From assembly GCA_025924775.1 (NCBI GenBank), contig JAICHS010000002.1, positions 1-43,653 on the forward strand: a stretch of 43,653 nucleotides of DNA. The letters run 5' to 3'. The notes below the pieces were generated by a model. The model was not told the DNA's origin. It ran no database searches and saw only the letters and a program-made list of their open reading frames with translations. Shown here in pieces: positions 1 through 43,653 of this stretch. The stretch comes from Rhodanobacteraceae bacterium (GTDB lineage Bacteria > Pseudomonadota > Gammaproteobacteria > Xanthomonadales > Rhodanobacteraceae). Every line of letters starts with the position of its first letter. Position 1 is the first letter of the stretch. The position numbers and the translations under genes were made by a program.

Positions 1-233
1 AAGAGCAAGCGGCGTGCCAGCCAGTGTAACGTGTCGAGTCAATGGGTTAGATCGCCAGACACGTTGCATGGCACAGATTCGGTGCAATCGTTGCACGCAA
101 ACGGTGATTTAAGTGCCGTCCCGGAGCGTGCGAGGCAAGGCAGCGCGTTGGCGCACCGGCCGACATCGCGGGGGCCGGGCGACGCAGCGATCCGCAAGCC
201 CCGCGCCGGCCGGGCCGTCGCGGGGACGCGCAA

Positions 234-572
234 TCACGCCAGCTTGGCGCCCAGCGGCACCGGCTGGTCGGGCACGCACAGCGCGACGTCGCCGTTGGCG
301 TCGTGGAAACCGGTGACCAGGCATTCGCTCATCAACGGGCCGATCTGCTTCTTCGGAAAGTTGACCACGCCCACGACCAGCTTGCCGACCAGTTCCTCGG
401 GACGGTACAGCCGGGTGATCTGCGCGCTTGATTTGCGGACGCCGATTTCCGCACCGAAGTCCACCTGCAGCACGTAGGCGGGCTTGCGCGCTTCGGCGAA
501 CACGCGCGCGTCAATGATGCGCCCCACGCGCAGTTCCACCCGGGTGAAGTCGTCCCAGCCGATCAATTCCAT
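234..572 (-). CDS. csaA: CsaA-like tRNA-binding domain protein
   Basis: 112 aa from internal ATG (CAT at 570-572): MELIGWDDFTRVELRVGRIIDARVF...KSSAQITRLYRPEELVGKLVVGVVNFPKKQIG...PDQPVPLGAKLA; matches CsaA/Trbp111 family motifs from memory. Confidence 0.88.
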   Translation of the reverse strand: MELIGWDDFTRVELRVGRIIDARVFAEARKPAYVLQVDFGAEIGVRKSSAQITRLYRPEELVGKLVVGVVNFPKKQIGPLMSECLVTGFHDANGDVALCVPDQPVPLGAKLA

Positions 573-603
573 GCAACGCCTCCGTACGGGCATACTAGCT
601 GCC

Positions 604-1731
604 ATGCGCGAGGGGCACGAAATGCGGGCGGCGAAGTCGACGTGGCGCGAGGAATGGCCGCTGCCGGTCGCGCTGGCCACCCTGTTCGCGGGCTGGTGGC
701 TGAAGCCCGTATTTGCAACGGTTGATGCCGCCAATCTCGCGATCGGCGTCGCGTTCATCGCCTTTTTCACCGGCGCGCTGCTCGCGGCCATCCTGGCGAC
801 CCGGCACGCCGAACACCTCGCCGAGCGTTTCGGCGAGCCCTACGGCACGCTGATGTTGACGTTGTCCGCGATCTCGCTGGAGATCGCGACGGTCGTCACC
901 GTGATGCTGCACAACGCCGACAATCCCGCGTTCGGACGCGACACCATGTTTTCGGTGGTGATGATCGTCCTGAACGGCGTCATCGGCATCGCGCTGCTGG
1001 TGGGCGGCCTGCGCCACCACGAGCAGACCTACAACTTGCGCGGCGCCAAGGCCTACCTGAGCCTTTTGATCCCGCTGGCGACGCTGGCGCTGATCTGGCC
1101 GGATTTCACCATCACCACCGGCGAGGGCACGTTCTCGCTGGTCCAGAAGGTGTTCCTGCTGGTGATGTCCCTGCTGATGTACGCGGCGTTCATGGTGATC
1201 CAGACGCGCACCCACACCAGCTTCTTCGTCGCGGAAGGCGAGGCGATGCAACAGGCGCCCGCGCATCCCGAATCGACCCGCGGCTGGCCGTTCCACGCGA
1301 TCCTGCTGGTCGTGTACCTGGTGCTGGTGGTGCTGTTGGCCAAGCTGTTCGCGTTGCCGCTGGAAGCCAGCGTCGCACGGCTCGGGTTGCCGGCCGCACT
1401 CGCGGGCTTCGCGGTGGCGGTGCTGGTGCTGGCGCCGGAAGGCATCGCCGCGATCCGCGCAGCGCGTTACAACCAGATGCAGCGCGCGATGAACATCGGG
1501 CTGGGCACCGCGCTTTCGACGATCGCGCTGACCGTGCCGGCGATTTTGCTGATCGACCTGTTCCTTGGGCGCACGGCGGTGCTGGGCCTTTCGCCCGCCA
1601 ACATGATGATGCTGGTGCTGACCTTCGGCGTGTCGATCCTGACGCTGGGCAGTGGGCGCACCAACGCGATGCAGGGGCTGGTGCACCTGTTGCTGTTCCT
1701 TGCCTACTTCGTGCTGTTCTTTTCGCCGTGA
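604..1731 (+). CDS. chaA: Calcium/sodium:proton antiporter, ChaA-like
   Basis: ORF 484..1731 with likely start MREGHEMRAAKSTW; multiple TM helices and CaCA-type repeats (GEPYGTLMLTLSAISLEIATVVTVML; VLAPEGIAAIRAA). Confidence 0.82.
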   Translation: MREGHEMRAAKSTWREEWPLPVALATLFAGWWLKPVFATVDAANLAIGVAFIAFFTGALLAAILATRHAEHLAERFGEPYGTLMLTLSAISLEIATVVTVMLHNADNPAFGRDTMFSVVMIVLNGVIGIALLVGGLRHHEQTYNLRGAKAYLSLLIPLATLALIWPDFTITTGEGTFSLVQKVFLLVMSLLMYAAFMVIQTRTHTSFFVAEGEAMQQAPAHPESTRGWPFHAILLVVYLVLVVLLAKLFALPLEASVARLGLPAALAGFAVAVLVLAPEGIAAIRAARYNQMQRAMNIGLGTALSTIALTVPAILLIDLFLGRTAVLGLSPANMMMLVLTFGVSILTLGSGRTNAMQGLVHLLLFLAYFVLFFSP

Positions 1732-1750
1732 CCCGGCGCGGTGGAAACCG

Positions 1751-2173
1751 ATGATGGCCCTCTGGCTGAAAGCCTTCCACATCATTGGCGTGGTCACCTG
1801 GTTCGCCGGGTTGTTCTACCTGCCGCGATTGTTCGTGTACCACGCGGAGGCCACCGAGCCCGCGGTCCGCGAGCGGCTGCAGACCATGGAGCGCCGCCTG
1901 CTGGTGATGACCCACATCGGCGGCGCGCTCGCGCTTGCGTTCGGCATCGCCACGCTGGCGGCCGAACCGTTCTACCTCAAGGCCGGCTGGCTGCACGTGA
2001 AGCTGGCGCTGGTGTTGTTGCTGGTGCTCTACCACGGCCTACTGGTGAAGCTGGTACGTGATTTCGCGCACGATCGTTGCGGCTGGTCGTCGCGGGCGCT
2101 GCGCGGATTCAACGAGATACCCAGCGTGCTGCTGCTGGCGATCGTGATCCTGGCCGTAGTCAAACCATTTTGA
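1751..2173 (+). CDS. hemJ: HemJ-like/CopD-type membrane protein (protoporphyrinogen oxidase family)
   Basis: MMALWLKAFHIIGVVTWFAGLFYLPRLFVYHAEA... characteristic N-terminus; 4 TM. Confidence 0.82.
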   Translation: MMALWLKAFHIIGVVTWFAGLFYLPRLFVYHAEATEPAVRERLQTMERRLLVMTHIGGALALAFGIATLAAEPFYLKAGWLHVKLALVLLLVLYHGLLVKLVRDFAHDRCGWSSRALRGFNEIPSVLLLAIVILAVVKPF

Positions 2174-2185
2174 ACGCGATTGATT

Positions 2186-2216
2186 CGTGGCCGCCGCTGC
2201 ACGGCGCGGCGGTTCG
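2186..2216. terminator. Possible hairpin after hemJ-like gene
   Basis: gtggCCGCCGCtgcacgGCGCGGCGGttcgcc GC-rich inverted repeat 3' of stop; no clear T-tract. Confidence 0.35.
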
Positions 2217-2376
2217 CCGGCCTGCACCAATCGCCGCGCCCACGCTGCGGTGTGACGGCAGGCAACCGCCCGGATGTACCCTGATTTTCCGCAACGGCTG
2301 CTGCGAGCAAACGCTGGTCTGGACACTCCTGCGCCACGCCGGCTTGCTATAGTTTTGTCCGAGCGGGGGAATCATC

Positions 2377-4917
2377 TTGATGACATCGCAATCACCCAAG
2401 CAGGATCCGGGGCCGGAGCTGCAGGAGGCCTTTCGCCGGCACCTGCCGCAGCGCCTGCGCACGTTGTTGCGGCGCACCCGGGCGCAGTGCCGGGGTGGCT
2501 GGGACTGCAACGTGTTGCGCGCGCTGCACGGCGAGATCGCGATGCTGGCCGGGGCTTGCGGCCGCCATGGCATGCTGGAAACCGGCGAGCGCCTGCTGGC
2601 GCTGGAGTCGGCGCTGGCGCTGCCGATGGCCAGGCACGACGTGCCCGACGCGGTCACTTCCGCCCGCATTGACAGCTTGCTGGACAGTTTGCGCCCGCAT
2701 TTGCAGGACGCCGCGCCGGGTTTGGCACCGGTGGGGCGGGGACTGGGGGTGACGCCAGTGGGCGCGCACGATCCATTCCCGCGTTGCGAGGTGCCGCCGG
2801 ACCGCTACTGGCTGCGGCTTGGCATCGCCGACATCCCCGGAGCCGCCACGGGTGCGGCCAACCAGTCCGAGCCGGTGGCTGCGGACCCACCCGCGCCGGT
2901 GGATGCGCCGCACGGTCCATGCGTGCGCATCGTCAACGACGACGATCCCGTGGTCACCCAATTGCTGTTGCGGCTGGAGCAGCAAGGTTGCGACGTGGCG
3001 TTGGTCGAGCGCATCGACGATCTGGCCGAACTGCTGCCGCGCACGCCGCCCGACCTCGCCATCGTGGTTGCGGATGCGCACACCGTGCTCGCTGCGTTGG
3101 CCGCGGCGTTGCAGGCTGCCCGGCACGATCCGGCGCGGCAGCGCACGCGCCTGTTGATGCTGCTGCAAGGGGCCACCGTCGAATTGCAGTTGCGCGCACT
3201 GCGCGCCGGGGCTGATCGTTGCGTTGCGCTGCCGGCCACGCCGGAGGACGTGGTCCGCGCGGCACTGGAGCTGGCCAGCGTGGAGCACGCGAGCGCGTTT
3301 CGGGTCCTGATCGTCGATGACGACGCGGCGCAGGCGTTGTTCGCGCAGGCCATTCTGCGCCACGCCGGCATGGAAACCCTGATCCTGGGCGAGTCGCTGG
3401 CGGTGCTGGACGAGCTGGACCGGTTCCGGCCCGACCTGTTGCTGCTGGACCTCAACATGCCCGATTGCGACGGCTTCGAGCTGACCGCGTTGATCCGCGA
3501 GCGCGACGGCTACCTCAACACGCCGATCGTGTTCCTGTCGGGCGACCAGGACGAAGAGCGCCAATTTGCCGCGCTGGACGCCGGTGGCGACGACTTCCTG
3601 ATCAAGCCGATTCGGCCCATGCACCTGGTTGCCGCGGTGACCAACCGCGTGCGGCGCGCGCGGCTGGCGGCTGCGCGCATGCGGCAGCGGCGCCGGCGCG
3701 ATGCCGGCACTGGCCTCAACGAGCGCGCGCAGGTGCTGGATGCCGTGTCCGAGCACCTTGCCGCCAGCGGCAGCCGGGCGGCGCCAGGTGGCTTGCTCGC
3801 GGTCGAAGTGGACGATGCCCCCGCCTTGCGCGGCTACCTCGGCCTGGCGGCGTTCGACCAGTTGCTCGGTCAGGTCGGCGCTTTCATCGCGGGCCACGTA
3901 CGCGCGGGCTGCATGACCGCGCGCCATGGCAACTCGGGGTATCTGGTGTTTGCCCCCACCCACGACGAAGCCGGACTGGCGACGCTGGCGGGTGAGCTGC
4001 TCGAGGCCGCGCGGGAATCACGCTTTGGCGCGCAGGCGTCCGCGGTACGCCTGGTGTGTGCCGTGTGCGCGTTCGACGCGTCCAGCAGCGAAACGGCGCA
4101 GGCGCTGGCGGCGGTGGAACGCACCCTGGCCTGGGCGCGGACACACCCCGAGCAGGTTGCGCTCCATTCGCGGCTGGGCGCGGATCCCGACTCGATCACC
4201 CAGCGCCTAGCCACGGCGCTGGCCACCGAGTCCTTCGGGCTGGCCTTCCAGCCGGTCATTCCGATCCACGGCGCGGCCGATCCGCAGTACCAGGCACTGC
4301 TGCGCCTGCGCACCGGTACCCGCGAATACGTGGCCGCCGAGCTGGTGCCCGTGGCCGTCCGCACCGGGACGATCGCCGCCATCGATGCGTGGGTGGTGCG
4401 GCGTTGTGCCGCGATCCTGGCCGAGCGCCGGCGCGAGGGTGATCCGGTGCACCTGTTCGCCAGCCAGTCGCTGACCGGCTGGCGCGACGCCGGACGGGTG
4501 GCTGAACTGCGCGCGGCGCTGGCGGAAGCGGGCGTCCAGGCCGATTCGCTGGTGCTGGAATTCCAGGCCGAGGAGGTGCGCCACGACATGCGCACGCTGA
4601 TCGGGCTGGCGCCGGCCTTGCGCGCCGCCGACGTGCGCCTGTCGCTGGCCGGGGCGGACGCCGACGCGGTTGCGGCGGGCTGGATCGAGCACCTGCCGCT
4701 GGACTACGTGAAACTGGCGGCCGCGCTCGATCCTGCAGTTGCAGCGAGCGTGGTGGACGCCGCGCATGCGCGTGGCCTGCGGGTGGTGGCGCCGTGCGTG
4801 GAAACGCTGGCGCAGGTCGAGCGCCTGCGGGAAATCCGCGTCGACCTTTTGCAGGGCAATTACTTCCGTCCGCCCGCGCGTGAGCTGGGCGCCGCGCTAC
4901 CACCGGCGGAGGCCTGA
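2377..4917 (+). CDS. Multi-domain response-regulator protein: Hpt-like / pseudo-REC / REC / degenerate GGDEF / degenerate EAL
   Basis: 846 aa. Canonical REC FRVLIVDDD...LLLLDLNMPDCDG...VFLSGD...FLIKPIRP; upstream pseudo-REC VRIVNDDDP...DLAIVVADAH...CVALPATP; C-terminal EAL-like fold FQPVIPIH...YQALLRLR...LVLEFQAEE...LDYVKL...LLQGNYFRPP with missing catalytic residues. Confidence 0.85.
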   Translation: MMTSQSPKQDPGPELQEAFRRHLPQRLRTLLRRTRAQCRGGWDCNVLRALHGEIAMLAGACGRHGMLETGERLLALESALALPMARHDVPDAVTSARIDSLLDSLRPHLQDAAPGLAPVGRGLGVTPVGAHDPFPRCEVPPDRYWLRLGIADIPGAATGAANQSEPVAADPPAPVDAPHGPCVRIVNDDDPVVTQLLLRLEQQGCDVALVERIDDLAELLPRTPPDLAIVVADAHTVLAALAAALQAARHDPARQRTRLLMLLQGATVELQLRALRAGADRCVALPATPEDVVRAALELASVEHASAFRVLIVDDDAAQALFAQAILRHAGMETLILGESLAVLDELDRFRPDLLLLDLNMPDCDGFELTALIRERDGYLNTPIVFLSGDQDEERQFAALDAGGDDFLIKPIRPMHLVAAVTNRVRRARLAAARMRQRRRRDAGTGLNERAQVLDAVSEHLAASGSRAAPGGLLAVEVDDAPALRGYLGLAAFDQLLGQVGAFIAGHVRAGCMTARHGNSGYLVFAPTHDEAGLATLAGELLEAARESRFGAQASAVRLVCAVCAFDASSSETAQALAAVERTLAWARTHPEQVALHSRLGADPDSITQRLATALATESFGLAFQPVIPIHGAADPQYQALLRLRTGTREYVAAELVPVAVRTGTIAAIDAWVVRRCAAILAERRREGDPVHLFASQSLTGWRDAGRVAELRAALAEAGVQADSLVLEFQAEEVRHDMRTLIGLAPALRAADVRLSLAGADADAVAAGWIEHLPLDYVKLAAALDPAVAASVVDAAHARGLRVVAPCVETLAQVERLREIRVDLLQGNYFRPPARELGAALPPAEA

Positions 4918-4919
4918 CC

Positions 4920-7235
4920 TTGGCCACGCCGCGTTCCGGATTGCTTGCCGCCTGGCCCCGCTGGGTTGCCAGCGCCGCGCTGGTGACGGCCGGCGCATTG
5001 GGCGTGCTGTGGGTGCCGGCGCCCCAGGTGTTCGCGGTGTGGCTGGCGTTGGGGGTGGCGCTGGTGTGCGTATGGGTCGTGCGCGGGGCGCCTTCGGCCG
5101 AGTCCGAGCGCGTCAACATGGCGCCGCAGGTGCCCGACCCGGTCGATGTCGCGATGCGCACGCGGCTGGCATCGGCACAATCGGAACTGTCCTCGCTGCG
5201 CGGGGTGCAGCGCGAGTTGCTGGCGGCCAAGCAGGGTGCGGAGGCCGCGATGCTGGCCAAGAGCGAATTCCTGGCCAGCATGAGCCACGAGATCCGCACG
5301 CCGTTGAACGGCATCCTGCCGCTGCTCGACATCGTGCTGGGCACCGACCTGTCGCCGGTGCAGCGCGAATACCTGGTGACGGCCAATGCCTCCGCCAAGG
5401 AATTGCTGCGCATCGTCGACGACATCCTCGACTACTCGAAGGCCGAGGCCGGCAAGCTCGTCATCGAGTCGGTCAGCATCAACATCCGCGACCTGGTGGA
5501 CAGCGTCAAGCGGCTGCTGGAAAAGCCCGCCGAAGCCAAGGGCCTGGCCATGCGCGCGGTGGTGGACGCCGATGTGCGGCCGGTGGTGCGCGGCGATCCG
5601 ATGCGGGTGCGCCAGATCCTCACCAACCTGATGAGCAACGCCATCAAGTTCACCCAGCGCGGCGGCGTGTCGGTGCGGGTCAGCAAGCGCAACGACACCG
5701 AAACGCAGCACGAGCTGCTGTTCGCGGTGCGCGATACCGGCATCGGTCTTGCGGCCGATGCGGCGGCGCGGCTGTTCCAGCCGTTCACGCAAGCGGACGC
5801 GTCGGTGACGCGGCGCTATGGCGGCACTGGCCTCGGGCTGACCATCTGCAAAAAGCTTGTGGACCTGATGGGCGGCCGCATCGGGGTGCGCTCCGAGCCG
5901 GGCCGCGGCTCGGTGTTCTGGTTCACGGTGCCGTTTGAAAAGGCGCCCGGCGACATCGCGGGCGGGCACCGCGGTCTGGCGGGTGCGCGGACCCTGCTGG
6001 TGGCCAGCCCGCAGCGCGCGCAGGCCATCATGCCGGTGCTGGCGACGCTGGAACTCGATATCACGCACATGGCCGACGCGGCGGCTGCGCTGGCGCGCGT
6101 GCGCCAGGCCGCGCCGCTGGGGGACAGTTTCAACTACGAGTTGCTGGTGGTGGATGCCACCAGCGCGATCGGAGACGCGTCTGCATTGCTGCAAGGCGTG
6201 CTGCACGACCATCAACTGGACAAGCTGCGGCTGCTGGCGCTGGGGCTTGCCGCTGCACCTGCTGCGCGGGTCCATGCCACCGCCGCGCGCGTGGATGACG
6301 CGGTCCTGCGCCAGACCGTGCGCAACGCGTTTGGCCTGGGGCCTCCGGTGCGCACGCAGCCCGTGTTGGCGGCGCCGCTCATGCCGCCCATCGAGGAAGT
6401 CGACACCAGGCAGCCGCTGGCCGGCCGGGTACTGCTGGTCGAAGACCATCCAGTCAACCAGAAGGTCGCGCAAAAACTGCTGGAGCGCCTGGGCTTGACC
6501 GTGGAAGTTGCCGACAACGGCGAAATCGCGCTCGACAAGCTGCGCCAGCAGGACTACGCGATGGTGCTGATGGACTGCCAGATGCCGGTGCTCGACGGCT
6601 ACAGCGCGACCCGACGGCTGCGCGAAATCGAGAGTGCGCAAGGTGGGCCGCGCATGCCGGTCATCGCCATGACCGCGCATGCGATGTCGGGCGATCGCGA
6701 ACGCTGCCTGCAGGCGGGGATGGACGATTACCTGTCCAAGCCGCTGGACCGCCAGCTGTTGGCACAGACCTTGGCACGCTGGATGCAGCGTTCTCCGCAC
6801 GCCGCCGCGGCGGCTCCCGCGGCGCCCACCACGCCTGCCACCACCACCACTACCGCCACTACCGCTGCCCCTGCCATGACCACACCGCCGCCCCCGGACA
6901 CGCTCGACGCCGCCACGCTGGTTGACCTGGAAGACATCATGGGCGACGAACTGGTCACGCTGGTCGATGCCTACCTGAGCGATGGCGATACGCGCATGCA
7001 GAACCTGCACGAAGCCGCCGCGCGGGGCGACAGCGTCGAAGTGGGCAAGCTTGCACACTCGCTGAAATCATCCAGCGCCAACCTGGGCGCGATGCCGTTG
7101 TCCACGCGTGCACGCCAGGTCGAAGAAGCCGCGCGCAACGGCACGCTGGCCAATCCCGCCGACAGCGTGGCCGCACTCGAGAAGTTGTATGCCAACGCCG
7201 CGGCGGCGCTGCGGCAGCGCTACAACCGGACGTAA
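4920..7235 (+). CDS. Hybrid sensor histidine kinase (2 TM, HisKA, HATPase_c, pseudo-REC, REC, Hpt)
   Basis: TTG start 2 nt after the upstream stop; [16 protein letters not shown]-box; [54 protein letters not shown]...[11 protein letters not shown]...YLSKPL; Hpt [14 protein letters not shown]. Confidence 0.92.
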
Positions 7236-7294
7236 GCGTTTCGCGCGCTTCGCGCGCGATCGCGCGCCCATGAAAAGCCCCACAACGCGCGGTT

Positions 7295-7318
7295 CGTAGG
7301 GCCAGCCTGCTGGCGACC
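7295..7318. repeat. REP-like element
   Basis: GTAGGGCCAGCCTGCTGGCGACCC resembles the GTAGGAGCG-n-C(G)CGACC REP form also seen at 35407-35430. Confidence 0.5.
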
Positions 7319-7453
7319 CGCATCCTCGCAGCCGGTTCATTCATGGCCCGCTTTCGCAGGGCCGGTGACAACCCGCCGGTTATGCAGCACCTGACGGGAC
7401 GCACGGCACGGCTCCCCCGTGCGTTGCAACCGCGCGCTCAAGGGCGGACGGCT

Positions 7454-7972
7454 TCACTCCGCTTGGGCAAAGCGCACGGCTTCGGAGGGCAGCGACCGCA
7501 CGCGGCCTGCCTGCGCCCGAAAATTCCGCAAGATCCGGTTGTGGTGACGCACGATTTGTTCGCCGGAGAGGTATTCATGGTCGACCGTTGTGTGTGCGTC
7601 GCTTGCCAGTTGCACGTCGTAGCCAAGTGACGCAGCCCGCCGGCAGGTGGTGTCGACGCAGTAGTCGGTCTGCATGCCGCACACCACGAGCCGCGTGATG
7701 GCCCGCTCGCGCAGCAGCGCATGCAGCTCCGTCCCGAGGAAGGCGTCGCAGTAGTCCTTGTCGACGTGCAGATCGGCTGGCAGTTGCGGAAGGCTTGCAT
7801 CCAGCGTTCCGTCCGGCTCCACGCGCCGGTCGCGGATGTATACCACCGTGGCACCCGACTGCCTTGCGTTTGCGATCAGGCGCTTGACGCTGTCAAGGAA
7901 CCCCTGTGCGTTCCAGGGACCCTCATCCAGCAGGCTGCGCTGGACATCGATGATCAACAGGGCGGTTGCCAT
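7454..7972 (-). CDS. Isochorismatase-like cysteine hydrolase
   Basis: MATALLIIDVQRSLLDEG...VVYIRDRR...HVDKDYCDAFLGTEL...VVCGMQTDYCVDTTCRRA; D-K-C triad present. Confidence 0.88.
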   Translation of the reverse strand: MATALLIIDVQRSLLDEGPWNAQGFLDSVKRLIANARQSGATVVYIRDRRVEPDGTLDASLPQLPADLHVDKDYCDAFLGTELHALLRERAITRLVVCGMQTDYCVDTTCRRAASLGYDVQLASDAHTTVDHEYLSGEQIVRHHNRILRNFRAQAGRVRSLPSEAVRFAQAE

Positions 7973-7992
7973 GGCGGCTCCTGAGGGCGAAT

Positions 7993-8463
7993 TCAGCTGC
8001 GGATATGCGCCTGCAGGTAGTTCTCGAGGCCGACCTGCCCGATCAGGCCAAGCTGGGTTTCCAGCCAGTCGACGTGTTCTTCTTCCGAACGCATGATGTC
8101 GGCAAATAGGTCGCGGCTGGGGAAGTCGGAAATCTTCTCGCAATACGCGATCGCGGCTTGCAGGTCGGGCAGCGCGGCGCGCTCCAGCTTCAGGTCGCAC
8201 TCGATGCATTCCCTGGGCGTCTGGCCGACCAGCAGCTTGCCGAGCTTCTGCAGGTTGGGTAGTCCTTCCAGGAACAGGATGCGCTCGATCAGGCGATCGG
8301 CGTGTTTCATCTCGTCGATCGATTCGCCACGCTCGTGCTCGGCCAGTTCCTTGTAGCCCCAGTTGGCGTACATCCGGTGGTGCAGAAAGTACTGGTTGAT
8401 CGCAATCAGTTCGTTGCCCAGTGCCTTGTTGAGGTGCTCGATGGCCTTGGTATCGCCCTTCAT
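7993..8463 (-). CDS. bfr: Bacterioferritin
   Basis: 156 aa [74 protein letters not shown]... Confidence 0.96.
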
Positions 8464-8590
8464 GACCGGACTCCTTGCGGGAAGGCGCGCAGAGCGCACG
8501 CGACAAGCCCGGACTATACCGCCCGGGGCGGAGGCATGACGGAGTGATTATCGATTGCAGGCAAATCGCCGCGGGGCGCTCGGCGACACC

Positions 8591-8791
8591 TCAGGCAGCG
8601 ACGGGCAACGCCGCGGCACGCCGCTCGGACTCGACCGAGGCATCCACCAGTTCGCGGGCTTCGGCCTCGCAGCAGCCGCAGCAGGTGGTGCAGCCGGTGC
8701 GCGCCTGCACGTCCTCAAACGTGTGGGCGCCGCCGGCGATGGCGCGGCGGATGTCATGGTCGGAAACGGCTTGGCAGACGCAAACGTACAT
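8591..8791 (-). CDS. bfd: Bacterioferritin-associated ferredoxin
   Basis: 66 aa MYVCVCQAVSDHDIRRAIAGGAHTFEDVQARTGCTTCCGCCEAEARELVD; 2Fe-2S BFD cysteine pattern. Confidence 0.93.
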   Translation of the reverse strand: MYVCVCQAVSDHDIRRAIAGGAHTFEDVQARTGCTTCCGCCEAEARELVDASVESERRAAALPVAA

Positions 8792-8819
8792 GGCGAATCC
8801 TCTGTGCGCGCCATTGGAA

Positions 8820-8842
8820 TACGAATGCGAATGATTGTCAAG
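8820..8842 (-). promoter_or_regulatory. Putative Fur box upstream of bfd
   Basis: aatacGAATGCGAATGATTGTCAag resembles the gammaproteobacterial GCGAATGATTnTCA Fur half-site organisation; about 30 nt upstream of bfd ATG. Confidence 0.6.
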
Positions 8843-9353
8843 TAGCTTTGCGGAATCCCACGCCGATCTCGACCGAGCACGCGGTTTCGACCAGTGGCGC
8901 GAAGTAGCGCAGGGCGCGCTTGTACACCTCGCGCTTGAAGTCCACCACGTGTTCGGCGGGGTACCAGAAGTCGACCCAGCGCCAGACGTCGAATTCCGGC
9001 GTCGTGTGGCGGTCCAGCCGGAACGCACCATCTTCGTCCAGCATCCGGAGCAGAAACCACACTTGTTTCTGGCCGATGCAGGTGGGGCGCTGGCCGCGCC
9101 GAACATAGCGTGGCGGCAGCCGATAGCGCAGCCAGCCGTGGGTCGATCCGAGGATTTCGACCTGGTCCCCGCGCAGCCCGGTTTCTTCCTCGAGCTCGCG
9201 GTACATCGCCTCGTCCGGGGTTTCGTCCGTGTTCATGCCGCCCTGCGGAAACTGCCAGCCGTCGCGCTGTACGCGTCGCGCCCAGAACACCTGGCCACTC
9301 GCGTTCAACAGCACGATGCCTACATTCAGGCGGTAGCCGTCCACGTCGATCAT
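8838..9353 (-). CDS. rppH: RNA pyrophosphohydrolase (Nudix)
   Basis: [60 protein letters not shown] Nudix box; RppH-typical N-terminus. Confidence 0.95.
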
Positions 9354-9508
9354 GGGCTGGATTCAAGCACAGCTCGCGAACCCTCGGCAAGCCCGTGGCG
9401 GGTTCCACAACGTGAACGACGGCGGGTTTTGACGGTCTTACGCCGTTGGCGGGGTTGCACGTGCCGGGATGGCTCGTTATAAGCGACCGGTTCATCTTTG
9501 CAAAGCGC

Positions 9509-10246
9509 ATGGCTTCGACGATCTTTCACCACTGGCTGGACCAGTTCAAGGCACTACCGCAATCCCGGCGGCGCAAGGCGTCCGCCGGCCTTGCGGTACT
9601 CGTGATCGCGGTGGTCTTCGGGCTGGGCATGTTGTTTGGCCGCGGCGTGGGCTTTCCCAACGGCCTGGAAGCGCGCGCGCATCGCCTGGCGGCCCAGAAC
9701 GCCGATTTGCAAAGCCGGAATCAGAGCCTCGTGGCGCAGCAGCAGACGGCCAACACGACCGTCGCGTCGCTGAAGCAGGCGATGGCCAGCCGCGACGCGG
9801 AGCTGCAGACGCTGAAACGGGAACAGGCGTTCTACGCCAAGCTGATCGGCATCGATGGCAGCCGCTCGGGCCTGGGCGTGCACAGCATCGCGCTGACGCC
9901 GGTGGCGCACACCAACGCGTGGAACTTCACGGTCACCTTGGTCAACACCGCGGAAAACGCGGACGCGGCGCGCGGCAACCTGACCGTCGCGGTGGATGGC
10001 GTACAGGGCGGCAAGCTTGCGACGCTGGACTGGGCCAGCCTGTCCAACGCCAGGGACAAGGCCGGGATCCCGTTCGCGTTCAAGTTTTTCCAGCAACTGC
10101 AAGGCTCGCTGGCGCTGCCCAGAGGCTTCGTGCCCAACCGCATCACGATCACGCTGAGCCCCGAGGGCGGTGCGCCCGTCACCCGCCAGCTTGCGTGGGG
10201 CGACGCGCTGGCGGGCCGCCGCGGCATCACCCTCGGCACGCCTTGA
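9509..10246 (+). CDS. DUF6776-like single-TM coiled-coil protein
   Basis: MASTIFHHWLDQFKALPQSRRRKASAGLAVLVIAVVFGLGMLFGRGVG then coiled-coil and beta-rich C-terminus; the family name is from memory. Confidence 0.65.
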   Translation: MASTIFHHWLDQFKALPQSRRRKASAGLAVLVIAVVFGLGMLFGRGVGFPNGLEARAHRLAAQNADLQSRNQSLVAQQQTANTTVASLKQAMASRDAELQTLKREQAFYAKLIGIDGSRSGLGVHSIALTPVAHTNAWNFTVTLVNTAENADAARGNLTVAVDGVQGGKLATLDWASLSNARDKAGIPFAFKFFQQLQGSLALPRGFVPNRITITLSPEGGAPVTRQLAWGDALAGRRGITLGTP

Positions 10247-10269
10247 TCGGGCGGGCGCCCGCCGCCATC

Positions 10270-10647
10270 ATGGATGGCGAGGTGTCGAACATGCACGCTG
10301 CAAGCAGTCTTCCTTCCGAACCCAGCCTGAAGATCTCCGATGCGGCGCTGGGCCGCGTGCGCGCGTTGCTGCTTGAGGAGGGCAATCCTGCGCTCAAGTT
10401 GCGGGTTTCGGTCGAAGGCGGCGGCTGTTCGGGGTTCCAGTACGATTTTCGCCTCGACGCGGCACGCGCGGCCGACGACTTCGTGCTTGCGCGCGAGGGC
10501 ATCGAACTGCTGATCGATCCGCTGAGCATGCAGTATCTGGAAGGGGCCGAGGTCGATTGCGTGGAAGCGCTTTCCGGGGCGCAGTTCGTGGTGCGCAATC
10601 CGAACGCGAAGGCCACCTGCGGGTGTGGCAGCTCGTTCACGGCGTAG
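10270..10647 (+). CDS. erpA: Iron-sulfur cluster insertion protein ErpA (A-type carrier)
   Basis: LKISDAALGRVRALL...VSVEGGGCSGFQYDF...NPNAKATCGCGSSFTA; C...CGC motif. Start could also be 10291. Confidence 0.93.
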   Translation: MDGEVSNMHAASSLPSEPSLKISDAALGRVRALLLEEGNPALKLRVSVEGGGCSGFQYDFRLDAARAADDFVLAREGIELLIDPLSMQYLEGAEVDCVEALSGAQFVVRNPNAKATCGCGSSFTA

Positions 10648-10803
10648 TTGTGCGATCATCCGCGACCGCCGCGCTGCCAGCCGCGCGCACTTGGTTGTCA
10701 CCGTGAGCGCACGACACCAGCACGGCCATCCATGGCCTGGCTTGTCACGGCAGCCGCTGCGAACGGGCTGGTCTGCTTTTTGCTTTTCCGTGGGGGCGAC
10801 TGC

Positions 10804-11727
10804 GTGAGTTCGGCCGAGCGCACGGGGCACAACACGTTCGCGGGTACGCCGCTGGACCGCTGCGGCGAGTTCCGCGCCGACTCCGCGTGGGTGGCAACCC
10901 AACGCGGCGCCGGTGATGCGCGGTTCCTTGCGCTTGACGCCGAGGGCCGCGCGCCGGCGCGTGACGGCCACCTGTACTGGCAAACCGCGACCGGGGTCGC
11001 GCCGGACGCCGCCGCCAATTTCCTCGGCAAGCTCGCGGGCGTGCCGATCTTCGCATTGCGCCAGCCGGTTACGCCGCAAGCATGGCCTGGCGCCCGCTGG
11101 CTGGACCTGCGTACCGCCGCCGGCGAACTCGAGCGTGCCGAAGCCGGCCTGCTCGCGTACGCGCGCGCCTTGGCCAACTGGCAGGATGCGACGCGGCATT
11201 GCGGTTACTGCGGCGCGCCGCTTGCGTTCGACGTCAGTGGCCATCGCGCCGTCTGCGGCGGTTGCGGCCGCATGCACTTTCCGCGCACCGACGCGGCGAT
11301 CATCGTGATCGTCGAGCATGGCGACGCCTGCCTGCTTGGCCGGCAGGCCAGCTGGCGGCCGCGCCAGTATTCCACCCTCGCGGGCTTCGTCGAGCCCGGT
11401 GAATCACTGGCCGACGCGGTGCGCCGCGAAGTGCGCGAGGAAACGGGCGTCCAAGTACTCGATTGCGATTTCCACTCCTCGCAACCGTGGCCGTTCCCCG
11501 CATCGCTGATGCTGGGCTTCACCGCGACCGCCGCTGCGCGCGACATCAACCTGGTCGACGGTGAGCTGGAGGATGCGCGCTGGTTCACCGCGCGCCAGAT
11601 CGCCGCTGGCCTGCACGACGGGTCGTTGCGGCTGTCACCGCGGGTGTCGATTTCCTACCGCCTGATCGAGCACTGGCTGCGCGTGCGCGCGGGCATCGAA
11701 CTGGACGGGTTGCCGCGCGCGGACTGA
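10804..11727 (+). CDS. nudC: NAD+ diphosphatase NudC (Zn ribbon + Nudix)
   Basis: CGYCGAPL...CGGCGRMHFPRTDAAIIVIV; STLAGFVEPGESLADAVRREVREETG; likely GTG start 10804, the upstream part of the ORF looks non-coding. Confidence 0.9.
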   Translation: MSSAERTGHNTFAGTPLDRCGEFRADSAWVATQRGAGDARFLALDAEGRAPARDGHLYWQTATGVAPDAAANFLGKLAGVPIFALRQPVTPQAWPGARWLDLRTAAGELERAEAGLLAYARALANWQDATRHCGYCGAPLAFDVSGHRAVCGGCGRMHFPRTDAAIIVIVEHGDACLLGRQASWRPRQYSTLAGFVEPGESLADAVRREVREETGVQVLDCDFHSSQPWPFPASLMLGFTATAAARDINLVDGELEDARWFTARQIAAGLHDGSLRLSPRVSISYRLIEHWLRVRAGIELDGLPRAD

Positions 11728-11775
11728 ACCTGACCGCTACAATCGCGGCGGACGTTCGCCAGGCAAACCGTTTCC

Positions 11776-12636
11776 ATGGCCATCCAACTTGTTGCGGCGC
11801 TGATCGTGCTGCTGGTGCTGATCGTGTGGCCCGGCAACGTGGCAAGGTTGCGCAGGTTCGGCTGGTACCAGCGCTGGCTGGGCGTACTCGATTTCGCCGA
11901 AGGTGGCGGTCGCGTTGCCCTCGCGCTGGTCGTACCGGTGCTGGCGTGCGCGGTCATCGCGCATTTTTTGCGCGGCTGGATGCTGGCGCCGGCGGCGCTG
12001 GCATTCGCGGTGTTGATCCTGTTCTACACCTTCGGCCCGCGCGAACTGGAAGGCGATTTCGAGGCGGTGCTGCGCAGTGACGATGCGGCGGAGCAGGCCG
12101 CCGCCGCGCAGAACTTCCGCAGCGTGCCGGATGGCGCGCCGCGTGCGTTCACCGCGCCCGAACTGGTCGAGGCCGCGGTAATGGCGTCGCTGCGCCGCCG
12201 CTTCGGGGTGCTGTTCTGGTTTTTCCTGCTCGGGCCGGCGGGTGCGCTGGGCTACCGGCTGGCGCGGGCCACCACCGACGCGAGCGATCCACGCACCCGG
12301 CATGCGGCGCGGCGTTTTGCCGACGCGCTCGACTGGCTCCCCGCGCACCTGATGGTGCTGGCGATGGCGATGGTTTCCAACTTCGATGCCGTTACGGCCG
12401 CGTGGCGCACATGGCACGCGCAGCCGGGCCACGCGGCGTCTGATCTCGACCCCGATTTCCTGGCGGCGGTGGCGCGCTCGGGCGTGGATGCCGACATCGA
12501 GGCCGGCGACGGCGCCAGCACCGACACCCGCGATCCGGTGGCCGAGCTGGCTGACGCGCGGCGCCTGATGGCGCGCGTGCTGACGGTGTGGCTGGCGGTG
12601 GTGGCGTTGATCGTGCTGGCGGGCTGGGTGGCCTGA
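11776..12636 (+). CDS. ampE: AmpE-like membrane protein
   Basis: N-terminal TM; FGPRELEGDFEAVLR; RFGVLFWFFLLGPAGALGYRLAR; RRFADALDWLPAHLMVLAMAMVSNFDAV. Confidence 0.75.
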   Translation: MAIQLVAALIVLLVLIVWPGNVARLRRFGWYQRWLGVLDFAEGGGRVALALVVPVLACAVIAHFLRGWMLAPAALAFAVLILFYTFGPRELEGDFEAVLRSDDAAEQAAAAQNFRSVPDGAPRAFTAPELVEAAVMASLRRRFGVLFWFFLLGPAGALGYRLARATTDASDPRTRHAARRFADALDWLPAHLMVLAMAMVSNFDAVTAAWRTWHAQPGHAASDLDPDFLAAVARSGVDADIEAGDGASTDTRDPVAELADARRLMARVLTVWLAVVALIVLAGWVA

Positions 12637-12671
12637 CGCCTGTCGTGTGACGCTTGTCGTGTGACGCCTGC
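12634..12671. repeat. 14-bp tandem repeat (about 2.5 copies) starting at the ampE-like stop codon
   Basis: TGACGCCTGTCGTG / TGACGCTTGTCGTG / TGACGCCTGC. Confidence 0.8.
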
Positions 12672-12699
12672 CTGCACGTGTATTGGGTGGCGGCGCCCG

Positions 12700-13278
12700 C
12701 TACAGGATGCCCGGGATCAGCGCCTTGACGCGGCGCATGTAATCCACGTAGCTGGCGCCGAAACGTTCGCGCATCCAGGCTTCCTCGTGGCGCAACTTGA
12801 ACCACAACCCGGCGAACACCAGCGCGATCGCCAGCAAGCCACGCCATTCGCCGATGGCCACGGCGGTTCCGAGCATGGCCAGCAGCATGCCGGTGTAGAT
12901 CGGATGACGCGCCCAGCGGTACGGGCCAACGACGATCAGTTCGTGCTCTTTTTTCAATTGCACCGTGGCGCTCCAGTTGCGGCCAAGCACGACGCGTGCC
13001 CAGCTCGCAAACGCGAGGCCAAGCAGCACCAGTGCCAGGCCGATGACAGGCCAGTCGGCCGACGCGGGCAGCCAGCGCCACCACAGCCATGGCAGCCAAG
13101 TGCGCGGTCCGGTGGCGATCAGGAGCACGGCGCCGACCATCATCGGTATCCGGTAGGCCAATATCGTACCGACGTTGTCGGTGCGCTCGACTTGTTTGGT
13201 TCGCGTTGCGCTGACGAACCAGTACGCGATCCAGATGAGCCAGGCAAAGCCGATGGCGGCGAGCAGAGACGGTTGCAT
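12700..13278 (-). CDS. Isoprenylcysteine carboxyl methyltransferase family membrane protein
   Basis: ELIVVGPYRWARHPIYTGMLLAMLGTAVA...FGASYVDYMRRVKALIP ICMT/PEMT motif. Confidence 0.88.
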   Translation of the reverse strand: MQPSLLAAIGFAWLIWIAYWFVSATRTKQVERTDNVGTILAYRIPMMVGAVLLIATGPRTWLPWLWWRWLPASADWPVIGLALVLLGLAFASWARVVLGRNWSATVQLKKEHELIVVGPYRWARHPIYTGMLLAMLGTAVAIGEWRGLLAIALVFAGLWFKLRHEEAWMRERFGASYVDYMRRVKALIPGIL

Positions 13279-13410
13279 CGAGTTGCTTCCGCGAGGGATG
13301 TTGCAATCTGGACCGTCGGAAAGCCGACGTCGAGTGACAGTCGTCAGTCGATTCTCGCGCGCCGCCGCATCAGCGAGGGGTGCCCGGTCGCCATTTCCGG
13401 CCGGCGGGAA

Positions 13411-14172
13411 TCAGCCGCCCGCTTCGATCAGCCGTTCCATCTCGGCTTTCAGGATCGCGCCGTGCTCGCGCAACCAGTCGCGCTGCACCTGGTAGCCCGG
13501 CATCAGGTCACCCACACGCGCCCAGAAGCGTGGCGAATGGCTGCGCACCTTGAGATGGCACATTTCGTGCGCCAGCACGTAGCGCAGCGCGGCGGGTGGC
13601 GCCAGCGCCAGCGCCAGGTCGAGCGTAATGCGGTCGTGCGCGTCCAGGCTGCCCCACAGGCTTTTCAGCGACTTGATGCGCAGGCCCGTGGGCGCGGCGT
13701 CGAGATGCTCGGAGGCGTGCGCCATCCAGCGCGACAGGTCGCGGCGCATGTGGCTTTCGAGGAACGCAGCCAGCAGGTTGCGGGCCGCGGGCATTGCGGT
13801 GGTGAACGGGCGCGGCACGTGCAGGCGCAGTTCGTCGCCCAGGTATTCGATGCGCGGGTATTCGGCCTCGCGCCAAGTGAGTTCGACACTTTCGCCGCGC
13901 AGCGGCACCAGCGTGGGCACGCCGGGCTTGAGCGGTGGCGGCCCGCGGCGCGGCACGCGCAGCTCGGACAGCTTGCGCTCCAGCCAGTCGCTGTTCTCGC
14001 GCAGGAACGCATAGACCTGCGCCGGGTGAGTGCCACGCGGATACGAGATGCGCGCGCCGTGCGAGGTGACCGACAGGCGCAGTCGCCGGGCGCGCGGGTG
14101 CATGGCCTTCAGCACCTTGATGGTGCCGCCCTTGCCCGTCGCCAGCTCCAGGAAATCGCCCGTCGTCGTCAT
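13411..14172 (-). CDS. YgjP-type (DUF45/M48-like) metallopeptidase
   Basis: RYVLAHEMCHLKVRSHSPRFWARVGDLMPGYQVQRDWL HExxH motif with family context; start CAT 14170-14172. Confidence 0.88.
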   Translation of the reverse strand: MTTTGDFLELATGKGGTIKVLKAMHPRARRLRLSVTSHGARISYPRGTHPAQVYAFLRENSDWLERKLSELRVPRRGPPPLKPGVPTLVPLRGESVELTWREAEYPRIEYLGDELRLHVPRPFTTAMPAARNLLAAFLESHMRRDLSRWMAHASEHLDAAPTGLRIKSLKSLWGSLDAHDRITLDLALALAPPAALRYVLAHEMCHLKVRSHSPRFWARVGDLMPGYQVQRDWLREHGAILKAEMERLIEAGG

Positions 14173-14192
14173 GTTTGCAGCGGAAGCTTCCG

Positions 14193-15110
14193 CTAGTCGT
14201 GCTTGGCGTCCGGGCGTTCCAGCCCGAACCATTTTTCCATTTCCGCGAACAGGCGTCCCAGCTCCAGCGTCATCAGCGCAAAGCGTGCATCCAGCTCCGC
14301 TTCGGCCGAATCCCGCCCGTCGGCGTCGAGTGAGTCCTGCACGACGTCGAGAAAACGCAACTTGCGGATCACCAGATCCTCGCCGAGCACGAAGCTGGCG
14401 CGATCCTCGAACTGCAAGCCGAGCTGGAACACTTGCTTGCCCTGCTTCAAATGCGCCCGAACCTCGGCGCTTTCAAGCTCCTGCTTGCGGCAACGGATGA
14501 CCGCGCCGCCAGCGGGGTCGCGCAGTTCGCATTCGTCGCCCAGCACGAGTCCCGTGGGTAGCTTGCCATGCGCCAGCCACGCCGTCATCAGGGCCCGCGG
14601 GGCTTCGCTGGCGGTCAGCGGCTGGGCCGGAAAGCTGCCCAGGGCCTCGCGCAGGGCGGTCAGCGCGGCTTCGGCCGCCTTGCGTGAGGCCGTATCCAGC
14701 ACCAGCCAGCCATTTTTCGTTTCAATATAGGCATTTAGCCGCGAAGGCCGGACAAAGGCCTGGGGCAGCAAGATGTCCAGCACCTCGGCCTTGAGCGCGC
14801 GGCGCTGGCGCCCGCCAAGCGGCCGTCCGCGCCGTTCGGCCTCCTTGCGCAGGCGTTTGCCCAGTTCGGCATTGACCACCGCCGCGGGCAGCAGTTTTTC
14901 CTCCGCCCCCAGGGTGACCAGGGTGGCGTTGCCGACCGTATGGCTCAGCACTTCGGAATCGGGGCCGAAGGGCGACACGAAGCCACGCGTGGCAATTTCC
15001 AACGGCCCGCAGGCACGCAGCGCGCGCCCGGCCAGCGCCGGGTCGAGATCCTGAAGCGGTTTGGCGGCCGAGGACGAAAAACGGAACAGGGTGAGGTTTC
15101 GAAAGAACAT
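14193..15110 (-). CDS. rdgC: Recombination-associated protein RdgC
   Basis: MFFRNLTLFRFS...; AFVRPSRLNAYIETKNGWLVLDTAS; FRKLRFLDVVQDSLD-type C-terminus. Confidence 0.92.
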   Translation of the reverse strand: MFFRNLTLFRFSSSAAKPLQDLDPALAGRALRACGPLEIATRGFVSPFGPDSEVLSHTVGNATLVTLGAEEKLLPAAVVNAELGKRLRKEAERRGRPLGGRQRRALKAEVLDILLPQAFVRPSRLNAYIETKNGWLVLDTASRKAAEAALTALREALGSFPAQPLTASEAPRALMTAWLAHGKLPTGLVLGDECELRDPAGGAVIRCRKQELESAEVRAHLKQGKQVFQLGLQFEDRASFVLGEDLVIRKLRFLDVVQDSLDADGRDSAEAELDARFALMTLELGRLFAEMEKWFGLERPDAKHD

Positions 15111-15370
15111 TCAGGGAACCGGGATAAGGGTGGGGAATGGGAATGCGCTAACGGGGCCAGGCGAACGTGTGCATCAGTGCTTGCGTCCCCGCTACCCGCT
15201 CCCGGCTTGGCCCGGGAGCCGGGCGTGAGCATCGGGCGGCGCCGTCTCACCACGTGCGCCTGGCAAGGCGAAGTCGGAAGGTTCCGGGTCGGCCAGTTGC
15301 GAGGGGCATTGGGGAACGTGCATGAACCCGTCAGTGTAGCGTGCGGGGATGGTGGCGCTACACTGCCGCC

Positions 15371-15580
15371 ATGCAGCCCGACCCCGATCCCGCCACGTTG
15401 GCCCGCCGCCTCGTGGAGCTGCGAGAGGAGCACCGCGACCTCGATACCGCCATCGCGAAGCTGGCGGGCGATCCCAAGTGCGACCAGCTGCATTTGAGCC
15501 GGCTGAAGAAACGCAAGCTGAAGCTGAAGGACATGATTGCGTATTTCGAGAACCAGCAGATTCCCGACCTGGACGCCTGA
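15371..15580 (+). CDS. YdcH/DUF465 family small protein
   Basis: 69 aa; LVELREEHRDLDTAIAKLAGDPKCDQLHLSRLKKRKLKLKDMIAYFENQQIPDLDA. Confidence 0.85.
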   Translation: MQPDPDPATLARRLVELREEHRDLDTAIAKLAGDPKCDQLHLSRLKKRKLKLKDMIAYFENQQIPDLDA

Positions 15581-15584
15581 AACC

Positions 15585-16169
15585 GTGTCGTTGCCATCGG
15601 TGGTTCTCGAAAACGAACTCGTCAAACTGGAACCCCTGGCGCTGGAGCATGTGGCCGGTCTGGAACAGGCCGCCGCCGATGGCGAGCTGTGGAACCTGCG
15701 CGTCACCTACGTGCCGCCACCCGGCGCGATGCACGCCTACGTCGAGCAGGCACTGGCGCTGCAGGCGGGCGGTGCATCGCTGCCGTTCGCGGTGCGCGAC
15801 CCGCGCAGCGGTGGCATCCTCGGCAGCACGCGCTATTACGACTTCCATAGCGACGTGCCCTGGGTGGCGATCGGCTACACCTGGTACGCGGCCAGCCGCC
15901 AACGCACCCACGTCAACACCGCGTGCAAGCTGCTGCTGGTCGACCACGCGTTCGACGCGCTCGGCTGCGCCGCCGTGCGCTGGGAGACGGACCTTCTGAA
16001 TACGCGCTCGCAGCATGCAATCGAGCGGCTGGGTGCGCATCGCGACGGCGTGCTGCGCCAGCACAAGCGCCGCCACGACGGCACGCTGCGCGACAGCGTG
16101 GAGTATTCGATCATCGCGTCCGAGTGGCCTGCACTGCGGGCGCGCCTGGCCGCGAAATTGCGCCGCTGA
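15585..16169 (+). CDS. GNAT family N-acetyltransferase
   Basis: GTG start VSLPSVVLENELVKLEPLALEH...GSTRYYDF...IGYTWYAASRQRTHVNTACKLLLVDHAFDALGC..RWETDLLNTRSQHAIERLGAHRDGVLRQHKRRHDG. Confidence 0.9.
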   Translation: MSLPSVVLENELVKLEPLALEHVAGLEQAAADGELWNLRVTYVPPPGAMHAYVEQALALQAGGASLPFAVRDPRSGGILGSTRYYDFHSDVPWVAIGYTWYAASRQRTHVNTACKLLLVDHAFDALGCAAVRWETDLLNTRSQHAIERLGAHRDGVLRQHKRRHDGTLRDSVEYSIIASEWPALRARLAAKLRR

Positions 16170-16222
16170 TCAAGCGCGGGTTCGTTCGTTGCCAAGTGTT
16201 GTTCACGTCGCCTGCAGGCCGG

Positions 16223-16255
16223 CGCCTGCGAACAACGCCTCGCAGGGGCGCGCCC
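16223..16255. terminator. Possible bidirectional terminator between convergent GNAT and plsB
   Basis: GCGCCTGCGAacaacgccTCGCAGGGGCGC imperfect inverted repeat between converging stops. Confidence 0.4.
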
Positions 16256-16299
16256 GCGCGCGACCCGGTTTGCGATTGCGGGTGAACCCCCGCTTTGAG

Positions 16300-18804
16300 T
16301 TATTCGGCCGGTTCCGCGGCGACCACGTCCGGCGTGATCTTCAGGATCGACTGCCGCACTTCGCGCGCCAGGATCAGGCGGGCGTCGCGCGCGACGTCGC
16401 CCAGCACCGCATCGAATTCCAGCTTGCCGTCGGCGTCGGTCCACACGATATGGCGTTGCCGCAGTTTCTGGATGAAGCCGCGGAACAGGCTCTTGTCGAA
16501 GAACTCCGGCGCGCTTTGCTGGTACAGCAGCGACAGCCGCTGCGCGGCCAACTGGCACAGGTTTTCCAGCTGTCCGGCGGTCAGTGTGTGCGGACCGTTC
16601 TTCACCAGCGCGGCGATGGCGATGTAGTAGCGCTCGAACGCCTGCAGCAGGCAATGCGCGAGCAATCGCAACTGGTAGGCATCGTCCTCGCGGCCGGCGG
16701 CCAGGTGCAGCAAGCGGCCCTCGCCGCTGGCCAGCAGGCCGCGCGTCACCAGCAGGTCCACCAGCGCGTCGATGCGCGTCAAGAATCCATCGCTGTCCCA
16801 CGGCAGGAACAACTCGGACTGGATGAACGGATACACCGTGCGGCCCAGTTTCTTGACGGTGTCGCGCGCGATGCGGCGGTTGTTGATGAAGCAGCACGCA
16901 ACCCACGCACCCGCCGCGAACAGGTGCAGCACGTTGTTGCGGAAATATGAAAGCAGCACCGCCTTTTCGCCATCCACCGCCAGCACGTCGCCCAGCGGAT
17001 GCCGGATGCGCTGGATCCAGCCCATCTGCTCGGCATAGGCGACGATGTCGGCGGGGGCCATCGGCGTGATGGTGGTGCGATCCGAATACGGCAGCTCGAT
17101 CAGGATGGCCTTCATCAGCTCCAGTTGCGCCAACAGGTCACCCTCGGCCAGCGCATGGCGTGGCGCGGCCAGCAGCGCCAGCGCGATCAGGTTGATCGGA
17201 TTGACGTCGGCGGCGCGGTTGGTGTTGACCTGGATTTGCTCGCCCAGGCGATCCAGCACCTGGTTGAGCCATTCCGGCTTGCTGTCGGGGCTGTCGCCGT
17301 GCTGGCGCCAGTCGGGATTGGCGGCGTCCAGCAGCGCGTTGAGTTCAATGGGCTCGCCGAAGTTCAGCGTCACGCGGCCGTAGCGTTGGCGCAGCGCCGT
17401 GCGCGCGCCGCGCAACAGGCCCAGCCAGGATTCCTTTTCCTTTTTCTGCCCCGAAAGTTCGCCGATGTAGGCGCGGCCCTCCATCAGTTTTTCGTAGCCG
17501 ATGTAGACCGGCTGGAACAGCACCGGCCGGCGCGGCGCGCGCAGGAACGCGCGCACCGTCATCGTCAGCAGCCCGAACCGTGGCGCCAGCAGGCGGCCGG
17601 TGCGCGAGCGCGTGCCTTCGACGAAATATTCGATCGGCACGCCGCGGTTGAGCAGCTGCGCCATGTATTCCTTGAAGATCACCGAGTACAGCGCGTTGCC
17701 CTTGAAGCTGCGGCGCAGGAAGAACGCCCCGCCCCGGCGCAGGAACGCGCCCAGCACCGGCAGGTTGAGGTTCACGCCCGCCGCGATGTGTGGCACCACC
17801 ACGCCGCTTTCATAGAGCCAGAACGACAGCAGGATGTAGTCGGCGTGGCTGCGGTGGCTGGGTACGTACACCACTTCGTAGCCCGGCGCGATCGCACGCA
17901 GCTGGTCGAAGTGGTGCATCGCGATGCCGTCGTACAGCTTGTTCCAGAAGTTGGACAACAGGAACGACACCGAGCGCACGAACGGCGGCGAGTAGTCCGC
18001 GGCGATTTCGTTGGTGAGTTTCTGCGCCTGCCGCCAGGCCTTGGCGTGTGGAATGTTCTCGCGCGCGGCGGTCGCGCTGATCGCCGTGCGCACGCTTTCG
18101 GCATTCAGCACCGCGTCCACCACGGTGCGGCGGTGCGACAGGTCGGGGCCGATCACCGCGGTGCGCACGCGCCGGAAATGCACCCGCAGCACCCGCGCCA
18201 GCTTGCGCTGCAGGCGTTCGAGGCGTTGGCCCGCGGATTCCTCGCGCAGGTCGTTCAATGAAATCGGTGGCGAGAAGCGCACGATGGTGTCGCGCCCGTT
18301 CAGCAGCATCGCCAGCAGCCGGCGGACGTGTCCGACCACCGCCCAGTTCTCGGAAAACAACACGCTGAACCAGCCGGACTGGCGGCTCGGGGCGCGGCCC
18401 ACGTAGATCGCCACCGGCATCAACTGCACGTTGCGCCCGGGTTCGGATTCCAGCAATCGCAGCAGCTGCTTGATGGCGTCCTGCGCGGCGTGGTCGCGAT
18501 TGCGCCGCTGCAACCAGCTGCCGGTGCCGCGCATCGCGAACATCGCGCGCCGGCGCTTGCCCATGCCGGGCACCCACGCCAGCGGACTGGGCAGGCCGGC
18601 TTCATGACACGCCCGCTCCAGGATCAGGCTGTCGGAAAATCCGTTGCGTTCGATCACGTAGATCACGGGCGTATCGGGTGCCAGCAACGCCACCGGCTCG
18701 GCCGGGTCACGCTTGATCTTGATCCACGGCGCCAGCACCGCACCCCACAGCGCGCGCCACCAGCTGGCGTGGGCCAGGGTGTCGCGGGACAAGCTTGCGG
18801 TCAT
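16300..18804 (-). CDS. plsB: Glycerol-3-phosphate acyltransferase PlsB
   Basis: VPSHRSHADYILLSFWLY (Hx4D), FFLRRSFKGNALYSVIFKEY, EYFVEGTRSRTGRLL, QPVYIGYEKLMEGRAYIGELSG; start at 18804 or 18816. Confidence 0.94.
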   Translation of the reverse strand: MTASLSRDTLAHASWWRALWGAVLAPWIKIKRDPAEPVALLAPDTPVIYVIERNGFSDSLILERACHEAGLPSPLAWVPGMGKRRRAMFAMRGTGSWLQRRNRDHAAQDAIKQLLRLLESEPGRNVQLMPVAIYVGRAPSRQSGWFSVLFSENWAVVGHVRRLLAMLLNGRDTIVRFSPPISLNDLREESAGQRLERLQRKLARVLRVHFRRVRTAVIGPDLSHRRTVVDAVLNAESVRTAISATAARENIPHAKAWRQAQKLTNEIAADYSPPFVRSVSFLLSNFWNKLYDGIAMHHFDQLRAIAPGYEVVYVPSHRSHADYILLSFWLYESGVVVPHIAAGVNLNLPVLGAFLRRGGAFFLRRSFKGNALYSVIFKEYMAQLLNRGVPIEYFVEGTRSRTGRLLAPRFGLLTMTVRAFLRAPRRPVLFQPVYIGYEKLMEGRAYIGELSGQKKEKESWLGLLRGARTALRQRYGRVTLNFGEPIELNALLDAANPDWRQHGDSPDSKPEWLNQVLDRLGEQIQVNTNRAADVNPINLIALALLAAPRHALAEGDLLAQLELMKAILIELPYSDRTTITPMAPADIVAYAEQMGWIQRIRHPLGDVLAVDGEKAVLLSYFRNNVLHLFAAGAWVACCFINNRRIARDTVKKLGRTVYPFIQSELFLPWDSDGFLTRIDALVDLLVTRGLLASGEGRLLHLAAGREDDAYQLRLLAHCLLQAFERYYIAIAALVKNGPHTLTAGQLENLCQLAAQRLSLLYQQSAPEFFDKSLFRGFIQKLRQRHIVWTDADGKLEFDAVLGDVARDARLILAREVRQSILKITPDVVAAEPAE

Positions 18805-18970
18805 GACGCGGGTCATCGGTTTGCAGGGTCGTGCGCGTGCGGGTGGGGTGGTTGCGACCGTAGATTTTCCCACATCCCCGTCAAATCCTTGTTCGGCAAG
18901 ACCTTGGAAGCTGGTATTTGGCGCGACGGCCCGCTCCACGGCCGCGCGGCGTCAGGGAAATGCCAGATGT

Positions 18971-19957
18971 TCAGGCGTGGGCGCTGCCCGACGGCGCAGG
19001 CGCGGAGCTGCCGGACGTGGGGGCGGCGCTGGATGCGCTGGACGGAAGCGCCGGTGCGCCAACGCTGGCCGCCGGCACCGGGTGCGCCTGGCGCCATGCG
19101 TCCAGCAGCGCGGCGTCGTACCAGTGGTCCGCCTGCTTGACCATCGGCCACTCGCCCGTCAGCGGTTGGCCGGCAAGCGTCAGGTCCAGCTTGATGGTCG
19201 CGTGCGTCCCGTCATTGGCGGTCGCGCTGACCTTGGCCGAAGTCAGCGAACCCGCAAGGTCGAGTCCGTAGATGTCCAGCAGCTTCTCGAGCCCGTTCCA
19301 GAGGACGCCGTAGGCGTGCATGGCCTGGGCGTAGTCGAGCGCGCGCCACTGCGCGAGGGTTTGCACGTGCAACGCGCGTGCGGTCGTGCACACGAGCTCG
19401 ATGGCCTTTTTGGCCTTCTTCGTGTCACTGAAATCGGTGGTCTTGGCCCACGCGAGCAACACGCCGAGGGCTTGCGTGGCCATGGCCCGCTGGGTCGCGC
19501 CGAGCTGGGGCGAGGCCGCGATCATCTGCTTGCCGGCGGCCTCCAGGATGCCGCTGGCGATCGGCAGCGTTTGCGTCGGCCCGCCGCGCAGCTTCGCAAG
19601 CTCCGGTTGCAGGCGCTTGGCCAGCTTGGCCTCGGCCCCGGGTTCGGTCAGCATCTGCATGATCTGCGCGAACTGCTGCGTCTGGGTGTCGGAGGCGGGC
19701 GCCTGCTGCTGGCGCGCCTTGTCCCATTCCGCGCGCCACGCGGTGTAATCCGCCGGTGGCAGCCGGTTTTGCATCAGGCCGTCGAAGTCGCCTGCCGAAG
19801 TCAGTTGCAGGTTGGTCGCCACGGCCTTTTCCGGGGTGGCGTTGCTGGGCGGGGGCGGCGCGTGGTGGCAGGCTGCAAGTGGCAGCAGTAGTGCGCACAC
19901 CAGGGCCGGCGCGATGGCGTGCCGGCCGGCGTGGCGGCGGGCGGTGGCGATGGGCAT
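18971..19957 (-). CDS. Putative lipoprotein of unknown function with low-complexity Ser/Ala/Pro C-terminus
   Basis: MPIATARRHAGRHAIAPALVCALLLPLAACHHAPPPP lipobox; C-terminus SSASSAAPTSGSSAPAPSGSAHA. Confidence 0.75.
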   Translation of the reverse strand: MPIATARRHAGRHAIAPALVCALLLPLAACHHAPPPPSNATPEKAVATNLQLTSAGDFDGLMQNRLPPADYTAWRAEWDKARQQQAPASDTQTQQFAQIMQMLTEPGAEAKLAKRLQPELAKLRGGPTQTLPIASGILEAAGKQMIAASPQLGATQRAMATQALGVLLAWAKTTDFSDTKKAKKAIELVCTTARALHVQTLAQWRALDYAQAMHAYGVLWNGLEKLLDIYGLDLAGSLTSAKVSATANDGTHATIKLDLTLAGQPLTGEWPMVKQADHWYDAALLDAWRQAHPVPAASVGAPALPSSASSAAPTSGSSAPAPSGSAHA

Positions 19958-19995
19958 GCGCCGGAGTTTGGCGAGCGCGCGGCCGGGGTGCAAGT

Positions 19996-20697
19996 TCAGG
20001 CCAGCGCCGCCTCGATTTGCGCGATGATGGCCGCGGCGGCCTGGCGCGGGTCCGGTGCATTGCGGATGGGTCGGCCCACCACGATGTAGTCGGCGCCTTG
20101 CGCAAATGCGGTCGGCACGTCGACGGTGCGCTTCTGGTCGTCGGTCTTCGGGCCGGCGGGGCGGATGCCGGGGCACACGGTGAGCAGGTCGCGCCCCAGC
20201 GCAGCGCGCAGCCGCGGCAGGTCGGTGCCCGAGCACACCACGCCATCGATGCCGGCCGCCTGCGCCACCCGTGCGCGCTGGATCACCACCTCGGCGGGCT
20301 GGCCGGACACGCCCAGTGCCGCCAGATCGTCGGCGTCGTTGCTGGTAAGCACCGTCACCGCCAGCAGGCGCAGCGCGCCCTTGGCGGCGGCGGCGGCTTC
20401 CAGCATCGCGCGGCTGTCGCAGTGGACCGTGGCAAAGGTGATCGGGCGTTGCGCCAGTCCGCGCACCGCGCCCGCGACCGTGGCCGGCACGTCGTGGAAC
20501 TTGAGGTCGGCGAAAATCCGTTTGCCGCGCTTGGCCAGTTCATCCAGCACCGCGAAGTAGTCGCCGCCACTCAGCAATTCCAGGCCGATCTTGTAGAACG
20601 ACACTGCATCGCCCAGCCGATCCATCCACGCGACCGCGGTGGCGCGGTCCGGAACATCCAGCGCGAAGATCAGGCGGTCGCGGGCAGGTATCGTCAT
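19996..20697 (-). CDS. pyrF: Orotidine 5'-phosphate decarboxylase
   Basis: [35 protein letters not shown]..; [30 protein letters not shown]...DYIVVGRPI. Confidence 0.97.
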
Positions 20698-20783
20698 GTG
20701 GGTTCTCGAGCGGCGAGGTCGGACGATTTTAGCGGCCCGATGTTCATGGATGCGTGCAGCGATACCTGCCAGACTGCGCGCGC

Positions 20784-21812
20784 ATGAATACTGCCACGCA
20801 TCCGTCGACCCGCCTTGTGCGCTACAGCGCGCTCGCCAGCTTCTGTGCCGCGGCCGCGGCGCTGTTGCTGGTGATGCTGCTGCACCTGTTGCCCGCGTTG
20901 ATCGCGGGCCTGCTGGTGTACGCGGTGGTCGATGCGCTGGCGCCGTTGCTGGAGCGCCGCTGGCCGGGCGGCTGGGCGCGGCAGCTGGTGGTGGGCGTGT
21001 TGGCGGTGCTGGTCGCGGGGTTGCTGGCGCTGGCGATCTTCGGCGTGGTGGCGTTCTTCCGCGCCGAGCTGGGTGACCCCGATACGCTGTTTGACCGCAT
21101 GATGCCGGTGATCGACCGCGCGCGTACGCAGCTGCCGGCCGCGATCGTCGCGTACCTGCCGGTCAGCGCGGAGGATTTCCGCTACACCGCCACGCAGTTG
21201 GCGCGTGCGCATTCGGCGCAATTGCAGGTTGCCGGCAAGGAAACCGTCCACGTGTTCGGGCGCATTCTGGTGGGGTTGGCGCTGGGGGCGCTGGTCGCCC
21301 TGACCCACGCGCGCCCGGCCGGCGATGAAGGGCCGCTGCGGCGTGCACTCACCACGCGTTGCGAATACCTCGCGCGGGCCTTCCACGACATCGTGTTCGC
21401 GCAGGCGCGGATCTCCGGCCTCAACACCATCCTTACCGCGATCTTCCTGCTGATCGTATTGCCGCTGACCGGCGTGCACCTGCCGTTGGCCAAGACCCTG
21501 ATCGTGATCACGTTCATCGTCGGCCTGCTGCCGGTGGTCGGCAACCTGATTTCCAACACCCTGATCGTGATCGTCGGGCTGTCGGTGTCACTGTGGGTGG
21601 CGCTGGGCGCGCTGATCTTCCTGATCCTGATCCACAAGCTGGAATATTTCCTCAACGCGGAAATCGTCGGCCATCGCATCCACGCGCGGGCCTGGGAAAT
21701 CCTGTTGGCGATGCTGGTGATGGAGGCCGCGTTCGGCTTGCCGGGCGTGGTCGCCGCGCCGATCTATTACGCGTATCTCAAGAGTGAGCTGACTGCCGCG
21801 AAGCTGATTTGA
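20784..21812 (+). CDS. AI-2E family transporter (PerM-like membrane protein)
   Basis: Multi-[88 protein letters not shown]. Confidence 0.87.
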
Positions 21813-21832
21813 GGAATCGCAGCGACCGCAGG

Positions 21833-22336
21833 TCAATGCGGGTCTTGACGACGGGCGATTGGGTTGCAGGTCGATTTCATATCCTGGGCTGCAACGATTT
21901 GCCAGATGCCATTGCGTTTGAGCCAGGTGTCCGTCCAGGTCAGGCAATGCTTCTGGTAAGCACCGTCCTTGTTCGGCCTTTCAAGGCTTTCGCTGCCATA
22001 CAGTATCGCGATTGAATTGCCATAGAAGTGCGCGGCCACGTCGTCCAGGCGGCAATTGCGAGCGACGGGCTTCGGAAGCGGGCCCCCTGTGTACGGCGGC
22101 GGTTTCCGGTAGCGCTTTCCCGAAGGCGCGGTTCCTTCGAAATCATCCGCCAGTATTTGGTAGATGACGATCTTGTTCGTGCACGCTTGTTCGGCCCACT
22201 GGCGTTCAAGCGTTATCAGGGATTGCGCCGTCTTGTCGCTCGAACTCGCCCATGCTGCTTGCTGGGCGACTGCCCCCGTTACGGAAAGCAGCGCGCAGAT
22301 ACCCGTTGCCAGTGCAGCTTTCATGGCATGACGCAT
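21833..22336 (-). CDS. Secreted NTF2/SnoaL-like (DUF4440-type) hypothetical protein
   Basis: Signal peptide MKAALATGICALLSVTGAVAQQ; LERQWAEQACTNKIVIYQILADDFEGTAPSGKRY...DDVAAHFYGNSIAILYGSESL...LTWTDTWLKRNGIWQIVAAQD. Confidence 0.75.
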   Translation of the reverse strand: MRHAMKAALATGICALLSVTGAVAQQAAWASSSDKTAQSLITLERQWAEQACTNKIVIYQILADDFEGTAPSGKRYRKPPPYTGGPLPKPVARNCRLDDVAAHFYGNSIAILYGSESLERPNKDGAYQKHCLTWTDTWLKRNGIWQIVAAQDMKSTCNPIARRQDPH

Positions 22337-22705
22337 GGTGAATGGCCGCATGGATGGCAGGCTCCGGCTTCACAGTTTCACGCTGATCGTAATGGATGAA
22401 GAAGCAAGCCTGGTACGCGATTGGTGCGGGAACTGGGCCGGGCGTGCAATTTCCGGCGGATGCAGGCCATGGATGGCCAGCAACGAAGCAGAACTTTCCT
22501 TGCGTCCTTGCGCGACGCCGGGCATCGCAGCGCCAAGCGGGGCGGTGCGGAAAAACGCCGGGACGCCGTATCGCGTTGCGCGCAAGACCGAACCCGCGCC
22601 CGGCGCTGCGCCAAGCGCTACGCGCTCGCCCTGCGGTGCCTGTCCCCGGGGCGAGGGAGCCCCGTACGAAAGCTATACTCGCCGCTCCCGCACCGACGCC
22701 GCGTG

Positions 22706-24019
22706 ATGCTGCGATTCCTCTACACCGTCGCCATGTACCTCGCCACGCCGGTGATCGTCTGGCGGTTGGCGGCGCGCGGGTTTCGCTATCGCGGGTATTT
22801 CCGGCGCTGGCGCGAACGGTTCGGCAGCTTCCCCGACCCGGGCTTGAGCGGTGCCATCTGGATCCACGCGGTGTCGGTGGGCGAGGTGAACGCGGCGTTG
22901 CCGCTGATCCAGGCGTTGCGCCGGCGCTACACACCACGGCCGCTGGTCGTGACCACGGTGACGCCGACCGGGTCCGAGCGCGTGCGCAAGCTGTTCGGCG
23001 ACGAAATCTTCCATGTTTATTTGCCGTACGACCTGCCGCATGCGGTCCGGCGCTTCCTCGACCACGTGCGCCCCGCGCTGGCGGTGGTGATGGAAACCGA
23101 AATCTGGCCCAACCTGTTCCACCAGTGCGGGCGGCGCGGAATTCCGCTGGCGGTGGTGAACGCACGCTTGTCCGAACGCTCGCTGCGCGGCTACCGGCCG
23201 ATCCGCGCGCTGGTGAGCCAGGCCTTGGCCAACGTGGCCTTGATCGCCGCGCAGTCGCATGCCGATGCGCGGCGCTATCGCGCGCTGGGCGCCGACCCCG
23301 CGCGGGTGCAGGTGTCCGGCAACCTCAAGTACGACATGTCGCTGCCCAAGGGCGCGCGCACGCGCGGGGCGGAGTTGCGCGCGCAGTGGGGGACCGCCCG
23401 GCCGGTGTGGATTGCCGCCAGCACCCACGAAGGCGAGGAGCTGGCCGCGTTCGAAGCGCACCTCGCGGTGCTGGCGCGGATGCCCGACGCGCTGCTGCTG
23501 ATTGCCGCGCGGCATCCCGAACGATTCCGCGCGGTGGAGCACGCGGCGCGCAACCTGGGCTTCAGCGTGGCGACCCACGGCGCCGGCGACGCCGGCCCCG
23601 ACACGCAGTGCCTGGTGATCGACGGCATGGGTGTGATGATGCGCTATTTCGCGGCCAGCGACCTCGCGTTCGTGGCGGGCTCGCTGGTGCCGATCGGAGG
23701 CCACAACGTGCTGGAACCGGCGGCGCTTTCGAAGCCGGTGGTGGTCGGCCCGTACACTTTCAACTTCGAGGAAATCACGCGCACGATGATTGCTGCCGGC
23801 GGCGCGTACAGGGTGGCTTCGACCCGGGAGCTGGGCGCGGTGATACTGGCGTTGTTGCGCGATCCCGACGCGCTGGCACGGATGGGCGTGGCCGCGCACG
23901 CGGTGTGCGTGCGCGAACGCGGCGCGGTGCGCCGCACCATGGTGATGCTGGGGCGGATTTTCGCGCGCGCCCGCTACCAAAGCGAAAGCGCGCCCGTCGT
24001 CACTTCAGCAAGGCGTTGA
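22706..24019 (+). CDS. waaA: 3-deoxy-D-manno-octulosonic acid transferase (KDO transferase)
   Basis: IWIHAVSVGEVNAALPLIQAL...VTTVTPTGSERV...METEIWPNLFHQCGRRGIPLAVVNARLSERS...WIAASTHEGEE...FVAGSLVPIGGHNVLEPAALSKPVVVGPYTFNF. Confidence 0.96.
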   Translation: MLRFLYTVAMYLATPVIVWRLAARGFRYRGYFRRWRERFGSFPDPGLSGAIWIHAVSVGEVNAALPLIQALRRRYTPRPLVVTTVTPTGSERVRKLFGDEIFHVYLPYDLPHAVRRFLDHVRPALAVVMETEIWPNLFHQCGRRGIPLAVVNARLSERSLRGYRPIRALVSQALANVALIAAQSHADARRYRALGADPARVQVSGNLKYDMSLPKGARTRGAELRAQWGTARPVWIAASTHEGEELAAFEAHLAVLARMPDALLLIAARHPERFRAVEHAARNLGFSVATHGAGDAGPDTQCLVIDGMGVMMRYFAASDLAFVAGSLVPIGGHNVLEPAALSKPVVVGPYTFNFEEITRTMIAAGGAYRVASTRELGAVILALLRDPDALARMGVAAHAVCVRERGAVRRTMVMLGRIFARARYQSESAPVVTSARR

Positions 24020-25421
24020 CGGTTTCCAGGTCCTTCAGCGACAGGGTGCCGGCGGAGTACTTCAGGTTGAGCCGGTTGATCACCAGCGCGTGGCGCGCCT
24101 GCGAGTACGTCCCCAGTGCCTGGAAGTAGGTGCTTTGCGCGATCAGCAGGTTGACGATGGTCTGGGTGCCGATGTCGTAGCCCGCCTGGGTGGCGTCCAG
24201 CGCGGTCTTGGCCGATTCCACCGCCGCCTTGTTGGCTTCCACCGAGCTGATGCCCGCCATGATCGCGTTGAATGCGTTGCGGGTATTGCTGACCGTGGTG
24301 CGGCGGTCTTGCTCCAGAACCTGGCCGGCCTGGTCACGCTGTGCGATGGCCTGCCGCTCGCGCGCGATGATGCCGCCGCCCTGGAACAGCGGGACGGTCA
24401 GCACCAGCCCGACCGTGGTGCCGGAGTTGCGGGTGTCGGTGAGGTTGCTCGGCAGGCCACTCGTATTCCGGATATTGCTGGAGGTCCCTGCCCATGACGC
24501 GCCGCGCGAATAACTGACCGAGGCGTTCAAGGTTGGCAGGTGGCCCGCGTGCGCGGCGGTGACGTCGTGTTGCGCGGATTCCAGCAGGTCGCGCTGCGCT
24601 TGCAGCAACGGGTTGCTGGCGAGCGCGGTGGTGACCCAGTCGTTGATGTTGTTGGGCTCCGGCGACGACATCGGCAACTGGTTGGTCAGCACTTCCAGCG
24701 CGCCGGTCTTCTGGCCGGTGATCTGTTCCAGCGCCTGGCGGTCATTGAACACCAGGTTTTCCGCGCTGATCACCTGCGACACTGCCGTGTCGTACGCGGA
24801 TTTCGCGTCGGCCACGTCGGTGATGGCGGCAAACCCGACGTCGTACTTGGCCTGGGCCTGGTCCATCTGCTTTTTCAACGAAGCCTCGTTGGACTTGGCG
24901 TATTTCAGCTGGTCCTCGTCCGTGAGCACGGTGAAATACGCGGTGGCCACGCGCAGGATCAGGTTCTGCTGGGCGGCGGCGTACTGCGCCTCGGTCGAGC
25001 GTGCGCTGGCCTTGCCGGCGCGCCATTGTTCGAACTCGCCCAAGTCGAACAGGACCTGGTTGAGGCCTACCGATTGGCTGCGCGAGCGACTGCCGGTACC
25101 GACCTGGTCGACCAGCTGCGGCGTACCGTTCGGATTGTCGATCACGGCCGGGCCCTGGGTACCGTGGCTGTCGTTGAGCGACACGTCGCCGTTGAGTTGC
25201 GGCAACAGCGGCGCACGCGCAATGGCGGCACCAGCCTGGCCGATGCGCTGCTGCGCTTCGGCCTGTTTCAGCACCGGATCGGATTGCAGGGCTTGCCGGT
25301 AGGCGTCCACGAGGTTTTCGGCGTGCGCCGAGGCCACGTGGCCGCAGCCGAGCGCCGCCGCGATGGCGAGGGCGCAGGCGCGGATCACGAGGGAATGGCG
25401 GGGCGCGTCAAGTGGGGTCAT
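24000..25421 (-). CDS. tolC: TolC family outer-membrane efflux protein
   Basis: ENLVDAYRQALQSDPVLKQAEAQQRIGQ...VGLNQVLFDLGEFEQWRAGKASARSTEAQYAAAQQNLILRVATAYFTVL...; repeated OEP structure. Confidence 0.93.
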   Translation of the reverse strand: MTPLDAPRHSLVIRACALAIAAALGCGHVASAHAENLVDAYRQALQSDPVLKQAEAQQRIGQAGAAIARAPLLPQLNGDVSLNDSHGTQGPAVIDNPNGTPQLVDQVGTGSRSRSQSVGLNQVLFDLGEFEQWRAGKASARSTEAQYAAAQQNLILRVATAYFTVLTDEDQLKYAKSNEASLKKQMDQAQAKYDVGFAAITDVADAKSAYDTAVSQVISAENLVFNDRQALEQITGQKTGALEVLTNQLPMSSPEPNNINDWVTTALASNPLLQAQRDLLESAQHDVTAAHAGHLPTLNASVSYSRGASWAGTSSNIRNTSGLPSNLTDTRNSGTTVGLVLTVPLFQGGGIIARERQAIAQRDQAGQVLEQDRRTTVSNTRNAFNAIMAGISSVEANKAAVESAKTALDATQAGYDIGTQTIVNLLIAQSTYFQALGTYSQARHALVINRLNLKYSAGTLSLKDLETVNALLK

Positions 25422-25457
25422 GCCTGAAAGTCCTTGCCGGGGCGCGGGGCTCCGGTT

Positions 25458-26123
25458 TCACAAGTTGAACGTGCGAACGGGCGCGGCGCCTGCAAGATAG
25501 GGCGCATCGGTTTCAAACAAACGGTCTTCGATCCAGGCGCCGTCGGGCGCGCGCTGCAGCAGCACCGCCTGCATCGCGGGCTCGACGCCACGTATGACAA
25601 ACAAGCGACCCGCAGGTTTTAGCCAGCGGTCGAAAATCGCCGGCAGCGTCGCGACCGCGCCGGTTACTGCGATGGCGTCAAACTGCTGGTCGGGCGCGTA
25701 GCCCGACAGCGCGTCGGCGTGCACGCACTCGACGTTGCCGATGGCCTGTGCCCGCAGTTTCGCGCGGGCCGCGTCGATGAATTCGGCGCGGTGGTCGATG
25801 CTGGTGACGTGTGCGGACAGGCGCGCCAGGCAGGCGGCGAAGTAGCCGCTGCCGGTGCCGACTTCGAGGAGGTGCTCACTGGCAGTTGGGCGCAGCGCCT
25901 GCAGGACGCGGCCCTCCACGACCGGTTTCAGCATCACTTCGTCGTGGCCGAGCGGCAGCGCAACGTCGGCATACGCGAGTGCCGCGTAGGCCTTGGGTAC
26001 GAAGGCCTCGCGCGGCAGGCTGCCCAGTACGTCGAGCACGCGTGCATCCAGTACTTCCCACGGGCGTACCTGGTTTTCCACCATGTTGCGGCGCGCGACC
26101 GCGAGTTCAGGATTCATGTTCAT
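25458..26123 (-). CDS. pcm: Protein-L-isoaspartate O-methyltransferase-like
   Basis: RRNMVENQVRPWEVLDARVLDVLGSLPREAFVPKAYAALAYADVALPLGHDEVMLKPVVEGRVLQAL..HLLEVGTGSGYFAA. Confidence 0.85.
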   Translation of the reverse strand: MNMNPELAVARRNMVENQVRPWEVLDARVLDVLGSLPREAFVPKAYAALAYADVALPLGHDEVMLKPVVEGRVLQALRPTASEHLLEVGTGSGYFAACLARLSAHVTSIDHRAEFIDAARAKLRAQAIGNVECVHADALSGYAPDQQFDAIAVTGAVATLPAIFDRWLKPAGRLFVIRGVEPAMQAVLLQRAPDGAWIEDRLFETDAPYLAGAAPVRTFNL

Positions 26124-26362
26124 GTCGATCGGTGGTCTATTCGAAGCAAAGACTGGAAAGCTTAGGCGCGCGTGCCTTCGCGGGCAACGGCGTACAGACT
26201 GCGGGTGGCACCCCTGGCGCCGAAGTGCCGGAAGTCATCGCGCGTGCATGACGGCGATCATGTACCGCGCAGTCAACTTGAGGCAGAATCCGTGCCAGTG
26301 AGACGCACAAAAAAATATTGCGTGGAATCAAGTACATTGCGTTTCCGCGCTAGCCGGGATCG

Positions 26363-26413
26363 TGTCCGCGGACAGCCGGGCGGACACCGCGGACGCGCGT
26401 GCCGCGGCGGGCA
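26363..26413. promoter_or_regulatory. Palindrome cluster, candidate TetR-family operator
   Basis: TGTCCGCGGACA perfect 12-bp palindrome followed by GCGGACACCGCGGAC and GTGCCGCGGCGGGCAC, in the divergent pcm/TetR intergenic region. Confidence 0.45.
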
Positions 26414-26437
26414 CAGGTGCAAATGTGAACTGGCGCG

Positions 26438-26443
26438 TATAAT
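26438..26443 (+). promoter_or_regulatory. Candidate -10 box for the TetR-family gene
   Basis: TATAAT 41 nt upstream of ATG 26485; no convincing -35. Confidence 0.45.
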
Positions 26444-26484
26444 AACGCGATGTGGCAAACCATCGAAATCAGCGTGGAACAGGC

Positions 26485-27126
26485 ATGAACGTCGCATCGG
26501 AACGTTGCAGCGGTCCCGGACGACCCAAGGATCTGGAAAAACGCGCCGCGATCCTGGAAGCGGCCAAGCGGTTGTTTCCGCAACACGGCTTTGAAGGCAC
26601 CAGCATGGATGCCGTCGCGGCCGAGGCCGGCGTGTCCAAGCTCACCGTGTACAGCCACTTCGGCGGCAAGGAAGCGCTGTTCATCGAAACCATCCACTGC
26701 AAATGCGATGGCCTGCTGCCGCACACGCTGTTCAACGTGGACATCGCGGCGCCGGTGCGCGGGCAGTTGCTGGGCGTCGCGCGCGCGTTCTTCGCGCTGA
26801 TGATGAGCGAAGGTGCGCTGGGCATGCATCGCACGCTGGTCGCAAGCTCGCAGCAATCGCCCAAGCTGGCCAAGCTGTTCTGGGAAGCCGGACCCATGCG
26901 CGTGCAGGCTGCCCTGGCCGACATGCTGGACAAGGAAGTGGCGGCCCGCCAACTCGACATTGCCGATACCCGGTGCGCCGCCAGCCAGTTTTTCTGCCTG
27001 CTGAAGGGCGAGCATCATGCGCGCATGCTGTTCGGCTGCGGCCGACCCACGCCCGCGGAAACCGAGGCCCATCTGGAAGCGACCGTGGACATGTTCCTGC
27101 GGGCGTATGCTTGCGATCGTCCTTGA
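26485..27126 (+). CDS. TetR/AcrR family transcriptional regulator
   Basis: GRPKDLEKRAAILEAAKRLFPQHGFEGTSMDAVAAEAGVSKLTVYSHFGGKEALFIETI canonical HTH. Confidence 0.94.
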   Translation: MNVASERCSGPGRPKDLEKRAAILEAAKRLFPQHGFEGTSMDAVAAEAGVSKLTVYSHFGGKEALFIETIHCKCDGLLPHTLFNVDIAAPVRGQLLGVARAFFALMMSEGALGMHRTLVASSQQSPKLAKLFWEAGPMRVQAALADMLDKEVAARQLDIADTRCAASQFFCLLKGEHHARMLFGCGRPTPAETEAHLEATVDMFLRAYACDRP

Positions 27127-27328
27127 TCGCCGCGTCGTTTCGCATCGCGGCCAGGTGAAGTTTCCCGACCTCGGTTGCTCCAGAACGGCCATCCATGGCC
27201 TGACGTTTCGCGACGTTTTTGCGATCGTCCCCGATCGCGGCTTCGTTCCGCATCGTAGCCAGGTGGAGTTTGTCGGCTTCGGTTGCTCCAGAACGGCCAT
27301 CCATGGTCTGACTTTTCACAACGGCCGC
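27113..27328. repeat. Two tandem ~108-bp imperfect direct repeats
   Basis: Units 27113-27220 and 27221-27328 both start GCGATCGTCC; share a 28-nt identical core TCGGTTGCTCCAGAACGGCCATCCATGG; roughly 87/108 identical by hand count. Confidence 0.93.
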
Positions 27329-27407
27329 TTCGCACGAATGCTGGTGCATTTTGCGATTCATCGGGGGATTCGCCATCGCGCGGCGGACGTGGTTCAATGG
27401 CTGCCTG

Positions 27408-29530
<2,123 letters not shown>

Positions 29531-29637
29531 TCGACAGCGTCGCTGGGTGCGATCGCAAGGATGTGTTGGCGCCCTTCACACACGCGGCGCTAGGGTGGTC
29601 TTTCGACAGGCAATCTGGGCAACCGAGGAGTACGGAC

Positions 29638-30219
29638 ATGGCCAGCAAAACCCAACCGTTTCTCACCGACATCAAGACCCTGCGTCGGCGCGCGCGCGAA
29701 CACATCCATCGGGGTGCCATCACCGCGGGCTACAAGGCCGATCGCGAAACGGTGCTGAAGCTGCTGAACGAGGCGTTGGCGACCGAAATCGTGTGCGTGC
29801 TGCGCTACAAGTACCACTACTACATGGCGTCCGGCATCAACGCCAAATCGATCGCCGACGAGTTCCTGCAACACGCCAACGAGGAACAGGGTCACGCCGA
29901 CCTGATTTCCCAACGCATCACGCAGCTCGAGGGCGCACCCAACCTGTCGCCGGACGGCCTGTTGACCCGCAGCCATTCCGAGTACGTCGAAGGCGATGAC
30001 CTGGTGGACATGATCAAGGAAGACCTGGTCGCCGAGCGCATCGCCATCGAAAGCTACAGCGAGATGATCCGCTACATCGGCGACGGCGACCCCACCACGC
30101 GCAGGATGATGGAAGAAATCCTGGCGATGGAGGAGGAACACGCCGAGGATCTTTCGACCATGCTGGCCGATCTTGGCCACAAGGGCGAACCGGCCAAGCC
30201 GCGCGCGGCAAAGCGCTGA
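29638..30219 (+). CDS. Ferritin-like domain protein (bacterioferritin/Dps-like)
   Basis: LLNEALATEIVCVLRYKYHYYMASGINAKSIADEFLQHANEEQGHADLISQRITQLEGAPNLSP...EMIRYIGDGDPTTRRMMEEILAMEEEHAEDLSTML. Confidence 0.9.
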   Translation: MASKTQPFLTDIKTLRRRAREHIHRGAITAGYKADRETVLKLLNEALATEIVCVLRYKYHYYMASGINAKSIADEFLQHANEEQGHADLISQRITQLEGAPNLSPDGLLTRSHSEYVEGDDLVDMIKEDLVAERIAIESYSEMIRYIGDGDPTTRRMMEEILAMEEEHAEDLSTMLADLGHKGEPAKPRAAKR

Positions 30220-30319
30220 CCCGGCGACAGGGCGCCCCATAAGCTTGCCGTAAGCATCGGCTGCCACCCTATGATGCTGTTTCGGCCAGTCGGCCGCCTG
30301 ATCGGGAATCTGTTTCACC

Positions 30320-31909
30320 ATGAATGCACCCGGTGGCGTCGACGAGCCCGCGGCAGGTCAGGTATGGCGCTGGCTGACACTTTGGTGCGCGCTGCTGTTG
30401 CCACTGGCGATTCTGTTTCCGCCGATCCCGATCGACGAGACGCGCTACCTGACCGCCGCGTGGGAGATGTACAACTCGGGGCAGTGGCTGGTGCCCACCG
30501 TCAATGGCGCGTGGTATTCCGACAAGTCGCCGCTGCTGTTCTGGCTGATCGCGGGTGGCTGGAAGCTCATCGGCGTGCACACCTGGGTGGCGCGCGTCGA
30601 GGCACTGGTCGTCGCGCTGGGCATGCTGCTGGCACTGCGGCGCTTGGCCCTGCGCCTGGGCATGGATGCGCGCGGCGCCGACACCGCGATGTGGCTCCTG
30701 GCGGGCTGCCTCGGCTTCACGGTGTTTTCCACCGCGATCATGTTCGACCTGCTGCTCGCGCTGACCGTGCTGGGTGCACTGCACGCGTTGCTGGATCTTG
30801 ATGCGGGAAAGTGGGCGCGCGGCAGCGTGCTGCTGGGCGTGATGATCGGCCTCGGCATCTTGGCCAAGGGCCCGGTGATGCTGTTGCACATCGTGGCGGT
30901 CGCGTTGCTGGCGCCGCTGTGGAGCGCCAGCGCGCGTACCCACAAGGCGCGCTGGTATTTCGCGTTGCTGGCCGGTTTGTTGCTTGGCGTCGCGATTACG
31001 TTGTGCTGGCTGTTGCCGGCTGCCTGGTTTGCGGGGCCCACGTACTGGCAGCCGCTGCTGGACAAGGTTACCGGGCGCATCGCCCAAAGCTTCGCACACA
31101 ACCGCGCGTGGTGGTGGTACCTGCCGCTGCTGCCGGTGCTGCTGCTGCCGTGGCTGTTGACCCTGCGCGCGCCGCTTGCGGCGTGGGCGGGCTTGTGGCG
31201 CGGCCGCTTCGGGCGGTTCCTGTGGTGCTGGTGGGTGGTCCCGTTCGTGGCGTTCTGCGCGATCAGCGGCAAGCAGATCCACTACCTGTTGCCGCTGCTG
31301 CCCGCGTGGGCGCTGGCGGGCGCGTGGTTGCTGCAACAACCGGGTACGCGGCTGCGCCCGCTGCTGTTCGGCTTGCTGGCGTTGCTGGTGGGCGTGGGCA
31401 TGGCGACGCTGCCCTGGCAGGCCGCCAGGACATTCCATTTCCCGGTGCAACCCGCGGTTGCGTTGATCGCACTGGCCGCATTGATCATCGCGGTCGGCGC
31501 ATGGCGCGCATGGGGCCGCAGCGCGCGTTCGCTGGCGTTGTCTGCGACCGCGCTGGCAGCGGCGGCGATGCTGGCGGGCGCGCTGGCATACCTGCCGGCG
31601 CTGGACGTGCGGCCGGAAGCCGCATTCGTGAAGCAGGCCCTGGCCGAGCACGTCGCCATCGCACACGTCGAATGGCACAACGGCTTGTTTGGCTATACCG
31701 GGCGCCTCGAACGGCCGCTGCCATGGATTGCGCGCAACCAGGTGCTGGCGTGGTGCCGCGCGCATCCGCAGGGGCTGTTGTTGACCAGCGATCGCGGCAC
31801 GGAGCCGGCCGGTGTGGCGCCCTTCAAGACCTGGCCGTATTTCCTGTCCGGCGATCGTCGCATCGCGGCGTGGCGCGCGGCGCAAGTGCTGGGCGCGGCC
31901 GACCACTGA
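30320..31909 (+). CDS. ArnT-like GT39 family glycosyltransferase
   Basis: LAILFPPIPIDETRYLTAAWEMYNSGQWLVPTVNGAWYSDKSPLLFWLIAGGWKLIG; multi-TM. Confidence 0.87.
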   Translation: MNAPGGVDEPAAGQVWRWLTLWCALLLPLAILFPPIPIDETRYLTAAWEMYNSGQWLVPTVNGAWYSDKSPLLFWLIAGGWKLIGVHTWVARVEALVVALGMLLALRRLALRLGMDARGADTAMWLLAGCLGFTVFSTAIMFDLLLALTVLGALHALLDLDAGKWARGSVLLGVMIGLGILAKGPVMLLHIVAVALLAPLWSASARTHKARWYFALLAGLLLGVAITLCWLLPAAWFAGPTYWQPLLDKVTGRIAQSFAHNRAWWWYLPLLPVLLLPWLLTLRAPLAAWAGLWRGRFGRFLWCWWVVPFVAFCAISGKQIHYLLPLLPAWALAGAWLLQQPGTRLRPLLFGLLALLVGVGMATLPWQAARTFHFPVQPAVALIALAALIIAVGAWRAWGRSARSLALSATALAAAAMLAGALAYLPALDVRPEAAFVKQALAEHVAIAHVEWHNGLFGYTGRLERPLPWIARNQVLAWCRAHPQGLLLTSDRGTEPAGVAPFKTWPYFLSGDRRIAAWRAAQVLGAADH

Positions 31910-31975
31910 CCTTTGCCACGTGCATTCGCGTCGCGGCGAGGCTACGCTCGGGCGGTTGCCTTGGAGGGATACATC

Positions 31976-33469
31976 ATGCTGCGCATTCGTGTGCTGTCCG
32001 CCGCGACCTTTGGCGTGTTGATGACCGCCGCTGCCTTGGCCGCGCCGCCACCCGCCAACACCCATCCCGAGTTGCATGCCATCGCGGCCGCGGTGCAGGC
32101 GTCCAACCTGCACGCCAGCGACGCCGCGCTGGTCGGCTTCGGTACCCGCCACACGCTTTCCACGACCACCTCGAAAACGCGTGGAATCGGCGCGGCACGG
32201 CGCTGGGTCGCCACGCAGTTCGAAGGCATATCCAGGGGCTGCGGCGGCTGTCTCGAAATCGTCAAGCCGGCGCAGTCATTCACCGGCGAGCGCATGCCCA
32301 AGGCCGGCGCCGAAGTGATGGACGTGGTCGCGATCCAGCGCGGTACCAGTGATCCGGAGCGCGTGATCGTGATGACCGCGCACCTCGATTCGCGCCGCAG
32401 CGACGTGATGGATGCAACCGGCGACGCGCCCGGTGCCAACGATGATGCAGCCGGCGTTTCGGCGCTGCTCGAAACCGCGCGCGTGCTGTCCAGGTACAAG
32501 TTTCCGGCAACGTTGGTGTATTCGGCCGATTCCGGCGAGGAACAGGGCCTGTTCGGCGGCAAGATCATCGCGCAGTACGCCGTCGACCAGGGCTGGAAGG
32601 TCGAGGCCAACCTCAACAACGACATGGTCGGCAACTCGCACGGCGGCAACGGCGCCCACGATCCGCACACGATCCGCGTGTTCTCGGAAGGCACCAAGGC
32701 CAACGAGACGCTCAAACAGGCTGCGTATCGCCGCTACCACGGCGGTGGCGTGGATTCGCCTTCGCGCAACATCGCGCGCTACATGGCCGTGCTGGCCGAG
32801 CAGTACCTCGATGATTTCCACGTGCGCATGGTGTATCGCACCGATCGCTGGGGGCGGTCCGGTGACCAGGTGCCGTTCCTCGAGCAGGGCTTCCCGGCGG
32901 TGCGTTTGTCCGAATCCAACGAGAACTATGACCACCAGCACCAGAACGTGCGGGTCGAGAACGGCGTGCACTACGGCGACGTGATTTCGGGCGTGGATTT
33001 CGACTACCTCGCCAACGTCACACGTCTGGACGCGGTCACCATGGCATCGCTGGCGATGGCGCCGCCGCCGCCGTCCGGACTCTCCGTGAAGGGTGCCGTC
33101 GCCTATGACACCACGCTGGCGTGGCAGCCGTCGCCGGGCGCGGCCAGCTACAACGCGTGGTGGCGCGAAACCACCGCGCCGCAGTGGCAGCACCTGCAGC
33201 AGGCGGGCGATGCCGATTCGGTGGTGCTGAAGAACATTATCCTCGACGACTTCTTCTTCGGCGTGTCGGCGGTCAGCCGGGACGGCTGGGAGAGCCCCGT
33301 GGAGTTCCCCGGCTTCGCCGGCAGCTTCGCGCGCTCGCCCAAACTGGGCGCCGACGGCAAGCCGACCAACGAACGCTATCCGAGTGCCTCCGGCGTGTTC
33401 GGCGGCGGCGCGGTGGGGCCGGCTTCGTGGCGGCAACCGGCGCCGCCGGCATCGGGCAAGACGCCGTGA
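31976..33469 (+). CDS. Secreted M28 family aminopeptidase
   Basis: Signal peptide; VIVMTAHLDSRRSD...PGANDDAAGVSALLETARVL...YSADSGEEQGLFGGK...LNNDMVGN. Confidence 0.9.
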   Translation: MLRIRVLSAATFGVLMTAAALAAPPPANTHPELHAIAAAVQASNLHASDAALVGFGTRHTLSTTTSKTRGIGAARRWVATQFEGISRGCGGCLEIVKPAQSFTGERMPKAGAEVMDVVAIQRGTSDPERVIVMTAHLDSRRSDVMDATGDAPGANDDAAGVSALLETARVLSRYKFPATLVYSADSGEEQGLFGGKIIAQYAVDQGWKVEANLNNDMVGNSHGGNGAHDPHTIRVFSEGTKANETLKQAAYRRYHGGGVDSPSRNIARYMAVLAEQYLDDFHVRMVYRTDRWGRSGDQVPFLEQGFPAVRLSESNENYDHQHQNVRVENGVHYGDVISGVDFDYLANVTRLDAVTMASLAMAPPPPSGLSVKGAVAYDTTLAWQPSPGAASYNAWWRETTAPQWQHLQQAGDADSVVLKNIILDDFFFGVSAVSRDGWESPVEFPGFAGSFARSPKLGADGKPTNERYPSASGVFGGGAVGPASWRQPAPPASGKTP

Positions 33470-33546
33470 GCCGCGTGGTCGCCGTGCGGGGAAACGTGTT
33501 GCGGGATTGATCGCGGAGGCCGCCGGCGACGTCCGCGGCCGCACCC

Positions 33547-36204
33547 TCACCGCCGTGGCTTGGCGCGATGCGTGGGCGTCGCGTTCCACGGATCGTCGGG
33601 CCACGGATGTTTCGGATAACGCCCCTTCAATTCCTTCTTGACGTCCGCGTAGGTGTGGTCCCAGAAGCTGCGCAGATCCTGCGTGACCTGGATCGGGCGC
33701 CCGGCGGGCGAAAGCAGGTGCAGCGTCACCGGCACTCGGCCGCCGGCAATGCGCGGCGTTTCGGCCAGCCCGAACAGTTCCTGCAGTTTTACCGCGAGTA
33801 CCGGCGATGCGGATTGGGGCCCCGCCGCCGCCGGGGGAATATCGTTCGCGTGCGCGGTCGCGTAATCGAGTTTCAGCGTGCGTCCGCTGGGAACCTTGAT
33901 GGCTTCGGGCGCCTGTTCGTCCAGCAGTTTGCGCTGGTGCCAGTCGAGCAGGCCGACGAAGGCATTGGACAGATCCTCGGACGACAGGCCATCCAGCTTG
34001 CGCTTGCCGGCCAGCGCGGGCGCGAGCCAGGTTTCCAGCGAATCCAGCAGGTGCGCGTCGGAAATCTCCGGCAGGTTGGCTTCCGGCAGCACCGCGCGCA
34101 GCCACGCGACGCGTGCGCGCAAGCGCGTGGCGGCGTCGCTCCACGGCAGCATGGCCAGGCCACGCGCGCGGATCAGCGCCAGCAACGCGGGTAGGGCATC
34201 ATCCGGTTTTGGGGGGACCGCGCGGCGCTCCAGTACGATGGCGCCGAAGCGGCGCTCCTCGAAGGCTTCCACCACGTCGTGGGCGTTCATCCGCACCGCC
34301 CGCGCGGTTTGTATCCGGTGCGCGTATGCGTGCTCCAGCAGTACGGGATCGAACGGCGCGGCGGCGAGGACCAGGCTGTCGCGCGTGTCGAAGCGCGCCT
34401 CGATGACCACCAGCCAGGGTTCGCCGAACAGCGACGAGGCTTCGTGCAGGCGCGCGCCACGGCCGTTGGCAAGCTGGTAGCGTCGCGGGTCTTGCGCATC
34501 CTGCCTGGCGACGCGATCGGGAAACGCGTGCAGCAGCAGGTTGCCCACGCTCAGCGCATCCGGCGTGCCGCTGGCGCCGTGGCGTACGCCAAGGCGTTGC
34601 CGCCAGCCGCGTGCGGTTTGTTCGATCGCGGACAATGCACCGCGGTCGGCGTCGCGCGCCGCGCGCGCGCCGCCGTCGCGAAACCGGTGCAACGCATGGA
34701 CCCGCGCGCGCAGGTCGTCGTCGAAGGCGCCGCGCAGTGGCGAGCGCGATTCCACCAGCGCCAGCAGGTCCGCAACCAGTGGCAGCAGCGAGTCCCCGGC
34801 GTGCAGCGCGGCAGCGGCCATGCGCGGGCTGGCGCCGAGTTTCAGCATGTCGCGGCCCAGTGGCGTGATGCGCGATTCCCCGTCCAGTGCGCCCAGCTGA
34901 CGCAACAACTCGCGTGCAGCCGACAGCGCGCCCGCGGGTGGCGCATCCAGCCAACGCAGTGTCGGGGTGGCGTCCGATCCCACGCCCCACGCGGCCAGCT
35001 CCAGCGCGAGGCCGGACAAGTCGGCCTGCGCAATTTCCGGCATGCGCGCGGGTTCGAGCCGCCGGCTTTCCGGCCACAGGCGATAGGCGACGCCCGGCGC
35101 GACGCGTCCCGCGCGGCCGGCGCGCTGGTCGGCCGAGGCCTGCGAGAGGTTGACCGTCTGCAAGCGCGTGAAACCGGAATTCGGGTCGAACCGCGGTTCG
35201 CGCGCCAGGCCCGAGTCGACCACCGCGCGTACACCAGGCACCGTGACCGACGATTCGGCCACGTTGGTGGCAAGGATCACGCGACGCGTGCCCGGGTCGG
35301 CCGGCGCCAGCGCGGCCTGCTGTGCGGCCAACGACAATTCGCCGTGCAGGGGCAGGGCTTCAATGTACTTTGGCAGACGTGGAAGATCGGGTGTCGATGG
35401 CTTGTCGTAGGAGCGCGCCTGCGCGCGACCATGGGGCCACCCGCGACGGAGGCTGGTTTCGTCGCCGGCAAGGCCCGCTCCTGCGCTTGCAAGGCTGCTT
35501 TCCAACACCCTTTGCGTCTGCGCGATTTCGCGCCGGCCCGGCAGGAACACCAGCACGTCGCCGTCGGTTTCCGCGAGTGCCTGTTGCACGGTACGGCGCA
35601 GGTGCGCGGTCTCGGGTTCGCCGCGGCGCGCGGGCGGGTATTCGATGCGTACCGGGAATGCACGGCCTTCGCTGCGCAGCACGGGCGCGTCCAGCCATGC
35701 GCCAATGCGCGCGCCGTCCAGCGTGGCCGACATCACCACGATCCGCAGGTCCGGGCGCAACGACGCCTGTGCATCCAGCGCCAATACCGCACCTAGGTCG
35801 CCGGCCAGGTGCCGCTCGTGGAATTCGTCGAACAGGATCGCGCCTACCTCCGGCAGTTCCGGATCATCCTGCAACATCCGCGTCAGGATGCCTTCGGTGA
35901 CGATTTCGATGCGCGTTTGCGCCGAGATGCGCGATTCGAACCGGATGCGATAACCCACCGTCTGTCCAACCGCTTCGCCGCGTTGCGCAGCCATGAATGC
36001 CGCCGCCGCGCGTGCCGCGATCCGGCGCGGTTCCAGCAACACGATCTTGCGACCCGCCAGCCACGCTTCGTCGAGCAGCGCGGGCGGCACCTGCGTGGTC
36101 TTGCCCGCGCCCGGTGGCGCTTCCAGCACCAGTCGCGGATGCGTCGCCAGCGACGCACGAACGCGTGGCAGCAGCGGGGTGATCGGGAAATCGACGCGAG
36201 CCAT
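33547..36204 (-). CDS. hrpB: ATP-dependent helicase HrpB with an unusual in-frame insert
   Basis: LVLEAPPGAGKTTQVPPALL; FDEFHERHLAGDL; VVMSATLDG; TNVAESSVTVPGVRAVVDSG; SQASADQRAGRAGRVAPG; start MARVDFP (CAT 36202-36204). Confidence 0.94.
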   Translation of the reverse strand: MARVDFPITPLLPRVRASLATHPRLVLEAPPGAGKTTQVPPALLDEAWLAGRKIVLLEPRRIAARAAAAFMAAQRGEAVGQTVGYRIRFESRISAQTRIEIVTEGILTRMLQDDPELPEVGAILFDEFHERHLAGDLGAVLALDAQASLRPDLRIVVMSATLDGARIGAWLDAPVLRSEGRAFPVRIEYPPARRGEPETAHLRRTVQQALAETDGDVLVFLPGRREIAQTQRVLESSLASAGAGLAGDETSLRRGWPHGRAQARSYDKPSTPDLPRLPKYIEALPLHGELSLAAQQAALAPADPGTRRVILATNVAESSVTVPGVRAVVDSGLAREPRFDPNSGFTRLQTVNLSQASADQRAGRAGRVAPGVAYRLWPESRRLEPARMPEIAQADLSGLALELAAWGVGSDATPTLRWLDAPPAGALSAARELLRQLGALDGESRITPLGRDMLKLGASPRMAAAALHAGDSLLPLVADLLALVESRSPLRGAFDDDLRARVHALHRFRDGGARAARDADRGALSAIEQTARGWRQRLGVRHGASGTPDALSVGNLLLHAFPDRVARQDAQDPRRYQLANGRGARLHEASSLFGEPWLVVIEARFDTRDSLVLAAAPFDPVLLEHAYAHRIQTARAVRMNAHDVVEAFEERRFGAIVLERRAVPPKPDDALPALLALIRARGLAMLPWSDAATRLRARVAWLRAVLPEANLPEISDAHLLDSLETWLAPALAGKRKLDGLSSEDLSNAFVGLLDWHQRKLLDEQAPEAIKVPSGRTLKLDYATAHANDIPPAAAGPQSASPVLAVKLQELFGLAETPRIAGGRVPVTLHLLSPAGRPIQVTQDLRSFWDHTYADVKKELKGRYPKHPWPDDPWNATPTHRAKPRR
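35407..35484. repeat. REP/BIME-like inverted pair inside hrpB
   Basis: GTAGGAGCGCGCCTGCGCGCGACC (35407-35430) and GTCGCCGGCAAGGCCCGCTCCTGC (35461-35484) are approximate reverse complements. Confidence 0.8.
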
Positions 36205-36265
36205 TGCAACATTGTAGGTATGCATCCGTACACCCCCATGGTGAATCCTTCCGTAGAATGGCCGC

Positions 36266-37153
36266 ATGCACCTGATCGACATTGGCGCCAACCTCACCCA
36301 CGAATCCTTTCGTCGCGATTTCGACGCGGTGTTGCAGCGTGCGCGCAGCGCGGGCGTGGAACGGATGGTCGTCACCGGGGCTTCGCGCGAAAGCAGCGAG
36401 CAGGCGCTGGAACTGGCGCGCGCCCACCCCGGCGTGTTGTGGGCGACGGCGGGCGTACATCCGCATCACGCGGGCGACTACGGTGCGGACACCGATGCGC
36501 TGTTGCGGGCCTTGCAGCGCGAGCCCGAAGTGGTTGCAGTGGGCGAAACCGGGCTGGATTATTTTCGTGACCTGTCACCGCGCCCGGCACAACGCGAGGC
36601 ATTCGAGCGACAGCTTGCGATCGCGATCGATCTGCACAAGCCGTTGTTCCTGCACCAGCGCGACGCGCATGCAGATTTCCTCGCGTTGCTGAAAACCGCG
36701 CGGGACCACGTGCCGGCGGTGGTGGTGCACTGTTTCACCGACGAACGCCGGGCGCTGTTCGATTACCTTGACCTCGACTGCCACATCGGCATCACCGGCT
36801 GGATCTGCGACGAGCGCCGCGGCTTGCATTTGCGCGAGCTGGTCCGCGAAGTTCCCGCGAACCGGTTGCTGCTGGAAACTGACGCGCCCTATCTGTTGCC
36901 GCGCGACCTCCGTCCGCAACCTTCCGACCGGCGCAACGAGCCGATGTACCTTGCGCACGTTTGTGAAGTCGTTGCGGGGTTGCGTGGGGAAGAGGCCGAG
37001 ACCACCGCCGCCAACGCGACCGCGGCGGCGCGTGCGTTTTTTGGTATTGGTGCGCCAGGCGGGAGTATCGCGACGGAGCCCAAGGACGCAACACTCTCTT
37101 CGGAACGAAGAGGGTCGACACAGAGCAGCGAGGGGATGTCGTCGAGTACCTGA
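36266..37153 (+). CDS. tatD: TatD family hydrolase/DNase
   Basis: MHLIDIGANLTHESFRRDFDAVL...ATAGVHPHHAGDY...VGETGLDYFRDLSPRPAQREAFERQL...LLLETDAPYLLPRDLRPQP. Confidence 0.95.
   Translation: MHLIDIGANLTHESFRRDFDAVLQRARSAGVERMVVTGASRESSEQALELARAHPGVLWATAGVHPHHAGDYGADTDALLRALQREPEVVAVGETGLDYFRDLSPRPAQREAFERQLAIAIDLHKPLFLHQRDAHADFLALLKTARDHVPAVVVHCFTDERRALFDYLDLDCHIGITGWICDERRGLHLRELVREVPANRLLLETDAPYLLPRDLRPQPSDRRNEPMYLAHVCEVVAGLRGEEAETTAANATAAARAFFGIGAPGGSIATEPKDATLSSERRGSTQSSEGMSSST
37096..37112. terminator. Perfect-stem hairpin inside the 3' end of tatD
   Basis: CTCTTCGGAACGAAGAG: 7-bp stem, 3-nt loop. Confidence 0.4.
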
Positions 37154-37164
37154 AGAAAAGCGAT

Positions 37165-37195
37165 CCCCCTTCACCCCGCTTCCTTGGGAAGGGGG
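37165..37195. terminator. Inverted repeat between convergent tatD and methyltransferase
   Basis: CCCCCTTCaccccgcttccttggGAAGGGGG. Confidence 0.5.
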
Positions 37196-37220
37196 CGAAT
37201 ATCCAGTTTGCTCGCTGGTT

Positions 37221-37994
37221 CTATCTCACCCGCCCCGCACGAATCGCGAGCGTCCACCGCACGGGCTTCACCTTTTCGGCATCGCCCCAGGCCGCAATCA
37301 GTTCATCCGCAATCGCGGCGACCGCGTCGTGGCCGGTGGCGCGGGTGTATTTCTGTGCTGCCGACCACGAGGTCAGATAGGCCAGCAATTGGCATGCATT
37401 CCAGTCCACGCGCATTTCGAAGGCGGGTGCTGCAACCTGTGCGAAGGGAATGTCCAGCGATGCATAGCCTTCATCGACCAGTCGTCGTTCCGGCGACCAG
37501 TATCGACCCAGGATCGGGTCGTACAGATGCGCGATCACCCGATCGACTTCCGGCGTGACGCCGCAATTTGCGTAACACCACGCCGCGAACAAGGCGCCGG
37601 GTTTGGCTACGCGGCGAACCTCGGCCAGAAACGGGGCGAGGTCGAACCAGTGCAGTGCCTGTGCGACGGTGACCGCATCGACCGAATGCGCGGCGAGGCT
37701 GGTGGCGTATCGGTCGCTGCCGGGCGTGGACGGGCCGATGGGTTCGTTGCGGTATTCGATGCGCGGATGCGCGACGGCGTTGTCGAGTTGCGTCGCGCTG
37801 GGGTCGGTCGCGATCACGCGGTCGAAGCGTTGCGCCAGCGCCACGCTGGCCTGGCCGTTGCCGCAACCGGCATCCCACACGCAACCGCGTGCGGGCGCCG
37901 CGCTTGCGAGCCAGTCGAACAGCGCCGCGGGGTAATGCGGGCGCGCGCTGGCATACAACGCGGCATGCCCCGAAAAATGGTCCTTGAAGCTCAC
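37221..37994 (-). CDS. Class I SAM-dependent methyltransferase
   Basis: [70 protein letters not shown]. Confidence 0.9.
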
Positions 37995-38569
37995 CGTGGC
38001 ATGCCTCGCGGCCGCGAGGCCGAAGACGCCTGGAGAACGCGATGCATGGCGGGCGCCAGCTCACCGAGTGCGTACTCGCCGATACGGGTGCGGATCAGTC
38101 GCAGGGTGGGCAGACCGACCGCGGCGGTCATGCGCCGCACCTGGCGGTTGCGGCCTTCGCGGATGGTCAGCTCGAGCCATGCGTCCGGCACGCTCTTGCG
38201 AAACCGCACCGGTGGATCGCGCGGCCACAGCCACGCCGGTGCGCGCTCGATCAGGCGCGCCACGGCGGGCAGCGTCAGGCCGTCCTTCAACTCGACGCCA
38301 CGCCGCAGGTGTTGCAAGGATGTGGCGTCCGGCGTGCCTTCCACCTGCGCAAGGTAGGTCTTGGCCACCTTGTGGCGCGGGTCGGTGATGCGGTGCGCCA
38401 GCCCGCCGTCGTCGGTCAACAGCAGCAGGCCTTCGCTGTCGTAGTCGAGCCTGCCCGCGGGATACACCTGCGGCGGCAAGCCGAATGCCGCGAGCGTGCG
38501 GCGCGGGGGTGTACTGCGATCGGTGAACTGGCACAGCACGTTGAACGGTTTGTTGAACAGGACGAGCAT
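37991..38569 (-). CDS. rluE: rRNA large-subunit pseudouridine synthase, RluE/RsuA family
   Basis: [17 protein letters not shown]...[44 protein letters not shown]...[23 protein letters not shown]. Confidence 0.92.
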
Positions 38570-38600
38570 CGCGGAACCTGCGCAGCCATGGGTTGTAATG

Positions 38601-38633
38601 CCGTTCGCCCTTCGCCAAGCTCAGGGTGAACGG
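38601..38633. repeat. Dispersed palindromic repeat (CCGTTCGCCCT...AGGGTGAACGG)
   Basis: CCGTTCGCCCTTCGCCAAGCTCAGGGTGAACGG: 11-bp arms with one mismatch; resembles the widespread CCGTTCGCCCTGAGCTTGTCGAAGGGCGAACGG repeat. Confidence 0.7.
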
Positions 38634-38652
38634 AACATGTGAATTCCGGCTC

Positions 38653-42132
<3,480 letters not shown>

Positions 42133-42156
42133 CCAGGCGCCGCGTGTGGCGTGTTT

Positions 42157-43266
42157 TCAGGCATGGCGCGCGCGTATCACCTGCAGCGTTTCGATGACCT
42201 GCGCCGCCACCTGTTCGGGGTCGCACGTCGTCGCGACGACTGCGCGGTTGCAACCGCCATAGGGACCCCATTCGGCAGGATCGGTCACGCAGAACAGGCC
42301 GATGGTTGGCGCGCCAGCCGCGCTTGCCAAGTGCATCACGCCGCTGTCGGTGCCGACGAACAGCGCAAGTTGCGCCATTACCGCCGCCAGCTTGCGCACG
42401 TCGCTGGAATAGAAGCACGGATAACGCGCGCCGATCAGCGATTTGCCGGTGGCCGGCAGGATTTCGATGAAGGTGCAGTCCGGTGCGGCGCGTTCGACGG
42501 CGGCGAGAAAACGCTCCCACCAGTCGCGCGCGAAGCGCTTGGCGCCGGTGGCGTTGGCGAACACGCCGATGCATGGTTTCGCATTGCCGGCGTGCCCGAC
42601 CAGGCGCCCCAGCATGTCGCGTCCACGGCGCAGCTCGGCCTCGTCCAGGCGCAGCGTCATGGCCGGGTAGTCTTGGATGGCCGTCGCCCCGAGTGCCTGC
42701 CGCAACAGGTACACGGGCGCCTTAGCCTTGTGGCGCGGGCTGCCGGCACTGTCCACCATGTGCGTCAGCGCGCCGCTTTTGGCGTGGCCCGCGAAACCGA
42801 GCGACCAGCGCGCCCGCGCCAGCAGCGTCAACAGCCGCCCGCTCTGTGATTGCGGATCGGGATCGATCACCAGGTCGTAGCGTTGCCGACGCATCCCGGC
42901 AAGCGTGCGCACCGTCCGCAGCAAATGTCCCGCGGCGTGGGTGGGTACCTGCATCACGCGGCCAACCGCGAAGCGCCCGTCATAGATCTGCGCAGCCACG
43001 GGACAGCGGCTCAGCAGGTCGACTTCGGCGCCGGGGAAACGCAGTTCCAGTTCCTCCAGCAACGGCGTCAACGTCAGCGAGTCGCCCAGGGTACGCACGC
43101 TGCGGCACACCAGGATCCGGTGGACGTCGGCGGCGGGCAGGCGTGTCGGCGGACACAAGGCTCCGGCCGCGACCTTGTACACGGCGCGCATGGCATGCCG
43201 GGAGACACGTCGGCGAAATTGCTCGAGGCCTTGGCGGGACATCGCGGAGGGCGCCCCGGAAGGCAT
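42157..43266 (-). CDS. Glycosyltransferase family 9 (heptosyltransferase-like)
   Basis: RILVCRSVRTLGDSLTLTPLLEELELRFPGAEVDLLSRCP...ALFVGTDSGVMHLASAAGAPTIGLFCVTDPAEWGPYGG; start at 43266 or 43242. Confidence 0.88.
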   Translation of the reverse strand: MPSGAPSAMSRQGLEQFRRRVSRHAMRAVYKVAAGALCPPTRLPAADVHRILVCRSVRTLGDSLTLTPLLEELELRFPGAEVDLLSRCPVAAQIYDGRFAVGRVMQVPTHAAGHLLRTVRTLAGMRRQRYDLVIDPDPQSQSGRLLTLLARARWSLGFAGHAKSGALTHMVDSAGSPRHKAKAPVYLLRQALGATAIQDYPAMTLRLDEAELRRGRDMLGRLVGHAGNAKPCIGVFANATGAKRFARDWWERFLAAVERAAPDCTFIEILPATGKSLIGARYPCFYSSDVRKLAAVMAQLALFVGTDSGVMHLASAAGAPTIGLFCVTDPAEWGPYGGCNRAVVATTCDPEQVAAQVIETLQVIRARHA

Positions 43267-43653
43267 CAGAAGCGGTGGATGAAGCCCACCTGGAATCCGC
43301 CCGGCAGCCAGCCCAGGATCAGGGGCGACTGGCGTTTGGCCGCCCAAATGCCCACCGCCGTGCCGGTCGCCCCGCCGCCGAGCACGTCGCTTTGCCAGGG
43401 CCCGCGCGTCTTGACGCGCGCGACGGCGTCGTACAACGGCAGCAGCTCGAGCGCGTACACGGCCGGATGGTCATGTCCGTAGGCGACCACGAACGGCGTC
43501 ACCGCGCCGGCGATCGCGGTGACTTCGCCGCTGGGAAAGCTCTCGTAGCGCGTGCCCTGGAACCACTTGTTCGGGTTGTCGGTCTGCTCGGGGCGTTCAC
43601 GCTGGAACGTCCACTTCGCGCCCTGCGCGATCACCGACGACACCGCCACCGAA
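43266..43653 (-). CDS. PAP2-family phosphatase, truncated by the window edge
   Basis: KWTFQRERPEQTDNPNKWFQGTRYESFPSGEVTAIAGAVTPFV...ARVKTRGPWQSDVLGGGATGTAVG; PAP2 motifs present, N-terminus outside window. Confidence 0.82.
   Translation of the reverse strand, partial: SVAVSSVIAQGAKWTFQRERPEQTDNPNKWFQGTRYESFPSGEVTAIAGAVTPFVVAYGHDHPAVYALELLPLYDAVARVKTRGPWQSDVLGGGATGTAVGIWAAKRQSPLILGWLPGGFQVGFIHRF

Follow-up and report, generated by a model that had tools for sequence, protein, structure and literature searches.

A probable c-di-GMP receptor with a single intact receiver among degenerate signalling domains in Rhodanobacteraceae and related Lysobacterales

The window, a 43,653-nucleotide stretch of DNA from a Rhodanobacteraceae bacterium, carries a gene for a five-domain response regulator that, judging from its sequence and those of its relatives, is probably a non-enzymatic c-di-GMP receptor gated by a kinase, a sister of FimX yet distinct from it. 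A sequence-only reading had proposed a phosphorylation-gated, non-enzymatic effector of the c-di-GMP type in which four of the five modules lack catalytic or phosphate-carrying residues. Motif columns and alignment bear out the loss in these four modules, and every substitution listed in that reading is present in the target protein when its sequence is set against an ortholog alignment. The predicted effector function is supported by the family-wide loss of catalytic residues together with an invariant pocket and second receiver (REC2), by a hybrid kinase that is co-retained with intact REC2, and by a syntenic short ortholog type that matches XOC_4190, a protein that is inactive yet binds c-di-GMP (PMC4823724).

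The open frame (2377-4917, forward strand) corresponds to 846 amino acids if TTG 2377 is the start codon and to 845 if ATG 2380 is. The latter is the likely start, because the initial methionines of orthologs align there, and residues of the target protein are numbered from it (Table 1). Pfam recognizes REC at residues 309-420 and EAL at 608-832 (5.7e-31) with strong scores, and leaves a GGDEF trace just under the cut-off. An AlphaFold model built from 41 orthologs contains a four-helix bundle (residues 11-103), REC1, REC2, GGDEF and EAL in that order, with a mean pLDDT of 85 and a pTM of 0.46, the latter being so low that the arrangement of the domains relative to each other is unreliable. 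No promoter-like site was found in positions 2100-7500.

Table 1. Positions in the window of the receptor candidate, its domains and diagnostic codons, and the flanking genes.
Feature	Position	Strand	Basis or remark
UPF0093 (HemJ-like) gene, upstream	1652..2173	+	Member of conserved synteny
Response regulator Hpt-like/REC1/REC2/GGDEF/EAL, 845 aa	2380..4917	+	TTG 2377 a possible start (846 aa)
Hpt-like four-helix bundle, residues 10-109	2407..2706	+	AlphaFold; Pfam Hpt in family N-termini
Ala54 codon at phospho-His position	2539..2541	+	Family alignment
PPxxYW linker motif, conserved	2794..2811	+	Shared with short Xanthomonadaceae orthologs without Hpt and REC1
REC1, degenerate receiver, residues 181-300	2920..3279	+	Model, alignment
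REC2, canonical receiver, residues 308-422	3301..3645	+	Pfam, alignment
REC2 phospho-acceptor Asp357 codon	3448..3450	+	Conserved 41/41
REC2 Lys409 codon	3604..3606	+	Conserved 41/41
Degenerate GGDEF domain, residues 441-598	3700..4173	+	Sub-cut-off Pfam trace, model
GNSGY where GG(D/E)EF expected	3928..3942	+	Motif columns
Degenerate EAL domain, FimX-like, residues 605-827	4192..4860	+	Pfam EAL 5.7e-31; TM 0.86 to 3hv8
QALLR replacing E-A-L-x-R; Arg642 in 40/41	4291..4305	+	Alignment
Asp669 codon, FimX D508 contact equivalent	4384..4386	+	41/41
Gln825-Gly826 codons, FimX Q673-G674 equivalents	4852..4857	+	41/41
Hybrid histidine kinase: HisKA, HATPase, receiver-like stretch, REC, Hpt	4920..7235	+	Pfam

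Of 15 genus-mates, 14 have an ortholog, and 53 of 101 genomes of Lysobacterales contain relatives at E <= 1e-30. Up to 41 target orthologs could be aligned, at 28-74% identity, and none of them has either an intact Hpt histidine or a full catalytic EAL set. Conservation of the degeneration pattern over this many orthologs means that it did not arise by chance.

REC2 is the sole canonical module, as had been read from the letters of the sequence. It has the acidic pair, acceptor Asp, Ser/Thr and Lys of an active receiver, the target keeping D314, D357 (codon 3448), S387 and K409; of these, D314, D357 and K409 are found in 41 of 41 orthologs. No other domain of the protein is as conserved as REC2 (entropy 0.88 versus 1.66-2.06 for the others). 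REC1 was said to lack both its acceptor Asp and its K-P motif, and the sequence indeed has Val230 at the acceptor position and A-L-P in place of K-P. Across the alignment the REC1 acceptor position is Asp in 14 of 41 members, most of them distant, and Val in many close ones, including the protein in the window. The GGDEF signature is missing as claimed, with GNSGY in the motif columns, and the GGDEF motif is absent from all 41 aligned members.

The N-terminal bundle is best read as a former Hpt domain that has lost the histidine that carries phosphate. AlphaFold folds the 159-residue N-terminus into a four-helix bundle with a pLDDT of roughly 90 or higher within the bundle, which carries the signatures W41-D42-x-N44 and L-A-G-x5-G. 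Alanine at the phospho-His position, here Ala54, had been noted from the sequence; among the 37 members with the domain, this position is Ala in 15, Gln in 15, Gly in 5, and Thr and Glu in one each, and His in none. The Hpt assignment was decided by a Pfam scan over all members and not by profile or PDB searches. In that scan Hpt matches 15 of 38 aligned family N-termini (best E 2.6e-5), well ahead of any other family, but the window protein itself gives no Hpt match. A sequence profile search of the PDB with the N-terminus retrieved nothing, and Foldseek with the N-terminal model returned weak, mixed matches, with CheA P1 and the RcsD (YojN) Hpt among the natural ones. It is unlikely that the domain is an unrelated four-helix bundle that never was an Hpt. 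That view draws on the profile comparison with the Hpt alignment of the partner kinase, which is not significant (P 0.11), and on the matches to the CheA P1 fold, all with E above 0.4; it is opposed by the Pfam matches and by the register of L-A-G-x5-G, which agrees with that of the intact Hpt (AHGLAGSGATFG) in paralogs from the same bacterial family, where the Hpt is followed by REC-REC and then by an intact GG(D/E)EF. Three paralogs that combine this intact Hpt with two receivers and an unaltered GG(D/E)EF (L145, L146 and L147) adjoin a large hybrid kinase, and may be related to the protein from which the dead form arose.

Degeneration of the EAL domain is as extensive as the sequence-only reading had listed it (QAL, DDFG, N-x-S and LE-x-x-E), each change being present. 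The motif residues have become Q638-A-L (codon 4291), S-Q-S for N-x-S, A-G for DD, Ala for the second Glu of LxxE and Pro for the Glu of AEG, and most metal ligands are lost. Four of ten canonical catalytic positions are kept in the window protein (E727, K778, E808 and Q825), and no EAL domain among the 41 aligned members keeps more than the seven of ten that are found in a side branch (L034, L036 and L082).

The closest sequence match of the EAL domain in the PDB is FimX of P. aeruginosa (4j40), and the modelled domain superimposes on the c-di-GMP-bound FimX EAL (3hv8) with a TM score of 0.86 and an rmsd of 2.0. Contacts to c-di-GMP in X. citri FimX include D508, E653, F654, Q673 and G674 (PMC7288161). 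The target residues equivalent to X. citri FimX contacts are Q624, L640-R642 (LLR), D669, Q825 and G826, and these are near invariant, with a mean entropy of 0.17 versus 1.85 across the EAL domain; none of 100,000 random position sets had an entropy as low. Loss of catalytic metal ligands, with four of ten catalytic positions kept, combined with retention of Q624, R642, D669, Q825 and G826 is a pattern that the target shares with degenerate-EAL receptors of c-di-GMP. Pocket conservation alone cannot tell a receptor and a weak enzyme apart, because the same residues are conserved in active EAL enzymes.

The hybrid kinase gene starts 2 bases past the stop codon of the target, and its catalytic residues are visible in the translation. 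No Pfam match precedes HisKA in this kinase, which in the genus of the target appears to have no recognizable sensor domain. The hybrid kinase adjoins the target in 44 of 44 loci that have an intact REC2 and a readable flank. At one locus (G031, L124) the target is cut to Hpt-REC-REC, with GGDEF-EAL lost and the REC2 Asp changed to Glu, and at two more (G040, L138; G057, L123) both receivers are lost. None of these three loci has the kinase, and bacterioferritin comes directly after the target in each. The kinase is likewise absent from 18 syntenic loci that have no target gene. Where GGDEF alone is lost (G044, L122), REC2, EAL and the kinase remain. Since the kinase is kept with intact REC2 and is missing at the 3 REC2-defective and the 18 target-less loci, it follows intact REC2, and it is the probable cognate kinase of the target. 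The co-loss is strong but not conclusive evidence, because only a handful of independent events underlie it (genera g17 and g26, together with at least one loss of the whole gene).

The gene order erpA-nudC, DUF6776, UPF0093 (HemJ-like), target, hybrid kinase, bacterioferritin, RppH is found order-wide with local variation. At the same locus, Xanthomonadaceae-type genomes encode a REC-GGDEF-EAL protein of ~610-660 amino acids with NDNS and with QVL or a close variant, and this synteny is the most telling result of the analysis. These short orthologs retain the PPxxYW linker and do not have Hpt and REC1. Some Xanthomonadaceae-type orthologs (L185-L188) keep the Hpt-like W-D signature with REC1 apparently absent, and appear from these features to be intermediate between the long and short forms. 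A tree of 41 rows places the target proteins in a single clade (support 100/99), with the short NDNS/QVL proteins nested inside it and FimX apart. Because the short forms are nested in the target clade, the PPxxYW linker is kept and some bundles are kept, the long form is probably ancestral, which suggests that it is the older one and was trimmed in Xanthomonadaceae.

By motifs, length, domain order and taxonomic family, the short orthologs are presumably of the XOC_4190 type. XOC_4190 is a protein of 656 amino acids with REC, NDNST and QVL, whose diguanylate cyclase and phosphodiesterase activities are undetectable and whose EAL domain binds c-di-GMP with a Kd of 4.59 uM; its deletion increases sliding motility and makes the bacterium less virulent on rice (PMC4823724). 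The homolog in Xoo, PXO_02944, is known as GEdpX9, and just one other Xoo GGDEF-EAL protein has a degenerate EAL domain (PMC6637768). The architecture, which the sequence-only reading did not recognize, is therefore not an orphan, as it belongs to a family that spans the order and has known short members. What stands of that claim concerns the long layout: literature searches by layout names found no paper describing all five domains. The target would thus be a protein of a kind already known, from a short form tested in Xanthomonas, in a full long layout not described in the literature searched.

Related genomes also contain paralogs (L158-L167) with an N-terminal helical part, two receivers, and GGDEF-like and EAL-like parts that are even more degenerate. 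The c-di-GMP pocket seems to have been lost from several of these, and many terminate in FDF. They may represent a radiation of inactive scaffolds in Lysobacterales.

If c-di-GMP binding were gone from the target, its EAL fold could serve protein contacts in a scaffold that responds to phosphorylation only. The L158-L167 paralogs, which appear to lack even the pocket Q-G and R, yet persist, are compatible with this idea, as is the replacement in the target of the residues equivalent to X. citri FimX E653 and F654. However, P. aeruginosa FimX, which likewise has Pro at a matching position of the alignment, binds c-di-GMP, the other pocket residues are near invariant in 41 orthologs, and the matching short ortholog binds the ligand; such a scaffold is an improbable account, if one to be taken seriously. 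Weak or conditional phosphodiesterase activity that uses non-canonical residues is considerably harder to credit. The four catalytic residues kept in the target EAL and the seven of ten positions held by the side branch speak for it, but in the window protein both Asp of DDFG are gone, as are the Asn, the Glu of EAL and another two Glu, and XOC_4190 showed no activity.

Decay in one lineage, as a pseudogene or a protein losing its function, has almost nothing to recommend it, even though single domains or the entire gene are lost in some relatives. In 14 genus-mates the frame is unbroken, REC2 is near invariant, and identical residues are missing throughout Lysobacterales. A loss that is family-wide is not the decay of one lineage, and this order-wide conservation rules the explanation out. 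Absence of an Hpt or EAL fold would also have spoken against the original proposal, and both folds were found. A non-enzymatic receptor gated by phosphorylation remains the probable reading.

Among known systems, the XOC_4190/PXO_02944 (GEdpX9) type is like the target in combining a canonical REC with degenerate GGDEF (NDNS) and EAL (QVL) domains. The short orthologs that match its motifs occupy the locus of the target and adjoin the same hybrid kinase, whereas the target has an additional N-terminal pseudo-Hpt and pseudo-REC1. FimX and Filp share with the target a degenerate GGDEF-EAL pair, the FimX-like EAL fold and a c-di-GMP pocket, but the front of FimX is REC-PAS and that of the target is Hpt-like-REC-REC, with no PAS by Pfam, and the target lies outside the separate FimX clade. 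That the target is simply the FimX of its genus is excluded by the tree, by the domain layout and by a separate FimX gene in 14 of 15 genus-mates. The target's own genome (G000, 448 contigs) yielded no FimX match at E 1e-40, which may reflect an assembly gap or a real loss. LapD, like the target, has an inactive GGDEF-EAL pair and is a c-di-GMP receptor. It sits in the membrane, has HAMP and periplasmic parts and lacks receivers; the target has no HAMP, periplasmic or membrane parts. PleD resembles the target in having tandem receivers, one of them degenerate, ahead of GGDEF, but it is an active cyclase and has neither Hpt nor EAL.

In the mechanism we propose, the adjacent hybrid kinase would phosphorylate REC2 at Asp357, and the degenerate EAL domain would bind c-di-GMP without hydrolyzing it, as others have observed for XOC_4190, the presumed short ortholog. 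The pseudo-Hpt, pseudo-REC1 and pseudo-GGDEF domains could act as structural, docking or dimerization modules that relay both inputs, and the output would be altered protein-protein contacts, perhaps with an effect on surface motility or type IV pilus motility like that of XOC_4190. A more speculative extension, which we offer tentatively, is that these pseudo-signalling proteins form an order-wide class of coincidence detectors, giving output only if REC2 has been phosphorylated by the paired kinase and EAL holds c-di-GMP. The pseudo-Hpt might then be a docking arm, and the pocket-less paralogs a radiation of signalling scaffolds in Lysobacterales.

A seemingly orphan multidomain protein may thus be viewed as the long form of a family of c-di-GMP receptors which in Xanthomonas influences both motility and plant disease, and gene co-loss names a probable kinase for this family. 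Relatives that have lost Hpt and REC1, GGDEF, both receivers, or EAL form a natural truncation series, which makes it testable how phosphorylation and c-di-GMP inputs would be combined in one inactive GGDEF-EAL protein.
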